A DNA stretch of 64,000 bases from positions 41,757 through 105,756 of the forward strand of contig JAKSLJ010000008.1 of NCBI GenBank assembly GCA_024401275.1, given 5' to 3'. Position numbers and translations under genes: made by a program. Each line of letters opens with the position of its first letter. Position 1 is the first letter of the stretch. Below the pieces are notes generated by a model that saw only the letters and a program-made list of their open reading frames with translations, searched no databases and was not told the origin of the DNA. This DNA is from Bacteroidaceae bacterium. GTDB lineage: Bacteria; Bacteroidota; Bacteroidia; Bacteroidales; Bacteroidaceae. Shown here piece by piece: positions 1 to 64,000 of the stretch.

Positions 1-1850
1 ACTACATCGCTCTCGGTTACGAGCTCTTCACATATAATAATGGTGTACACAACAATGTGCTCAACATCAAGGACGACGTAAACATTGACCTTGGCAAGCA
101 CAAGCTCCTCGTTGGTGCTTACTACGAGCATCAGATGGCTGACAACGCTTACATGCGTAACGGTACTGGCTATTATCGCTACAACTCAGTAAGCGACTTC
201 CTCAACGGCGCTGCTCCTGAAACAGTTTGTCTTACTTACGGTTATGGCGATGAGAAAAATCCTGCTGCTCGCGTAACATTCAACAAGGCAGCAGTTTACG
301 CTCAGGACAACTGGACAGTAAACGACAAGTTCAAGCTCAACCTTGGTATTCGTTTCGATGGGCTTTTCTTCGACAACAAGGACCTCATGACAAACAACGC
401 CATCCTTGACCTTGACTACAACGGTCGCCACATTGATACAGGCAAGTGGCCTTCTGCTGGTATTTCCATCTCTCCTCGTATCGGTTTCACATACGATGTT
501 CTCGGCGACAAGAGCCTTACTCTTCGTGGTGGTACAGGATTCTTCTCAGGACGTATTCCTCTCGTGTTCTTCACAAACATGCCAACAAACGGTGGTATGG
601 TGCAGTATCAGGCACAGCTCACTGCAAAGAAGAACGACCTCAGCAAGTTTGCTGGCGGCCTTATCAAGGAAGAAGGAAAGTCATATGCAGAATCTCTCAA
701 GAACTTCCTCGTTCAGAACTATGGAATGCCTGCGACAATCACTCCAGATCAGGGTTCTAAGCCATCTGCAGTAAACGGCGTAGATTCTAAGTTCAAGATG
801 CCACAGGTATGGAAGACTTCTCTCGCTCTTGACTATCAGTTCCCTACAAGCTTCCCTCTCATGGCTTCTGTAGAAGGAGTTTTCACAAAGACACTCAACG
901 ACGTTTGCATCTCTGACTGGAGCATCAATCCTGTAGGTGGCTATGCTCGTTTCAACGGCGCAGACAATCGTCCTATCTACCCAGATAATTTCCGTTCTGG
1001 CACAAAGGCTTTCGTTCTCGAGAACACAAACAAGGGTTACGGTTTCCAGGGCAACATCACTCTCAAATCTAATCCAACAAAGTGGCTTAGCCTTGAAGCT
1101 TCCTACACTCACACAGTTAAGAAGGAACTCACTTCTATGCCAGGTTCTGCTGCTGAATCAGCATTCACTTACGTTCCTACAGTGGAAGGTCCTAACAACA
1201 TCCGCCTCCACAACGCTCTCAATGTTACTCCAAACCGCTACTACGTAAAGGCAGCTGTTCATGACAAGAATGGCAATCACTTCAGCGCCCTCCTCGAAGG
1301 CTTCCAAGCTTCAGAGAGCTGCTCTTACATGATGCAGAACGACATGAATGGCGACGGTTACAACTACGATGCTGTTTACATCCCAACAGACGCTCAGGTT
1401 GCTAACGGCGAGTTCCGTTTCAAGACACAGGACGATGCTGACCGCTTCATGGCTTATGTTCACAACAGCGACTACCTAAAGGGCATTCAGGGCAAATATA
1501 CTGAAGCTTACTCCGTTTACAAGCCTTGGGTTCACCGTGTTGATGTTTCTTACAAGCACGACTTCAAGTTCAAGGTAGGTCCTACTGCTCACAAGTTCCA
1601 GCTCTCTGCTGATGTAAAGAACTTAATGAACCTCTTCAAGAGCTCATGGGGCGTAATGAAAGGCCTTGACGCTTCTCTCGGTTCTTCTGGTGCTGCTCGT
1701 ATCCTCAAGTACGAAGGTGTTGACAAGGAAGGTTACGCTACATTCTCAACTCCAAAGGCAGTTAGCGGCAAGACAGAGACATTCACTTTCAACCACGCAA
1801 TCTCTCAGTGCTGGTACATGTCTATCGGTATCAAGTATTTCTTTAACTAA
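1..1850 (+). CDS. TonB-dependent receptor, Oar-like (C-terminal part)
   Basis: The frame is open from the window edge (codons from base 3) to the TAA at 1848-1850, so the N-terminal signal, carboxypeptidase-like domain and plug lie outside. About 615 residues of outer-membrane beta-barrel are visible: alternating aromatic strands, the stretch RGGTGFFSGRIP followed by VFFTNMPTN, and an aromatic last strand ending GIKYFFN. This pattern is that of the large Oar/OmpA-like TonB-dependent receptors of Bacteroidetes, which import bulky substrates with TonB energy. The lipoprotein gene at 1872 follows after 21 bases and is probably co-transcribed, like a receptor with its surface partner. The substrate cannot be read from the barrel. 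The family call is firm, the subfamily less so. Confidence 0.85.
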   Translation, partial: YIALGYELFTYNNGVHNNVLNIKDDVNIDLGKHKLLVGAYYEHQMADNAYMRNGTGYYRYNSVSDFLNGAAPETVCLTYGYGDEKNPAARVTFNKAAVYAQDNWTVNDKFKLNLGIRFDGLFFDNKDLMTNNAILDLDYNGRHIDTGKWPSAGISISPRIGFTYDVLGDKSLTLRGGTGFFSGRIPLVFFTNMPTNGGMVQYQAQLTAKKNDLSKFAGGLIKEEGKSYAESLKNFLVQNYGMPATITPDQGSKPSAVNGVDSKFKMPQVWKTSLALDYQFPTSFPLMASVEGVFTKTLNDVCISDWSINPVGGYARFNGADNRPIYPDNFRSGTKAFVLENTNKGYGFQGNITLKSNPTKWLSLEASYTHTVKKELTSMPGSAAESAFTYVPTVEGPNNIRLHNALNVTPNRYYVKAAVHDKNGNHFSALLEGFQASESCSYMMQNDMNGDGYNYDAVYIPTDAQVANGEFRFKTQDDADRFMAYVHNSDYLKGIQGKYTEAYSVYKPWVHRVDVSYKHDFKFKVGPTAHKFQLSADVKNLMNLFKSSWGVMKGLDASLGSSGAARILKYEGVDKEGYATFSTPKAVSGKTETFTFNHAISQCWYMSIGIKYFFN

Positions 1851-1871
1851 TAATTAATAACTGATAAAATC

Positions 1872-3410
1872 ATGAAACTTAAAAATTTCTTTATTGCGAT
1901 ACTCGCTATAGTAGGTCTTACTTCAGTTATTAGCTGTAGTGAAGATTTTAAGCCAACATACCTCAATGGTTTGACTGTTTCTCAGTCATATGTGTCTCTC
2001 AACGACAAGGACACTTCTACTGTTAATATCACTGTCAATGCCAATGCCGACTGGTCAATCGAAATGGATGAAGCTACTGCTAAGTGGCTTAAGATATCTC
2101 CTATGAACGGCAGCGCTGGTTCTACGAATGTAGCTTTCTCTGCTGGAGCTTACGAAGGACGTGAGGCTACCGTTAAGATTGTTTGTGGCGATAAAACTCA
2201 GATCATCAACGTCATTCAGGGCAAGGCAACAGTGCAAACTGCCACTTGCGCAGAGGTGCTCAAACCCGCAACCCCAGATGGCAAGACATTTCAGTTAAAG
2301 GGTACTGTTACCCGTATTGCCAACACTACTTACGGCAACTGGTATCTTGACGATGGCACTGGCGAAGTTTACATCTATGGAACTCTCGACAAGAACGGTG
2401 GCGAAAAGAACTTCACTTCTCTCGGCATTGAGGTTGGCGACGAGGTAACTGTACAGGGCCCTAAGTCAACTTATGGCACTACTGTAGAACTCGTTAACGT
2501 AACTGTTGTGAAGATTACCAAGTCACTCATCAAGGTGGCTGCTATTGATCCTGAAAACGCAACATTCCCTAAGGAAGGCGGCGACATCACTGTTCAACTT
2601 GACTGCAAGGGTTATGGTGTTGGTGTAGAGGTTCCAGAGGATGCTCAGGATTGGCTTTCTATAAAGAAGGTTAACGGAAACTTCGTGACTTTCCACGCTA
2701 CAGCAAATGCTGGTGGCGCTCGCGAAACAACTGTTAGTTTCACAACTGCTGACGGCAGCAAAACTTACTCTGCTGATCAGGTTCTTATCCAGGAAGGTGC
2801 TGTTCAGGACGTAACTTGCACTCAGTTCAACACCCTTGAGGATGGTGCGGCAGAATATAAGGTTCACGGCGTCATCACTTCTATCGCTAGCGATCTATAC
2901 GGAAATGTTTACATCAACGATGGTACAGGTGAGGTTTACGTTTACGGTATCCTTGATGCAGAAGGCAACGCAAAGAACTTCGCTTCTCTCGGCCTTAAGG
3001 TTGGCGACGAGGTTACTCTCCAAAGTGTTAAGACATCTTACAAGGGTGCTCCTCAGATGAAGAACGCAGTTGTTGTTTCTTCAATTGCTCACGAAACAAA
3101 GAGAGCTGCTGAGCTCAAGGCTCTTCCAGACGACACTAAGACTTACTACTATGTCAAGGGAGTTGTTTGCCACGCAGAGGAAGAAGGCACTAAGTTCGAC
3201 CTTGACACTTATGGTAACTTCGGCCTTAAGGACGAAACTGGCACTATCTATGTTTACGGCGTTGCAGACGCTCTTGACGGTGCAACAAAGAACTTCAAGG
3301 CAACTGGCGTTCAGGAAGGTGACATCATCACTATCCTCGCTTACAAGACTTCTTACAAGGGCACTAACGAACTCGTTGGTAAGTTCATCAAGAAGGAGTC
3401 AGCAAAATAA
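1872..3410 (+). CDS. Surface lipoprotein with BACON and OB-like repeats
   Basis: The protein has 512 aa. It starts with a lipoprotein signal (lipobox SVISC, Cys22), so it is anchored in a membrane, probably the outer one. A BACON-like domain (about 35-115) is followed by an OB-like domain (about 120-215, WYLDDGTGEVYIYG), a second BACON-like domain (about 218-310), and two more OB-like repeats (about 312-405, VYINDGTGEVYVYG; and about 410-505, FGLKDETGTIYVYG). The three OB-like units share the pattern GxVxxI...DGTGEVY.YG....LGI.VGD.VT and must come from internal duplication. BACON domains are common on Bacteroidetes surface proteins that bind glycans or mucin. The OB-like units resemble those often found near secreted nucleases. 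It probably works with the receptor upstream. The ligand is unknown. Confidence 0.75.
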   Translation: MKLKNFFIAILAIVGLTSVISCSEDFKPTYLNGLTVSQSYVSLNDKDTSTVNITVNANADWSIEMDEATAKWLKISPMNGSAGSTNVAFSAGAYEGREATVKIVCGDKTQIINVIQGKATVQTATCAEVLKPATPDGKTFQLKGTVTRIANTTYGNWYLDDGTGEVYIYGTLDKNGGEKNFTSLGIEVGDEVTVQGPKSTYGTTVELVNVTVVKITKSLIKVAAIDPENATFPKEGGDITVQLDCKGYGVGVEVPEDAQDWLSIKKVNGNFVTFHATANAGGARETTVSFTTADGSKTYSADQVLIQEGAVQDVTCTQFNTLEDGAAEYKVHGVITSIASDLYGNVYINDGTGEVYVYGILDAEGNAKNFASLGLKVGDEVTLQSVKTSYKGAPQMKNAVVVSSIAHETKRAAELKALPDDTKTYYYVKGVVCHAEEEGTKFDLDTYGNFGLKDETGTIYVYGVADALDGATKNFKATGVQEGDIITILAYKTSYKGTNELVGKFIKKESAK

Positions 3411-3433
3411 CGAAATTCTCTCTCTTCAAAATA

Positions 3434-3471
3434 AAAGATGCAGGTTCGGAATGAATCTGCATCTTTTTTAT
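3434..3471 (+). terminator. Intrinsic terminator after the lipoprotein gene
   Basis: AAAGATGCAG pairs with CTGCATCTTT around a 13-base loop and is followed by T residues. It lies 24 bases after the stop codon and, being nearly symmetric, may also stop transcripts of the convergent udk gene at 3513. Confidence 0.85.
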
Positions 3472-3512
3472 TGCTAAATGAAAGCTTTACTTTCTATTGT
3501 ATGTTGAAAACT

Positions 3513-4127
3513 TTACTTTTCCTCCACAAGCCTCTTGATATACTGGCAAATCATATTTATTCCTTTAGCATTGTCGCCGCCATTCGGAATTATCACATCC
3601 GCATATTTCTTTGAAGGCTCAATAAACTGCTCGTGCATTGGCTTCAGCACTTCAAGATAGCGATCGATAACCATGCTTACAGTTCGTCCACGGTCAACAG
3701 TATCACGAAGAATGTTTCGGATAAGACGTTCATCGGCATCAGTATCAACGAATATCTTCAAATCCATCATATCGCGAATTTCCGGCTGAGTCAGTGTCAT
3801 AATGCCTTCAATTATCATCACTTTATGAGGTTCTACATGAACAGTTTCCGGCAAGCGATTGGAAATGATGTAACTATATGTAGGTTGCTCTATCGCCTGA
3901 CCTTTCTTCAACATTTCAATCTGCTCAAGAAGAAGTTTCCAGTCAAAAGCATCAGGATGGTCAAAGTTTATCTGCTTACGCTCTTCTGGCGTAAGTTCTG
4001 ATGTGTCATTATAGTAAGAGTCAAGCGGAACGACTGCCACATAATTCTTTGGCAACGCTTCTACGATCTTCTTTACAACAGTTGTCTTTCCAGAGCCAGT
4101 TCCACCAGCAATACCTATTATTGTCAT
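3513..4127 (-). CDS. udk: Uridine kinase
   Basis: The protein has 204 aa, the usual size for bacterial uridine/cytidine kinases. It phosphorylates uridine and cytidine to UMP and CMP with ATP or GTP in pyrimidine salvage. The Walker A motif GGTGSGKTT is at residues 8-16. VPLDSYYND follows, typical of the nucleoside-binding region, then the substrate-binding NFDHPDAFDW and the LID-like Arg-rich part RLIRNILRDTVDRGR. The gene lies 54 bases downstream of the secreted nuclease gene on the same strand, with no clear promoter between, so co-transcription is plausible. That would link breakdown of extracellular nucleic acid to salvage. Confidence 0.92.
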   Translation of the reverse strand: MTIIGIAGGTGSGKTTVVKKIVEALPKNYVAVVPLDSYYNDTSELTPEERKQINFDHPDAFDWKLLLEQIEMLKKGQAIEQPTYSYIISNRLPETVHVEPHKVMIIEGIMTLTQPEIRDMMDLKIFVDTDADERLIRNILRDTVDRGRTVSMVIDRYLEVLKPMHEQFIEPSKKYADVIIPNGGDNAKGINMICQYIKRLVEEK

Positions 4128-4181
4128 ATTGTATGAATTGCTACTGCTTTAACGCAGCAAAATTGTACATTGTAAATGTAA

Positions 4182-5219
4182 TTACTTCATCTTCTTTGCA
4201 AGGTACATCACTACAGGGAGGTGGTCAGAATATCCGTTAAGCCAAGAGCCACCTGCGTGAGTACGCTTTGGATTTCCCTTATATTTTCCTTCTGAGGTAA
4301 TCAGATATGGGCGTTTGAAGATGTGGCTTGAATGATACTTGAGAGTTGAGAAATCCTTCTTTCCATGCTGGTTGAGAAGATTTTGGCTTATAACAATCTG
4401 GTCAAAAAGGTTCCAAGAACCGTCCCAGGCAAGCGTACCTTCGCCTTTCTTCACAAGCGTGTTATACCAAGGATTATACATATCGCCCTTCTCCACATCG
4501 TCAATCTCTGACTTGCAACCAAGATACTTCATCATAGATTCGTTGCTTGGATCGTCATTCATGTCTCCCATGATGAAGAGCTTTATCTTTTTGTTCTCCT
4601 TTTGGATTTTGTCTCTAAGCTCGTGCACCTGGCGACCGCCTTCATTCCTGTAAAAAGCAGACGCTCCACGAGAAGGCCAGTGGCATACGATAACGCAAAT
4701 CTCTTCACCAGCCATCTTTCCTTTTACGGTCAAGAATCCGCGTGTTTGACGACCTTGATCTTCCGGCTTTGTATAGACATAAGGGAAAAGTTCCACTGAT
4801 TCTACTGTGAAATATTTCGGATTGTAAAGAAAAGCACAATCCACACCACGCTTATCCGGGCCTTCAATATGGCAGAACTGCATGTTTCTTGCCTTCAGAG
4901 GCGGCTGATTAACGAGATCTGACAGCGCATGAGCATTCTCAACTTCGGAAACACCGATGAAAGCACAGCCTTCAGGGCTTCTGTCCGTTCCCATGTCGGC
5001 AAGGGCTTGCGCCATGTTCTTCAGTTTACTTTCGTACTTCTGCTGTGTCCATCCGTAAGAACCGTCGGGAAGAAATTCGTAGTCGTTCTTTCCTTCATCA
5101 TGCTGAGTATCGAAGAGGTTCTCAAGATTATAGAAACCGACTGCAAAACCCGCATACTGCGCATTGACAGCAAGAGAAACAAGAAGAACAAGTGCTGATA
5201 TAAATGACTTTCTAATCAT
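4182..5219 (-). CDS. Secreted endonuclease/exonuclease/phosphatase family protein
   Basis: I place the start at the ATG at 5219 (345 aa), not at the codon 30 bases further upstream. From there the protein opens with a clean signal peptide (MIRKSFISALVLLVSLAVNA), and the promoter -7 box at 5254-5261 would start RNA near the upstream codon. EEP-fold motifs are all present: FYNLENLFD, GVSEVENA, CHWPSRGAS, MGDMNDDPSN, WNLFDQI and the C-terminal YSDHLPVVM, giving the metal-binding Asn/Glu/Asp and catalytic His residues. The family includes DNases, RNases and phosphodiesterases acting on phosphate esters. Export suggests extracellular or periplasmic nucleic acid as substrate, but this is inferred. 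Confidence 0.85.
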   Translation of the reverse strand: MIRKSFISALVLLVSLAVNAQYAGFAVGFYNLENLFDTQHDEGKNDYEFLPDGSYGWTQQKYESKLKNMAQALADMGTDRSPEGCAFIGVSEVENAHALSDLVNQPPLKARNMQFCHIEGPDKRGVDCAFLYNPKYFTVESVELFPYVYTKPEDQGRQTRGFLTVKGKMAGEEICVIVCHWPSRGASAFYRNEGGRQVHELRDKIQKENKKIKLFIMGDMNDDPSNESMMKYLGCKSEIDDVEKGDMYNPWYNTLVKKGEGTLAWDGSWNLFDQIVISQNLLNQHGKKDFSTLKYHSSHIFKRPYLITSEGKYKGNPKRTHAGGSWLNGYSDHLPVVMYLAKKMK

Positions 5220-5253
5220 GGTAGTATAATCTAATACATAGTTTTTCAAAGTG

Positions 5254-5283
5254 CAAAATTACACATTATTATTGAAATACAAA
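5254..5283 (-). promoter_or_regulatory. Bacteroidetes-type promoter for the EEP nuclease
   Basis: On the minus strand TAATTTTG (5261-5254) matches the -7 consensus TAnnTTTG, with TTTG at 5283-5280 as -33 and an 18-base spacer. It supports the start codon chosen at 5219. Confidence 0.65.
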
Positions 5284-5356
5284 ATTTTTTCAAAACTAAT
5301 ATCTATTTATCTCTAATTTCTTCACAAAAACGGCCTTCATTTTTGCTTTTTATTGC

Positions 5357-5364
5357 TAACTTTG
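5357..5364 (+). promoter_or_regulatory. -7 element upstream of the glucokinase gene
   Basis: TAACTTTG fits the Bacteroidetes -7 consensus and lies 47 bases before the start codon at 5412. A good -33 box is not visible. Confidence 0.55.
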
Positions 5365-5411
5365 CTGTGTCTAATAACTAAAATAACACTAAACAAACAA
5401 AAACAAAAATC

Positions 5412-6356
5412 ATGAAATTAGGACTTGATATAGGTGGAACAAACTCCGTATTCGGAGTTGTTGACGATAACGGCAAAGTACTTACCACAGGTGCACTCAA
5501 AACTGCTGCTTATGCCACAGTTGAAGAATTCGTTGCTGATGCCAAGGTGTTGGTAGAGAAGCTTGGTGCGGAAGTAGGCGGCAAAGAGAACATCACTGGC
5601 TTCGGAATTGCAGCACCTAACGCAAACCATTATACAGGCGAAATCTGGACAGCTCCAAATGTTCGTTGGGCACATGAGGGCAAAACTCCACTCGCAGCAC
5701 TCCTTCAGGAAGCTACTGGCATTCCTTGCTCTATCACAAACGACGCTAACGCAGCTGCTCTCGGTGAGAAGAAATACGGCGCAGGCAAGGAATTCAAGGA
5801 TTTCATTGAAATCACTCTTGGAACAGGCCTCGGCTCTGGTATCATCGTAAACAACGATCTTCTCTACGGAAAGAACGGCTTTGCTGGTGAACTTGGCCAT
5901 GTCTATCGCGAGGAAGCTAAGGACAGAGTTTGCGGATGTGGCAGAAAAGGTTGCCTTGAAACCATCTGCTCTGCTACAGGCGTTGCAAAGACAGCAAGAA
6001 AGATGCTTGCCGAAAGCGATGAACCGTCTCTCCTTCGCGACATCAAGCCAGAAGACATCACTTCTTACGATGTTTCTGTAGCTGCAGAAAAAGGCGACAA
6101 GATTGCAAATGCTGTTTATGAGTTCACTGGTACTGTTCTCGGAAAGGCTTGTGCTGACTTCGCCACTTTCCTCTCTCCAGAAGCATTCATCTTCTTCGGA
6201 GGTATGGCAAAATCAGGCGACTTGCTCATGAAGCCGCTCGTTAAGGCATACAAGGAGAACTCGCTCTCACTCTTCAGAGACAGCGTACAGTTCCTCACAA
6301 GCACCGTTGAAGGCAGCAATGCAGCTGTTATCGGCGCAGCAGCTGTTGCACCATAA
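5412..6356 (+). CDS. glcK: ROK-family glucokinase
   Basis: The protein has 314 aa. It is cytoplasmic and phosphorylates glucose to glucose-6-phosphate with ATP, feeding glycolysis. The ATP-binding phosphate-1 motif LDIGGTNSVFGVVD is at residues 4-17. ITNDANAAALGE contains the catalytic Asp, and EITLGTGLGSGI is the phosphate-2 loop. The zinc site HVYREEAKDRVCGCGRKGC has the CxCxxxxC pattern that defines the ROK (repressor, ORF, kinase) family. There is no N-terminal helix-turn-helix, so this is an enzyme and not a ROK repressor. Other hexoses as substrates cannot be excluded from sequence. The fmt gene follows after a spacer holding a dispersed repeat. Confidence 0.9.
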   Translation: MKLGLDIGGTNSVFGVVDDNGKVLTTGALKTAAYATVEEFVADAKVLVEKLGAEVGGKENITGFGIAAPNANHYTGEIWTAPNVRWAHEGKTPLAALLQEATGIPCSITNDANAAALGEKKYGAGKEFKDFIEITLGTGLGSGIIVNNDLLYGKNGFAGELGHVYREEAKDRVCGCGRKGCLETICSATGVAKTARKMLAESDEPSLLRDIKPEDITSYDVSVAAEKGDKIANAVYEFTGTVLGKACADFATFLSPEAFIFFGGMAKSGDLLMKPLVKAYKENSLSLFRDSVQFLTSTVEGSNAAVIGAAAVAP

Positions 6357-6360
6357 AAAT

Positions 6361-6429
6361 GTAAATTGAAAATTGAAAATTGGCTGGCGCGCAGCACTTT
6401 TCATTTTTAATTTTTCACTTTTAATTAAT
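6361..6429 (+). repeat. AT-rich inverted repeat with GCGCAGC core, copy 1
   Basis: Repeated units of GAAAATT run into GCTGGCGCGCAGC and then into a run of TTTTCATTTTTAATTTTTCAC type, so the two AT-rich arms can pair around the GC-rich core. It fills the whole gap between glcK and fmt. Related copies lie at 42850-42911 and 47318-47380. Confidence 0.7.
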
Positions 6430-7407
6430 ATGACAAAAGAATCTCTTAGAATAATTTTCATGGGCACTCCAGAGTTCGCAGTTGGCACTCTGGAGCGTCT
6501 TGTTAAAGACAATTTCAACGTCGTTGCCGTAGTAACGCAACCAGACAAACCCGTTGGAAGACATCAAGACACTCTTCAGCCACCAGCAGTAAAAGTATTT
6601 GCTCAGGAACATAACATTCCCGTATTGCAGCCGGTGAAGATGAAAGACGAAGCTTTCGTGGAAGAACTCCGCAGCTATGACGCAGACATCTTTGTTGTCG
6701 TTGCCTTCCGAATGCTGCCGGAAGTTGTCTGGTCAATGCCACGCTTCGGTACGTTCAATGTCCACGCTGCCCTTCTTCCGCAGTATCGCGGTGCAGCACC
6801 TATCAACTGGGCAATCATAAACGGAGAAAAGCAGACAGGCGTTACCACTTTCTTCCTTGATCACGACATTGATACGGGCAGAATAATAATGAAGAAGACA
6901 TTCGAGATTGCCGACGATTTCAATGTGGAGAATGTCTATGACGGCTTGATGCTTCTCGGAGCAGACATTGCGGTGGAAACTTTGCAGAAAGTTATTGAAA
7001 CAGAAGGTAACATCGACACCATAGCACAGGAAGACACCGTCAGCGAAGAAGAGCTCAACAACTTGAAGCCAGCTCCGAAAATCTTCCGCGAAACTTGCGA
7101 GATTAATTGGCAACAACCTTGCAAGAACATCTACGATTTCATCCGTGGCCTCTCCCCTATCCCAGGCTCTTGGACAACTCTCGTGCAAGGCGAGAAGCGA
7201 ACTGTGCTGAAAATCTATCGTGCTAGCAAGACAGAAAAATCTTCTGCCGATTACGCTCCAGGCACAATACTTATAGAGAACAAGCAGCTTCTCGTTGCCA
7301 CTTCCGACTATTTCCTTGAACTCAATACACTCCAACTTCAGGGCAAGAAACGCACCGAAGCCAAGGATTTCCTTAACGGTTTCCGTCAGGATGGCATCTT
7401 AGCTTAA
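6430..7407 (+). CDS. fmt: Methionyl-tRNA formyltransferase
   Basis: The protein has 325 aa from the ATG at 6430. A longer frame beginning at 6373 would read through the dispersed repeat and add a non-homologous tail, so I reject that start. The enzyme formylates Met-tRNAfMet with 10-formyl-THF, making the initiator for translation. Visible motifs are the N-terminal IIFMGTPEFAVGTLE, the formyl-folate region FNVHAALLPQYRGAAPINWAI with the catalytic Asn/His, and DHDIDTGRII. The C-terminal OB-like tRNA-binding domain (about 205-325) is present. The length matches the family. It is followed after 21 bases by the PAP2 gene. Confidence 0.95.
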   Translation: MTKESLRIIFMGTPEFAVGTLERLVKDNFNVVAVVTQPDKPVGRHQDTLQPPAVKVFAQEHNIPVLQPVKMKDEAFVEELRSYDADIFVVVAFRMLPEVVWSMPRFGTFNVHAALLPQYRGAAPINWAIINGEKQTGVTTFFLDHDIDTGRIIMKKTFEIADDFNVENVYDGLMLLGADIAVETLQKVIETEGNIDTIAQEDTVSEEELNNLKPAPKIFRETCEINWQQPCKNIYDFIRGLSPIPGSWTTLVQGEKRTVLKIYRASKTEKSSADYAPGTILIENKQLLVATSDYFLELNTLQLQGKKRTEAKDFLNGFRQDGILA

Positions 7408-7428
7408 ACATTTTCACTTATAACAAAT

Positions 7429-9264
7429 ATGAAAATCAAACTAACCTTTTTATTACTTTGCTTTTCTTGCCTAGCTGTCATGGCAGACAACGAAGACGAG
7501 AACGGCATTGATTCTATTGATTATGCTACGGAAGCAAATGCTACACAGATGTCAGTGCAAAATGCTACGCAGATGTCTATGGCAAATGCTACGCAGATAC
7601 AGGAGCAAACTTTTGAGTTTGACACCGACTATCTTTCCCACATCTACGGAAAGAAATCCGATGCCGAAAGCGTAAACTCCGAACTCAGTAGCATTTCCTC
7701 TGTAGTCCTTACGGCTCCAGAGCTTCTTTCTGCTCAGACAACAGAACCAGGATTCCTCAAGACAATCTTCAACAAAGAACTCGCAAACGAAAAGTACGGC
7801 GTTTACACTCCATTGAAAGAATTCGAGTGGACAACTGTTCCTCTCGTTGCTTTCGGTTTCATCGCCAAAGGCAACAAGAAGAATTTCCGTGCTGCCCGCA
7901 ACAACTTCATTCCGAGCTACAAGAACCGCTTTGATGATAATTTGCAGCTCGTGCCGGTTGGCGTTTCTACGATACTCAATGTAGCCGGCTATCAAGGTCG
8001 CAGCAAGACAGGTCGCTATTTCGCCAACACTGCTTTGTCATACGCTTGGTGCGCTCTGTTCGTCAACTCCATCAAATACACCGCTAAGGAGATGCGTCCA
8101 GACGGTTCCACAGCCAACTCCTTCCCTTCTGGTCATACCGCAACAGCCTTCACCGCAGCCACAATCCTTCATAAGGAGTATGGTCTTACACGCTCGCCAT
8201 GGTGGTCAATCCTCGGTTATGGTTGTGCCACGACAACAGGTATCATGCGTACGCTCAACAACCGCCACTGGATAAGCGACGTGCTTGTAGGCGCCGGAAT
8301 TGGTGTCATTTCCACCGACCTCGGCTACATGATTGGTGACATGATTTTCAAGAAGAAAGGCATCAATAGAGAACCACGCAAGGATGTTACAAACCTCCTC
8401 GAGAACTCCTCATTCTTCCGCCTTGAGCTCGGCATGCAGTTCAACAACAAGATCAAGTTGCCTACAGAGTGTTCTTTCCTCACAATGGCAAATCTTTACA
8501 ATCAGCCGGGTGCATCTTCTATGGAAGACGATTTCTACACAATTCAGCGAAAGGGAAATCCATTCCGCATTCCTGATTCGTACGATGTTGAAAGCAGCAA
8601 GCGCACATACAAGAACTACGCATCTGGAAAACCTGCTTACGCACAGGGCGTTACGCCTACCATAAAGGTTGCCGTAGGTACTACCGTTGGTGCAGAAGCG
8701 GCTTATTTCTTCAACAAATACATAGGTCTCGGCGCTCGTGCACGCATCACAACTGCTCCTGTCACTGCCGAAGGACTTTACTGCTACGAAGGCAACAAGC
8801 TCATGAGCAAATCGGCTTCTGCTTCAGATGTTTGGGCAATAGCAGATGCAAGCACAGGCATCTACCTCTCTTTGCCATTCAGCGCAAAGCATAATATTGG
8901 CGTGAAAGCACTCTACGGTCGCCGTTTCTTCGGAGAACTTGACCTCACTGCCGCTTACGACGAAGTCTTTATTGAGACAGCTACAGGCGACTTGCAGACA
9001 GTTACATTCTACGGAGACAACCTTAACATCAAACGCACAAACGCCGACAACTTTGCTCTTGGCATGCACTACACTTACGCCATGAACTCCGGCGTAGCTC
9101 TCTCTGCCTTTGTTGACTACGACTACGCAAAGCCTGAGTTCAGCGTGTCTTACACTCCGTACAATTCCGACATCACAAAGATGATACAGACATCTTCGCA
9201 GTTCTCGTTCAAGAACAAGATCAATTCGCTCACACTCGGAGCATCAATGACTGTTCTCTTCTAA
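7429..9264 (+). CDS. PAP2 phosphatase with C-terminal beta-barrel domain
   Basis: The protein has 611 aa with a signal peptide (about 1-19). A low-complexity part with three copies of NATQM/NATQI follows at about residues 36-58. A PAP2 domain then carries all three motifs: KYTAKEMRP (KxxxxxxRP), SFPSGHTAT, and MRTLNNRHWISD (RxxxxxHxxxD). From about residue 320 the sequence becomes strand-rich with aromatic repeats and ends SLTLGASMTVLF, like an outer-membrane barrel. PAP2 enzymes remove phosphate from lipids such as undecaprenyl-PP, lipid A or phosphatidate. The fusion suggests action at the outer membrane, possibly on lipid A or phospholipid, but the substrate is not shown by sequence. Confidence 0.8.
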   Translation: MKIKLTFLLLCFSCLAVMADNEDENGIDSIDYATEANATQMSVQNATQMSMANATQIQEQTFEFDTDYLSHIYGKKSDAESVNSELSSISSVVLTAPELLSAQTTEPGFLKTIFNKELANEKYGVYTPLKEFEWTTVPLVAFGFIAKGNKKNFRAARNNFIPSYKNRFDDNLQLVPVGVSTILNVAGYQGRSKTGRYFANTALSYAWCALFVNSIKYTAKEMRPDGSTANSFPSGHTATAFTAATILHKEYGLTRSPWWSILGYGCATTTGIMRTLNNRHWISDVLVGAGIGVISTDLGYMIGDMIFKKKGINREPRKDVTNLLENSSFFRLELGMQFNNKIKLPTECSFLTMANLYNQPGASSMEDDFYTIQRKGNPFRIPDSYDVESSKRTYKNYASGKPAYAQGVTPTIKVAVGTTVGAEAAYFFNKYIGLGARARITTAPVTAEGLYCYEGNKLMSKSASASDVWAIADASTGIYLSLPFSAKHNIGVKALYGRRFFGELDLTAAYDEVFIETATGDLQTVTFYGDNLNIKRTNADNFALGMHYTYAMNSGVALSAFVDYDYAKPEFSVSYTPYNSDITKMIQTSSQFSFKNKINSLTLGASMTVLF

Positions 9265-9285
9265 TCACTAACCATTCCGAAAACA

Positions 9286-10257
9286 ATGAGAAATATAATA
9301 CGCTTTTGCATGGCAGCCATCGTGGCTGTAGCCTTTACCAGTTGCGACAAAGATGCCGACAATGTAAAGTTGGTGACTGTTTCGGGTACTTACGGTGGCG
9401 ACATCGTTGCCGAGCTTTACATGCCTGACTATGATGTGGAACAATACTACCTCTACCTGAACGAAAACGGCGAGACATACATTGCTTCAGACACCATCAA
9501 GGGTGGCGAGGTTGAGCTGCATTTCGCCAGCGACGACAACGCCCATTTCGGTTTCAACCATCTCTCTGGCATAAATTTCAAGGTTCAGTATGCCTTTGTT
9601 TCCGAAGAAGATGACTACGCCTTGCTGAATCCTCTTTACGAAGGCGGCTCGCTTGCCAAGCTCTTCTACATGGTGAAGAACCATTACCTCAATGGCAATC
9701 TTACAAAGGAAGACTTCTACAGCTTTGCCAAGAACATTGAGTATATCGAGGACAATATCACAATCCACGATTTCTCCGTTCAGCCTTTCAAGATGCGCGA
9801 GAAAGGTGCCATGTACTCCACTTACGACTTTGAGCAGAACTCAGTCTATGTTCGCACCACTATCAATCCGTTCAAGTTCAGCCGCAAGACAAACATCTCC
9901 GACGCAATGCAGTTTGCAGAGGAAAAGCTCTCGTCTTATCTCAGCAGCGAAGAAAAGACTCTCCTTGCCAATCTGAAGGCAGGTACAAAACTCGAAGGCA
10001 CAATCAGCGGAGCTGGTGGTTGGACAAGTATGGGTTATTCCAACTACAAGCCAAACCTTGACTTCACCATCGACGAGGCTCCAGGACTTCTTGATGTTCT
10101 CTCAAAAGGTCTTTTCGGCGAATACAAGCTTGACGACAACGGCAACATCCAGAAAGACTCAGAAGGAAATCCTGTTCCAAGAAAATCTCTCGTTCTCGAT
10201 GTGTTCTACGAAGGAACAATCGCCAACATGAACTCATACGAGCGAGTTGAGAAATAA
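9286..10257 (+). CDS. Lipoprotein of unknown function
   Basis: The protein has 323 aa. It begins with a lipoprotein signal (AFTSCDKD, Cys at about residue 20), and the remainder looks soluble and strand-rich, with acidic and aromatic residues. I do not recognise the family. The N-terminal part (about 28-115) reads like a small beta-sandwich (VTVSGTYGGDIVAELYMP), as in Bacteroidetes DUF4369-like lipoproteins, but this is only a resemblance. The gene follows the PAP2 phosphatase by 21 bases and is probably in the same transcript, so an envelope role is likely. No catalytic motif is visible. Confidence 0.65.
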   Translation: MRNIIRFCMAAIVAVAFTSCDKDADNVKLVTVSGTYGGDIVAELYMPDYDVEQYYLYLNENGETYIASDTIKGGEVELHFASDDNAHFGFNHLSGINFKVQYAFVSEEDDYALLNPLYEGGSLAKLFYMVKNHYLNGNLTKEDFYSFAKNIEYIEDNITIHDFSVQPFKMREKGAMYSTYDFEQNSVYVRTTINPFKFSRKTNISDAMQFAEEKLSSYLSSEEKTLLANLKAGTKLEGTISGAGGWTSMGYSNYKPNLDFTIDEAPGLLDVLSKGLFGEYKLDDNGNIQKDSEGNPVPRKSLVLDVFYEGTIANMNSYERVEK

Positions 10258-10296
10258 AACAAAAAAACTATATATGTGTCGTCAACCGCAATGCTT

Positions 10297-10447
10297 TAAC
10301 TACGAATTCTCACAAATAATACGAATATTTTATCGTTAAATGATTTCGTGTCATTCGTAGTTGACACATTATAGGGATTGTTCCAATAACTTATACTACG
10401 AATAATTACGAATATAAGGAGAACCCAAAATTCGTTTAATTCGTGGT
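10297..10447. repeat. Two ACGAAT-type inverted repeats
   Basis: Unit 1: AACTACGAAT (10298-10307) pairs with ATTCGTAGTT (10353-10362), with further ACGAAT/ATTTCGT copies inside. Unit 2: ACTACGAAT (10395-10403) pairs with AATTCGTGGT (10438-10447). They lie in the gap between two convergent genes. I see nothing that looks like a gene here. Confidence 0.7.
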
Positions 10448-10483
10448 TTATTAAGGACAACTGCTATATTATCCACTAAAAGA

Positions 10484-10515
10484 AAAAGGGATTGCACGCA
10501 AATGCAATCCCTTTT
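10484..10515 (-). terminator. Terminator of pnp (symmetric)
   Basis: AAAAGGGATTGCA pairs perfectly with TGCAATCCCTTTT around a 6-base loop, with A-rich and T-rich flanks on the two sides. It follows the end of pnp on the minus strand and could also end plus-strand transcripts. Confidence 0.85.
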
Positions 10516-10541
10516 ATTTATGCTTTAGCAATTAGTTGCTT

Positions 10542-12878
10542 TTAGATATCATCGCTGATGCGGTCGAGGGAGTCATTGAAGTCCTTTGGCTCCTTTGGAG
10601 CGTATGGATCATTTGCCTGCTCGCGCTGCTTGTGCTCGAAACGGCGTGGCTCGCCATCGAAGTTGTTGCGACGCTCTGGACGAGGACGACGCTCACCGCG
10701 CTCTGGGCGCTCGCGGCGTGGACGAGCTTCACGCTCTACATAGCCTTCTGGCTTCTCAACGAGTACGCGATGAGAGAGCTTGTACTTGCCAGTCTTTGAG
10801 TCGATGTCAAGGAGCTTAACCTGAATCTTGTCGCCTTCCTTGATGCCAGCTTCCTCTACAGTAGCAAGGCGCTTCCACTCAATCTCTGAGATGTGGAGAA
10901 GACCGTCCTTACCTGGCATGATCTCTACGAAGCAACCATAAGGCATGATTGAACGAACAGTACCTTCGTAAACCTCGCCAACCTCAGGAACAGCAACGAT
11001 AGCCTTGATCTTGCCGAGAGCAGCGTCGATAGACTCCTTGTTAGGACCAGAAACCTGAACCTTGCCTACGCCGTCAGTCTCTTCGATAGTGATTGTTGCA
11101 CCAGTATCTTCCTGCATCTGCTGGATAATCTTGCCACCAGGGCCGATAACAGCACCGATGAACTCCTTAGGAATAGTGATCTGAACGATGCGTGGTACGT
11201 GTGGCTTAAGCTCTGCACGTGGCTCAGCGATAGTATCTGTGATGCAACCGAGGATGTGCTCACGACCTTCCTTAGCCTGCTGGAGAGCCTTCTCAAGAAT
11301 TTCGTAAGAAAGACCGTCGCACTTGATATCCATCTGAGTAGCAGTAAGACCGTCCTTAGTACCAGTAGTCTTGAAGTCCATATCGCCCAAGTGGTCCTCA
11401 TCGCCGAGGATGTCAGAGAGAACAGCATACTTGTCCTCACCTGGGTTCTTGATAAGACCCATTGCTATACCAGAAACAGGCTTCTTCATTGGTACACCAG
11501 CGTCCATGAGAGCGAGTGTACCAGCACAAACTGTAGCCATTGATGAAGAACCGTTTGACTCAAGAATCTGAGAAACTACGCGCACTGTGTAAGGATAGTC
11601 AGTAGGAATCTGACCCTTGAGACCGCGCCATGCAAGGTGACCGTGACCGATTTCACGACGACCTACGCCGCGCTGAGCCTTAGCCTCACCAGTACAGAAT
11701 GGAGGGAAGTTATAGTGGAGAAGGAAGCGCATGTAGCTCTTGTCGAGAACATCGTCAACCATCTTTTCGTCCATCTTTGTGCCGAGAGTAACAGTTGTGA
11801 GTGACTGTGTCTCACCACGAGTGAAGATAGAGCTTCCGTGTGGCATTGGGAGTGGAGAAACCTCGCACCAGATTGGGCGGATTTCGTTTGTCTTACGACC
11901 GTCGAGACGAACACCCTCGTCGAGGATGCAACGGCGCATAGCGTCCTTCTCTACGTCGTGATAGTACTTGTCGATAAGAGCGCACTTCTCTTCGAGTTCG
12001 TCCTCAGTAAGATCAGTGTGAGCCTCGCAGTAAGCAGTCTTGAACTCTTCCTTGATAGCCTCGAAAGCTTCAGCACGAGCGTGCTTCTCGAGAGCCTGCT
12101 TTACTACGTCGTAGCACTTCTGGTAAGTATCCTTCTTAACCTGCTCCTTGAGTTCGTCGTCGTTCACCTCGTGGCAGTATTCGCGCTTAACGTCAGTACC
12201 GAGTTCCTTCATGAGCTCTTCCTGGAGCACGCACATAGGCTTGATAGCTTCGTGAGCAGCCTTGAGAGCGCCGAGAAGGTCAGCCTCAGAAACCTCGTCC
12301 ATCTCACCTTCCACCATCATGATGTTGTCCTTGGTAGCACCTACCATGAGGTCCATGTCGGCAGACTTCATCTGTTCGAAAGTTGGGTTGATGACATATT
12401 CTCCGTTTACACGAGCTACGCGAACTTCTGAAATAGGACACTCGAAAGGAATGTCAGAGCAAGCGAGAGCTGCAGAAGCGGCAAAACCTGCGAGAGCGTC
12501 TGGCTGATCAACGCCATCAGCAGAGAAAAGAATTACATTTACAAAGACCTCAGCGTGGAAGTCTGAAGGGAAAAGTGGACGGAGTGCACGGTCAACGAGG
12601 CGGCAAGTAAGGATTTCATTGTCTGAAGCCTTGCCCTCGCGCTTTGTGAAGCCACCAGGGAAGCGGCCTGCTGCTGCATACTGTTCACGATACTCAACCT
12701 GGAGTGGCATGAAATCTGTTCCAGGAACTGCGTCTTTTGCGGCACAAACAGTTGCTAGGAGCACAGTGTTACCCATACGGAGGGTACAGCTACCATCAGC
12801 CTGCTTTGCCAGCTTTCCGGTCTCAATTGTGATGGTACGACCATCTGCCAATGTGAGAGTTTTCTGAATTACGTTCAT
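10542..12878 (-). CDS. pnp: Polyribonucleotide nucleotidyltransferase (PNPase)
   Basis: The protein has 778 aa. It degrades RNA 3' to 5' by phosphorolysis and takes part in mRNA turnover. The two RNase PH domains are present (first with [12 protein letters not shown], second with [13 protein letters not shown] and [13 protein letters not shown]), followed by a KH domain ([19 protein letters not shown]) and an S1 domain ([28 protein letters not shown]). The protein is longer than the usual roughly 710 aa because of a C-terminal tail of about 70 residues, rich in Arg/Glu/Pro (for example [16 protein letters not shown]), likely disordered and RNA-binding. The gene stands alone with its own -7 box and terminator. 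Confidence 0.96.
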
Positions 12879-12977
12879 CTAAGTTTTTAAAGTTTCATCT
12901 TTGGAGCACATCCCAAGCCTTTCCTGAGCGGCTCCGTATTTATGGATTGTTTTGTTCTTTTTTACAATAAATCGCGG

Positions 12978-12985
12978 CAAAGTTA
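12978..12985 (-). promoter_or_regulatory. pnp: -7 element of pnp
   Basis: TAACTTTG on the minus strand, about 100 bases before the pnp start, predicts a leader of roughly 90 nt. The nearest TTTG is closer than the usual -33 distance. Confidence 0.5.
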
Positions 12986-13079
12986 TGAAAAAATATTCAC
13001 AAAAACCAACTTTTGCCCGAAAAACTGTTAATTAATGATAAATATTTGATGTTATAAGCCTTATTTTTGGACAAAGTTG

Positions 13080-13087
13080 TAATTTTG
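13080..13087 (+). promoter_or_regulatory. -7 element of the small secreted protein gene
   Basis: TAATTTTG fits TAnnTTTG and lies 52 bases before the ATG at 13140. Confidence 0.5.
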
Positions 13088-13139
13088 CAGCCAGAAATCA
13101 TTCAATCAACATATCAGCAAATCAACAAAAAAGCAAATT

Positions 13140-13502
13140 ATGAAAAAATTCATCTTCTGCCTTGCTGCCCTTATTATCTCGCTCGGCGCAAGCGCACAAA
13201 ACGAATCCAAGGCAAAGCCATTCCTCGACAAGATGGAGAAGTTCGTTGTCTCTGTAGAAAAAACCGACACCATTTCTGAGGAAAAATGGAAGGAACTCAA
13301 TGCCGACTACAAGCTTCTCCGAACAGAGTATCGCGAGAAGTACAAGGAGAACATTTCCAACGAAGATCTGCAGAGATACACCAGCCTCAAGACTCGCTAT
13401 GTCAAGCAGGTCGCACAGAAGAAGGTTGGAAGAGACATCAAGAAGCAGGCACAGAAGCTCGGACACAGCATCCAGGGCATCGCTGACGGCATCATGAAAT
13501 AG
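13140..13502 (+). CDS. Small secreted helical protein of unknown function
   Basis: The protein has 120 aa with a clear signal peptide (MKKFIFCLAALIISLGASA, then QN). The mature part (about 100 aa) is charged and predicted helical, with many Lys and Glu residues (KWKELNADYKLLRTEYREKYKE). It ends in a basic amphipathic segment. Small periplasmic proteins of this kind are common in Prevotella and Bacteroides, and I do not know a function for this one. It is a single-gene unit with its own promoter box and a strong terminator at 13530. The signal peptide, promoter and terminator make it a real gene. Confidence 0.75.
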   Translation: MKKFIFCLAALIISLGASAQNESKAKPFLDKMEKFVVSVEKTDTISEEKWKELNADYKLLRTEYREKYKENISNEDLQRYTSLKTRYVKQVAQKKVGRDIKKQAQKLGHSIQGIADGIMK

Positions 13503-13529
13503 AAATCCAGAAGAAAACATGAACAACAG

Positions 13530-13576
13530 AAGAAATCCTTAGGAACAATTCGTCGCCCTAAGGATTTCTTTTTTTG
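13530..13576 (+). terminator. Terminator of the small secreted protein gene
   Basis: AAGAAATCCTTAGG pairs with CCTAAGGATTTCTT around a 13-base loop, followed by TTTTTTTG. Confidence 0.88.
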
Positions 13577-13637
13577 TCTGTCCGTCTGTCTGTCGGACTT
13601 AAAAATACGAAAATCAGACAGACGGACAGACAGACAG
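13576..13637. repeat. Tetranucleotide inverted repeat (GTCT/GTCC), locus 1
   Basis: The left arm CTGTCCGTCTGTCTG pairs perfectly with CAGACAGACGGACAG. The arms are built from GTCTG/GTCCG units and flanked by T7 on the left and A7 on the right. A related structure is at 40440-40613. Confidence 0.75.
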
Positions 13638-13677
13638 AAAAAAACATTAAGGGAGAAGAGATTGTCTCTACTTGACC

Positions 13678-17584
<3,907 letters not shown>

Positions 17585-17615
17585 GTTTTCGGGAATTTTA
17601 TGTTAAATATTGGTG

Positions 17616-17623
17616 CAAAATTA
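17616..17623 (-). promoter_or_regulatory. -7 element of the OPT-esterase operon
   Basis: TAATTTTG on the minus strand, 32 bases before the OPT start codon. Confidence 0.5.
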
Positions 17624-17665
17624 CAAAAATTTATTAAAATGTGCGCGTAATTCAAAATAAGTTTC

Positions 17666-17673
17666 TAACTTTG
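17666..17673 (+). promoter_or_regulatory. -7 element of the BI-1 gene
   Basis: TAACTTTG lies 33 bases before the ATG at 17707, back to back with the OPT promoter. Confidence 0.55.
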
Positions 17674-17706
17674 TCTTGAAAATAAACCAAAAATACAACA
17701 ATAACA

Positions 17707-18420
17707 ATGGATTACTCACAGTTCAATCAAATGGTAAACGAGCGCGAGAACATCGTTTCACGCTCATTCCCTGCAGTTATGAAGAAGGTCTATACCTGGA
17801 TGACACTTGCACTCGCCATCACGGGCATGACAGCTTGGCTTGTGGCTTCCAGCCCTGCCATCATGGCAACAATCTTCAGCAACTCAATCCTCTTCTGGGG
17901 CTTGCTTCTCGGCGAATTAGGCTTGGTTATCTGGCTCTCTGCCGGCATCAACAAGATGTCGCTGACCACCGCTACCCTACTCTTCATTGCCTACTCCGTC
18001 GTAAACGGTCTGACGATGTCGTTCATCTTCCTTGCTTACACCGCAAGTTCCATCGCAACGACATTCTTCATCACGGCAGGAACATTCGGTGCCATGTCTC
18101 TCTTTGGCTACACAACGGGCAAAGACCTCTCCGGCATGGGCAAGATTCTCTTCATGGCGCTCATCGGACTTATCATAGCAACAATCGTAAACATCTTTGT
18201 GGGCAACGGTATGATGGATATGATCATCTCTTACGCTGGCGTGCTCATCTTTGTTGGTCTGACTGCTTATGACACTCAGAAAATCAAGCAGATGTTCTGG
18301 GAGGCTGACGAGTATAACCCTGATGTTCAGAAGTATGCTGTGCTCGGCGCTCTCACTCTCTATCTCGACTTCATCAACCTCTTCCTCTATCTGCTCAGAA
18401 TATTCGGAAGAAGGGATTAA
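17707..18420 (+). CDS. Bax inhibitor-1 (BI-1/YccA) family membrane protein
   Basis: The protein has 237 aa and seven hydrophobic segments. The final segments contain the family signature: AGVLIFVGLTAYDTQKIKQM near residues 179-198 and LYLDFINLFLYLLRIFG at the end, with the paired acidic residues proposed to act as a pH sensor in bacterial BI-1 calcium leak channels. It starts with a hydrophilic N-terminus (MDYSQFNQMVNERE). It is likely an inner-membrane protein linked to ion homeostasis or control of membrane protease FtsH; the family's bacterial role is not settled. It stands alone on the plus strand, ending 11 bases from the convergent queA stop. Confidence 0.92.
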   Translation: MDYSQFNQMVNERENIVSRSFPAVMKKVYTWMTLALAITGMTAWLVASSPAIMATIFSNSILFWGLLLGELGLVIWLSAGINKMSLTTATLLFIAYSVVNGLTMSFIFLAYTASSIATTFFITAGTFGAMSLFGYTTGKDLSGMGKILFMALIGLIIATIVNIFVGNGMMDMIISYAGVLIFVGLTAYDTQKIKQMFWEADEYNPDVQKYAVLGALTLYLDFINLFLYLLRIFGRRD

Positions 18421-18431
18421 AGGTAAATATT

Positions 18432-19769
18432 CTACGGTATGAGCAGGGAGCTGTCGCCGTAAGAAAGGAAGCGGAAATCGTGGGCAAGGGCGTAGTCATA
18501 GACTTCGTGCCACTTGTCGCCGATAAGCGCGGAAACAAGCAATAGCAAGGTGCTCTGAGGCTGATGGAAATTAGTGACGAGCATCTTTACTATTTTATAG
18601 TCATAGCCGGCAGGAGTGATGATAATCTGCGTTGAAGCGTGAAGCGTATCAAGCTTATTGTCAAGCAGATAACCTTCAATAGCCTTCAAAGCGTCAAGCG
18701 CAGGAACTTCGTTCGCTCCCGGCTGGTAAGGCTCCCACTGAGAAACCTTGAATTCAAGAAGCTCCCCTCCTTTTTTCCCCTCAGGGGTGGAGAGATTATC
18801 AATAGGATTTGACTGGGAATCTTTACAGCCTACCGGGGGGTGGCTCAGTTGCGCGCCAATGTAATAAAGGCTTTCGAGAGTACGGACAGATGTTGTGCCA
18901 ACAGCTATGGCTTTTCCACCATGTTTTATGAGATTCTGGATAGTGGAAAGGCTGACGGCAAAATGCTCTGCGTGCATCTCGTGATCGGCAACATTCTCTG
19001 ACTTCACGGGCTTGAAAGTGCCTGCGCCAACATGGAGCGTAACCTCGTCGCGCTCTATACCGAGAGAGTCAAGACCGGAAAGAACAGCTGGCGTAAAGTG
19101 AAGTCCTGCCGTTGGAGCTGCAACGGAACCCTTGATCTTGGAATAGACTGTCTGATAGGTGGTTAGGTCGCTCTTCTCCGTATCGCGGTTGAGATACGGC
19201 GGAATAGGAAGCTCGCCAGCAAGATCAACAATCTCGGCAAAGGAGTGGTCGGAATCCCAGCTGAACTCAACTATCTGAGAAGTGGCGTGAGGAGCGATGT
19301 AGCGGGCTGAGAGGGTGATGACGCCCGAAGCGGACGCTTCGGGAACAGGGGCTCCGTTGGAAGAAGGAACGGGAGCTCCGTTGGAAGAAGCGGCAGGGAG
19401 TTTTTGGCTGAGCTCGCCGTCTTTCCATTTCTTCTTATTGCCGATAAGGCAAAGCCACTGGCACTTGCCGCGCGACTGGAACATCTGCTCATAATCGGCT
19501 GGAAGATAAGGCTCCAGAAGAAAAATCTCGATAAGAGCGCCTGTCTCCTTGCGGAAATGCATACGGGCACGAATAACCTTGGTGTTGTTGAACACCATGA
19601 GTTCGCCCTTTGGCAGATAATTGCCAATATTATAGAAAGTATCTTCCTGAATGTTTCCCTTGTTATAGACAAGCAACTTGCTGCGATCACGCTCAGCAAC
19701 AGGAAACTTCGCTATGCGCTCATCAGGAAGGTTGTAATTATAGTCTGCTATTTTTATATCTACGCTCAT
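18432..19769 (-). CDS. queA: tRNA preQ1 ribosyltransferase-isomerase QueA with two insertions
   Basis: The protein has 445 aa, against about 350 in most bacteria. It transfers the ribosyl part of SAM to preQ1 at the tRNA wobble base, making epoxyqueuosine. Core motifs are intact: LMVFNNTKVIRARM, TTYQTVYSKIKGSVAAPTAGLHF, HVGAGTFKPV, AVGTTSVRTLES, LVTNFHQPQSTL and FRFLSYGD. Extra length comes mainly from two repeat-like segments, residues about 125-149 (SSNGAPVP twice, then a palindromic piece) and about 309-336 (HPPVGC...TPEGKKGGEL), both reading like dispersed repeats inserted in frame. The start overlaps the batDE stop by one base (TGATG), so queA closes the bat operon. Confidence 0.93.
   Translation of the reverse strand: MSVDIKIADYNYNLPDERIAKFPVAERDRSKLLVYNKGNIQEDTFYNIGNYLPKGELMVFNNTKVIRARMHFRKETGALIEIFLLEPYLPADYEQMFQSRGKCQWLCLIGNKKKWKDGELSQKLPAASSNGAPVPSSNGAPVPEASASGVITLSARYIAPHATSQIVEFSWDSDHSFAEIVDLAGELPIPPYLNRDTEKSDLTTYQTVYSKIKGSVAAPTAGLHFTPAVLSGLDSLGIERDEVTLHVGAGTFKPVKSENVADHEMHAEHFAVSLSTIQNLIKHGGKAIAVGTTSVRTLESLYYIGAQLSHPPVGCKDSQSNPIDNLSTPEGKKGGELLEFKVSQWEPYQPGANEVPALDALKAIEGYLLDNKLDTLHASTQIIITPAGYDYKIVKMLVTNFHQPQSTLLLLVSALIGDKWHEVYDYALAHDFRFLSYGDSSLLIP
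18762..18845. repeat. Repeat-like in-frame insertion 2 in queA
   Basis: On the plus strand the ends read CTCCCCTCC..CCCCTCAGGGG and CCGGGGGGTGG, with a palindromic CCCCTCAGGGG. The encoded segment has no place in the QueA core and lies after the TSVRTLES motif. Confidence 0.55.
19323..19397. repeat. Repeat-like in-frame insertion 1 in queA
   Basis: It contains the hairpin CCCGAAGC-GGAC-GCTTCGGG (about 19322-19343) and two 24-base direct repeats of GGAACRGGRGCTCCGTTGGAAGAA. The direct repeats give SSNGAPVP twice. Confidence 0.6.
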
Positions 19770-22399
19770 CAGTTCTTCTTTTCAATAACGATTCTCATGA
19801 AGATGTCAGACTTCACCCAACCAATCTTACCGTCAGGCAGTTCAATCTCCTTCCAGTCTTTCATTGCATCGTCAATAATGTCGATGTGGGTGCCTTCATG
19901 AATTGTTGCCACATCAGAGCTGCCAGCCTCAGGAGCCTTCTTAATGACAGCCTCTTTTGCCGTTACGATAGCGCCCTTGTTATTGTTGATGAAATATGAC
20001 TGCTGAAGGGCAAAGACTATGCTCAAGACGAAAAGAACCAAGGAAAGGAATGTCGCCCAGAAACTAATCTTGCGAAGAAGCAGGTTTGGAGTGAACAAAT
20101 ACACGAGGAAGGCTGCAAGGCTGAGAAGAATCATCACGATGGAGAAAATAGCCCAGCCATAGATGGAGAACATGTAAGTAAGACTCTTATACCAAGTGAC
20201 AAAGAACATGTCGGCTGCCGGCAACTGCTTATCGACAGTATTTGTACGGACATAGTCGAGATTGTGCCTTACATCTGCGTCTGCCGGATTATAGAGATAC
20301 GCCTTCTCGTAGTTGAGAAGAGCTTTGGTAATCTGGTTTGTGCGATAGTAGGCATTGCCAAGATTGTAGAACAATTCCGGGCTGTCGCCAGCCTTCAAAG
20401 CCTGCTCGTAGAGAGTGATTGCCTGCTGGTAATTGCCTGACTGATAGGCTGAATTGGCAGATTCGATAGTCGTTGCCGCATGAGATGCCTGTGAGGCAAA
20501 AGTCATGGCGAAGAACAGCATCAGGGTAACAGTCAAGGCAGAAGCCGACTTTGAACGCATCTTCAACGAATCTTCTATCTCCGTTATCGCAGTAACAGCC
20601 ATGTCATAAATATTCTTCATACTTGATTTTTCGTCTTGTGAAGGTGCATAACGAGCAAACTCGCACTCGGAAATGGCATCCGTGAATTTCTCGACTGAGT
20701 AAGAATTGCAATTATGGTCGAGCAACTGATCCTGGATATTTTCCTTTGAAAGATTCTCAACCGGAATGTTAATCTTGTCAGCGGCATAGCCCCAAAGTGC
20801 GCGGAGAACTTCGTCATAGAACTCGTCTTTCTTGCGCAAACGCATGAGAACAGCTGCCTTCTGGAGTTTCTTTGACGCAACCTTGTTGGCTCTGTTAGCC
20901 TTCATTCGGACAACATCGACACGCTCAAGAGCACGCTTGCGGAAGATGTAGAGCAGAACGAAGAAGGTAACGAGAAGCAGCAACATTATTATAATGTAGC
21001 CTACGGAAAGGAAGAAGCTGTCGTTATTGTGGAATTCTATCTCCTTGAAATGCTTGATGGAATAAATGTCGGAATTGCGAAGTTCCTCCTGATAAGACTC
21101 TGCAGAGGAAGAGGAAGCATCAGCCTCGTCAACCTTGAGCTTCATGTCGTTGCTCTTTATTGTCTTGTAGCCACTGGTCTGAGTGTCGTAATATGTAAAC
21201 TCAACAGCAGGAATAGTGAAATTGCCCTTATTCTGCGGAACAGCAATGAACTCGTAAGTCATGCTGCCTTCTACGCCGGCATTCGTGTTCTGAGTGTTGT
21301 CCGTAACCTTCGGATCGTAAACCTCAAAGTCCTTAGGGAAATTGACGGTAGGCTGCTTTACGAGCTTCATATTGCCGACACCGGAGAGTGAAACCCTAAC
21401 GGTAACAGGTTCGCCAGCCTTAACCTGGCTCTTTGAAATGGCTGCATTCATGTTGAAATGGCCAACACCGCCAGAGAAATTTGCCGGACGCTGAGGCAGC
21501 GGAACAACATTGACGGTAAGAGCTGGAACTGCTATGTCCATCTCTTCCTCATGATAAGTGGAGCCAGGATTGAACATCTGCTCGATAGGATCCACATTAT
21601 TATGATGGACAACGCGATTTATCTGAACGCTACTGCCTGGAACAGTGAGTTTTCCTGTGCTTTGCGGATAAACAATATACTGCTTCCAAACGGCACATTT
21701 ATATGCCTTGCCGTTAACGCTTTCCGTAGTCCACTGCGCTGTCTTAGGCTGTTCAATCTCATAGATTGTAAAGTCCTGGACATTAGGCATCTTAAGGTCA
21801 GAAGGAACCGTAATCTGCGACGCTGTATAAAGCTTGTATGTGAGTTTTATAGGCTCCTGCTCAACAACGGTGTTCTTGTTTGCCGTTACTCGGATGAAGA
21901 CATTCGAAGAGTTGGCTGGAGCAGAACTTACTGCGGCATTGTCTGACTGCTGGTGCTGCTGTTGTTGCGGATTTCGCATGTAAGGAGCTGACTGTGGCTG
22001 ACCGCCCTGCATGTTATTGCCGGAACCGCTAACCTTTACTTGGACAGCACGAGAAGTGAGTGTCTTACCCCCTACCCTAATATTTACAGCAGGAATAGTG
22101 TAAGAACCTGGCTTGGCAGCAAAGAATACATAAGAAATGCGCGCGCTGCTGCTGCTTGAAGTATGACCGTTGATTATCTGATAACTAGACTGCGTGGACA
22201 TATAAGGTCCGGCAATTTCCTCAAGACCTTCCGGAATTTTTCCGCTGAACCTCACATCGGAGATGTCGTCTGAGGAAACATGATACTCAACACGGAAATT
22301 ATCACCTGTTGGAACATTTCCAGGAGCACTTACCTGCACCTGAGCATTGATTGCGACAACAAGCAGCAATAATATGTAAAGAGAAAATATTCTTTTCAT
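19769..22399 (-). CDS. BatD-BatE fusion protein
   Basis: The protein has 876 aa. Residues 1-613 are BatD: signal peptide (1-19), beta-sandwich repeats of the oxygen-tolerance family (VPTGDNFRVEYHVSS), a membrane helix (about 460-485) and a cytoplasmic tail. Residues 614-876 are BatE: an internal signal-like segment (MRSKSASALTVTLMLFFAM), TPR repeats (SANSAYQSGNYQQAITLYEQAL), two membrane helices, and a C-terminal SH3-like domain (VATIHEGTHIDIIDD). In Bacteroides fragilis these are separate genes of the aerotolerance operon. The internal Met at 20560 could still serve as a separate start. Bat proteins work with MoxR in the envelope under oxidative stress, though their molecular task is unclear. 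Confidence 0.88.
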   Translation of the reverse strand: MKRIFSLYILLLLVVAINAQVQVSAPGNVPTGDNFRVEYHVSSDDISDVRFSGKIPEGLEEIAGPYMSTQSSYQIINGHTSSSSSARISYVFFAAKPGSYTIPAVNIRVGGKTLTSRAVQVKVSGSGNNMQGGQPQSAPYMRNPQQQQHQQSDNAAVSSAPANSSNVFIRVTANKNTVVEQEPIKLTYKLYTASQITVPSDLKMPNVQDFTIYEIEQPKTAQWTTESVNGKAYKCAVWKQYIVYPQSTGKLTVPGSSVQINRVVHHNNVDPIEQMFNPGSTYHEEEMDIAVPALTVNVVPLPQRPANFSGGVGHFNMNAAISKSQVKAGEPVTVRVSLSGVGNMKLVKQPTVNFPKDFEVYDPKVTDNTQNTNAGVEGSMTYEFIAVPQNKGNFTIPAVEFTYYDTQTSGYKTIKSNDMKLKVDEADASSSSAESYQEELRNSDIYSIKHFKEIEFHNNDSFFLSVGYIIIMLLLLVTFFVLLYIFRKRALERVDVVRMKANRANKVASKKLQKAAVLMRLRKKDEFYDEVLRALWGYAADKINIPVENLSKENIQDQLLDHNCNSYSVEKFTDAISECEFARYAPSQDEKSSMKNIYDMAVTAITEIEDSLKMRSKSASALTVTLMLFFAMTFASQASHAATTIESANSAYQSGNYQQAITLYEQALKAGDSPELFYNLGNAYYRTNQITKALLNYEKAYLYNPADADVRHNLDYVRTNTVDKQLPAADMFFVTWYKSLTYMFSIYGWAIFSIVMILLSLAAFLVYLFTPNLLLRKISFWATFLSLVLFVLSIVFALQQSYFINNNKGAIVTAKEAVIKKAPEAGSSDVATIHEGTHIDIIDDAMKDWKEIELPDGKIGWVKSDIFMRIVIEKKN

Positions 22400-22407
22400 T
22401 ATAAAAA

Positions 22408-22445
22408 TCTGTAAATCAGTAAATCAGTAAATCGGTAAATCAGTG
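22408..22445. repeat. Octamer tandem repeat between batBC and batDE
   Basis: Four to five copies of GTAAATCA (one variant GTAAATCG) fill the 48-base gap just before the batDE start. Confidence 0.8.
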
Positions 22446-22447
22446 AG

Positions 22448-24256
22448 TTACCAGTTTTTCTGCTTTGAAGTATTTCTGCGTCTTTGCTGAGCACGCTTGA
22501 CCTTTTCCTGCACAGCACGCTCTTGGTTCTTGGCAGCATTAAGGAGCTGTTCGGCATTTTCCTTGTTTATCTTTTCCTGCTTAGACTCCTCTGGATTTTG
22601 CTGATCCTTATTATCTTTGTTCTGGTCGTTATTCTTGTTTTGGTTTTTATCGTTTTTGTCGTTTTGCTTATTCTGATCTTTATTATTCTGATTCTTGTTC
22701 TGGTCTTGGTTCTGGTTGTTCTGATTCTTGTCCTTGTTTTGATTCTTCTGATTCTTCTGCTGATTCTTCAGAAGCTTCTGGCAGAGAGCAAGATTATAGC
22801 GCGTCTCATCGTTGGTAGGATCATTTCGCAGACTTGCCTTGTAAGCCTCGATAGCCTTCTCGTAATCCTTATGATTCTGCAAAATCACGCCAGCATTGTG
22901 ATACACCTGAGCCTTGCGCTTCTTGTCTTTCTGAACCTGCGCAGCCTTGTCAAAATAATCGAGCGCAAGAGAGTCATTGTCTTGCATCATCTTGGCACAT
23001 CCCATGTTGTAGAGTGCCTCCGGATTGTTGGGATTTCGCTCCAAAGCTTTCTTGTACTCGATGTCTGCCTTATCGAATTTCTGCGCACGATAATACTTGT
23101 TTCCACTACGGATGAACTGCCTGTCGTTCTGGGCATTAGCGCTAAAAGACGATGCTCCGAAAAGAACAAGCAGAAGTATAGCTTTTGCTATCACTTTATT
23201 GCCGATTTTCATTTTATCTGAATTTTCAGCAAGAGTCTTCCTTGATGCCATCTTAGAAAGTTTCGTGAAGAATCCGTTTGAGTTGTCTGAAATGAGGAGT
23301 TCTATCAAAAGGAGGAAGAGTATGAGCATGACAACTGGCTGGAACTGCTCTTCATAATCACTATAGACTACGCTTTCCATCTGACCTTTCTGCAAATGAG
23401 AAAGATGGTCATTAAGGAGTTCCTGAGCGCGGTTGTTGTTCTCTACATGAATGTAAGTGCCATGACCTGCCTCAGCAATCTTTCGGCACATATCCTCGTT
23501 GAGAGAAGACATTACTTCGTTGCCCTCATTATCTCTCATGTAGCCACCTTCGCCAGTTGGCACAGGCGCTCCCTTAGTAGAACCGACACCGAGAACGAAC
23601 ACATTAAATCCTCTCTTAAATGCCAAAGCAGCAGCTTCTTCCGCACCGCCTTCATGGTCTTCGCCATCGGTAATGAGAATAATGGCTTTTCCTATGCCTT
23701 CCTGCTTCGTAAAGCTCTCCATACTGAGGTCGATAGCATCGGCAATATTCGTTCCCTGAGCGGCAATAAGCTCCGGGCTTATGCTCTGCATAAACATCTT
23801 GGCAGAAATATAATCGCCTGTAATTGGAAGCTGAACATAAGCATCACCGGCAAATACCACCATGCCGACCTTGTCTTTATTGAAATGATCAACAAGATTC
23901 TCTATCAAGAGCTTTGTCTTGTCCAAACGAGAAGGCACTACATCTTCTGCTCGCATAGAGTTACTGATATCCATTGCTATCATTACCTCGATGCCGTTTC
24001 TTTCTTCCTTACTTACCTTCGTTCCCATCTGCGGACGAGCCAAAAGAAGAACAAGCAGGGAGAAAATCAAGAGAATGATGCTGAACTTTATGTTCTCCCT
24101 GAGCAGGGACAACTGAGGCATCATCCTATAAACCAGTTCTTTGTCGCCAAGCTTATGCAAAGCTTTCCTGCGCTTGTAATAAGTTACCAAGCGAAGTGCA
24201 ATAAAAGCTGGTATCAGCAGTAGCAAATATAAATATTCTGGTGAAGCAAATTTCAT
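22448..24256 (-). CDS. BatB-BatC fusion protein
   Basis: The protein has 602 aa. BatB part: two N-terminal membrane helices (about 8-27 and 56-74), a von Willebrand A domain with MIDAS motif MDISNSM (Asp96, Ser98, Ser100), and a third helix (about 307-323). BatC part: an internal signal-like helix (starting at Met349, AILLLVLFGASSFSANA), two to three TPR repeats (SGNKYYRAQKFDKADIEYKK, about 382-500), and a long Asn/Gln/Lys/Asp tail (KNQQKNQKNQNKDKNQNNQ and more). In Bacteroides batB and batC are separate. Met349 (codon near 23212) could be an alternative start. The antisense of the tail gives an L/I/V-rich false ORF. Confidence 0.88.
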   Translation of the reverse strand: MKFASPEYLYLLLLIPAFIALRLVTYYKRRKALHKLGDKELVYRMMPQLSLLRENIKFSIILLIFSLLVLLLARPQMGTKVSKEERNGIEVMIAMDISNSMRAEDVVPSRLDKTKLLIENLVDHFNKDKVGMVVFAGDAYVQLPITGDYISAKMFMQSISPELIAAQGTNIADAIDLSMESFTKQEGIGKAIILITDGEDHEGGAEEAAALAFKRGFNVFVLGVGSTKGAPVPTGEGGYMRDNEGNEVMSSLNEDMCRKIAEAGHGTYIHVENNNRAQELLNDHLSHLQKGQMESVVYSDYEEQFQPVVMLILFLLLIELLISDNSNGFFTKLSKMASRKTLAENSDKMKIGNKVIAKAILLLVLFGASSFSANAQNDRQFIRSGNKYYRAQKFDKADIEYKKALERNPNNPEALYNMGCAKMMQDNDSLALDYFDKAAQVQKDKKRKAQVYHNAGVILQNHKDYEKAIEAYKASLRNDPTNDETRYNLALCQKLLKNQQKNQKNQNKDKNQNNQNQDQNKNQNNKDQNKQNDKNDKNQNKNNDQNKDNKDQQNPEESKQEKINKENAEQLLNAAKNQERAVQEKVKRAQQRRRNTSKQKNW

Positions 24257-24270
24257 ATTTTCTTTTTCTG

Positions 24271-25266
24271 TTATGGCAATCTACGAAGCCATGTCTGACG
24301 AAGTAGAATTTCCGCTATCAACAACAGCGTAGCAATAAGAGCGAAAAGCTGATAAGCTTCGTTCTTGCGTGAAAAATTCTTTATATCAATCTTGGATTTC
24401 TCCAAGGCGTCAATTTCCTTGTAAATAGAAAAAAGCTGAGCTGAGTTTGATGCTCTATAATACTTGGCATCAGTCATTTGTGCTATCTGAGCCAAAGACT
24501 TTTCATCAACCTGGTCTTTTGTGTGAATGTACTGAATTGTACCGCCAACCTGAACCGGCACTGTAAGAAGTTCACCACTGTAAGCCGCTATCGTATAAAC
24601 GCGAATGCCGTAAGTCTTGGCAATCTTCGCTGCCTGCATCGGAGAAATCTCACCACAGTTGTTGCTTCCGTCGGTCAGAAGAATAACGACCTTGCTCTTT
24701 GCCTTGGAATCTTTCAGACGAGAAAGAGCATTCGCCAATCCCATGCCAATAGCAGTTCCATCTTCAATGATTCCGGCTTCTGCTATTTCCGTACCTACAC
24801 TTCTAAGAAGATTAAGGAGTGTGGCATGATCAGTAGTCATAGGACATTGCGTGAAAGCCTCTGCGGCAAACACGGTCAATCCGATGTTGTCATCAGGACG
24901 ATTATTGATGAAGTCGGCAGCCACTTCCTTTGCAGCAGCAATACGAGAAGGCGACATATCGGTGAGCGTCATACTTGTGGAAACGTCCATTGCAAGCATG
25001 ATGTCAATGCCTTCGGTTGTTCTTGTTCCCCATGAGCTGCTTGTCTGAGGGCGTGCAAGGATAATGATGAGCAGCGAAATCATAGCGACTCTCAATGCAT
25101 TTGGCAGCCACATCAAGCGCTGTCGCAAAGACTTCGGGAGCTTTGAATACCCAGAGGTATCAGCAACGGTCATCGTAGCCGATCTCCTTGCGCTGCGTAT
25201 CAGATACCAAACATAAGGTATGAGCAGCAGGAACAATAACAGATATTCTTTATTTGCGAAAATCAA
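24271..25266 (-). CDS. batA: BatA, VWA-domain aerotolerance protein
   Basis: The protein has 331 aa. N-terminal membrane helices (about 7-23 and 57-72) and a C-terminal helix (about 307-323) frame a von Willebrand A domain. The MIDAS motif is MDVSTSMT, followed by the conserved Thr (EDGTAIGMGL) and Asp (LLTDGSNNCG). It is paralogous to BatB encoded next to it, with 14 bases between. In Bacteroides fragilis the bat operon contributes to survival in air. The protein is thought to form a membrane complex with BatB that is remodelled by the MoxR ATPase. The specific client is unknown. Confidence 0.92.
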   Translation of the reverse strand: MIFANKEYLLLFLLLIPYVWYLIRSARRSATMTVADTSGYSKLPKSLRQRLMWLPNALRVAMISLLIIILARPQTSSSWGTRTTEGIDIMLAMDVSTSMTLTDMSPSRIAAAKEVAADFINNRPDDNIGLTVFAAEAFTQCPMTTDHATLLNLLRSVGTEIAEAGIIEDGTAIGMGLANALSRLKDSKAKSKVVILLTDGSNNCGEISPMQAAKIAKTYGIRVYTIAAYSGELLTVPVQVGGTIQYIHTKDQVDEKSLAQIAQMTDAKYYRASNSAQLFSIYKEIDALEKSKIDIKNFSRKNEAYQLFALIATLLLIAEILLRQTWLRRLP

Positions 25267-25286
25267 AGTTCAATCAGTTTTTATTA

Positions 25287-25345
25287 TTTTGAGGTAATTT
25301 CAGCCTTATTACCTTATAACCTTTATAACCTATTACCTTATAACG
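25287..25345. repeat. AT-rich repeat between batA and the upstream bat gene
   Basis: TTACCTTATAAC occurs twice, with the related TTTATAACCTA between, filling most of the 86-base gap. Confidence 0.65.
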
Positions 25346-25352
25346 TCAAGAA

Positions 25353-26411
25353 TTACAATAGATTAAGAAACAGCCATCCGACATAAACTACCAATAATGA
25401 ACCTACTAACGAAAGGACGGTTATCACTACGGTGTAAATGCGGCGCCAAAGAGTCTTCTGCTTTTCTTCTTCCGACTTCTTCGGTTTCTGTTCTTCTTCC
25501 TTCTTATCCTCTGGCTTAGTTTTCGTTACGAACTCAAGCGCATTGGCAAGATTCATGTCGTTCTCATTGAGTGGCATCTGGAACTTGGCAAACTTAACGA
25601 GGTCTGCGGTCTCAAAAAGTTGCTTCAGTTCATTGACCATTGTTGCTTTGTCCTGTTTGCTCAAAGCCTCAATAATCTCAGAAGTTACCATCTCCTTCGC
25701 ATCGAAACCGAAGCGAGCTGCAATATAGTTTCTCAGCGTATCAGTAAGATTTGAGTAATATTCTTTCTGATTCTCAGAGTGCGAAAGGTTATTTTCCTTT
25801 ATGGTAACAATTTCCTTTACAGCTTGCTCGTAAGGCGTAAGCTTCTTGCGGAAAGAGAACTTCAGGTTCAATGGCTTGTTTTCCTTCCTTCTCTTGTAGA
25901 AATATGCTGCGAAAACGAAACAAAGCAGAGCCAACAAAGCAAGGAGAATGAGAGTGCGCCATTCAGCCATGTCAAAAGGCGGATTCTGCACATCCTGTGG
26001 CGGGAAGAACTTTTCCGGATGAACAGTATCAACCTCACAAGTCAAAACCTTAAGGGCAAGGTTCTTTCCCGAATAGTCTTTTCCCGCAATCTTCACCTTC
26101 AACGCTGGAATGTAATACAAGGTATCATCAAATGAGGTGAGAGTATATTCGCGAGTTGTCTCTACGGAATTGTTGTCTATTTCCTTTGTTTCTTCTTTTC
26201 CATTATCAAGAACCTCAACTCCAGGAGTAATGTATTCGCTCTCCTTGAAGACCGGCATCTCTACCTTCTGTCCCTTCTTTGACTGGACTGTCACTTTCAG
26301 GTGAGCCTGTCTGCCAATGAAGACTTCAACAGAATCAATCTCTTGCTTCACGCTTTGGGCGAAGGAAAGAAATGGAAGAAAAGATAATATTATGAATAAG
26401 AATTTTTTCAT
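25353..26411 (-). CDS. Bat operon membrane protein (BatD-like N-terminus)
   Basis: The protein has 352 aa. It has a signal peptide (1-18), then a periplasmic beta domain of about 130 residues resembling one BatD unit (VEVFIGRQAHLKVTVQSKKG). A membrane helix follows (about 155-171), then a cytoplasmic helical domain (EYYSNLTDTLRNYIAARFG, residues about 205-300), a Lys/Glu-rich linker and a last membrane helix (about 330-350). A protein of this layout is regularly encoded between the DUF58 and batA genes in Bacteroidetes. It has no established function. Its place suggests it bridges the cytoplasmic MoxR/DUF58 pair and the periplasmic Bat domains. Confidence 0.75.
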   Translation of the reverse strand: MKKFLFIILSFLPFLSFAQSVKQEIDSVEVFIGRQAHLKVTVQSKKGQKVEMPVFKESEYITPGVEVLDNGKEETKEIDNNSVETTREYTLTSFDDTLYYIPALKVKIAGKDYSGKNLALKVLTCEVDTVHPEKFFPPQDVQNPPFDMAEWRTLILLALLALLCFVFAAYFYKRRKENKPLNLKFSFRKKLTPYEQAVKEIVTIKENNLSHSENQKEYYSNLTDTLRNYIAARFGFDAKEMVTSEIIEALSKQDKATMVNELKQLFETADLVKFAKFQMPLNENDMNLANALEFVTKTKPEDKKEEEQKPKKSEEEKQKTLWRRIYTVVITVLSLVGSLLVVYVGWLFLNLL

Positions 26412-26440
26412 TAAGCTTTACAACTTATAATCTCACACCC

Positions 26441-27313
26441 TTATTTAGCTCTTTGCTTGAAGAGTTTCGTCAGTGCTACGACATAATCGTCTGTAGTGGA
26501 AACAGATATATTATCCACCTTAGACTTGTTGAACACAGCCTGTAGCGTTTCTTGTCTCCGATTCCAAGCTACGGCGTGAGCTGTCCTGACATCACGATTT
26601 GCAGTGTCAATATACGAAGACTTGCCTGTCTCTGCATCTTGAACCTTTATCAAGCCTACATTCGGGAGTTCTTTTTGGAACTTATCGTAAACTTGTATGG
26701 CAATTACATCATGTCTTCTACCGCTGATATTAAGCGCTTTCTCAAAATTCTGCTCAGCGTAAAAATCACTCAACAAGAAGGTTGTAGAACGGCCTTTCAC
26801 CATTCTGTTCAACGATTCTAGGGCAACGGAAAGGTCTGTCTTATTGCTTTGTGGCTTGAAATCAAGCATCTCTCGAATAATATGCAATATGTGTTTGCGG
26901 CCTTTTCGTGCAGGAATAACTTTTTCTATTTTGTCGGAGAAAAAGATTACGCCAATCTTATCATTGTTCTCTATGGCAGAGAAAGCAATTGTTGCCGCAA
27001 TTTCCGTTGTTATGTCTTTCTGAAGCTGATGATGCAATCCAAAGTTCTGAGAGCCACTGACATCAACAAGAAGGAAAACAGTCAATTCTCTTTCCTCCTC
27101 AAAAACCTTCACGAAAGGATGATGGAAGCGGGCAGTAACATTCCAATCAATATCACGAACATCATCGCCATACTGATACTCACGAACCTCACTAAACACC
27201 ATACCTCTACCCTTGAAGGCAGAGTGATACTGACCTGCGAATATGTTCTTCGACAATCCGCGAGCCTTGATGTCAAGCTTTCGAACTTTAGCTAATAAAT
27301 CCTGAGAATTCAT
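26441..27313 (-). CDS. DUF58 domain protein
   Basis: The protein has 290 aa and is soluble. The DUF58 signature lies near residues 32-65 (GRGMVFSEVREYQYGDDVRDIDWN, of which REYQYGDDVRDIDW is the core). A VWA-like fold follows, with the metal site LLVDVSGSQNFG. DUF58 proteins nearly always sit next to moxR, as here, where its start overlaps the moxR stop by one base. They are believed to be adaptors between the AAA ATPase and its VWA clients. The same overlap style runs along the operon, showing translational coupling. Confidence 0.9.
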   Translation of the reverse strand: MNSQDLLAKVRKLDIKARGLSKNIFAGQYHSAFKGRGMVFSEVREYQYGDDVRDIDWNVTARFHHPFVKVFEEERELTVFLLVDVSGSQNFGLHHQLQKDITTEIAATIAFSAIENNDKIGVIFFSDKIEKVIPARKGRKHILHIIREMLDFKPQSNKTDLSVALESLNRMVKGRSTTFLLSDFYAEQNFEKALNISGRRHDVIAIQVYDKFQKELPNVGLIKVQDAETGKSSYIDTANRDVRTAHAVAWNRRQETLQAVFNKSKVDNISVSTTDDYVVALTKLFKQRAK

Positions 27314-28308
27314 TAAGGAACCTGTACTTTATTAAGTATCTCGGAAACAATATCTTCTGTACTGACATTTGTAGCTTCTGCCTCGTATGAAAGTCCGATA
27401 CGATGGCGAAGAACATCGTGAGCAATAGCACGAACATCCTCTGGAACCACATAACCTCTACGCTTCATGAAAGCATAGGTACGAGCAGCCTTTGCAAGAT
27501 TTATACTTGCACGAGGACTACCACCGAAAGTAATCATCGGCTTAAGGTTAACAAGCTGATAGCGTTCTGGATAACGAGTAGCGAAAACAATGTCAGCGAT
27601 GTACTGCTCAATCTTCTCGTCAATATAAACCTGATTAACGACATCTCTTGCCTTGAGAATATCCTCAGCCTTTGCAACAGGACGAACCTGTGTCTTTTCA
27701 CGGGAAATGTTCTGGCGGATGATAAGCTTTTCCTCTTCAAGAGAAGGATAATCTACAATGACCTTCAACATGAAACGGTCAACCTGAGCTTCTGGAAGCT
27801 GGTAAGTTCCTTCTTGCTCAATTGGGTTCTGGGTTGCCATAACGAGGAATGGCTTTGGAAGTGAGAATGTTTCGCTGCCAATTGTTACCTGACCTTCCTG
27901 CATGGCCTCAAGAAGAGCACTCTGCACTTTTGCTGGAGCACGGTTGATTTCGTCTGCAAGAACGAAATTGGCGAAAACAGGACCTTTCTTCACATGGAAT
28001 TTCTCATCCTTCTGCGAATAAACCATTGTACCGATAACATCGGCTGGAAGCAAATCCGGAGTGAACTGAATACGCGAGAAGTCTGCGTCAATAAGCTCTG
28101 AAAGTGTCTTGATAGCCAAAGTCTTTGCAAGGCCAGGAAGACCTTCCAAGAGGATATGACCATTGGAGAGAAGTCCAAGAATTAGACTCTCAACAAGATG
28201 CTTCTGACCAACAATAGTTTGGTTCAAACCCATAGTAAGGTTTTGAACAAATGCACTGTGCTGCTCAATGTTTTCATTAAGAGCACGAATATCTAATGAT
28301 TCTGCCAT
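27313..28308 (-). CDS. MoxR-family AAA ATPase
   Basis: The protein has 331 aa. Walker A is LEGLPGLAKTLAIKTL, Walker B FVLADEINR, and sensor 1 MATQNP; the C-terminal lid has RASINLAKAART. MoxR ATPases act as chaperones that remodel VWA-domain complexes. This one heads the operon moxR-DUF58-membrane protein-batA-batBC-batDE-queA, about 10 kb on the minus strand. A promoter box lies about 90 bases upstream. The protein is full length. Confidence 0.93.
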   Translation of the reverse strand: MAESLDIRALNENIEQHSAFVQNLTMGLNQTIVGQKHLVESLILGLLSNGHILLEGLPGLAKTLAIKTLSELIDADFSRIQFTPDLLPADVIGTMVYSQKDEKFHVKKGPVFANFVLADEINRAPAKVQSALLEAMQEGQVTIGSETFSLPKPFLVMATQNPIEQEGTYQLPEAQVDRFMLKVIVDYPSLEEEKLIIRQNISREKTQVRPVAKAEDILKARDVVNQVYIDEKIEQYIADIVFATRYPERYQLVNLKPMITFGGSPRASINLAKAARTYAFMKRRGYVVPEDVRAIAHDVLRHRIGLSYEAEATNVSTEDIVSEILNKVQVP

Positions 28309-28400
28309 TATTTGGTTACTGTTAACTGTATTTTCGTTTTATATTATTTGCTATTGCGATATGGTCGCGAATTGCTAAAAATGCTATCAATTAGCGACTG

Positions 28401-28408
28401 CAAAGGTA
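28401..28408 (-). promoter_or_regulatory. -7 element of the bat operon
   Basis: TACCTTTG on the minus strand, about 93 bases before the moxR start. The leader between them contains the inverted pair TTGCGATATGGTCGCGAA, a possible small hairpin or operator. Confidence 0.5.
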
Positions 28409-28414
28409 CAACAT

Positions 28415-29437
28415 TTATTTCAATTCCAACATAGGAATTCTAATCTTTTGACCTTCTTTAACATTTTCTAACGCATTATGCACCTGAATGTAGATTTCTC
28501 CTTGTCCTAATCCATTTGCAGTGGCAATATCGCTTAACGATTCGCCTTGTTTTACTTCTACGGTCTTCAAGGTTCCAACAATCTTATATCCGCCATGTGG
28601 AAGAATTTTCTTTGCCGTTTCAAGGTCAGTTGAACAAGGATATTCTGGAGCTCCGTCCAATCCCTTTCCTATAAGGAAAAGTTTTTGTTCATCAGCCAAA
28701 TCAACAGCATTAACCATTCTCTTAACATTGTCGATTGAATCCTGCTTTTGTTTGAGCTCAGCTGCTTTCTGCGCTGCAATTCGTTCTTGCTCCAACTTCT
28801 TGTTTCGCTCTGTTACTCCATAATAAGTACCGCCGGCTATCATGGAAACCAACAGAAGAACGACAAAAGTAATCCACCAGATCTTACGGGACTTTCTGCG
28901 GTTTTCAATCGTCTCTGTCAATGCTTCTACACGCTCGGTCAAAGCTTCCACCTGCTGTTCAACAGCTTGCTCCGCCTCAGCTTCATTTCTTGAAGCATCA
29001 CCTTCCGAAGCATCAATTACGTCGGTTCCGGTTTCTTTACCAAGAATATCTGAAGCATCTTTTTGAGAATCATCTACGGAAGAATCTTCACTTTCTGCTT
29101 CTTCATAAGCTTCGATTTCAGAGAGAACATTATTACTTATCTCTGCCAAATCTTCTGCTGACAATTGACCGGTTATTTCAACTGTCTTGAAATTGGAGAA
29201 TGGCGAATTCACATTTTCCGCCAATTCCGTATCAGGAGTAAAACCTACAGATTCCCTTTCAAGTATAGTTGTCAGCCTAAAGGTTCCTAGTCCGTTGATT
29301 ATCACCTGCTTATCTTCCTTCAGACCTATAGAAACGGTGCTGAACATTTCTGTAACGAAACGCTCAGCATCACCTATTGATATATGTTTTTTCTGCGCCA
29401 AAAGACGCGAGATTTCTCGTATTTGAAGTCTTTCCAT
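28415..29437 (-). CDS. HU-like domain joined to a membrane helix and LysM domain
   Basis: The protein has 340 aa. Residues 1-90 form an HU/IHF-like DNA-binding domain (VIINGLGTFRL matches the beta-arm entry, as in the HU gene just upstream). An acidic, partly coiled linker follows (about 100-180), then a membrane helix (187-207, ITFVVLLLVSMIAGGTYYG) preceded by Arg/Lys residues. A charged coiled segment precedes the C-terminal LysM domain (291-338, VEVKQGESLSDIATANGLG). The positive-inside rule puts HU in the cytoplasm and LysM in the periplasm, so the protein could link DNA and peptidoglycan. Its gene begins 6 bases after the HU gene. The role is inferred from layout. Confidence 0.8.
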   Translation of the reverse strand: MERLQIREISRLLAQKKHISIGDAERFVTEMFSTVSIGLKEDKQVIINGLGTFRLTTILERESVGFTPDTELAENVNSPFSNFKTVEITGQLSAEDLAEISNNVLSEIEAYEEAESEDSSVDDSQKDASDILGKETGTDVIDASEGDASRNEAEAEQAVEQQVEALTERVEALTETIENRRKSRKIWWITFVVLLLVSMIAGGTYYGVTERNKKLEQERIAAQKAAELKQKQDSIDNVKRMVNAVDLADEQKLFLIGKGLDGAPEYPCSTDLETAKKILPHGGYKIVGTLKTVEVKQGESLSDIATANGLGQGEIYIQVHNALENVKEGQKIRIPMLELK

Positions 29438-29443
29438 TTTCAG

Positions 29444-29692
29444 TTACTTTCCGTTAAACTTCACTTCCAACTTTGGTGGAACGAGCATTTTCTTCTTTGT
29501 CGTAGGATCAACTATAATCTGCTCTTTCTTCATCTGTACATCAAACAACCCGAACGACGAGATATTTATCTGATTACCTTCCTTCAAATTCTCATTGAAC
29601 AAGCTAATCAAAACATCCACATTCTCCTGAGTTTCTTCAGCAGAACATCCGAGTTTCTCCGATAATGTATCTATAAACATTTTATGATTCAT
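29444..29692 (-). CDS. HU-family DNA-binding protein
   Basis: The protein has 82 aa, slightly shorter than the usual 90. The HU fold is visible: two N-terminal helices (HKMFIDTLSEKLGCSAEETQENVDVLI) and the INISSFGLFDVQMKK turn, then VDPTTKKKMLVPPKLEVKF where the basic beta-arm and last helix sit. The usual arm motif with RNP is replaced by VDPTTKKKM, so its binding to DNA may differ from classic HU. It lies directly before the HU/LysM gene and 47 bases after rimO, and may be the partner of the HU/LysM protein, since HU proteins form dimers. Confidence 0.82.
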   Translation of the reverse strand: MNHKMFIDTLSEKLGCSAEETQENVDVLISLFNENLKEGNQINISSFGLFDVQMKKEQIIVDPTTKKKMLVPPKLEVKFNGK

Positions 29693-29739
29693 GGAATCCT
29701 TATCTTATTTATTGAAATAATCCTCTCAAATGACCACTC

Positions 29740-31062
29740 CTAAACGAGTTCCGCATAAAGGTCAAACTCATCAGAGCCAATCACTTTCACATTATAGAAA
29801 CTACCGATTTCCAGTTCTTTATCGTTCGACTTTACAAGAACTTCCGGATCAACTTCTGGTGAAGAATACTCTGAACGGCAAATGAAATAATCGCCTTCCT
29901 TGCGGTCAACAATAACTTTCAGCACTTTTCCCACGAAACTTGCCGCAAGTTCCTCACTTATAGCCTGTTGCAAAGCCATAAGTTTATCAAGGCGCTCTTG
30001 TTTCACATCTTCAGGAACATCGTCTTCATAATTATCTGCACTAAAAGTTCCATCTTCTTCAGAATAAGCAAAAGCACCCATTCTATCAAATTTCACTTCA
30101 CGAGTAAAATCCATCAATTCCTGGAAATCTTCGTCAGTCTCTCCAGGGAAGCCAACCATCAAAGTTGTTCTCAAGCAAATGCCAGGAACTTCTTTACGCA
30201 TGGAATCGATAAGCGTAAGTGTATCTTGCTTGCTGATATTTCTTCGCATCTTTGTTAGCATATTGTCAGAAATATGCTGAAGAGCGATATCCATATATTT
30301 GCAGACATTGTCTCTTTCTCTTATTACGCGAAGCAGATCCATAGGGAAGTGCGTTGGATATGCATAATGCAAGCGAATCCATTCTACACCTTCTACATCA
30401 GAGATAGCTTCCACAAGTTCAGCAATATGCTGTTTTCCGTCTATGTCTATTCCGTAATAGGTAAGTTCTTGGGCTATGACATTAAACTCCTTAACTCCCT
30501 CAGCGACAAGAGATTTCACTTCTGCAATGATATCTTCCTTTGGTCGGCTTTGATGCTTGCCGGTCATGATAGGAATAGCACAATAAGCACAATGCCTATC
30601 ACAACCTTCGGAAATCTTCAGGTAAGCATAATGTGAAGGAGTTGTTATATGACGACCTACACTACATCCTAATATGGAAATAGACTCCTTTTGCTCTTTT
30701 GGCGCAAAATGTTTTTCTGCAAGATCTATGGCAAGCTGCTTATAGTCGAACTTACCGTAAAACTTGTCAACCTCAGGAATTTCATTCTGCAAATCTTCCA
30801 TGTAGCGGCCAGAAAGACATCCCATAACATAGAGTTCCTCTACTCTACCCTCCTCTTTTGCTTGGACAAATTCAAGAATCTTCTCAATACTTTCTTCTTT
30901 TGCATCTTGAACAAAACCGCAAGTATTGATAACAACAATCTCACCCTTTGGATTCTGACTATCGTGAGAACAGTCAAAACCAATGGATTCAAGTTGCTTC
31001 ATAAGAGTCTCTGAATCAACAAGATTCTTTGAACAACCAAGAGTAATAAGGTCAATCGTCAT
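29740..31062 (-). CDS. rimO: Ribosomal protein S12 methylthiotransferase
   Basis: The protein has 440 aa. It is a radical-SAM enzyme that adds a methylthio group to an Asp of ribosomal protein S12. The N-terminal UPF0004 domain has its three cluster cysteines (TLGCSKNLVDSE, VINTCGFV, VMGCLSGRY). The radical-SAM motif is SEGCDRHCAYCAIP (CxxxCxxC), and a TRAM domain ends the protein. The length is normal. The start follows the ftsY stop directly with no gap, as in other Bacteroidetes where rimO follows ftsY. Confidence 0.95.
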   Translation of the reverse strand: MTIDLITLGCSKNLVDSETLMKQLESIGFDCSHDSQNPKGEIVVINTCGFVQDAKEESIEKILEFVQAKEEGRVEELYVMGCLSGRYMEDLQNEIPEVDKFYGKFDYKQLAIDLAEKHFAPKEQKESISILGCSVGRHITTPSHYAYLKISEGCDRHCAYCAIPIMTGKHQSRPKEDIIAEVKSLVAEGVKEFNVIAQELTYYGIDIDGKQHIAELVEAISDVEGVEWIRLHYAYPTHFPMDLLRVIRERDNVCKYMDIALQHISDNMLTKMRRNISKQDTLTLIDSMRKEVPGICLRTTLMVGFPGETDEDFQELMDFTREVKFDRMGAFAYSEEDGTFSADNYEDDVPEDVKQERLDKLMALQQAISEELAASFVGKVLKVIVDRKEGDYFICRSEYSSPEVDPEVLVKSNDKELEIGSFYNVKVIGSDEFDLYAELV

Positions 31063-32031
31063 TTACTTAAACAATGTGTTTACAAAATCTGTTCTATTGA
31101 AAAGCTGAAGATCTTCCATTCCTTCACCAAGTCCAATATATTTCACAGGAACTTGGAGCTGGTCAGAGATGCCAATAACAACACCGCCCTTTGCTGTACC
31201 ATCAAGCTTTGTGATAGCAAGAGAAGAGATCTGAGTAACAGCAGAGAACTGCTTTGCCTGTTCGAAGGCATTCTGTCCTGTAGAACCGTCAAGAACCAAA
31301 AGAACCTCATCCGGAGCTTCTGGCATGACCTTCTTCATCACATCCTTAATCTTCTTAAGCTCGTTCATCAAGCCTACCTTATTATGAAGACGACCTGCGG
31401 TATCAATAATAACAACATCCGCTCCATTTGCCTTTGCAGAAGAGATTGTATCAAAAGCCACACTTGCTGGATCTGCTCCCATCTTTTGCTTGACAACAGG
31501 CACTCCGACACGCTCGCCCCAAATACAGATTTGGTCAACGGCAGCAGCACGGAATGTATCGGCAGCACCAAGGTAAACTTTCTTTCCCGCTTGTTTGAAC
31601 TGCCAAGCAAGCTTACCTATAGTAGTTGTTTTACCTACGCCGTTTACGCCAACTACAAGAATAACATAAGGATTATGGTCTTCAGGAAGTTCCCATTCGT
31701 CACCATCCTTATTACCGGTTTCGGCCAAAAGGTTGGCGATCTCCTCCTTCAGCATACCATTAAGCTCAGAAGTAGAAACATACTTGTCCTTAGCCACACG
31801 CGCTTCTATACGCTCAATTATCTTAAGCGTAGTTTCCACACCGACATCAGATGTAATCAGAACCTCTTCAAGGTTATCAAGAACCTCGTCGTCAACCTTA
31901 TCCTTACCGGCAATAGCACGAGTGATCTTGGAGAACACGCTCTGTTTTGTTTTCTCCAAACCTTGGTCGAGAGTCTCTTGCTTCTGCTCTTTATCCTTGT
32001 TTCTGTTAAAAATCTTACTGAAAAAGCCCAT
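31063..32031 (-). CDS. ftsY: Signal recognition particle receptor FtsY
   Basis: The protein has 322 aa, short because it lacks the long acidic A domain of E. coli FtsY. It docks the SRP-ribosome complex to the membrane through GTP hydrolysis. The N domain is at about 20-110. G domain motifs are GVNGVGKTTTIGKLA (G1), DTFRAAA (G2 region), DTAGRL (G3) and TKLDGTAKGG (G4). The N-terminus is basic (FSKIFNRNKDKEQKQE), as expected for membrane contact. The probable SRP RNA gene lies in the same window at 53045. Confidence 0.96.
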   Translation of the reverse strand: MGFFSKIFNRNKDKEQKQETLDQGLEKTKQSVFSKITRAIAGKDKVDDEVLDNLEEVLITSDVGVETTLKIIERIEARVAKDKYVSTSELNGMLKEEIANLLAETGNKDGDEWELPEDHNPYVILVVGVNGVGKTTTIGKLAWQFKQAGKKVYLGAADTFRAAAVDQICIWGERVGVPVVKQKMGADPASVAFDTISSAKANGADVVIIDTAGRLHNKVGLMNELKKIKDVMKKVMPEAPDEVLLVLDGSTGQNAFEQAKQFSAVTQISSLAITKLDGTAKGGVVIGISDQLQVPVKYIGLGEGMEDLQLFNRTDFVNTLFK

Positions 32032-32076
32032 TAATTTTAGTGTGTTATTATTTTACCACTTACTTATTTTAACTTA

Positions 32077-32114
32077 AAAGGAGTTACCCAGCTATAAAGC
32101 CGCGTAACTCCTTT
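32077..32114 (-). terminator. Hairpin terminator between the DUF4295 gene and ftsY
   Basis: AAAGGAGTTAC pairs perfectly with GTAACTCCTTT around a 16-base loop; on the minus strand it is followed by TTAAGTTAAAATAAG. It likely ends or attenuates the ribosomal-protein transcript before ftsY. Confidence 0.7.
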
Positions 32115-32154
32115 ATATTTTATAGAGCTGAAAGGCTATACAGCCTTTTCCATA

Positions 32155-32313
32155 TTACTTCTTGAAAAAGTCCTTTACTGCCTCGTTAGGAACCATCTTC
32201 TCCTCGAAGATGTAAGCACCAGTCTTAGGGCTCTTCACCATCTTGATAACCTTTGAATAAGCGCGACCATCCATTGAACCTTCGTGGAGAGTAGCGACCG
32301 CTTTCTTTGCCAT
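32155..32313 (-). CDS. DUF4295 small ribosome-associated protein
   Basis: This 52-aa gene is easily missed. On the minus strand the ATG at 32313 opens MAKKAVATLHEG, continues SMDGRAYSKVIKMVKSPKTG, and ends VPNEAVKDFFKK before a TAA at 32155-32157. It is basic and lies 27 bases after rpmG, the fixed position of the DUF4295 family in Bacteroidetes. A Bacteroidetes-specific large-subunit protein, bL38, was reported in a Flavobacterium ribosome structure, and I believe it corresponds to this family, though I am recalling this without checking. The position with rpmB and rpmG supports a ribosomal role. Confidence 0.85.
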   Translation of the reverse strand: MAKKAVATLHEGSMDGRAYSKVIKMVKSPKTGAYIFEEKMVPNEAVKDFFKK

Positions 32314-32340
32314 ATCTTATTAATGTGTTTAGAGCTGTTA

Positions 32341-32529
32341 TTACTTAATCTCCTTGTGTACAGTCATGCGCTTCAAGATAGGGTTGTACTTCTTAAGCTC
32401 AAGACGCTCTGGAGTGTTCTTGCGGTTCTTAGTTGTTACGTAGCGTGAAGTACCGCCGAGACCGCTTTCCTTCATTTCTGTGCATTCGAGCACTACCTGT
32501 ACTCTATTGCCTTTTGCCTTCTTTGCCAT
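32341..32529 (-). CDS. rpmG: Ribosomal protein bL33
   Basis: The protein has 62 aa and shows the L33 pattern: [14 protein letters not shown], then [20 protein letters not shown] and [15 protein letters not shown]. The zinc cysteine pairs of C+ L33 are absent apart from one Cys, so this is a zinc-independent form. It lies 5 bases after rpmB, within the rpmB-rpmG-DUF4295 unit. Confidence 0.95.
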
Positions 32530-32534
32530 TGCGA

Positions 32535-32798
32535 TTATTCTCCTATTACTTTAATGTCTTTGTAATCGCAGTAACCCTTAGCAACTGCCTGCTTGAGGGC
32601 TGCATCAAGACCGAGTTTATTAATTACGCGAAGACCTGCAGCGCTAATCTTAAGAGAAATCCAGCACTGTTCCTCTACATAGTAGAACTTCTTGCTGAAG
32701 AGATTAACGTCGAAGCTGCGCTTTGTGCGATGCTTTGAGTGGGAAACGTTATTGCCGATCTGAGCCTTCTTTCCCGTAATCTGACATATCTTTGACAT
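32535..32798 (-). CDS. rpmB: Ribosomal protein bL28
   Basis: The protein has 87 aa and is typical L28: [20 protein letters not shown], then [13 protein letters not shown] and [20 protein letters not shown]. It is the first gene of the ribosomal-protein operon and has a well-spaced promoter just upstream. It is cytoplasmic, part of the 50S subunit. Confidence 0.96.
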
Positions 32799-32844
32799 TG
32801 TCTTAGATTGCTAATTGTTAATAACTACTTATTCCAAACGGCTG

Positions 32845-32875
32845 CAAAATTACGACTTTTTCCGAGACTGACAAA
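32845..32875 (-). promoter_or_regulatory. Promoter of the rpmB operon
   Basis: On the minus strand TTTG (32875-32872) and TAATTTTG (32852-32845) are 19 bases apart, an excellent match to the Bacteroidetes -33/-7 consensus, about 50 bases before rpmB. Confidence 0.75.
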
Positions 32876-32958
32876 GTTTTTCGGTTTCTTTTTTATAATG
32901 TGTAAATGCCAAAATTCATTTTTTTGATTTATTTTAAGCAACACACAAGCAGAAACGC

Positions 32959-34764
32959 TTAATTATCAGTCTTATTTGCTTTTTTTCGCTCGTTATGGTC
33001 AAGAATAATCTTGCGAATTCGCATTGATTTTGGAGTAACCTCAACAAGTTCGTCGATTTTAATGTATTCAAGAGCTTCTTCAAGCGAGAGAACTGCACGA
33101 GGAACGATGCGAGCCTTATCATCTGAACCTGAGGCACGGGTATTTGTCAGCTGCTTGGCTTTTGTAACATTCACGACAAGGTCGTTATCATGAATATGCT
33201 CGCCAACAACCTCTCCCATATAAACCTCGTCTCCCGGATCAATGAAGAACTTTCCGCGGTCCTGAAGTTTATCGATCGAATAAGCAAAGGAAGCACCAGT
33301 TTCCATTGCAATCATCGAGCCGTTTACACGACGGGAAATCTCGCCCTTGTAAGGCTGATATTCCTTGAATCTGTGTGCCATGATTGCTTCTCCCTGAGAT
33401 GCAGTCAACACATTGGTTCTCAATCCGATAATACCGCGAGAAGGAACATCAAATTCGATATTTGTACGCTCGCCCTGGCTTTCCATTGAAGTAAGATCGC
33501 CCTTACGACGAGTTACCATATCAATCATCTTTGAAGCGAACTCATCAGGAACATTTATTGTAAGCTCCTCGATTGGTTCACACTTCACGCCATCAATCTC
33601 CTTGTAGATAACCTGAGGCTGACCAACCTGAAGCTCATAACCTTCACGACGCATAGTCTCAATAAGGACAGAAAGGTGAAGAACGCCACGACCAGAAACA
33701 ACCCACTTATCAGTAGAATCCTCAAAAGGAGCTACGCGGAGAGCAAGATTCTTCTCAAGTTCACGCTCCAATCTGTCGTTTATATGACGGGAAGTAACGA
33801 ACTTACCTTCCTTGCCGAAGAACGGAGAATCGTTAATCTGGAAGAGCATTGACATTGTCGGCTCATCAATGGAGATTGGCGGCATAGCTTCAGGATTCTC
33901 AAAATCACAGATTGTATCACCAATTTCAAACTTCTCAAGACCGATGATTGCGCAAATGTCGCCAGAACTAACCTCACTAGTCTTCACATGTCCCATACCG
34001 GTAAATGTATGGAGTTCCTTAATCTTTGTTTTCTCCTGAGTGCCATCACGATGACAGATTGTCACGTTCATGCCTTCAGTAAGAGTACCGCGATGCACAC
34101 GACCTACGGCAATTCTTCCCGTATAGCTTGAATAGTCAAGCGAAGTGATAAGCATCTGAGGTGTACCTTCTATAACCTTTGGAGCAGGGATGACTTCAAT
34201 AATCTTGTCAAGAAGGTATGTTATATTGTCTGTTGGAGAGTTGAAATCTTCGCTCATCCAACCATTTTTTGCCGAGCCATAGACAACAGGGAAATCAAGC
34301 TGATCTTCTGTTGCATTGAGTGAGAACATCAAGTCGAACACCATCTCATAGACTTCCTCTGGGCGACAATTTGGCTTATCCACCTTATTCACCACCACAA
34401 TTGGCTTGAGACCAATTTCAAGAGCCTTCTGGAGAACAAAGCGAGTCTGCGGCATAGGACCTTCAAAAGCATCTACGAGAAGCAGACAGCCATCAGCCAT
34501 GTTAAGCACGCGCTCCACTTCGCCACCGAAGTCGGAGTGTCCTGGAGTGTCAATGATGTTGATCTTCACACCATTATAGTTTATAGACACATTCTTTGAA
34601 AGAATGGTAATGCCTCTTTCTCTCTCCAGATCGTTGTTATCCAGAACCTGTGAACTCAAATCCTGACCTTCACGGAAAAGATTACCAGCGAGCATCATCT
34701 TATCGACAAGCGTTGTCTTTCCGTGGTCAACGTGAGCTATGATTGCAATATTTCTAATATCCAT
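32959..34764 (-). CDS. typA: Ribosome-associated GTPase TypA/BipA
   Basis: I choose the ATG at 34764 (601 aa, [20 protein letters not shown]), since family members begin about here. The upstream codon at 34782 would add six residues. It is a translational GTPase of the EF-G type that helps 50S assembly under stress. Visible are AHVDHGKTT (G1), RGITI (G2), [10 protein letters not shown] (G3) and NKVDKP (G4). Domains II, III, V and the BipA-specific C-terminal domain ([17 protein letters not shown]) follow. A hairpin at 34803 separates it from rpmA upstream. Confidence 0.95.
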
Positions 34765-34802
34765 AAGTTTATTTCGCGACAAGTCACAAAGGCTAATTCA
34801 AT

Positions 34803-34833
34803 TGAAAATCCCACCCCCCGAAGAGGGAGATGG
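34803..34833 (-). terminator. GC-rich hairpin between rpmA and typA
   Basis: AATCCCA and TGGGATT pair around CTCC/GGGGGG-rich sequence; on the minus strand the hairpin is followed by TTTTCAATT. It probably terminates rplU-rpmA. The C6 run links it to the GC-rich repeat family seen in queA and the OPT gene. Confidence 0.65.
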
Positions 34834-34900
34834 GATTATGTTTGTTTGGAATAAGAAAATTTAATTTTGAATAGGTCGTTGTAGCCTATTGGGTGAGCGA

Positions 34901-35164
34901 TTAAGCCTCTGCCTCAGGGATTACTGAAACATAGCTACGATCCTTACGACCCTTGCGGAAGTTTACAACTCCGTCAACGAGTGCGTAGAGAGTATCGTCC
35001 TTACCCATACCTACGTTCTGACCTGGGTTGTGGTGAGTACCGCGCTGGCGAACGATGATGTTACCTGCCTGTACCTTCTGGCCACCCCAAATCTTAACGC
35101 CTAATCTCTGTGAAGCCGATTCACGACCGTTCTTAGAACTACCGACACCTTTTTTGTGAGCCAT
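34901..35164 (-). CDS. rpmA: Ribosomal protein bL27
   Basis: The protein has 87 aa: [20 protein letters not shown], then [20 protein letters not shown], the standard L27 sequence. Its N-terminal tail reaches the peptidyl-transferase centre. There is no cleavable N-terminal extension as in Firmicutes. It follows rplU by 19 bases. Confidence 0.97.
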
Positions 35165-35183
35165 TGTTAATTCCTCCTGTTAA

Positions 35184-35501
35184 TTAAGCGATTACTGATT
35201 TGATTTCTACCTGCGTGTACTGAGCACGGAAGCCGTTGCGCTTGCGTGAGTCCTTACGACGCTTCATTTTGAACACGATGACCTTGTCACCCTTTACGAG
35301 TGGGTTAACCACTTCGCAAACAACCTTAGCACCTTCTACAGAAGGAGTGCCTACAGTTACTGCGCCCTCATTGTCAACGAGGAGCACCTTGTCGAATTCA
35401 ATTGTCTGGCCTTCTGCGGCGTCTTTGATGTGATTCACAAAGATCTTCTTGCCTTGTTCTGCCTTGAATTGCTGACCGTTAATTTCTACGATTGCGTACA
35501 T
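35184..35501 (-). CDS. rplU: Ribosomal protein bL21
   Basis: The protein has 105 aa: [20 protein letters not shown] at the start, and [20 protein letters not shown] with the L21 signature near the end. It is the first gene of the rplU-rpmA operon, with a leader of about 105 nt after the -7 box at 35614 that might hold an autoregulatory structure. Confidence 0.97.
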
Positions 35502-35621
35502 TTATTTATATGTTTTACGCGTTATCTCCGTTAGGCGGGAAACCTCATAAAGTTCGACTGCATCTTGCCGTCCTTGATTCCACTTATTCGAGCCTAATCA
35601 GACTATTCGGGCACAAAATTA
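35502..35621 (-). promoter_or_regulatory. rplU promoter box and leader
   Basis: TAATTTTG on the minus strand (35621-35614) is a -7 match. The leader contains AACTTTATGAGG and CCGCCTAACGG (a GC-rich short inverted repeat, CCG..CGG). I cannot assign it to a known L21 leader family. Confidence 0.4.
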
Positions 35622-35697
35622 GTAAAAGTTTGACTTTCTCGTGTCACCTCTCACGTACTTTTTCACTCAATCTTAATTTACAACAAGCAATCTGCAA

Positions 35698-36729
35698 TTA
35701 ACTCAGTATATAGAACACCAATTCGCGGAGCAAATCGCCTGGCGAAGCACTTCTGTTGTCAACGCCCTTCATCCTTATATCCGTCTCGCGAATCTTTGAT
35801 ATGATGTTAAGCGTTTTCATTGCAGAATAGTTCCTGACTCCCATCGCAAACTTTCTGGCAAACCAGGCTCCTCGCAGTCCGAGATATTGCGAAAGTTCCA
35901 TATCCGTCTTCTTGCATGGAGCATAGTGGCAGATCATCAGAGTCTGGAAATAGTTGAACAGACCTCCCATCATTGAGAACACGCTGTCCTTCACCTTCGG
36001 GTCTTTTGCAAAATAGTCGGCTATACGCATCGCTTTCACGAAATCCTTTGCTGCCAAAGCATCCTGCAGTTCAAAGCCGTTATACTCCTTGCTTATGCCA
36101 ACATTCTGTTCCACCACATCCGGAGTAATATTCTTATTGCCTTCTGGTAGTGCTGCCACAACCTTATCCAGTTCGGAAGCTATGCGCGACAGGTCGTTTC
36201 CGATGTGTTCTGCAACCATCATAACAGCCTTCTGGTCAATGCTTACCTCCGAATATTTATCCCTCATGTATTGGCTGATGAATGAAGGCAACTCGCTGTC
36301 ATACTTCTTCTTGCTTTCGTAAACCACACCAACTTTAGCCGCCTTGGTAAAAACCTTCTTTCTGCCATCAACCTTACCGTTCTTATGGCAAATCACGATG
36401 ACAGAAGTCGGCGAAGGATTGTCAAGATAATGTTCCAGCTGATCCCACTTCTTTATTGCCTGTGCTTCTTTCACGATAATGACTTGTCGTTCAGCCATCA
36501 TGGGAAACTGTCTCGCCTGGTCAGCAATAGCGGCTGCATTCGTGTCCGCGCCATACATCACAATCTGGTTGAAGCCACGCTCGTCCTCACGAAGCGCATT
36601 TTCCTCTATATAGTTGGAAATCTGGTCTATATAGTACGGTTCGTCTCCGTGCAGAACATAGATAGGTTTATATTGCCCATTCTGCAGGTTGTGCATTATT
36701 TCTGTGAAGTTATCAGCAATCTTTGCCAT
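35698..36729 (-). CDS. holA: DNA polymerase III subunit delta
   Basis: The protein has 343 aa, the family's size. It is the clamp-loader subunit that opens the beta clamp. The N-terminal motif QYKPIYVLHGDEPYYIDQI is typical of Bacteroidetes HolA, followed by the degenerate AAA+ region (MMAERQVIIVKEAQAIKKWDQ) and the C-terminal helical collar. The start at 36729 overlaps the end of the HsdR_N-like gene by 17 bases, which indicates translational coupling. Confidence 0.93.
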   Translation of the reverse strand: MAKIADNFTEIMHNLQNGQYKPIYVLHGDEPYYIDQISNYIEENALREDERGFNQIVMYGADTNAAAIADQARQFPMMAERQVIIVKEAQAIKKWDQLEHYLDNPSPTSVIVICHKNGKVDGRKKVFTKAAKVGVVYESKKKYDSELPSFISQYMRDKYSEVSIDQKAVMMVAEHIGNDLSRIASELDKVVAALPEGNKNITPDVVEQNVGISKEYNGFELQDALAAKDFVKAMRIADYFAKDPKVKDSVFSMMGGLFNYFQTLMICHYAPCKKTDMELSQYLGLRGAWFARKFAMGVRNYSAMKTLNIISKIRETDIRMKGVDNRSASPGDLLRELVFYILS

Positions 36730-37177
36730 ATTCCGGTATCTCTTTTAGGAACTCGTATGAGTTTTCTTCGTAATTCATTTTGCAGCAAATATGCTGCATG
36801 CCGTTCGAAACTATCAGGTAGTCAACACGAAGTAGCATGTTGTAAACGGCTATCTGATCGAACACCCTCTGAGTCAGCGCAATCGTCGGCGCCTTGTATT
36901 CAATTATCATACAAGGTTTGCCGTCCTTTCCGAGCACAACGCTGTCGCATCTCAGTTTCTTTTCGCCTAGCTGCAGTTGCGTTTCGTTTACCAGGAGCGA
37001 TTTCGGATAGCCTTTCTCCGTTATCATATAGTTCACGAAGTGCTGCCTCACCCACTCTTCTGGAGTCAGCGCAATGTATCGCCGGCGCAGTATGTCGAAG
37101 ATCTTCACTCTGCCATTATCGTCTTTCTTCAGTCGAACGTCGTATGCAGGAAGATTCAGGTTTGTCGTTTCGTTCAT
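36713..37177 (-). CDS. HsdR N-terminal-like PD-(D/E)xK protein
   Basis: The protein has 154 aa. It resembles the nuclease domain at the N-terminus of type I restriction subunit HsdR: RQHFVNYMITEKGYPKSLLVNE is the entry helix, and the PD-(D/E)xK core is RCDSVVL then IIEYKAP (Asp, Glu, Lys), followed by a QIAVYN motif. There is no helicase part, methylase or specificity gene nearby, so this is not a restriction system. Genes of this type lie before holA in many Bacteroidetes. With the overlap, a role in DNA replication or repair is plausible but not shown. Confidence 0.8.
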   Translation of the reverse strand: MNETTNLNLPAYDVRLKKDDNGRVKIFDILRRRYIALTPEEWVRQHFVNYMITEKGYPKSLLVNETQLQLGEKKLRCDSVVLGKDGKPCMIIEYKAPTIALTQRVFDQIAVYNMLLRVDYLIVSNGMQHICCKMNYEENSYEFLKEIPEYGKDC

Positions 37178-37185
37178 TTACGCTG

Positions 37186-37216
37186 CAAAGTTACAAATAT
37201 TTTCCATAATGGCAAA
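37186..37216 (-). promoter_or_regulatory. Promoter of the HsdR_N-holA pair
   Basis: On the minus strand TTTG (37216-37213), a 19-base spacer and TAACTTTG (37193-37186). The RNA would start within a few bases of the start codon at 37177, so the mRNA has almost no leader. Confidence 0.7.
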
Positions 37217-37353
37217 CAAAATGTAGGGAAAAATAGCACAATGCCTGGATAAATATAGTAGAAAAGCAGCGTTCATAAGACAAAAATATACCCAAAAGTA
37301 GTGATTTTCTACACTTTATCCGTGTCACAGTTAATATATCAGTATATTTTTCA

Positions 37354-37361
37354 TAACTTTG
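37354..37361 (+). promoter_or_regulatory. -7 element of feoAB
   Basis: TAACTTTG lies 5 bases before the ATG at 37367, so the mRNA would be leaderless or nearly so. The tail of the box forms the GCAGCC before the start. Confidence 0.55.
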
Positions 37362-37366
37362 CAGCC

Positions 37367-39859
37367 ATGAAACTCTCAGAATTGAAGAACGGCGAGTCCG
37401 GTTACATAGTGAAAGTGCTCGGCCACGGTGGTTTCCGCAAGCGCATTGTGGAGATGGGATTTATCCGTGGAAAGGAAGTCAAGGTGCTGCTCAACGCACC
37501 GCTTCAAGACCCAATAAAATACAAGATCATGGGTTACGAGGTAAGCCTTCGTCGTGCCGAAGCATCACAGATTGAGGTTGTGGCTGACCGCGCAAAAGCC
37601 AAGGAAGACCAAGCCGAAGGTCCTATTACCATCATCTCAAATGACGACTGCGCAGCCCAGGCAGAAGCCCATCGTCAGAGCCACACCATCAATGTCGCTC
37701 TCATCGGCAACCCGAACTGCGGCAAGACCTCGCTCTTCAACTTCGTTTCCGGAGCTCATGAGCGCGTAGGCAATTACTCTGGTGTAACGGTTGACGCTAA
37801 GGAAGGCTATGCCGAATACAAGGATTATTACTTCAACATCGTCGATCTGCCTGGCACATACTCTCTATCAGCCTATAGCCCAGAGGAGCTCTATGTTCGC
37901 AAACAGATTGTGGAAAAGATGCCTGATGTCATTATTAATGTCATTGACTCTTCCAACATCGAGCGAAATCTCTACCTCACCACGCAGCTCATCGACATGA
38001 ACCTTCGTGTCGTTGGTGCGCTCAACATGTTTGACGAATTCGAAAGTCGTGGCGACAAGCTCGACATGGACATTCTTGGCGAACTCTTCGGCATTCCGAT
38101 GATTCCTACTGTCTTCAAGAACGGCAAGGGCGTAAACGAGCTTTTCGACACAATCATCCGCGTTTATGAGGGCAAACCTTTCATAAAGACGCACTCTCAC
38201 GACGATGTCCACGAAAATGCAGAAGCCCACCTCCACTCGCACCCTATCAGCGAAGGTCGCCAATCTCATCGCCGCCACACTCACGACCATTCTCTTCGCC
38301 ACATCCACCTTAACTATGGCGAGGTCATCATGAATGCCATTCAGAACATCCAGACGGAGCTGAAGAAGAACAACGATCTCCGACTGAAATACTCTACCCG
38401 CTATGTTGCCGTAAAACTTCTTGAAAACGATCATGAAGCCGACCGCAAGCTCAAAGACCTCCCTAACTACAAGGACATCATCCGAGTACGCGACGAGCAG
38501 GCAGCCATTATCCAGAGAGAACTCAACGAAGATTCCGAGACAGCCATCATGAATGCGCGCTACGGCATAATCCATGGTGCACTCAGCGAAGCCAACAACG
38601 AGGAAGGAACTCGCACCAACACCTACGAGTTCACTCATGCTCTCGATGCCATTCTGACGCATCGCTTTTTCGGTTTCCCGATGTTCTTCCTAATGCTATT
38701 TGCCATGTTCTACGCAACATTCGCTCTTGGCCAATATCCGATGGACTGGATTGACTGCGGCGTAGGTTACCTGTCTGATTGGCTTCGTGGAATACTTCCT
38801 GAAGGCATTATCCAAGACATGGTTGTTGACGGAGCAATTGCCGGTGTTGGAGCCGTAATAGTCTTCCTTCCGCAGATACTCATTCTCTACACCTTCATCT
38901 CCATAATGGAAGACTCCGGCTACATGTCTCGCGCAGCCTTCATCATGGATAAACTGATGCACAAGATGGGACTTCACGGCAAGTCATTCATTCCGCTCAT
39001 CATGGGCTTTGGCTGCAATGTTCCTGCCGTAATGGCTACGCGCACCATTGAAAGCCGCCGATCAAGGCTACTTACCATGATGGTCATTCCGTTCATGAGT
39101 TGCTCTGCGCGCTTGCCTATATATATAATGATTGTAGGCACATTCTTCGCCGTTCAGTATCAGTCGCTCATGCTTATCGCGCTTTACATCATCGGCATAC
39201 TTGTGGCAGTCATCGTAAGCCGACTTTTCAGCAAGTTCCTCATCACGGGCGAAGACACTCCGTTCGTCATGGAGCTGCCGCCTTATCGCTTTCCTACGGC
39301 AAAGGCAATCATGCGCCACACATGGGAGAAAGGAAAACAATATCTCAAGAAGATGGGCGGAATAATCCTCGTCGGCTCACTCGTTGTCTGGGCATTGAGC
39401 TATTTCCCACACAATCCGGAGCTGTCAAATCAGCAACAGCAGGAGAACAGCTACCTCGGACAAATAGGAAAAGCCATAGAGCCAATCTTCACTCCACAAG
39501 GATTCGATTGGAAACTAGATGTCAGCCTCTGTGCCGGAGTCAGTGCCAAGGAGATCACAGCCTCTACCATGGGCGTACTCTACGCTGACAACGAAGAAGT
39601 AGCAGACAACACTCTCGACCAATCAGAGCGCTATCCTGTTCTTCGCCAGAAGATGGAGGCAAACGGCATTGATGCCCTCACCGCTTTCTGCTATCTTATC
39701 TTCGTTCTCATCTATTTCCCTTGCATTGCCACCATCTCTGCCATAAAGGCTGAGACAGGTTCATGGCGTTGGGCACTCTTCGCAGCAGGCTACACTACCC
39801 TACTCGCCTGGATTGTCTCTGCCATCGTCAAGCAAGTCGGTTTACTCTTTTTACCTTAA
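37367..39859 (+). CDS. feoB: FeoA-FeoB fusion, ferrous iron transporter
   Basis: I place the start at the ATG at 37367 (830 aa); the codon at 37301 lies upstream of the promoter box. Residues 1-75 are a FeoA/SH3-like domain (MKLSELKNGESGYIVKVLG). The FeoB G domain follows with NPNCGKTSLFN (G1), DLPGTYSLS (G3) and NMFDE (G4). Two gate domains and about ten membrane helices complete a ferrous iron importer. Between G domain and channel (about 274-316) is a His-rich stretch (THSHDDVHENAEAHLHSH and later RRHTHDHSLRHIH) that may bind metal. FeoA-FeoB fusion is usual in Bacteroidetes. Confidence 0.95.
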   Translation: MKLSELKNGESGYIVKVLGHGGFRKRIVEMGFIRGKEVKVLLNAPLQDPIKYKIMGYEVSLRRAEASQIEVVADRAKAKEDQAEGPITIISNDDCAAQAEAHRQSHTINVALIGNPNCGKTSLFNFVSGAHERVGNYSGVTVDAKEGYAEYKDYYFNIVDLPGTYSLSAYSPEELYVRKQIVEKMPDVIINVIDSSNIERNLYLTTQLIDMNLRVVGALNMFDEFESRGDKLDMDILGELFGIPMIPTVFKNGKGVNELFDTIIRVYEGKPFIKTHSHDDVHENAEAHLHSHPISEGRQSHRRHTHDHSLRHIHLNYGEVIMNAIQNIQTELKKNNDLRLKYSTRYVAVKLLENDHEADRKLKDLPNYKDIIRVRDEQAAIIQRELNEDSETAIMNARYGIIHGALSEANNEEGTRTNTYEFTHALDAILTHRFFGFPMFFLMLFAMFYATFALGQYPMDWIDCGVGYLSDWLRGILPEGIIQDMVVDGAIAGVGAVIVFLPQILILYTFISIMEDSGYMSRAAFIMDKLMHKMGLHGKSFIPLIMGFGCNVPAVMATRTIESRRSRLLTMMVIPFMSCSARLPIYIMIVGTFFAVQYQSLMLIALYIIGILVAVIVSRLFSKFLITGEDTPFVMELPPYRFPTAKAIMRHTWEKGKQYLKKMGGIILVGSLVVWALSYFPHNPELSNQQQQENSYLGQIGKAIEPIFTPQGFDWKLDVSLCAGVSAKEITASTMGVLYADNEEVADNTLDQSERYPVLRQKMEANGIDALTAFCYLIFVLIYFPCIATISAIKAETGSWRWALFAAGYTTLLAWIVSAIVKQVGLLFLP

Positions 39860-39890
39860 TTCAGCGGCACTTTTGACTTAACTTTATTCA

Positions 39891-39933
39891 ACAGCCATCC
39901 ACAGTTACCTCTTGGTGTTCTGCGGATGGCTGT
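39891..39933 (+). terminator. Terminator of feoB
   Basis: ACAGCCATCCACAG pairs with CTGCGGATGGCTGT around a 15-base loop. The T-rich tract TTCTATTTTTTG comes slightly later. Confidence 0.65.
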
Positions 39934-39976
39934 TGTGTAGATATTACCATTCTATTTTTTGTTTGTTGGGCGAAGT

Positions 39977-40270
39977 TTACTGAGCCTCACGGTGTAAGCA
40001 AAATACTGCGATAGGCTTACAAAATGTCAGTTCCGGCGTTGTGCGGATTTTCGGGCAGATAATTGGACAATAACCGAAAATGGCCGTCAAACACGGCATT
40101 TTTTCAATGCTTTGCGGCTGTTTTGCGACGCCAGGAAGCGCCATTTCCATTTCGCAGTCAGTTTTGTGTAACTTCGCAGGTCGTTTTGATGTGTTTCTTG
40201 GGGAGTTTTGATGCGAAAGAGAGCCTGAAAATGCGTGACATACTCCAATTTTCGGCAACATTATCGTGGT
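39977..40270. repeat. Candidate dispersed repeat in the feoB-rpoD gap
   Basis: A roughly 290-base block differs in composition from its surroundings, with CGG/GCG-rich words (TTCCGGCGTTGTGCGG, GGCCGTCAAACACGGC). It carries a minus-strand frame of 94 codons with no recognisable fold, and reads like decayed or repeat DNA of the kind scattered through Prevotella genomes. I recall similar text from other Prevotella but cannot verify copy number. No promoter or family supports a gene. Confidence 0.4.
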
Positions 40271-40439
40271 TCAGGAATAATAGCAGCTGATTATCAGCCA
40301 GTTATATCTTAACGAGGTTCTTGTATTTGTGCACACTTACACACACGTACTATAAGCCAAGGAAATCGGGTTAAGAAAAAGCAAAGTGTAAGGAAAAGTG
40401 GCGATTTTGCTAACCGTGCCTAAAAATAAACGCTAAAAA

Positions 40440-40613
40440 CACGGACGGACGGACAAAAAATGTAACAGACATTTTTTTCACTCCTATTCTTAATATTATC
40501 TTCTTTCTTTAATTAAATTAATTATATAGATGTGTAAGACTTAAAAGGGATATAATTTTTGTCCGTCCGTCCGTGATTTTTTCCGTTTTACGCGCGGACA
40601 GACACGGAAAAAA
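40440..40613. repeat. GACG tetranucleotide inverted repeat, locus 2
   Basis: CACGGACGGACGGACAAAAA (40440-40459) pairs with TTTTTGTCCGTCCGTCCGTG (40555-40574), a perfect long-range match with about 95 bases between. Inside is AAAAATGT-AACAG-ACATTTTT. A second hairpin, TTTTTCCGT/ACGGAAAAA, follows at about 40579-40613. Both this locus and 13576-13637 end in (G)GAAAAAAACATT-like text. Confidence 0.75.
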
Positions 40614-40624
40614 AACATTCCAAA

Positions 40625-40664
40625 GAAAAAGCCTCCGCACTTTTTATGGTGTGGAGGCTGAATC
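40625..40664 (-). terminator. Terminator of rpoD
   Basis: AGCCTCCRCAC and its complement pair around an 8-base loop; on the minus strand TTTTTCTTTGG follows. It lies 18 bases after the rpoD stop codon. Confidence 0.85.
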
Positions 40665-40682
40665 CTTGTATGATTTTGTTTC

Positions 40683-41549
40683 TTAAAGATACTTTTGGAG
40701 GATCTGTGAGCAACCGCTTTCCTGAAGTTTGCGGATGCCTTTGTCGCAGATCTGGCGGACACGCTCTCGGGTGAGTCCGAGTTCCTCGCCGATGTATTCC
40801 AAGCCCATTGGCTGTTCGCCAAGTCCAAATGCCTTGCGGATGATGAAGCTCTCACGCTCTGAGAGTGCTCGGTCGAGAACGCTCTGGATGTCATGCTCGA
40901 GCGACTGCTGGTCGACGATACGGTCGGCACGGTCTGCCTGTCCTGATGGCATAACATCGAGGAGAGTGTTGTCCTCGCCATCCTGGAACGGCTTGTCGAA
41001 GCTGACATGGTGCTGGTCGGCGCTGATGGCCTTGGCAATGGTGCGCTCGTCCTGTCCTGTTATGGCTGAGAGTTCCTCGATGGATGGCTCGCGCATGTTC
41101 TCCTGCTCGAACTTTGACTTCGCCTTGCTGATCTTGTTGAGCGAACCTACCTGGTTCAAAGGAAGACGCACGATGCGGCTCTGCTCTGCGATAGCCTGCA
41201 TGATGCTCTGGCGAATCCACCAAACGGCGTAAGAGATGAACTTGAAACCTCGTGTTTCATCAAAGAGCTCGGCAGCCTTGATAAGTCCGAAGTTGCCCTC
41301 ATCGATAAGGTCGGTGAGCGAGAGTCCCTGATGCTGATACTGCTTTGCTACAGAGACAACGAATCTGAGGTTTGCGCAAACGAGTTTGTTGCGTGCCTTC
41401 TCTGCCTTTCTGCCTCCCTTGCGAATCTCTGCTGCAAGCTCGATTTCCTCCTCAATGGAGAGCATTGGGATATGGCTTATTTCAAACAAGAACTTGTCTA
41501 TACCGCTGTCACGGTTTGTGATAGTCTTCTGGATTTTAAGTTGTCTCAT
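40683..41549 (-). CDS. rpoD: Primary sigma factor of Bacteroidetes type
   Basis: The protein has 288 aa. It directs RNA polymerase to housekeeping promoters. There is no region 1.1; Bacteroidetes primary sigma factors are short like this. Region 2 includes NLRFVVSVAKQYQHQGLSLTD and LIDEGNFGLIKAAELFDETRG, with KFISYAVWWIRQSIMQAI; region 3 follows; region 4 is YIGEELGLTRERVRQICDKGI. This family reads the TAnnTTTG/TTTG promoters seen across the window. The gene has its own -7 box, a leader with tandem palindromes and a strong terminator, so it is a single-gene unit. Confidence 0.95.
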   Translation of the reverse strand: MRQLKIQKTITNRDSGIDKFLFEISHIPMLSIEEEIELAAEIRKGGRKAEKARNKLVCANLRFVVSVAKQYQHQGLSLTDLIDEGNFGLIKAAELFDETRGFKFISYAVWWIRQSIMQAIAEQSRIVRLPLNQVGSLNKISKAKSKFEQENMREPSIEELSAITGQDERTIAKAISADQHHVSFDKPFQDGEDNTLLDVMPSGQADRADRIVDQQSLEHDIQSVLDRALSERESFIIRKAFGLGEQPMGLEYIGEELGLTRERVRQICDKGIRKLQESGCSQILQKYL

Positions 41550-41555
41550 ATTTTA

Positions 41556-41602
41556 TTTTTGTTCAATTGTGTACAAAAATTTTTGTTCAATTACGTACAA
41601 AA
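41556..41602 (-). promoter_or_regulatory. Tandem palindromic repeats in the rpoD leader
   Basis: Two copies, 24 bases apart, of TTTTTGTTCAATTNNGTACAAAA (41556-41579 and 41580-41602). Each is a near-palindrome with arms TTTTGTTCA/TGTACAAAA. They fill the space between the -7 box at 41616-41609 and the start codon. Confidence 0.65.
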
Positions 41603-41608
41603 GGGTTG

Positions 41609-41616
41609 CAAATTTA
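41609..41616 (-). promoter_or_regulatory. -7 element of rpoD
   Basis: TAAATTTG on the minus strand fits TAnnTTTG. RNA would start near 41602, at the edge of the tandem palindromes. No good -33 box is seen. Confidence 0.5.
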
Positions 41617-41685
41617 AGATATTTTCCGGAAATAAGGCTCGCAAAAATCCACAAATCAAGTGCAAAATGAATGTAAATCAACGAT

Positions 41686-42084
41686 TTAGCGATAATCGTC
41701 GCGTGTAAACATCACATCAATGACCGTATTTGACGGATCTGTGAGCGGATAATAGACATAGCGGAAAGCATAGCCTGCTTCCTTGTATTTCATCTTTGCC
41801 GGATCGTTCTTGAGATTGCTGAGAAGTGCCTGTCGGGTAAGGTCTGCGTTGAGGTCTTCTATGTTGTATTTTGGCGAGATTGACTGATAGTAAGTGAAGG
41901 TCTTGGAGTCGACATTGAAGGTCAGGCTGTCAATGGTGAGTTCTCGCGAGATGGGAACGGGGCAGTTTTTCTCAGTGAACTCATCGGCCTCGCGCTTTGC
42001 TTTTTCCTCCATGGTTTCTGCGCATGAAGCCAGAAGAATTGCCGGAGTGGCAGCTGCGATATATTTCAGAATATTCGTTTTCAT
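41686..42084 (-). CDS. Small lipoprotein of unknown function
   Basis: The protein has 132 aa with a lipoprotein signal (ILLASCAE, Cys at residue 21). The mature part begins with a charged helix (TMEEKAKREADEFTEKN) and continues as a compact alpha/beta sequence (TIDSLTFNVDSKTFTYYQSI, then YAFRYVYYPLTDPS). I do not recognise a named family; it is similar in layout to small periplasmic lipoproteins of Bacteroidales. It lies upstream of rpoD on the same strand with 136 bases between that include the rpoD promoter, so it is transcribed separately or reads into rpoD. Confidence 0.7.
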   Translation of the reverse strand: MKTNILKYIAAATPAILLASCAETMEEKAKREADEFTEKNCPVPISRELTIDSLTFNVDSKTFTYYQSISPKYNIEDLNADLTRQALLSNLKNDPAKMKYKEAGYAFRYVYYPLTDPSNTVIDVMFTRDDYR

Positions 42085-42205
42085 AATTCGTTTTTTACAT
42101 AAACAAAACGCAGAAACGCATTGATTTATTGCATTGGCATAACATAAACATCAAGAAAAAAGCATTTATTAATGAAAAAGGGGCGGCAAAACCGACTTTT
42201 CAACA

Positions 42206-42222
42206 TAATTTTGTTAATTTTG
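42206..42222 (+). promoter_or_regulatory. Two -7 elements before purH
   Basis: TAATTTTG occurs at 42206-42213 and again at 42215-42222, 34-50 bases before the ATG at 42256. The purH-mre-rodA cluster may thus have two start points. Confidence 0.5.
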
Positions 42223-42255
42223 TACCCAAATTTGCAACAAACATTACCAAAGATT

Positions 42256-42849
42256 ATGGCAGATAACAAAAAGATAAAGACAGCGCTCGTTTCAGTATTC
42301 CACAAAGATGGTCTCGACGAGCTCCTTAAGAAACTCAATGAAGAGGGCGTGAAATTCCTCTCTACAGGTGGTACACAGTCATTCATCGAAAGCCTCGGCT
42401 ACGAGTGCCAGAAGGTAGAAGACGTAACAACTTACCCATCCATCCTCGGCGGTCGCGTGAAGACTCTCCACCCAAAGGTGTTTGGCGGCATCCTCGGTCG
42501 TCGCGAGAATGAGGGCGACAAGGCTCAGATGGCACAGTACGAGATTCCTGAAATCGACCTCGTAATCGTTGACCTCTACCCATTCGAGCAGACAGTTGCC
42601 AGCGGTGCTTCTGAGGCAGACATCATCGAGAAGATTGACATCGGCGGCATCTCTCTCATCCGCGCCGGAGCAAAGAACTTCAACGATGTTGTAATCGTTC
42701 CAAGCAAGGCTGAATACAGCGTTCTCCTTGACATCCTCAACGAGCAGGGCGCAGAGACAACTATGGCACAGCGCAAGATGTTCGCTACACGCGCTTTCGG
42801 CGTAAGCAGCAACTACGACACAGCCATTCACAATTGGTTCAACAAATAA
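42256..42849 (+). CDS. purH: IMP cyclohydrolase domain of PurH only
   Basis: The protein has 197 aa from the ATG at 42256; the longer frame from 42172 starts in the promoter region. It is the N-terminal MGS-like half of PurH, which closes FAICAR to IMP in the last step of purine synthesis: LVSVFHKDGLDELLKKL, FLSTGGTQSFIES, GGRVKTLHPKVFGGIL, IDLVIVDLYPFEQTV, IDIGGISLIRAGAKNF. It ends AFGVSSNYDTAIHNWFNK, where bifunctional PurH (about 510 aa) would go on into the AICAR transformylase domain. No remnant follows, so this is a clean single-domain form. Transformylation must be done by another protein elsewhere. Confidence 0.9.
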   Translation: MADNKKIKTALVSVFHKDGLDELLKKLNEEGVKFLSTGGTQSFIESLGYECQKVEDVTTYPSILGGRVKTLHPKVFGGILGRRENEGDKAQMAQYEIPEIDLVIVDLYPFEQTVASGASEADIIEKIDIGGISLIRAGAKNFNDVVIVPSKAEYSVLLDILNEQGAETTMAQRKMFATRAFGVSSNYDTAIHNWFNK

Positions 42850-42911
42850 AAAAAACGGAAAATGAAAAGTGAAAAATCGAGGCGCAGCACTCTTCACTTT
42901 TCACTTTTCAC
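42850..42911 (+). repeat. AT-rich inverted repeat with GCGCAGC core, copy 2
   Basis: GAAAATGAAAAGTGAAAAAT is followed by GAGGCGCAGCAC and TCTTCACTTTTCACTTTTCAC. The arms pair to form a long hairpin, in the gap between purH and mreB. Confidence 0.75.
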
Positions 42912-42928
42912 CCAACAAAAAAGAGAAT

Positions 42929-44026
42929 ATGGGAAGTTTTATGGAAGGCCTTTCCAATGGTTTCAAATCATTGCTTGACCCACGCAGCAAGAAGAGTCGC
43001 TCAGGCTTCTTCTCTTTCGTGCAGGAGATAGCAATGGACCTTGGTACAGCCAACACTATCATCATAAACAGCGACGGAAAGATTGTTGTCGATGAGCCTT
43101 CGGTAGTTGCCCTCGACAAGCGCACCGAGAAGATGCGTGCCGTAGGTTCAAAGGCCAAGCTCATGTACGAGAAGGAGAATCCGGACATCCGCGTTATCCG
43201 TCCTCTCCGCGACGGTGTGATTGCTGACTTCTCTGCCTGCGAGCAGATGATGCGCGGTCTTATCGGCATGGTTCACTCCGGTCGCCACTTCTTCTCTCCT
43301 TCACTGAGAATGGTCATCGGCGTTCCTTCGGGTTCTACGGAAGTTGAGCTTCGTGCCGTTCGCGACTCTGCCGAGCGCGCTGACGGACGCGATGTTTACC
43401 TCATCTTCGAGCCAATGGCAGCAGCCGTAGGTATCGGTCTTGATGTGGAAGCCCCAGAAGGCAACATGATTGTTGATATCGGTGGTGGTTCTACGGAGAT
43501 TGCCGTAATCTCGCTTGGCGGTATCGTAACAAACAGCTCTATCCGTACTGCGGGCGACGAACTTACATTCGCTATCCAGGACTACATGAGTTCACAGCAC
43601 AATGTGAAGGTGTCTGAGCGTATGGCCGAGCGTATCAAGATTGCCGTTGGCTCTGCCCTGACAGACCTTGGCGACGACGCTCCGGACGACTACATCGTAA
43701 ACGGTCCGAACAAGATTACCGCCCTCCCAATGAAGGTGCCTGTATGCTACCAGGAAATCGCTCACTGTCTTGACCGTACAATCACTCTCATCGAGAATGC
43801 CGTACACAACGCTCTCGAGCATACTCCACAGGAGCTTTATGCCGACCTGATGACAAACGGTATCTGGATTACCGGTGGTGGTGCGCTGCTCCGTGGTCTT
43901 GACCGCCGTCTTGAGGCTAAGTTCCAGATGCCTTTCCATATCGCGGAAGATCCGTTGCGCAGTGTTGCGCGCGGCGCCGGCATCGCCCTCAAGAATGTTG
44001 ACCGATTCACATTCCTCATGAGATAA
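42929..44026 (+). CDS. mreB: Rod-shape determining protein MreB
   Basis: I place the start at the ATG at 42929 (365 aa); a frame from 42869 would start within the repeat. MreB is a bacterial actin that guides side-wall synthesis. Actin-fold motifs are AMDLGTANTII (phosphate 1), EPMAAAVGIGLDVEAPEGNMIVDIGGGSTEIAV (phosphate 2; only pieces quoted) and WITGGGALLRGLDRR (adenosine). The N-terminus has an extra 25-30 residues before the usual FSFVQEIAMDLG, including an amphipathic piece FMEGLSNGFKSLLD that may bind the membrane. It is the first gene of the morphogenesis cluster. Confidence 0.95.
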   Translation: MGSFMEGLSNGFKSLLDPRSKKSRSGFFSFVQEIAMDLGTANTIIINSDGKIVVDEPSVVALDKRTEKMRAVGSKAKLMYEKENPDIRVIRPLRDGVIADFSACEQMMRGLIGMVHSGRHFFSPSLRMVIGVPSGSTEVELRAVRDSAERADGRDVYLIFEPMAAAVGIGLDVEAPEGNMIVDIGGGSTEIAVISLGGIVTNSSIRTAGDELTFAIQDYMSSQHNVKVSERMAERIKIAVGSALTDLGDDAPDDYIVNGPNKITALPMKVPVCYQEIAHCLDRTITLIENAVHNALEHTPQELYADLMTNGIWITGGGALLRGLDRRLEAKFQMPFHIAEDPLRSVARGAGIALKNVDRFTFLMR

Positions 44027-44050
44027 TCAGACACATGAGATAAAAATCAG

Positions 44051-44917
44051 ATGAAGAACCTCATAGATTTTCTTACAAAGAACGCTCACTGGTTCCTATT
44101 ACTGCTCCTCGAAATTCTGGGAGCAGTATTGTTGTTTAGATTCAACAGTTACCAGGGAAGCGTTTATTACACTACGGCAAACGCCATTAGTGGGAAAATC
44201 TATGAGATTCACTCTTCATTGCTGGCTTTCATTCATCAGGCGGAAAACAACGAGGCTCTCACGCAGCGAAACTACATGCTGGAGCAGGAACTGGTGCGAC
44301 TGCAGACTCTCCTGGACAAGGACGGCACAAGCAAGGACTCTACCGTCATTGCCATGAACGACAGTGCTACGAACCACATAAAGACCATTCCAGCCAAGGT
44401 TATCACTAACGAGATAAACAAATCGGAGAACTACATCACCATAAACAAAGGTACGGACGACGGCGTGCGACCAGACATGGCTGTAACTTCCGGACTTGGA
44501 CCTGTGGGTGTGGTTTACATGTCTTCTGCCCACTACTCCATCGTTGTGCCTCTGATAAACACTCACTCTTCGCTCAGCGTAAGAATACGCGGCGAGAAAT
44601 ACTTCGGCAACCTGAAGTGGGAAGGCCAACAGATAAACGAAGCTGAGGTGGAAGACATTCCGCGCTTCGCCAAGTTCGACCCAGAGACGGCGTGGATTGA
44701 GACGAGCGGCTATTCGTCAATCTTCCCTGAAGGCATCATCGTGGGCAAGGTGAAGCATGTCTATTTCTCTTCCGACGGTCTTGCCTATCGCCTGAACATA
44801 GAACTCACAACCGACTTTGCCCGACTTCGCGATGTGCTTGTCATAGACAACAAACGACAGCTTGAGAAGATAAACCTCATGCGTTCAGCAAAAGATTCCA
44901 TTAATGTGAGCAAATGA
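44051..44917 (+). CDS. mreC: Rod-shape determining protein MreC
   Basis: The protein has 288 aa. A single N-terminal membrane helix (about 14-31) precedes a coiled-coil (NNEALTQRNYMLEQELVRLQ). The periplasmic beta domain follows (AKVITNEINKSENYITINKG, then VVYMSSAHYSIVVPLINTHS). MreC is the periplasmic scaffold linking MreB with PBP2 and RodA. It lies 24 bases after mreB and its end overlaps mreD by 4 bases (ATGA). Confidence 0.93.
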   Translation: MKNLIDFLTKNAHWFLLLLLEILGAVLLFRFNSYQGSVYYTTANAISGKIYEIHSSLLAFIHQAENNEALTQRNYMLEQELVRLQTLLDKDGTSKDSTVIAMNDSATNHIKTIPAKVITNEINKSENYITINKGTDDGVRPDMAVTSGLGPVGVVYMSSAHYSIVVPLINTHSSLSVRIRGEKYFGNLKWEGQQINEAEVEDIPRFAKFDPETAWIETSGYSSIFPEGIIVGKVKHVYFSSDGLAYRLNIELTTDFARLRDVLVIDNKRQLEKINLMRSAKDSINVSK

Positions 44918-45417
44918 GCACCTACACTCTCCGCAAAATAAGACTGTTCATCATCCTCGTACTCGTGCAGGCGCTGGTGCTGAACTATGTGCAGCTTTTC
45001 GGTTGCGCTACACCTTTATTATATATATACTTCCTCATTGAACTGCCTCGCGGCATTGCAAAATGGAAGCTCTATTTGTGGGGATTCTTCCTAGGTCTTG
45101 CCATCGACACCTTCCTTAACACGCCGGGCGTAGCCACTATCTCATGCACTACGGCAGCAGCCTTGAGACCTTACATCCTGGAGCCGTTCCTCACCGTTGA
45201 CGCCTCAGCGGAGTTTGAGCCGAGCATCCGACAGATGGGATTCGACAAATACATGTATTTCTCAGGCACTTACACTGCTCTCTACTGCATAATATTCTTT
45301 ACGGTGGACTATTTTACGCTCTGGCATTTCGGACTTTGGCTGCTCAGCATCTTTGCAAGCTTTTTCCTTACACTGCTGACCATCGGAGCAGTGGCACTTG
45401 CTTTCCAGAAGAGATAA
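44914..45417 (+). CDS. mreD: Rod-shape determining protein MreD
   Basis: The protein has 167 aa with five to six hydrophobic segments, in the normal range. The sequence is weakly conserved, as usual for MreD. It is recognised by size, hydrophobicity, the conserved GFFLGLAIDTFLNTPGV region and its place after mreC with a 4-base overlap. It is an inner-membrane partner of MreC in the elongasome. Confidence 0.9.
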   Translation: MSTYTLRKIRLFIILVLVQALVLNYVQLFGCATPLLYIYFLIELPRGIAKWKLYLWGFFLGLAIDTFLNTPGVATISCTTAAALRPYILEPFLTVDASAEFEPSIRQMGFDKYMYFSGTYTALYCIIFFTVDYFTLWHFGLWLLSIFASFFLTLLTIGAVALAFQKR

Positions 45418-45459
45418 TTGCCGGTTTTCTTGTCTTGTCCTAAAAAAGAATAGCAGGAA

Positions 45460-47313
45460 ATGAACAGAAAGTTTGACTTTGAAAATAGGAAATATGTGAT
45501 AGGCGCGATAGCTGTTGCTATCGTTATCGTCTATTGTTTCCGCCTGCTCTCTCTTCAGCTCCTCAGCGACGAATACCAAAAGAATGCCGACAACAATGCC
45601 TTCCTCAAGCGCGTGGAATTCCCGGCTCGTGGAGTGATCTCCGACCGCAACGGAAAGATTCTCGTCTATAACCAGAGTTCTTACGACATCATGGTCATCA
45701 TGAACGAGCAGAAAGACCACATTGACACGCTCGACTTCTGCAAGACCGTGGGCATAACAAAGGAAGCTTACGCCAAAAGAATGGAAGACATAAAGGACTA
45801 CTCCAAGAATCCGAACTATTCGCGCTACACGCAGCAGACATTCATGACGCAGCTTTCAGAGAGAGACTACAGCATACTTCGCGAGAAACTGTTCAAGTTT
45901 CCTGGATTCTACATACGCAAACGCGCCATCAGACAGTACAACACCGACTGGGGAGCTCACATACTGGGAGACCTTGGAGAAGTTTCGGCTGAAGACCTTA
46001 TGGAAGACGACTACTACCAAGGCGGTGACTACATCGGAAAGACCGGCGTAGAACGCTCTTACGAAACCGAACTCCGAGGCGAAAAGGGCGTGCAGATAAT
46101 GCTTCGAGACGCTCGCGGAAGAATAAAAGGCAACTACAAGGACGGAAAATATGATGTGAAACCGACTCCTGGCAGGGACATAAAGCTCACGATAGACGAG
46201 CAGCTTCAGGCTTTGGGCGAAAGACTCCTGGAAGGAAAAATCGGAGCCATCGTTGCCATAGAACCTGCTACAGGCGAAGTCCTTGCCATGGTTTCCGCCC
46301 CAAGCTACAATCCGAAAACCATTACCGGCAAGCAGCGCGGAAAGAACATGGCGCGACTGTCGAAGAACATCTGGCATCCGCTCCTGAACCGAACAATTCA
46401 AGGTCAGTATCCTCCGGGCTCTACCTTCAAGACATCGCAGGCGCTGACTTTCCTCTCAGAAGGAATCGTTACGCCAAACACAACCTTCCCTTGCGTAGGC
46501 GGTTTCAAGTACAAGGGCATGAAGGTGGGATGTCACGCTCACCCTTCGCATCTCTCACTGGTTCCGGCAACAGCCACTTCCTGCAACGGATATTTCTGCT
46601 GGGGACTTTACAACATGATAAGCAACCGCAACAAATATGCCACAAAGCAGGAAGCCGTGAACATCTGGCGCGACTACATGGTGAGCATGGGATTCGGCTA
46701 CAAGCTTGGCATCGACCTTCCCGGAGAGAAGCGCGGTCTGATACCTAACGCAGAGTTCTACGACGACGCTTTCAAGGGACACTGGAACGGACTTACCATT
46801 GTTTCCATCGGTATCGGACAGGGCGAAGTAAACCTTACGCCGCTGCAGATTGCCAATCTCGGAGCTACAATTGCCAACAGAGGTTACTACATTGTGCCTC
46901 ATGTGGTAAAAGAAATAAAGGACAAGGAGATTGACCCGATGTACACGGAACGCCATTACACAAAGGCTAACCGCTCGGCTTACGACTGGGTTGTGCAAGG
47001 AATGAGGTCGGCAGTGGTAAGCGGAACTTGCTCTTCAGCCAACACGGCAGCCTACGCCGTATGCGGAAAGACGGGTACGGCTCAGAACCGCGGTCATGAC
47101 CACTCCATCTTCATGGGTTTTGCCCCAATGAACAACCCGAAGATTGCAATTGCCGTATATGTGGAAAACGGTGGTTTCGGTGCCACATTCGCCGTTCCGA
47201 TGGCTTCTGTAATGATGGAGCAATATCTGAAAGGACAGCTTTCGGAAGGTTATGAAGCTCTCGCATCAACCCTTCAGCACAAGCGCATCGCTTACGACAG
47301 CAAGAACCGATAG
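45460..47313 (+). CDS. mrdA: Penicillin-binding protein 2
   Basis: The protein has 617 aa. It is the class B transpeptidase for side-wall growth. One N-terminal membrane helix (about 13-30) precedes the dimerisation domain (EFPARGVISDRNGKILVYN). The transpeptidase motifs are STFK (SxxK, about residue 324), SCN (SxN, in TATSCNGYF) and KTGT (CGKTGTAQN). It follows mreD by 42 bases. The protein is full length. Confidence 0.95.
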   Translation: MNRKFDFENRKYVIGAIAVAIVIVYCFRLLSLQLLSDEYQKNADNNAFLKRVEFPARGVISDRNGKILVYNQSSYDIMVIMNEQKDHIDTLDFCKTVGITKEAYAKRMEDIKDYSKNPNYSRYTQQTFMTQLSERDYSILREKLFKFPGFYIRKRAIRQYNTDWGAHILGDLGEVSAEDLMEDDYYQGGDYIGKTGVERSYETELRGEKGVQIMLRDARGRIKGNYKDGKYDVKPTPGRDIKLTIDEQLQALGERLLEGKIGAIVAIEPATGEVLAMVSAPSYNPKTITGKQRGKNMARLSKNIWHPLLNRTIQGQYPPGSTFKTSQALTFLSEGIVTPNTTFPCVGGFKYKGMKVGCHAHPSHLSLVPATATSCNGYFCWGLYNMISNRNKYATKQEAVNIWRDYMVSMGFGYKLGIDLPGEKRGLIPNAEFYDDAFKGHWNGLTIVSIGIGQGEVNLTPLQIANLGATIANRGYYIVPHVVKEIKDKEIDPMYTERHYTKANRSAYDWVVQGMRSAVVSGTCSSANTAAYAVCGKTGTAQNRGHDHSIFMGFAPMNNPKIAIAVYVENGGFGATFAVPMASVMMEQYLKGQLSEGYEALASTLQHKRIAYDSKNR

Positions 47314-47317
47314 GCTT

Positions 47318-47380
47318 TCAAGAATTAAGAATTAAAAATTAACAAATTCGCGCGCAGCCAATTTTCAATTATCAATTCGA
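47318..47380 (+). repeat. AT-rich inverted repeat with GCGCAGC core, copy 3
   Basis: AAGAATTAAGAATTAAAAATTA leads to ATTCGCGCGCAGCC and on to AATTTTCAATTATCAATTC, arms again pairing around the core. It lies in the gap between mrdA and rodA. Confidence 0.75.
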
Positions 47381-47386
47381 TAGAAT

Positions 47387-48856
47387 ATGTCAATGCCAAG
47401 ACGCCATACCAACATTTTCCGCTCAGTTGACTGGGTTACCATCACCATTTACTTGGCGATGTTGCTCTTCGGCTGGATAAGTGTCTGCGGAGCAAGCTAC
47501 AACTATGGTGATACTGAGATTTTCAGCCTTACTGCTCGTAGCGGCATGCAGGTGATATGGATTGGCACGGCGTTGCTCATCGGCTCGGTCATCCTTCTGC
47601 TGGACGACCGCTACTACGACACTCTAGCCTATGTCTTATACATCGGCTTCATGATACTGCTCTTCCTAACCATATTCAACCCCCACAGTATCAAGGGTTC
47701 ACGATCGTGGATTGTGCTTGGTCCTATCCACATCCAACCCGCGGAGTTTGCCAAGTTTGCCACCGCCATGGCAATCTCCAAGTTCATGGGCGGATGGCAC
47801 TTTGACATAAACGACAGCAGGAGCTTCTGGCAAGCTTGCGGCATTGTGCTGCTGCCGATGTTCCTCATCATCTGTCAGCGAGAAACGGGTTCCGCACTCG
47901 TTTACCTCTCCTTCTTCATAATGTTCTACCGTGAGGGAATGCCTGGTGCCATACTCTTCACCTTCGTTGCCTTCGTGGCTTACTTCGTCGTCGGAATAAG
48001 GTATGAGAACGAACTGATGTTCGGCACACCTACATACATAGGACCTTTCACGGTGTATCTGATGATTCAGATATTCACTATCCTACTCCACCGTTCCTAC
48101 TTCAGAAAGCAGGACACGGAAAGAATGTGGATGACGGGAATCGTTGCCGTAACAACAATTCTCGGCACAATCGTCTCTTGCAATTTCTGGCACTTCAACC
48201 TTGCTTGGCTTCAGATTCCGGTAATCATCGGAATGGCAGCTTTCCTCATCTACAAGTTCCTTTATATGCAGTCGCGCTCGTATCTGCTTCTCGGAGCTTT
48301 CACGATTTGCTCTTTCCTGTTCTATCACTCAGCAAGCTTCGTGCTCAACAATGTGATGCAGGATCACCAGCGCACTCGTATCAATGTGCTTCTCGGACTT
48401 GAAACTGATGTGAACGGAGCTGGTTATAATGTCCATCAGAGTGAGATTGCCATCGGTTCCGGCGGTCTTCTTGGCAAAGGTTTCCTCAATGGAACGCAGA
48501 CAAAATTGCGCTTCGTGCCGGAGCAAGACACAGACTTCATTTTCTGTACCGTAGGCGAAGAGCAGGGCTTTGTTGGATGTGCTCTCGTGCTTTGTCTCTT
48601 CCTTGCCCTCATCATTCGCCTAATCCATTTGGCAGAAAGACAGAACATAAAGTTTGCCCGAATATACGGCTATTGCGTCTTGTCCATTTTCTTATTCCAT
48701 CTGTTCATAAATATCGGAATGGTGCTTGGCGTCACGCCTGTTATCGGTATCCCTCTGCCTTTCTTCAGCTACGGAGGTTCTTCGCTTTGGGGCTTCACCA
48801 TCCTGCTGTTTATATTCCTTCGTATGGATGCTTCGCGCAACTTTGCGAAGCAGTAG
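47387..48856 (+). CDS. rodA: Peptidoglycan glycosyltransferase RodA
   Basis: The protein has 489 aa, longer than E. coli RodA (370). It is a SEDS glycosyltransferase that polymerises lipid II with PBP2. SEDS motifs are GSRSWIVLGPIHIQPAEFAK, RETGSALVYLSFFIMFYREG and the C-terminal FFSYGGSSLWG. The extra length is in the middle (about 200-320), with additional membrane segments, as in other Bacteroidetes. It is the last gene of the shape cluster. Confidence 0.94.
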   Translation: MSMPRRHTNIFRSVDWVTITIYLAMLLFGWISVCGASYNYGDTEIFSLTARSGMQVIWIGTALLIGSVILLLDDRYYDTLAYVLYIGFMILLFLTIFNPHSIKGSRSWIVLGPIHIQPAEFAKFATAMAISKFMGGWHFDINDSRSFWQACGIVLLPMFLIICQRETGSALVYLSFFIMFYREGMPGAILFTFVAFVAYFVVGIRYENELMFGTPTYIGPFTVYLMIQIFTILLHRSYFRKQDTERMWMTGIVAVTTILGTIVSCNFWHFNLAWLQIPVIIGMAAFLIYKFLYMQSRSYLLLGAFTICSFLFYHSASFVLNNVMQDHQRTRINVLLGLETDVNGAGYNVHQSEIAIGSGGLLGKGFLNGTQTKLRFVPEQDTDFIFCTVGEEQGFVGCALVLCLFLALIIRLIHLAERQNIKFARIYGYCVLSIFLFHLFINIGMVLGVTPVIGIPLPFFSYGGSSLWGFTILLFIFLRMDASRNFAKQ

Positions 48857-48888
48857 AATAAGCAGCGTTTCCATATTCGCTTCTTAAA

Positions 48889-48907
48889 GACGCCATGAGG
48901 CGTCGTT
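48889..48907. terminator. Weak hairpin between rodA and the GH25 gene
   Basis: GACGCC-ATGA-GGCGTC in the 101-base gap between two convergent genes, followed on the plus strand by GTTTCC only. It is a possible weak terminator for either side. Confidence 0.35.
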
Positions 48908-48957
48908 TCCACACAAAGATCACTCAGGGGCAACTCCTATATCGTTACAAAAATATA

Positions 48958-50148
48958 TCATCTAACCAACAGTTTCTCCACAGTCATTCCTGAACCTAAT
49001 GTGTCAAGGTCAATCTCATGCAGGTCAACTGCGGGCGATTTTCCGTTTTCAGAATACTGATGAATATGGAAACTGCGAGTAGGAGTTCTGCCATATCGCG
49101 CATGCCATAAGATGTTGTCTTTCAGTTCACTACGGTCAACATGTATCGCGGCAATCTTCTCGTTGGCGTAAACAATAGGCTTTACGCCAAAGTGCTTCTC
49201 CACAGCATCGCACCACATCAGCAAAGAATCCGTTGAAACTCCAAACTGCTCTATATCCAACACTGGCGGCAAATCGCCTTTTTTCACTTGAACATTTGTC
49301 GTGAAATTGCTAATCTGCTCCTGAAGCGTGGCATATCTCTGGTTGAAGAAATGATAAGCGCCATGCGGTATTCCGAATCGCTCCGCCCAATCGCAATGCT
49401 TGGCATATTCGGCATCAACATATTCCTTTCCTTCGGTCGCTTTCAGAAAAACAAACGAAATTGGTATTACGCCAATCTGCTTGCTTATAGTGTCATTGTA
49501 AGTATAGGAAGAATCAACAGCAACATACATTCTATCCCAATGTACAATAGGCTGATAATGAGACAAATCCGTACCATAAATGCGCTTGTCGGTAATGATG
49601 TTCACATCTTTCTTTTCGCCGTTTTCGAAAAGGGCAAGTTCCGCGTTATTCTCCTTGCCGAATCCGCTTCTTTTTCCGAATGACCATTGGCCGTCGTAAG
49701 CATAACTGCCACAAACAATTTTTCCGATTCCGTCCGGTAGCAAAGTAAAGAAAAAGCCCTCATAATCAGCGGTTTTCGCCGTTAGAAACTGTTCATTCAG
49801 AGATTTCCACAAGGTGGCATTTCCACCAACAAAAGCTTCAACATTTCGGATTACGCAGTTTCCTTTTCGCAAGTCATCGTTGCGCCATTCTCCCTTGTAC
49901 CAGTTTCCATGACAAAGAAACTCGCCTTCGCCTTCGCGTTTTCCGTCATTCCACGAACCTTTGTAGATGCCATCATAAAGCATCATGTCAGGCGTTTTCA
50001 CTCCCGTATGCCAGAAAGCGACACCTTCTCCATGCGGATTGCCAGCAGCATTTCTTTCCCCAATGTACTCAAAAGAAGGGAAGAACAGCCTCACTATTGC
50101 CAGCAAAGCTACAAGAAGGAGAGAATATGGAATTATATATTTCTGCAT
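48958..50148 (-). CDS. Membrane-anchored MORN repeat and GH25 muramidase-like protein
   Basis: I use the ATG at 50148 (396 aa); the codon at 50160 adds four residues. Positions below count from 50160. After an N-terminal membrane helix (about 9-27) come MORN-type repeats (NPHGEGVAFW, YDGIYKGSWNDGKREGEGEF, HGNWYKGEWRNDDLRKG, and later YDGQWSFGKRSGFGKE, about 31-170). A GH25 domain (about 194-395) follows with YGTDLSHYQ (Asp198), FVFLKATEG, GAYHFFN and VLDIEQFG (Asp302, Glu304), the catalytic acids. GH25 enzymes cut between MurNAc and GlcNAc in peptidoglycan. The MORN part may bind lipid or wall. The gene is convergent with rodA, so a wall remodelling role is plausible. Confidence 0.85.
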   Translation of the reverse strand: MQKYIIPYSLLLVALLAIVRLFFPSFEYIGERNAAGNPHGEGVAFWHTGVKTPDMMLYDGIYKGSWNDGKREGEGEFLCHGNWYKGEWRNDDLRKGNCVIRNVEAFVGGNATLWKSLNEQFLTAKTADYEGFFFTLLPDGIGKIVCGSYAYDGQWSFGKRSGFGKENNAELALFENGEKKDVNIITDKRIYGTDLSHYQPIVHWDRMYVAVDSSYTYNDTISKQIGVIPISFVFLKATEGKEYVDAEYAKHCDWAERFGIPHGAYHFFNQRYATLQEQISNFTTNVQVKKGDLPPVLDIEQFGVSTDSLLMWCDAVEKHFGVKPIVYANEKIAAIHVDRSELKDNILWHARYGRTPTRSFHIHQYSENGKSPAVDLHEIDLDTLGSGMTVEKLLVR

Positions 50149-50203
50149 TGAATAAAACATTTCTGCCTATGGAAGAAAATGTTTCCACATATCATTGGCG
50201 CTG

Positions 50204-50211
50204 CAAAGATA
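50204..50211 (-). promoter_or_regulatory. -7 element of the MORN/GH25 gene
   Basis: TATCTTTG on the minus strand, about 56 bases before the start codon. Confidence 0.5.
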
Positions 50212-50259
50212 CTACTAATTTTTCTTTTCAGCTATTTTTTCACGAAAAAATTAAGAAAA

Positions 50260-51324
50260 TCATGCTTTTCGCAATTCTCTTGGCGACACTCCTTCGTGCT
50301 GTTTGACAAAGCGAGTAAAGAGAATTGGAGACGAGAAACCCAGATTGTCTGAAATCTCCTGAATGGAAAGAGAGGTGTTCTGCAAGAGACTTTTGCTTTG
50401 TTGCAGCAGATGACCATCTATGATCTGCTTCGGTGTTTTCAACGCTACCATTCTTGTTATCTGCGCAAGATAACGCGGCGTGATGGCAAGCCGATCAGCA
50501 TAAAAAGCCACATCATGATTCGTGCGATGATGCTGAACGACGAGAGAAAGAAACTTATTGTACAACTCTTGCGGTCGAACACCATAATCTTCTGATTCCA
50601 CGGAATAAACAAGCCTGTTATGAAGATACTCGTGAGCATTCTGCAAAGCAAGTTCAATGCTGTCGCCCATAGCCAAACGAACGGCAAGAGCCATAGACGA
50701 ACTGCCGGCAACTCCATGTCGCTGCCATCCTTCAATGTTGTATGAAGAGAAGAAGCGGTGCTGTCCGTCGGCATAAAGAAGTGCCGTTACGCGACCTTCA
50801 GAGTGACAACTGCCACGGAGCAACACATATTCCGCACCGTCTTCATGAAATCGCTTCGCTGCTTCAACCATGTCATTATCAGTTATAATCTTCATGTCAA
50901 GGACAATCTCAGCCTCTTGGCTCTTCAGGACAAGCAGCTTGGTCAAAGGCATAAGACAACGATAGGCACGAACAGAAGCGTCGTCCATCAGTCGCGTTCC
51001 GTCAGAAGAAAATATTACCGGCGAACAGACAACATTGCGGCAACCCCTTATTTCGTCTCGAATGCGACTTATCGTTTCCGCTCCATTCACCATTCCAACC
51101 TTTATAGCTTTCGGAAGACAGTCGTCATACACAGCTCGAACCTGACCTGCCACAACCTCTGTTGGCATCTCACTAACCATCGTAATCCCCTGGCTGTTCT
51201 GAACCGTCACGGATGTTATCGCCGTCATGGCATAGCAACCAAGGTCTTTCACAACCTTGATATCTGCCTGTATGCCCGACCTTCCTGTACTGTCAGAACC
51301 GTTTATGCTTAATATTGGAGCCAT
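50260..51324 (-). CDS. ThiD/PdxK-like kinase domain fused to AraC-type DNA-binding domain
   Basis: The protein has 354 aa from the ATG at 51324. Residues 1-250 have the ribokinase-like ThiD fold: SINGSDSTGRSGIQADIKV (HMP-P kinase start), ITSVTVQNSQGI, KVGMV, and VLLRGSCH. The loop that in active enzymes reads HGTGC, with the catalytic Cys and anion hole, is here HGVAGSS (203-209), and the TPN before EA is LKSQEA, so kinase activity is doubtful. Residues about 254-354 are an AraC domain with two helix-turn-helices (FYADRLAITPRYLAQITR and IQEISDNLGFSSPILFTRF). It is divergent from pdxS, 168 bases away. It probably senses a B6 vitamer or HMP and regulates pdxST. Confidence 0.85.
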   Translation of the reverse strand: MAPILSINGSDSTGRSGIQADIKVVKDLGCYAMTAITSVTVQNSQGITMVSEMPTEVVAGQVRAVYDDCLPKAIKVGMVNGAETISRIRDEIRGCRNVVCSPVIFSSDGTRLMDDASVRAYRCLMPLTKLLVLKSQEAEIVLDMKIITDNDMVEAAKRFHEDGAEYVLLRGSCHSEGRVTALLYADGQHRFFSSYNIEGWQRHGVAGSSSMALAVRLAMGDSIELALQNAHEYLHNRLVYSVESEDYGVRPQELYNKFLSLVVQHHRTNHDVAFYADRLAITPRYLAQITRMVALKTPKQIIDGHLLQQSKSLLQNTSLSIQEISDNLGFSSPILFTRFVKQHEGVSPRELRKA

Positions 51325-51344
51325 CAAATTTTCTATTTACAATG

Positions 51345-51366
51345 TACATTTTACAAATTACATTTT
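51345..51366. repeat. Short direct repeat upstream of the kinase/AraC start
   Basis: TACATTTT occurs at 51345-51352 and 51359-51366, 14 bases apart, between the promoter and start codon of the kinase/AraC gene. It could be an operator or simply AT-rich spacer. Confidence 0.3.
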
Positions 51367-51371
51367 GGCTG

Positions 51372-51401
51372 CAAAGTTAATGAAAAGTAGCGAAAAACAA
51401 A
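51372..51401 (-). promoter_or_regulatory. Promoter of the kinase/AraC gene
   Basis: On the minus strand TTTG (51401-51398), 18 bases, then TAACTTTG (51379-51372). It is back to back with the pdxST promoter. Confidence 0.65.
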
Positions 51402-51442
51402 CTATACGAGAATAAAAATTTTACAGAACAGTTCCTTTTTCG

Positions 51443-51450
51443 TACTTTTG
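51443..51450 (+). promoter_or_regulatory. -7 element of pdxST
   Basis: TACTTTTG lies 43 bases before the pdxS start. The -33 region is only AT-rich, so activation by a regulator would fit. Confidence 0.55.
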
Positions 51451-51492
51451 CACAAGAATTCAACAATAAAATAACCCAAAACAGAAACTAAA

Positions 51493-52365
51493 ATGGAAGA
51501 CAGAACCCAACTGAACCGCAACTTGGCGCAGATGCTCAAGGGCGGTGTTATCATGGATGTTACAACACCAGAACAGGCACGCATAGCTGAAGCAGCTGGC
51601 GCTTGTGCTGTAATGGCATTGGAAAGAATACCTGCAGACATTCGTGCAGCAGGTGGCGTAAGCCGAATGAGCGATCCAAAGATGATTCGCGGCATCCAGG
51701 AGGCAGTTACAATTCCTGTAATGGCAAAGTGCCGTATCGGTCATTTCGCTGAGGCACAGATTCTTGAAGCTATCGAGATTGACTATATTGACGAGAGCGA
51801 GGTACTCTCTCCAGCAGATGATGTCTATCACATTGACAAGCGTAAGTTCAAGGTTCCTTTCGTCTGCGGAGCAAAGAATCTCGGCGAAGCTCTGCGCAGA
51901 ATAAACGAGGGCGCTACCATGATTCGTACTAAGGGAGAACCTGGCACAGGTGATATCATTCAGGCTGTTCGCCATATGCGCATGATGCAAAGCGAGATTC
52001 GCCGTCTTGTTTCCATGAGCGAAGACGAACTCTACGAAGCAGCAAAGCAGCTTCAGGTGCCTTACGACCTCGTACAGTATGTACACGAGAACGGCAAGAT
52101 GCCTGTTGTGAACTTCGCAGCCGGTGGTGTTGCTACTCCTGCCGACGCAGCACTCATGATGCAACTCGGAGCGGAAGGCGTATTCGTAGGTAGCGGTATC
52201 TTCAAGAGTGGCGATCCAGAAAAGCGCGCACAAGCTATTGTCAAGGCTGTGACTAACTACAACAACCCAAAGATTCTTGCAGAACTGAGCGAAGATCTCG
52301 GCGAAGCTATGGTTGGAATCAACGAAAGCGAGATACAGCTTCTCATGGCTGAGCGCGGCAAATAA
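51493..52365 (+). CDS. pdxS: Pyridoxal 5'-phosphate synthase subunit PdxS
   Basis: The protein has 290 aa. PdxS (Pdx1) makes PLP directly from ribose 5-phosphate, glyceraldehyde 3-phosphate and ammonia. It has a TIM barrel with family signatures [52 protein letters not shown] (catalytic Lys), [11 protein letters not shown] (second Lys) and [19 protein letters not shown]. The length is normal. pdxT follows by 15 bases. It is divergent from the kinase/AraC gene. Confidence 0.97.
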
Positions 52366-52380
52366 GGCTTTTTTTATTTT

Positions 52381-52920
52381 ATGATAATTGCAATTTTAGC
52401 ATTACAAGGAGCATTTGCTGAACATCAGCAGATGCTTCAACGTCTTGGTGTTGAATCGTTTCTCGTAAGGAACATTAACGATTGGAACAAACCGAAAGAC
52501 GCTCTCATCATCCCTGGCGGCGAAAGCACGGCTATGATGAAAATCATGAACGACGAAGGACTTACTGAACCTATCAGAAACGCCATTCGCGAAGGACTTC
52601 CCGTTTTCGGCACTTGCGCAGGACTTATCATGCTCGATTCAGACCACCTTAACACAATGAATATCACAGCAAAGCGCAACGCATACGGCAGGCAGTTGGG
52701 AAGTTTCTATACAGAAAGTGGCTTTGAGGGCATCGGCACTATCCCGATGACCTTTATCCGTGCTCCGTATATAGAAAAAGTTGGCGAAAATGTAGATGTT
52801 CTTGCGGTTGTTGATGGTAAAATCGTCGCAGCACGCCAAGAAAAACAGCTTGTTTGTGCATTCCATCCAGAACTGAACACAGACACTAAGATTCACGAGT
52901 ACTTCATCAACATGATTTGA
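52381..52920 (+). CDS. pdxT: Pyridoxal 5'-phosphate synthase glutaminase PdxT
   Basis: The protein has 179 aa. It is a class I glutaminase that supplies ammonia to PdxS. Motifs are ILALQGAFAEHQQML, IPGGESTAM, FGTCAGLIML (nucleophile Cys) and CAFHPELNTD (His and Glu of the triad). It is the second gene of pdxST, ended by a clear hairpin at 52926. Confidence 0.96.
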   Translation: MIIAILALQGAFAEHQQMLQRLGVESFLVRNINDWNKPKDALIIPGGESTAMMKIMNDEGLTEPIRNAIREGLPVFGTCAGLIMLDSDHLNTMNITAKRNAYGRQLGSFYTESGFEGIGTIPMTFIRAPYIEKVGENVDVLAVVDGKIVAARQEKQLVCAFHPELNTDTKIHEYFINMI

Positions 52921-52925
52921 TACTA

Positions 52926-52966
52926 AAAAAATGACTACAACCAAAGTGCTGTAGTCATTTTCTTTT
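52926..52966 (+). terminator. Terminator between pdxT and tRNA-Thr
   Basis: AAAATGACTACA pairs with TGTAGTCATTTT around an 11-base loop, with T residues after it on the plus strand and A residues on the other side. It can serve pdxT and the convergent tRNA transcript. Confidence 0.85.
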
Positions 52967-52969
52967 TGA

Positions 52970-53042
52970 GCCTCTTGTCGGATTCGAACCAACGACCCCG
53001 AGATTACAAATCACGTGCTCTGGCCAACTGAGCTAAAGAGGC
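52970..53042 (-). tRNA. tRNA-Thr (anticodon TGT)
   Basis: On the minus strand the acceptor GCCTCTT pairs with AAGAGGC. The D arm is GCTC..GAGC, the anticodon loop TTTGTAA gives TGT (reads ACA), and the T arm is GTTGG-TTCGAAT-CCGAC. There is one T-T mismatch in the anticodon stem. No CCA is encoded. It lies directly after the probable SRP RNA. Confidence 0.93.
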
Positions 53043-53044
53043 GG

Positions 53045-53145
53045 GTGGGCAAGCTACTTATATCGCGTCGCTACAACCAACTACCTTTGCTATGTTCCCA
53101 TCCTGGAGGATTCGAAGGGAGCTGACCGTACAAGACTTACCCGTC
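53045..53145 (-). ncRNA. ffs: Signal recognition particle RNA (small, 4.5S type)
   Basis: About 100 nt on the minus strand. The ends pair (GGGTAAGT-CTTGTA with TATAAG-TA-GCTTGCCC), and the middle holds GGTCAGCTCCC and GGATGGGAACATAGCAAAGG, which fits the domain IV hairpin of bacterial SRP RNA as I know it from Bacteroidetes. It is followed within a few bases by tRNA-Thr and preceded by a promoter box. It partners Ffh and FtsY. Confidence 0.72.
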
Positions 53146-53177
53146 TATTTTTATGCTATTCTTTCGTTTAGCGGGTG

Positions 53178-53208
53178 CAAAGTTACAATTCTTTTTTTAA
53201 TCTGCAAC
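53178..53208 (-). promoter_or_regulatory. Promoter of the SRP RNA/tRNA unit
   Basis: On the minus strand TAACTTTG (53185-53178) with GTTG at 53208-53205, 19 bases further upstream, as a near-consensus -33. Confidence 0.6.
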
Positions 53209-53300
53209 ACTTTGTTTCGTTTTTTTGCCTAATATTACTAAAAAAGCCTAAATACGACAATTATTCTTCAAATCATCTGTGTTATTTTATTATTTTTTAT

Positions 53301-53308
53301 TACCTTTG
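53301..53308 (+). promoter_or_regulatory. -7 element of the LysE-like gene
   Basis: TACCTTTG lies 55 bases before the ATG at 53364. Confidence 0.5.
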
Positions 53309-53363
53309 CAAAGAAATACGCAAGTTTAATAACTTGGCAAAAGAATAAGCAATAAAAGACAAC

Positions 53364-54032
53364 ATGAATTTCCCATTAGATATTAGTTATATTGATGTCA
53401 TATTCAAGGGTGTGCTCATAGGCATTCTCGTATCAGCACCAATGGGTCCTGTAGGAGTATTGTGTGTGCAGCGTACGCTAAACAAAGGCAGATGGTATGG
53501 TTTCGTTACAGGCATCGGAGCTTGCATTTCCGACCTTATCTACGCAGTTATTACCGGTGCCGGCGTGTCGTTCGTCGTAGACTTCATTGAGGAGAACGGC
53601 ATGCGCTTCTGGCTTCAGTTGGCAGGCAGTATAATACTCATGATTTTCGGTATTCACGCCTACAAGAGCGACCCGACAAAAAACATGCACATCAGCGGAA
53701 AGCAGAAAGGAACTCTCTTCCACAACGGCTTGACAGCATTCCTGATAACCTTCTGCAACCCGCTCATCATCTTCCTCTTCATGGCGTGTTTTGCGCAGCT
53801 TGCCTTCGTGCCACGAATGGAATATCCGCTGTCAATTGTCGTCTCTTTCCTTAGCATAGCTCTCGGCGCGCTGCTCTGGTGGTGGTGCCTGACATGGATA
53901 ATCGACAAGGTGCGTACGAACTTCAACAACAACGCCATCATAATGATAAACAAAATCATAGGCGGAGTCGTTATTTTCATCTCTATCCTCGTTCTCTTCG
54001 GCACGATATTCAACATCTATTCGTTCGGATAA
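53364..54032 (+). CDS. LysE family amino-acid exporter
   Basis: The protein has 222 aa with six hydrophobic segments. The N-terminal LysE/RhtB signature is ILVSAPMGPVGVLCVQRTLN, followed by GFVTGIGACISDLIYAVI and FLITFCNPLIIFLFMACFA (the NP motif). Family members export amino acids or related small compounds from the cytoplasm. The substrate cannot be told from sequence. It has its own promoter and ends 84 bases before dnaE. Confidence 0.9.
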   Translation: MNFPLDISYIDVIFKGVLIGILVSAPMGPVGVLCVQRTLNKGRWYGFVTGIGACISDLIYAVITGAGVSFVVDFIEENGMRFWLQLAGSIILMIFGIHAYKSDPTKNMHISGKQKGTLFHNGLTAFLITFCNPLIIFLFMACFAQLAFVPRMEYPLSIVVSFLSIALGALLWWWCLTWIIDKVRTNFNNNAIIMINKIIGGVVIFISILVLFGTIFNIYSFG

Positions 54033-54116
54033 CAAGCAAAGAGAACCTTCACATCCAACAAAACCATAAACTAAAAAACATAAAAACTTAAAACAAAATC
54101 AACAGAGAGTATTACT

Positions 54117-57100
54117 ATGGAAGACTTCATTCACCTACACACACATACCTACTTCTCAATCCTTGACGGTATGTCGCCTATCAAGAAGCTTGTCAGCAAG
54201 GCTGTTGACAACGGCATGCGCGGAATGGCAATTACCGACCACGGCAACATGTTTGGCATAAAGGAACTTTTTGACGAATGCAACAAGGTAAACAAAGGAA
54301 GAAAGAAAGAAGGTCTTGAACCGTTCAAGCCAATCTTCGGCTGCGAAATGTATGTGGCACGCCGCTCCATGGAGATGCAGAATCAGGACAAGAATCACCC
54401 TGAAGACCGTGGCGGATGGCACCTTATTGTTCTTGCAAAGAACCTGAACGGATATAAAAATCTCATAAAACTTGTGTCCGACTCATGGGTAGACGGCTTT
54501 TACGGAAAGCCTCGTACCGACCATGAGCATCTGGAAAAATATCACGAAGACCTAATCGTTTGTTCGGCATGTATCGGTGGCGAAGTGCCAAAAAAGATTC
54601 TTGCCGGCGACATCGAAGGTGCCAGAAAAGCAATAGAGTGGCATAAGAAGGTTTGGGGTGATGACTATTACCTTGAACTACAGCGACATGAGGTAAAGAA
54701 TCCAACCCAGCGTGCAAATCGCGAAACCTTCCCTCTACAGCAACAAGCAAACGCGGTTCTTATAGAACTGGCAAAGGAATATGGCATAAAGCTTATCTGC
54801 TCAAACGATGCGCACTTCGTTGATGAAGACGACGCAGAAGCACACGACCATTTGCTCTGCATAGCAACAAGCAAGGTTGTGGACGATCCTACGCGTATGC
54901 TCTACTCTAAACAAGAGTGGTTCAAGACGAAGGAAGAAATGAATGATCTTTTTTCCGATGTTCCGGAAGCACTCGCCAACACTTGCGAAATTCTGGACAA
55001 GTGTGAATTCTACGACCTTGAATCCGACCCTATCATGCCATTCTTCCCTATTCCGGAAGATTTCGGTACGGAAGAAGAATGGCGAAAGAAATACACCGAG
55101 GAAGATCTCTTCAAGGAATTCACTACCGACGAGAACGGTGAAAACCAGATGCCGGAAGAAGAAGGCCTGAAGAAGATAAAGAAACTTGGCGGATATGACA
55201 AGATTTACCGTATAAAGTTTGAAGCAGACTATCTTGCAAAGCTTGCCTACGAAGGTGCGCAACGCATCTATGGCTCAGGTACACCAGACGATTTAACTGC
55301 CGATAAGCTAATCAAGGGTAGTTACAACATACCGGAAGAAGTGGAAGACCGTATCCGCTTTGAGCTTCACATCATGAAGACGATGGGTTTCCCGGGCTAC
55401 TTCCTCATAGTTTCCGACTTCATAAACAGCGCTCGCAAGGAACTTGATGTTTGGGTAGGTCCTGGTCGTGGTTCGGCGGCTGGTTCTGTTGTAGCTTACT
55501 GCCTGGGTATCACCAAGATTGACCCTCTGAAATACGACCTCCTTTTTGAGCGTTTCCTCAACCCAGACCGTATCTCACTTCCTGATATCGATACTGACTT
55601 TGACGATGACGGACGCGGAAAAGTGCTGCAATGGGTAATGGACAAGTACGGACATGAGAACTGTGCGCACATCATTACTTATGGTTCCATGGCTGCGAAA
55701 AACTCAATAAAGGATGTTGCACGCACGGAAAATTTCGCTCTTGATAAGACAAACGCGCTCTGTAAGGCAATGCCTGACCGTCTGCCAGATGGCATGAAAC
55801 CTAAGTTGGAGAACTACATAAAATGTACTCCTGAGCTCCAGATGGCAGCTGCTTCGGCTGATGCGAAAGAGGCAAATACAATAAAATACGCTAGAAAACT
55901 TGAAGGTACTGTGCGTAACACCGGTATTCACGCTTGCGGATTCATCATCTGCCGTGACCCTATCAGTTCGCATGTGCCGGTATCAACTGCCGACGACCCT
56001 GATTTTCCAGATATCAAAACAGCCGTAACGCAGTATGACGGACATGTTATTGAATCAACAGGTCTTATCAAGATGGACTTCCTCGGCTTGAAAACTCTTT
56101 CCGAACAGAAGGAATGTTGCAAGAATGTGAAGCTCACTCGCGGCATAGACATTGACCTTGACCATATTCCGATAGACGACCCGAAGACATACGAACTTTA
56201 TCAAAAAGGTCAAACGGTAGGTACATTCCAGTTTGAATCGGCTGGTATGCAGAAATATCTCCGCGAACTTCATCCTACGGTTTTTGAAGACCTTATCGCG
56301 ATGAATGCGCTTTATCGTCCAGGTCCTATGGATTATATTCCTTCGTTCATTGCCAGAAAGAACGGTCGTGAGCCAATCACTTACGATATCGACTGCATGG
56401 AGAAGTACCTCAAGGACACTTACGGCATTACGGTTTACCAAGAGCAGGTGATGCTCTTGTCACGCCAACTTGCAGACTTCACCCGTGGTCAGAGCGATGC
56501 CTTGCGTAAGGCTATGGGTAAGAAGAAGAAGGACATCGTTGACCAGATGAAGCCGATGTTCATTGAGGGTGGAAAGAAGAACGGTCACGATCCAAAGATT
56601 CTTGAAAAGATTTGGGCCGACTGGGAGAAGTTTGCATCATATGCATTCAACAAATCACACGCTGCATGCTATTCTTGGGTGGCTTATCAGACAGCTTATC
56701 TTAAAGCAAACTATCCAGAGGAATTCATGGCAGCCTTGCTTACCCGTAGACGTTCTGACATAAAGGAAGTAACGAAACTTCTTGACGAGTGTAAGGCGCT
56801 GGGCATCATGGTAAAAGGTCCTTCCGTGAACGACTCTCGACAGACTTTCAATGTTACCAAGGATGGCTCTATACGTTTTGGCTTTGCAGCAATCAGCGGC
56901 ATTGGCGATAATGCAGCAGACGAGATTGTACGAGAACGAGAAGATAACGGCCCTTACAAGGACATTTACGATTTCGTAAAGCGTATAAACTTCTCGAATG
57001 TCAACAGTAAATGCGTGGAGAACCTCGCTAATAGCGGTGGTTTCGACTGTCTCGGTCTTCCTCGCGAGCAGTATTTTGCCCCTGATCCTACCAGAAGAGG

Positions 57101-57965
57101 TGAACCTTTCTTCAAGACGCTTATCGCTTTCGGACAGCAATATCAACAGGCAAAGAAAGAAAGCGAGAACGACCTTTTCGGAGGTTTGTTCGGCGGAGAA
57201 GAAAGTGCAGTGGAAATATCGCTACCAAAATTGCCGCCTTTCGAGGAAATGAGCCATATCGAGAAGCTCAACATCGAACGCTCACTCATCGGTCTTTATC
57301 TCTCAGCTCATCCGCTTGATGAGTTCAAACCAATCCTAAAGGGCTATTGCAACACAAGCGTAACTGAGTTGGAAGATATAGCAGAGCTGAAAAAACGCGA
57401 GGAAATACGCTTTGGCGGAATCGTTACAGCCATAAAGCGAACAGGTTTCACAAAGCGCGGCAACACACCTTACGGCATCGTCCAGATAGAAGATTTTGAA
57501 GGTACGGGAGAATTGTTCCTCATAGCCGACACATGGACAAACAATGTCGGAATACTGACGGTCGGTTCTACGATTTTCGTTCGTGGAAAGATGGAAGCAC
57601 GCAATCGCTTCAATCCCGACGATATCGTTTTCCGACCTTCTGAGATAAGACAGCTCGGACAAGTTCAAAATGAGCGACTTACGGGAGTGAAGATATCAAT
57701 GAATGCCAATGATGTTGACCCATTGGACGCAAAGGAACTAATGGAAATCCTCAGCCCTAAAAAAGAAAAGGATCAGGCTTCTGCTGAAGGAAAGGACATC
57801 CCGAAAGAAAAGCCACACGAACTGGTCTTTGAGATAAAATCAAGCGACTCACCACGTCCTATCAATGTACAAGGCGGCGCAAACACTAAAATCCTCGTTG
57901 ACTACAAGCTCATAGAACGCATAAACGCAATAAAGAGTTTTGAATGCAACGCTATCTGGAATTAA
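54117..57965 (+). CDS. dnaE: DNA polymerase III subunit alpha
   Basis: The protein has 1282 aa and is the replicative polymerase. The PHP domain opens with FIHLHTHTYFSILDGM and includes ITDHGNMFG. The polymerase core has GPGRGSAAGSVVAYCLGIT and LPDIDTDFDDDGRG (catalytic Asp residues). After the fingers (GQSDALRKAMGKKK) come the helix-hairpin-helix region (AISGIGDNAADEIV) and an OB domain (IRFGGIVTAIKRTGFTKRG). An acidic and Lys-rich insert near 1080-1090 and a tail of about 60 residues vary in this family. It is full length. Confidence 0.97.
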   Translation: MEDFIHLHTHTYFSILDGMSPIKKLVSKAVDNGMRGMAITDHGNMFGIKELFDECNKVNKGRKKEGLEPFKPIFGCEMYVARRSMEMQNQDKNHPEDRGGWHLIVLAKNLNGYKNLIKLVSDSWVDGFYGKPRTDHEHLEKYHEDLIVCSACIGGEVPKKILAGDIEGARKAIEWHKKVWGDDYYLELQRHEVKNPTQRANRETFPLQQQANAVLIELAKEYGIKLICSNDAHFVDEDDAEAHDHLLCIATSKVVDDPTRMLYSKQEWFKTKEEMNDLFSDVPEALANTCEILDKCEFYDLESDPIMPFFPIPEDFGTEEEWRKKYTEEDLFKEFTTDENGENQMPEEEGLKKIKKLGGYDKIYRIKFEADYLAKLAYEGAQRIYGSGTPDDLTADKLIKGSYNIPEEVEDRIRFELHIMKTMGFPGYFLIVSDFINSARKELDVWVGPGRGSAAGSVVAYCLGITKIDPLKYDLLFERFLNPDRISLPDIDTDFDDDGRGKVLQWVMDKYGHENCAHIITYGSMAAKNSIKDVARTENFALDKTNALCKAMPDRLPDGMKPKLENYIKCTPELQMAAASADAKEANTIKYARKLEGTVRNTGIHACGFIICRDPISSHVPVSTADDPDFPDIKTAVTQYDGHVIESTGLIKMDFLGLKTLSEQKECCKNVKLTRGIDIDLDHIPIDDPKTYELYQKGQTVGTFQFESAGMQKYLRELHPTVFEDLIAMNALYRPGPMDYIPSFIARKNGREPITYDIDCMEKYLKDTYGITVYQEQVMLLSRQLADFTRGQSDALRKAMGKKKKDIVDQMKPMFIEGGKKNGHDPKILEKIWADWEKFASYAFNKSHAACYSWVAYQTAYLKANYPEEFMAALLTRRRSDIKEVTKLLDECKALGIMVKGPSVNDSRQTFNVTKDGSIRFGFAAISGIGDNAADEIVREREDNGPYKDIYDFVKRINFSNVNSKCVENLANSGGFDCLGLPREQYFAPDPTRRGEPFFKTLIAFGQQYQQAKKESENDLFGGLFGGEESAVEISLPKLPPFEEMSHIEKLNIERSLIGLYLSAHPLDEFKPILKGYCNTSVTELEDIAELKKREEIRFGGIVTAIKRTGFTKRGNTPYGIVQIEDFEGTGELFLIADTWTNNVGILTVGSTIFVRGKMEARNRFNPDDIVFRPSEIRQLGQVQNERLTGVKISMNANDVDPLDAKELMEILSPKKEKDQASAEGKDIPKEKPHELVFEIKSSDSPRPINVQGGANTKILVDYKLIERINAIKSFECNAIWN

Positions 57966-57994
57966 TATCAACAATACTAAACACCATAATTAAT

Positions 57995-58870
57995 ATGAAA
58001 AAATCACTCATTCTCAAATCATTCGTTGCGATTTTTGCAGCAATGACACTCGTATCTTGTGGTACTACATCTACTGTGCCAATCACAGGTCGTAAGCAGA
58101 CACTTCTCGTTAATGACGAACAAGTATTAAGCCTCAGCAATCAGCAGTATAATGATTACATGAAGACTGCAAAGGCTTCTACTAACACAGCTAACACACA
58201 GATGGTAAAGCGTGTAGGCCAGAACATAGCAAACGCTGTGATGACTTACCTCACAAACAACGGTTATGCTAACGATGCACAGACATACAATTGGGTGTTC
58301 AATCTCGTTCAGGACAAGCAGGTTAATGCTTTCTGTATGCCTGGTGGCAAGATTGTCGTTTACGAAGGTCTTCTCCCTGTTACTCAGGACGAAACATCTC
58401 TTGCCATAGTGCTTGGTCATGAGGTGGCACATGCTGTTGCAAAGCATAGCGCAGAGCGTCTCAGCAACGAATACAAGAAGCAGTATGGCGCACAGATTCT
58501 AGGAGGTGTTCTTCAAGGCGTTGGCGCAAGCACTAACCTTCAGAACATAAGTAGCACAGTTTTCGGCCTTGGTTCGCAGATTGGTGGTGCTGCATATTCA
58601 CGCAAGCAGGAAAGCGAAGCTGACCATCTTGGCCTTATCTTTGCGGCAATGGCAGGTTATGATCCTTCAAAGGCACTTACTTTCTGGGAGCGTATGGCAG
58701 CAGCAAGTAGCGGCAACACATACTCTATCATGAGCGACCACCCAAGCGATGCAAAGCGTATTGCAGACATCCAAAAGTGGTTGCCAGAGGCTCAGCAGTA
58801 TTATGTTGCTCCTAAGGCTTCAACTACAAAGACTTCGACTACAAAGAAGTCAACAACAAAGAAGAAGTAA
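57995..58870 (+). CDS. M48 family metalloprotease lipoprotein
   Basis: The protein has 291 aa from the ATG at 57995; a frame starting at 57944 overlaps dnaE. It has a lipoprotein signal (MTLVSCGTT), so it faces the periplasm. The M48 zinc motif is VLGHEVAHAVAKHSAERLS (HExxH), with the third ligand in QESEADHLGLI. It resembles the outer-membrane quality-control proteases LoiP/YcaL and the LPS-assembly protease BepA without its TPR part. It ends in a Lys/Thr/Ser tail with TKTSTTKKSTTKKK repeats, encoded by a decayed ACTACAAAG-type repeat. It lies between dnaE and the tamB-like gene, so an outer-membrane maintenance role fits. Confidence 0.9.
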   Translation: MKKSLILKSFVAIFAAMTLVSCGTTSTVPITGRKQTLLVNDEQVLSLSNQQYNDYMKTAKASTNTANTQMVKRVGQNIANAVMTYLTNNGYANDAQTYNWVFNLVQDKQVNAFCMPGGKIVVYEGLLPVTQDETSLAIVLGHEVAHAVAKHSAERLSNEYKKQYGAQILGGVLQGVGASTNLQNISSTVFGLGSQIGGAAYSRKQESEADHLGLIFAAMAGYDPSKALTFWERMAAASSGNTYSIMSDHPSDAKRIADIQKWLPEAQQYYVAPKASTTKTSTTKKSTTKKK

Positions 58871-58907
58871 TCATCTGATTCACTTATAAATCTGCACAAA
58901 AACTGTA

Positions 58908-61900
58908 TTGAAAAAACTCCGTAACATATTGCTAACCATAGTGTTGCTGCCAGTGGTACTTATTGTACTGCTTGCAGCAGCGCTGTATTATCCACCTATA
59001 CAAAACTGGGCGGTACAGAAAGCTACGGCATATGCTTCGGAACAGACGGGCATGCAGATTTCAATAGACAATGTAAGACTGAGTTTTGCACTTGACCTTC
59101 AGGTAAATGGCGTAAAAGTAATAAAGCCTGCAGCAACGCCAAATGCGGTTCCAGACACCATTGCCGATATTCATTCGCTAAATGTTGATGTGCAACTTCG
59201 TCCGTTGTTTGAAGGTAAGGTAATGGTTGATGAGCTTAACTTCAACTACATGAAGCTCAACACAACCGACTTCATAAAGGCTGCTCATGTAAAAGGACAG
59301 CTAAAATCACTTAATATAGCTTCACATGGCATAGATTTGAAGAAAGAGTTTGTACGCTTGGACAAGGCTTTTCTTGATGGTGCTGATGTGAATATTCTTC
59401 TTGCTGATTCTGTGCCAGAAGACACGACTGAAACAAAACTTTTCTGGAAGATTCAAGCCGACCTGGCGAAAGTCAGCAATTCAAAAATCCGTGTCAAGGG
59501 CAAGGGCATGGATATTGCAACCGACATTAAGGAACTCAAAGCCGAAGAAGGCTTTTTTGATTTAGGAAAGAGTGAGTACAAAGTTACGCATGCAGAGCTG
59601 CTAAAGAGCGATCTAAGCTATGCTCCGCAGGTGTCATTATCAGATATTACGGCAATCGTTGATTCCATCTATTTCTGTCCTCCTGATATCTCTGCGCAGA
59701 TAGCACACATGAAGCTGAAGGAAAACGGCTATGGCGCAACGGTTAAAGACCTTCAAGCAAAGGTGTCCATTGACTCCACATCCATCCATGTCAACGACTT
59801 CCGCATGGAAACTCCATATTCCGATGTAAAGCTAGGATTGAACATGCAGATGAATGCCTTTGACAGCAATAATCCAGGTAACCTACAACTCGCCTTAAGC
59901 GGTAACATCGGCAAAGGAGACATTTCGCTCTTCCGACAATTTATGCCAAAAGGCATCGTGGAAAAGCTACCTAATCAGCAGATAGCAATCAACGGAGCCA
60001 TAAACGGAAACCTAAAGAACATGAAGGTGGAACAGCTGGGAATAAAGATTCCGGGCAAGTTCTCCTTTACTGCTGATGGAAACATCAACAATCCTCATGC
60101 AACGCTGGACAATCCGTTTGACCTTAACCGCACAAACCTGGATATCAACGCCAATCTAGATTGCCCGAACATAGATTTCCTTACACAATTCGTTGATCCA
60201 AAGATTCTTGCTGGCACAGGTTTCAAAATGCCTCATGGACTTCCGCTAAATGCGTCTGTTAAGCTTCATGGCAATATGCAGAACCTTGCTTTGGAGAACT
60301 TGAACCTGAAGATTCCGGGCAAGATTAACCTTGTCGCAAAAGGTGAAGTCCTCCGTCTCAACAACATCAACAATCTTAGCAACCTACAGAATATATCCCT
60401 AAACTTCGATGTTCCAAACATAGATTTCCTTCTTAACTGCATCGACCCAAAACTGCTTGCCGGCACAGGTATCAAGATTCCACATGGCATAGGCGTGAAA
60501 GGTACCGCAGGCATTAAAGGCAATGGCTATATTTTCGACCTTATCGCAAACGAAGGCGGCGGATGGCTTAAACTGAAGGGAACCTTCAATCCCGAGCGTA
60601 AGGAGTATGATGTTGATGCTCAAGCACATCAGCTTGCAGTAAACCACTTTATGCCTTCGCTCGGAATTGGCAAGGTTACCGCATCTGCGATAGTAAACGG
60701 ACATGGATTTGATTTCTTTAGCAAAGCAACAAGATTGAACACAAAGGCTAATATCCAGTCGCTTGCATATGACCGATATAACCTTACGAATGTGAAACTT
60801 GACGCTAAAATTGCAAACGGAAATGCTAACGCCTACATAGACAGTAACAATGACTATCTGAGAGGAAATCTTGATGTTAGCGCTCTGATGTCAACAAAGG
60901 TTCTAAATGCCACAATCGGCGGTGATATTGCCCGAATAAACTTCCAGAAACTTGGCATTACGGAAATGCCTCTTAGCATGACTCTTTGTTCACACATTGA
61001 TGTTGACTACGACTTCCATAACAACCTTCAGGTAAAAGGTCTCGTTAGCGATATTTCCATCCTTGAGAAGGACAGAAGATTCCGTCCTGATGACATCACC
61101 CTAAACATACTTTCAACTCGCGACACAACTCGCGCCATCATTGATTGTGGCGACCTTTATGGTCATTTGGAAGCTCGTGGCGGATACAACACCTTACTTG
61201 GTAAAGTGGAGAAACTCCAAAAGATCATTGGGGAAGACCTTAAAAAACAAAGGATTGACATTGAACACATTTGGGCAGAACTGCCACTTGCGAAACTTGA
61301 CTTGAAAGCTGGACGCGAAAACCCGCTAAGCCGCTTCATAAATTACAATGGTTTGAATTTCCAAGATGCAGAGATTCATCTTGCATCTACCCCACTCTAT
61401 GGCATAAACGGAAATCTGCAGCTATGCGAACTGAATGTGGATTCCGTTCTACTTGATACGCTGCGCCTGAAGCTTAAAAGCGATGAATCAACCTGTGAAT
61501 ATTCAGGACAGATACGAAACAGCAAGGATAATCCGCAGTTCATTTTCAATTCCTTATTCCACGGCAAACTTACCGAGCACGGCGCTCAGGCAAATGTCTC
61601 AATCTTTGACAGCAAGGACAAGCTTGGAATTCAAGTTGGTGCGAACGCAAAGTTGGTTGAAGAAGGTGTGCGCATGGAACTCATGAATGACGAAGATATC
61701 ATTCTCGGTTATCAGAATTTCAGGGTGAACAGCAATAACTATTTACTCCTGGGCAATAACAACCGCCTATCTGCCGACATGAAACTTCGCTCTTCTGACG
61801 GAAGAGGTATCGGCATATACACAAACGATGAAAACACTTCCGTAGAACAGGACATCACTCTTACCGTTGCAAAACTTGACCTTAAGGAAATCCTCTCTGC

Positions 61901-63794
61901 CATACCATACGCTCCAGACATTCGAGGCATACTTGACGGCGACTTCCACTATGTTCAGGAAGAAGACAAGTTCTCTGTTTCATCATCATCAGGCATTAAT
62001 CATCTCAACTATGCCGGACTTAATATAGGAAACCTTTCGTCTGACTTTGTATATATGCCAGAAGACAATGGCGGGCACCACATAGACGGAGTTCTATATA
62101 TGGATGACAAAGAGATTGCCGCAGTTGTTGGTTCTTATAATCCTGCAGGAGAAGGAGCTATTGACGCATCAATAGAACTCACAGAAATGCCAATGCATGT
62201 GGCTAACGGTTTCATTCCGAACCAGCTTTTCGGTTTCAAGGGCAAAGGCGATGGCGAACTTGAGATTACCGGAACTCTCGCCAAGCCGCATGTAAACGGA
62301 GAAATATTCCTTGATTCATGCCACCTCTACTCTACTCCATACGGCGTAGATCTGCGTTTCTCCAACGACCCAGTTCTCATAAAGGACAGTCGCCTTCTTT
62401 TGGAAAACTTTGAGATTTACGCGAACAATGACAATCCGCTGAATATCGCAGGTTACATTGACTTTGCAAACATCTCTAAGATGTATATGGATGTACGCAT
62501 GAAGGCGGAGAACTACGGCATTATAGATGCGAAGGAAAATCCACGTTCAGAAGCTTACGGAAAGGCTTATGTTGACTTCGTCGGAACTATGAAGGGATAT
62601 ATGAACAACCTGACGATGAAGGGAAAACTCGACATTCTGCCAAGCACAAATATGGCCTACATATTAAGAGATTCTCCTCTTACGACAGACAATCATCTTG
62701 ACGATCTCGTGAAGTTTGTCAACAAAGCCGATACAACGGATAATATTCGTGTCAAAAAGCCGGATCTTTACGGTTTTAATATGGACATGAACATAAACTT
62801 CATCTCCGGTATGCAATGCATGACTTACCTGAATACCGACCATTCAAACTATGTCGATATAAGCGGTAACGGTCAGCTTCGCATGACTTACTCTCCTGCC
62901 GACAAGATCAAGCTGACTGGACGCTACAACCTTGCTGGCGGAGAGATGAAGTATTCTCTGCCTATCATTCCGCTCAAGACATTCAACATAAAGGACGGAA
63001 GCTATGTGGAATTCATGGGCGACATGATGAATCCACGCCTCAACATTACCGCTACAGAGCTAAACAAGGCGCAGGTTGACAATGGTTCTGCTGGCGGCGC
63101 AAGAACCGTAGAGTTTGAATGTGGCATCATTATCACAAAGACGCTTCAGAACATGGGATTGGAATTTACTCTTGATGCTCCAAGAGACCTTGCCATGAAG
63201 ACAGATCTTGCTACAATGAGCCCAGAAATGCGCGGAAAACTTGCGGTAACAATGCTCACTACAGGAATGTATCTGGCAGAAGGCAACACAAGCACATTCA
63301 CGATGAATACGGCTCTCAGCCAATTCCTTCAGAGCGAAATAAACAACATTACGGGCAATGCTTTACGTACGCTTGACCTTTCAATAGGCCTTGACAATCA
63401 GGTAGATAAATCAGGTAACTTCCATACTGACTACTCGTTCAAGTTTGCAAAGCGATTCTTGAACAACCGACTTAAAGTGTCTATCGGAGGTAAAGTTTCT
63501 ACGGGCGAAAGTATGGATAAGAACCAGAATTCGTCTGTATTTGACAATGTTGAGCTTGAATACCGACTTGATGATGGTGGACAAAAGTTCCTCAACCTCT
63601 ACTATGACAACAACTCATACGACTGGCTCGATGGAAATACGCAGGAATTTGGCGGCGGTTTCATCTGGCGTCGTTCCGTGCTCAACTTCAAGGATCTCTT
63701 TGATTTCCTACACAAGAACAAGAAAGATACGATAAAGAACAGCGAAATGCCGATAATTGATCCTGATTCGGTAACTGTTAGTGAACCAAAATAA
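58908..63794 (+). CDS. TamB-like translocation/assembly module protein
   Basis: The protein has 1628 aa. The start is a TTG at 58908, in frame with the signal-anchor KKLRNILLTIVLLPVVLIVLL; no ATG fits. The rest is the repetitive AsmA/TamB-type beta-groove (IDNVRLSFALDLQVNGVKVI; LKIPGKINLVAKGE and LGIKIPGKFSFTADG repeats near residues 370-500), ending in the DUF490 domain (about 1200-1560) with KLDILPSTNMAYIL and GRYNLAGGEMKYSL. TamB-family proteins bridge the inner and outer membranes and help insert outer-membrane proteins or move phospholipids. It lies 37 bases after the M48 protease gene. Confidence 0.9.
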   Translation: MKKLRNILLTIVLLPVVLIVLLAAALYYPPIQNWAVQKATAYASEQTGMQISIDNVRLSFALDLQVNGVKVIKPAATPNAVPDTIADIHSLNVDVQLRPLFEGKVMVDELNFNYMKLNTTDFIKAAHVKGQLKSLNIASHGIDLKKEFVRLDKAFLDGADVNILLADSVPEDTTETKLFWKIQADLAKVSNSKIRVKGKGMDIATDIKELKAEEGFFDLGKSEYKVTHAELLKSDLSYAPQVSLSDITAIVDSIYFCPPDISAQIAHMKLKENGYGATVKDLQAKVSIDSTSIHVNDFRMETPYSDVKLGLNMQMNAFDSNNPGNLQLALSGNIGKGDISLFRQFMPKGIVEKLPNQQIAINGAINGNLKNMKVEQLGIKIPGKFSFTADGNINNPHATLDNPFDLNRTNLDINANLDCPNIDFLTQFVDPKILAGTGFKMPHGLPLNASVKLHGNMQNLALENLNLKIPGKINLVAKGEVLRLNNINNLSNLQNISLNFDVPNIDFLLNCIDPKLLAGTGIKIPHGIGVKGTAGIKGNGYIFDLIANEGGGWLKLKGTFNPERKEYDVDAQAHQLAVNHFMPSLGIGKVTASAIVNGHGFDFFSKATRLNTKANIQSLAYDRYNLTNVKLDAKIANGNANAYIDSNNDYLRGNLDVSALMSTKVLNATIGGDIARINFQKLGITEMPLSMTLCSHIDVDYDFHNNLQVKGLVSDISILEKDRRFRPDDITLNILSTRDTTRAIIDCGDLYGHLEARGGYNTLLGKVEKLQKIIGEDLKKQRIDIEHIWAELPLAKLDLKAGRENPLSRFINYNGLNFQDAEIHLASTPLYGINGNLQLCELNVDSVLLDTLRLKLKSDESTCEYSGQIRNSKDNPQFIFNSLFHGKLTEHGAQANVSIFDSKDKLGIQVGANAKLVEEGVRMELMNDEDIILGYQNFRVNSNNYLLLGNNNRLSADMKLRSSDGRGIGIYTNDENTSVEQDITLTVAKLDLKEILSAIPYAPDIRGILDGDFHYVQEEDKFSVSSSSGINHLNYAGLNIGNLSSDFVYMPEDNGGHHIDGVLYMDDKEIAAVVGSYNPAGEGAIDASIELTEMPMHVANGFIPNQLFGFKGKGDGELEITGTLAKPHVNGEIFLDSCHLYSTPYGVDLRFSNDPVLIKDSRLLLENFEIYANNDNPLNIAGYIDFANISKMYMDVRMKAENYGIIDAKENPRSEAYGKAYVDFVGTMKGYMNNLTMKGKLDILPSTNMAYILRDSPLTTDNHLDDLVKFVNKADTTDNIRVKKPDLYGFNMDMNINFISGMQCMTYLNTDHSNYVDISGNGQLRMTYSPADKIKLTGRYNLAGGEMKYSLPIIPLKTFNIKDGSYVEFMGDMMNPRLNITATELNKAQVDNGSAGGARTVEFECGIIITKTLQNMGLEFTLDAPRDLAMKTDLATMSPEMRGKLAVTMLTTGMYLAEGNTSTFTMNTALSQFLQSEINNITGNALRTLDLSIGLDNQVDKSGNFHTDYSFKFAKRFLNNRLKVSIGGKVSTGESMDKNQNSSVFDNVELEYRLDDGGQKFLNLYYDNNSYDWLDGNTQEFGGGFIWRRSVLNFKDLFDFLHKNKKDTIKNSEMPIIDPDSVTVSEPK

Positions 63795-63836
63795 AGGCAG
63801 TTATACAGAAAGAACAAGGAAATTGCAGCTAACAAA

Positions 63837-63917
63837 AAAGTAGGGCGAAGATTTCTGAGCCGTTTCATTTGAAATCCCAAAAGATTTCTGCGACTCGGAA
63901 ATCCTCGCCCTACTTTA
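63837..63917. terminator. Long hairpin between tamB-like and the next gene
   Basis: AAAGTAGGGCGAAGATTTCTGAG pairs with most of CTCGGAAATCCTCGCCCTACTTT across about 35 bases. It sits between convergent genes and can stop both. Confidence 0.8.
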
Positions 63918-63945
63918 TTGGTATAGGGAGAGAATCAACGGTAGA

Positions 63946-64000
63946 TTAGAACTTGAAGTAGTTCTTTGCGTTGTTGTAAGAGATATCCTCAACCATGCGA
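63946..64000 (-). CDS. uxaC: Probable glucuronate isomerase, C-terminal end only
   Basis: On the minus strand a frame enters from the window edge and ends in TAA at 63946-63948, reading RMVEDISYNNAKNYFKF. The final xxDIxYNNAxNYF pattern matches my memory of the end of UxaC (uronate isomerase). Only 17 residues are visible, so the call is tentative. It would act in uronic acid breakdown. Confidence 0.5.
   Translation of the reverse strand, partial: RMVEDISYNNAKNYFKF

Follow-up and report, generated by a model that had tools for sequence, protein, structure and literature searches.

Among the closest described counterparts of the locus reported here is PdxR, a MocR protein (a GntR domain joined to an aminotransferase-like domain) that activates pdxST and is countered by PLP (PMC5320631). 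PdxR acts as a one-component regulator, its sensor domain derives from an enzyme, and an intergenic region lies between its gene and pdxST (PMC5320631). The fusion protein described here resembles it in these traits; its DNA-binding domain (AraC instead of GntR) and its enzyme ancestor (ThiD, with the ribokinase fold, instead of an aminotransferase) are unrelated to those of PdxR. ThiD and the ThiD-type pyridoxal kinases provide a second comparison; one of the latter, PdxK of S. aureus, phosphorylates both pyridoxal and HMP (PMC7093009). By sequence the fusion belongs to the fold family of these kinases, and it largely keeps their substrate-side motifs; however, it lacks the catalytic cysteine and the TPN motif, its nucleotide side is degraded or shortened, and a DNA-binding domain has been added.

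In the AraC/XylS family, the N-terminal sensor is usually a cupin or other domain. The fusion resembles these regulators in its C-terminal HTH_18 domain, which scores over the curated cut-off, and in a putative site that adjoins the -33 region, but what appears to be a dead kinase takes the place of the usual sensor. Two archaeal proteins, ThiR with its ThiN domain and RbkR with its riboflavin kinase domain, are vitamin-pathway regulators made from vitamin enzymes; they differ from the fusion in their enzyme domains, their archaeal hosts, and the vitamins concerned.

The window, that is, the whole stretch of 64,000 nucleotides that was analyzed, contains on its reverse strand (50260..51324, ORF with ATG at 51324) a ThiD-AraC fusion gene encoding a protein of 354 amino acids that we propose to be a regulator of pdxST. 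The host bacterium is related to Prevotella. Residues 11–243 (50596..51294, reverse strand) form the ThiD-like domain (Pfam Phos_pyr_kin; E 3.2e-54, 184.3 bits against a cut-off of 27), and residues 275–353 (50266..50502, reverse strand) form the AraC-type DNA-binding domain (Pfam HTH_18; E 2.3e-16, 60.3 bits, above the curated cut-off of 33.6); the HTH_AraC profile scores 24.2 bits, slightly below its cut-off of 26.6. A Pfam scan of the protein (E 0.01) found neither a GntR nor an aminotransferase-like domain. On the forward strand lie pdxS (51493..52365; PdxS NF003215, 514 bits, over its cut-off) and pdxT (52381..52920; PdxT TIGR03800, 213 bits, over its cut-off). The ORF and the Pfam and family profile matches thus bear out the original prediction of a ThiD-like domain fused to an AraC domain and divergent from pdxS-pdxT.

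The fusion and pdxS occur together. In a sample of 200 genomes of the genus, the fusion was found in 86 (E 1e-70) and pdxS in 93; all 86 fusion genomes contain pdxS and none of the 107 pdxS-less genomes contains the fusion, counts that do not represent independent events because the genomes are related (the same applies to the motif counts below). The fusion lies within 1.5 kb of pdxS in 75 of the 86 and further away in 11; of the 75, 71 precede pdxS in the same orientation, 2 are divergent from it, and 2 converge with it. Such a genomic link to pdxST is itself a PdxR-like trait. As the original prediction required, the neighbors are pdxST and not thi genes. In a family sample of 151 genomes, pdxS was found in 26 and the fusion in at least 22, and all 22 listed fusions adjoin pdxS. 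Genomes with pdxS and without an over-threshold fusion number 4 of 26 in the family sample (among the matches listed), 8 of 15 in the order, and 7 of 93 in the genus; of these last seven, one (G898) has a still shorter fusion adjoining pdxS and another (G978) has only a partial pdxS. The converse also occurs: pdxS was not detected in one genome with the fusion (G449), was absent within 5 kb of the fusion at one locus (L132), and in G168 a second, short fusion lies away from it. No fusion other than that of the window reached E 1e-70 in the 395 genomes of the phylum sample; because only the best 5 candidates per genome were scored in the phylum, 6 in the order, and 11 in the genus, fusions may be missed. 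Relatives of the fusion were absent from a viral collection. A MocR-type PdxR in the fusion genomes was also considered and rejected: in 36 of them, no GntR match was found in a reading frame exceeding 349 amino acids, and MocR proteins are longer than this.

An unsupervised EM search yielded a 22-bp motif from 28 regions (LLR 214.8; the highest value among 30 simulated sets was 88.2). With a scoring background in which real sites were masked, 32 of 43 held-out fusion genomes of the genus have a site ahead of the pdxST unit, as against none of 16 fusion-less genomes (a set that excludes G898 and G978). Overall, 33 of the 45 scored fusion genomes of the genus have a site and 12 fall under the threshold; of the 86, loci were fetched for these 45, with the window, G056, and G150 (window or training) left out, and the 43 are obtained by removing G899 (on the contig of training member L124; a miss) and G1009 (a 96–98% copy of training member L034; a match). 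In 31 of the 33, the site lies 31–32 nt before the TTTG of a -7-like box. Among the 11 genomes whose fusion is located further away, 7 carry a site at pdxS; that of G994, where the fusion is 508 kb distant, scores 21.0 bits. A strict pattern gave 15 matches in 38 genomes (including fusion-less G904, which has none), 14 of them just upstream of the fusion gene, compared with 4 matches for the reversed control pattern; it is missing in 23 of the 38. Sites are also present in front of the fusion gene itself, implying autoregulation. That an operator-like site tracks pdxST across relatives favors, at the level of sequence comparison, the earlier proposal that the protein controls the genes of PLP synthesis, and we consider it highly probable that the fusion regulates pdxST.

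In the window, the divergent genes are separated by a control region of 168 bp (51325..51492). By eye, the pdxS promoter has a -7-like box TACTTTTG (51443..51450, forward strand), and that of the fusion gene has a -7-like box TAACTTTG (51372..51379, reverse strand) with TTTG as its -33 box 18 bp upstream (51398..51401, reverse strand); we take these -7/-33 boxes to be of the Bacteroidetes promoter type. A scan for the sigma-70 consensus gave 2 sites against 1.0 expected. The back-to-back promoters described from the sequence are recognizable, and the -33 box was correctly said to be missing from pdxS, because TTTA (51420–51423), 19 bp upstream of the -7-like box, stands in place of TTTG. No RNA element was found in the control region (Rfam, gathering scores); the matches were to tRNA and SRP RNA beyond pdxT. 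The span had been proposed to bind the fusion protein; with two matrices, no copy of the family motif in it reaches statistical significance. The best match to the first matrix is 2.55 bits, equaled by 28% of random stretches, and the best match to the full-length-class matrix is a candidate degenerate pdxS operator at 51398..51421 (forward strand; GAA core at 51410–51412, 37 nt before the -7 TTTG) that scores 3.9 bits (P 0.22, not significant) and has the register seen in relatives.

We lean toward the fusion being an activator of pdxST that is relieved by its ligand: it would bind immediately ahead of the -33 region and activate pdxST when B6 is scarce, and ligand binding would turn it off. 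A repressor, whose ligand-bound form would shut pdxST when B6 is plentiful with PLP as corepressor, is a possible but distinctly less probable arrangement. The end of the motif is near the -33 region, so a bound protein could block polymerase, and the autoregulation implied by the sites before the fusion gene would suit a repressor; on the other hand, the pdxS promoter in the window has no TTTG -33 box, and AraC-family regulators acting beside the -35 region are mostly activators. MocR PdxR activates pdxST, and PLP opposes it (PMC5320631).

The two sides of the ThiD-like domain differ in conservation. In an alignment of 75 fusion rows with 120 canonical ThiDs (from which 22 fusions at pdxS loci had been taken out), 73–75% of the ThiD-invariant positions in residues 1–112 are kept in the fusions; in residues 113–202, 30% are kept in full-length fusions and 3% in short ones. 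The short forms (41 of the 75 rows) have lost 28–63 residues from the nucleotide side and retain 7 to 42 residues of this segment (70 in the window protein). In the best tree of the fusions, with forms labeled by the missing segment, there are three changes; the strongly supported branches force only one, so we do not claim independent shortenings. H203, G204, and G77 are conserved in all 75 rows, K75 in 74, and Q42 in 72. On the substrate side are residues specific to the fusions, T13 (63 of 75 rows), I47 (71), and R80 (67), none of which is found in the 120 ThiDs; the window protein has T13 and I47 but N80 instead of R80. The substrate-side residues that had been read as kept are thus largely so, with exceptions in the window protein at positions 15 (G to R), 44 (T to S), and 47 (V to I).

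This pattern makes it rather improbable that the ThiD-like domain is a scaffold (e.g., for dimerization or for contact with PdxS/PdxT) instead of a small-molecule sensor: although the pocket is not certain to be complete in forms lacking 28–63 residues, it would be unexpected for a scaffold to retain the substrate-side invariants, with the five residues listed above kept in nearly every row, while 30% or less survive in residues 113–202. A sensor is the preferred reading, and its ligand is probably a B6 vitamer, most likely PLP or pyridoxal.

Regulation of pdxST by HMP or HMP-P, which would tie B6 synthesis to thiamine status, is unlikely. It would suit the descent from the ThiD family and the retention of much of the GSD..QAD and VQN motifs common to canonical ThiDs; however, no match exceeds the ThiD cut-off (TIGR00097) in 23 of 36 fusion genomes, no ThiC match was found in the window's genome (91% complete), and T13, I47, and R80 (N80 in the window) distinguish the substrate side of the fusions. 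The partner genes observed are, moreover, B6 genes: in G971 and G1055 the order is fusion, pdxS, pdxT, and a pyridoxamine-kinase-like gene, and in G937 the unlinked fusion adjoins a pyridoxamine kinase (above cut-off). Family searches covering some neighbors of 7 of the 11 unlinked fusions identified XerD, EttA, a FucP-like transporter, a ThiF-family protein (nearest TcdA, under every cut-off), the pyridoxamine kinase, and others, some neighbors being without any match; no thiamine biosynthesis gene was among them, and we dropped the thiamine link.

The question of catalysis was judged on residues. The catalytic cysteine (Cys207) is present in 120 of 120 canonical ThiDs and in none of the 75 fusion rows, and TPN is missing in all 75. 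In the window protein, the degenerate anion-hole loop HGVAGSS (residues 203–209; 50698..50718, reverse strand) replaces HGTGC, exactly as predicted, and KGGH is altered; the loss of TPN had also been seen correctly, although its replacement is aligned as VLK (residues 132–134), one residue off the LKS first given. From these sequences, including the 41 rows with a nucleotide-side deletion, the fusion protein is almost certainly catalytically dead, as first suggested, and an active kinase was rejected on the same residues. A bifunctional protein, able to bind DNA and still active as an HMP or pyridoxal kinase, is accordingly very unlikely, despite the ThiD fold and Pfam score, the existence of dual HMP/pyridoxal kinases of this fold (PMC7093009), and one relative (G979) above the HMP-P kinase cut-off (208.4 against 204.95, TIGR00097), yet with the loop HGMSSNLSS; the window protein, at 173.9 bits, is under this cut-off. 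Least probable of all is a passenger role, in which the fusion gene travels with pdxST but has some other target: adjacency by itself could be inherited, but co-occurrence holds in the 11 genomes with the fusion further away, the motif precedes pdxS in 7 of those 11 and none of the 16 fusion-less pdxS genes, and 14 of the 15 strict-pattern matches are at the fusion locus.

We therefore return to a dedicated, probably single-target, one-component regulator of pdxST, in which the pocket of a dead ThiD would sense a B6 vitamer and the protein would activate when B6 is scarce; we assign this reading a probability of about 0.75. The comparison of genomes supports the overall idea first advanced, a dead kinase turned putative pdxST regulator. 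In the sequence of events we envisage, a ThiD-type kinase would have lost the catalytic cysteine together with the residues that bind the nucleotide, retained most of its substrate pocket, and acquired an AraC-type DNA-binding domain. It is reasonably likely that the fusions constitute a new family of one-component regulators that respond to B6, born within the Bacteroidales from a ThiD kinase, with a dead pocket that reads a B6 vitamer, probably PLP, which is what the controlled genes produce, and a nucleotide side whittled stepwise in many members, so that only a portion of the kinase serves as sensor in them.

We found no description of a ThiD-AraC switch for B6 genes in the open-access literature and, in the portions of that literature available, no account of the control of B6 synthesis in Prevotella and its relatives. 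In an RNA-seq study of Prevotella bivia, the ten most induced genes include pdxS, pdxT, and one, PREBIDRAFT_RS05120, that carries the annotation HMP kinase (PMC11410844). The fusion genes are probably annotated as HMP kinases, and this gene, which rises with pdxST, may be one of them; such annotation would mislead predictions of thiamine salvage, given the 23 of 36 fusion genomes without a match at the ThiD cut-off. The graded series of active ThiDs, dead full-length domains, and dead shortened domains offers material for the change from enzyme to sensor. If the proposal is true, B6 control would have a second, independently invented regulator beside PdxR, made from another vitamin enzyme.

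The fusion gene (50260-51324, minus strand) encodes a protein of 354 residues in which Pfam identifies two domains, Phos_pyr_kin (ThiD; residues 11-243) followed by HTH_18 of the AraC type (residues 275-353); pdxS and pdxT, which pass their family models over cut-off, are located on the opposite strand across 168 bp, so the divergent ThiD-AraC arrangement described in the original prediction stands. By sequence, the closest solved structures are HMP-P kinases, and the protein scores 173.9 bits with the NCBI HMP-P kinase model, under the cut-off of 204.95. Nearby, a tRNA gene and the Bacteroidales small SRP RNA (Rfam RF04183, 111 bits) occupy 52969-53149 (minus strand), directly past pdxT and on the strand opposite to it; an ORF of 400 aa at 48958-50160 (minus strand) contains, by eye, MORN-like repeats followed by a GH25 lysozyme-type-like domain.

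Cys207, the catalytic Cys of the HGTGC anion-hole loop, and T132, P133, and N134 are present in 120/120 canonical ThiDs; in our alignment of 75 fusion rows (one contig is present twice, as loci L124 and L253), both Cys207 and TPN at 132-134 are found in 0/75. TPN is indeed absent from the window protein, but its aligned counterpart is VLK, not LKS as first proposed. In contrast to these losses, H203, G204, and G77 are kept in 75/75 rows, K75 in 74, and Q42 in 72. On the substrate side, T13 (63/75), I47 (71/75), and R80 (67/75) are specific to the fusions (each 0/120 in ThiDs); the window protein has T13 and I47 but N80. In the first alignment, which had 36 fusions, the 12 full-length and 24 short members keep 270/372 (73%) and 560/744 (75%) of the ThiD-invariant cells in residues 1-112, and 36/120 (30%) and 8/240 (3%) of those in residues 113-202. 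The kinase domain of the fusion is thus, as judged from conservation, almost certainly catalytically dead; we infer that the domain lost nucleotide binding and catalysis and retained the substrate pocket, with altered specificity. The fusion in genome G979 exceeds the HMP-P kinase cut-off (208.4 bits), yet its loop is HGMSSNLSS, which argues against a simple use of such scores.

In the family sample (151 genomes from the window's taxonomic family), a protein search with subsequent inspection of the loci identified at least 22 fusions, that of the window included: 5 are full-length, with 354-367 aa, and 17 are short, with 292-339 aa. With the fusion protein profile, fusions in the order sample (344 genomes, best ≤6 candidates scored in each) score ≥339 bits end to end vs ≤217 bits, over the ThiD part only, for canonical ThiDs; 9 fusions occur in 8 of these genomes. 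The genus sample (best ≤11 candidates per genome) contains the fusion in 86/200 genomes, and the phylum sample (395 genomes, best ≤5 candidates each) contains none at E 1e-70 besides the window's own. Between window residues 133 and 203, 34/75 fusion rows have 67-74 residues and 41/75 have 7-42, compared with 68-86 in canonical ThiDs. In an unrooted maximum likelihood tree of 142 ThiD domains, one branch (99% SH-aLRT) parts all 67 canonical ThiDs from the 75 fusion rows, which fits a single origin of the fusions; the best tree requires three switches in form (full-length or short), but only one is forced by the strongly supported branches. The window protein clusters with those of loci L115, L006, and L114 (99%), whose fusion genes are likewise divergent from pdxS. 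In genome G049, which has an intact fusion, a ThiD-like gene appears to be split in two pieces in different frames (L051, 4706-5490).

The fusion and pdxST co-occur closely. In the genus sample, pdxS is found in 93/200 genomes, including 86/86 with the fusion, and the fusion is found at E 1e-70 in 0/107 genomes lacking pdxS (Fisher 7e-49, relatedness of the genomes ignored). The original prediction had proposed counting how often the fusion neighbors pdxST: 75/86 genus fusions lie ≤1.5 kb from pdxS (71 co-directional and upstream, 2 divergent, 2 convergent), with 8 farther off on the pdxS contig and 3 on other contigs. The 7 genus genomes with pdxS but no fusion in the E 1e-70 search include G978, which has only a partial pdxS, and G898, in which a still shorter fusion (L300, 565-1347; a 261-codon open frame in which query residues 89-200 have no match) lies beside pdxS, below the profile threshold, and a 20.7-bit site of the motif described below precedes pdxS. 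In the family sample, pdxS is present in 26/151 genomes and the fusion in at least 22, adjoining pdxS in 22/22 of those listed; 4 pdxS genomes have no fusion among the matches listed. In the order sample, pdxS is over cut-off in 15/344 genomes and the fusion, present in 8, is beside pdxS in 7.

Several cases count against a strict pairing, however: the pdxS genomes without a fusion (8 in the order sample); G449, with a fusion and no pdxS detected in the genome; L132, with no pdxS within 5 kb of the fusion; and a second, short fusion in G168 (L116, 4973-5887), away from pdxS and ~57 kb distant from its full-length counterpart, which does lie beside pdxS. The second G168 fusion is flanked on one side by a gene of the AAA_14/DUF4143 type and on the other by one for a beta-galactosidase; the G449 fusion (L113, 5012-5965) has its own upstream motif-like site, and the neighboring gene on that side encodes a FAD-binding, fumarate-reductase-like protein. 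The order fusion-pdxS-pdxT-pyridoxamine-kinase-like gene occurs on one strand in G971 and G1055, and in G937 the unlinked fusion adjoins a pyridoxamine kinase (273 bits against a cut-off of 231); the remaining searched neighbors of unlinked fusions are unrelated or without identification.

Expectation-maximisation on 29 upstream regions, the window excluded, yielded the motif TTTgTTTgTCAAAAtgGGAACT, with a log-likelihood ratio of 214.8 (28 regions) vs a maximum of 88.2 in 30 simulated sets with the same dinucleotide tendencies. With this matrix and the 99th-percentile score in 10,374 background stretches as threshold, a site occurs upstream of the fusion or pdxS in 33/45 genus fusion genomes, or 32/43 after removal of G899 (contig identical to training locus L124, a miss) and G1009 (a 96-98% copy of training locus L034, a hit); it is absent from 16/16 pdxS promoters of genomes without the fusion. 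TTTG follows 31-32 nt past the site in 31/33 (chance 4% over seven consecutive start positions). With tight coupling of the two genes the site mostly precedes the fusion, and otherwise pdxS; in 7 of the 11 genomes in which the fusion is farther from pdxS, it precedes pdxS itself, including G994, where the fusion is 508 kb away. A strict pattern, used to scan 38 genomes of which 37 carry the fusion, matches 15 places in 15 genomes and none in the other 23, compared with 4 places for the reversed control; because 14 of the 15 are just upstream of the fusion gene (5 of these 14 genomes had contributed training sequences), the regulon looks local, although weaker sites would escape such a pattern. 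The sole match elsewhere (L327, 2668-2689, in G1008) is within a 160-aa ORF. Upstream of the fusion in L036, L037, L038, L039, and L112 the operator extends, by eye, to an imperfect palindrome, which in L038 reads AAATGATGTT..AACATCATTT; AraC proteins mostly bind direct repeats, and a palindromic operator is unusual for them.

The window's own site is the weak point of the operator case. The first matrix gives at best 2.55 bits in the intergenic region, equalled by 28% of random stretches; a second, from 33 full-length-class regions excluding the window, has its best intergenic match, a non-significant one, at the candidate pdxS operator 51398-51421 (plus strand; 3.9 bits, P 0.22). Its GAA core lies 37 nt before TTTG, a register noticed by eye before the second matrix existed, compared with 36-37 in 11 of the 12 listed relatives (30 or 46 in the twelfth). 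The window protein has the longest branch in its subgroup (0.56) and Pro at position 333, taken to be in the second recognition helix, where ≥90% of the profile family has Gln; a diverged operator would fit both.

We give a probability of 0.93 to the fusion being a regulator of pdxST. Its ligand is probably a B6 vitamer: the target genes and occasional extra partners are B6 genes, nothing passes the ThiD cut-off in 23/36 fusion genomes, ThiC is undetected in the window's genome (91% complete), and a ThiD-type kinase can use pyridoxal (PMC7093009). As to sign, we lean toward activation in B6 shortage, from a site just upstream of the -33 region. That location, the absence of TTTG at -33 of the window pdxS promoter (the missing box of the original prediction), the established habits of AraC-family proteins, and the analogy with PdxR (PMC5320631) all point to an activator; repression with PLP as corepressor, the main alternative, is less likely.

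PMC11410844 reports that in a three-species biofilm pdxT (3.43-fold; qPCR by its authors agreed) and pdxS (3.03-fold) of Prevotella bivia were among the ten most induced genes, as was PREBIDRAFT_RS05120 (2.68-fold), annotated as a bifunctional HMP kinase and likely the fusion beside pdxST; "thiamin" has 0 occurrences in the main text. Searches of an open-access library gave no description of a ThiD-AraC regulator ("AraC" has 0 occurrences in PMC9997740, PMC5320631, and PMC6593275), and one may exist elsewhere. As a probable enzyme-derived one-component vitamin regulator, the fusion belongs to a kind already known; it would share its target, pdxST, with the MocR-type PdxR but is built from other parts.
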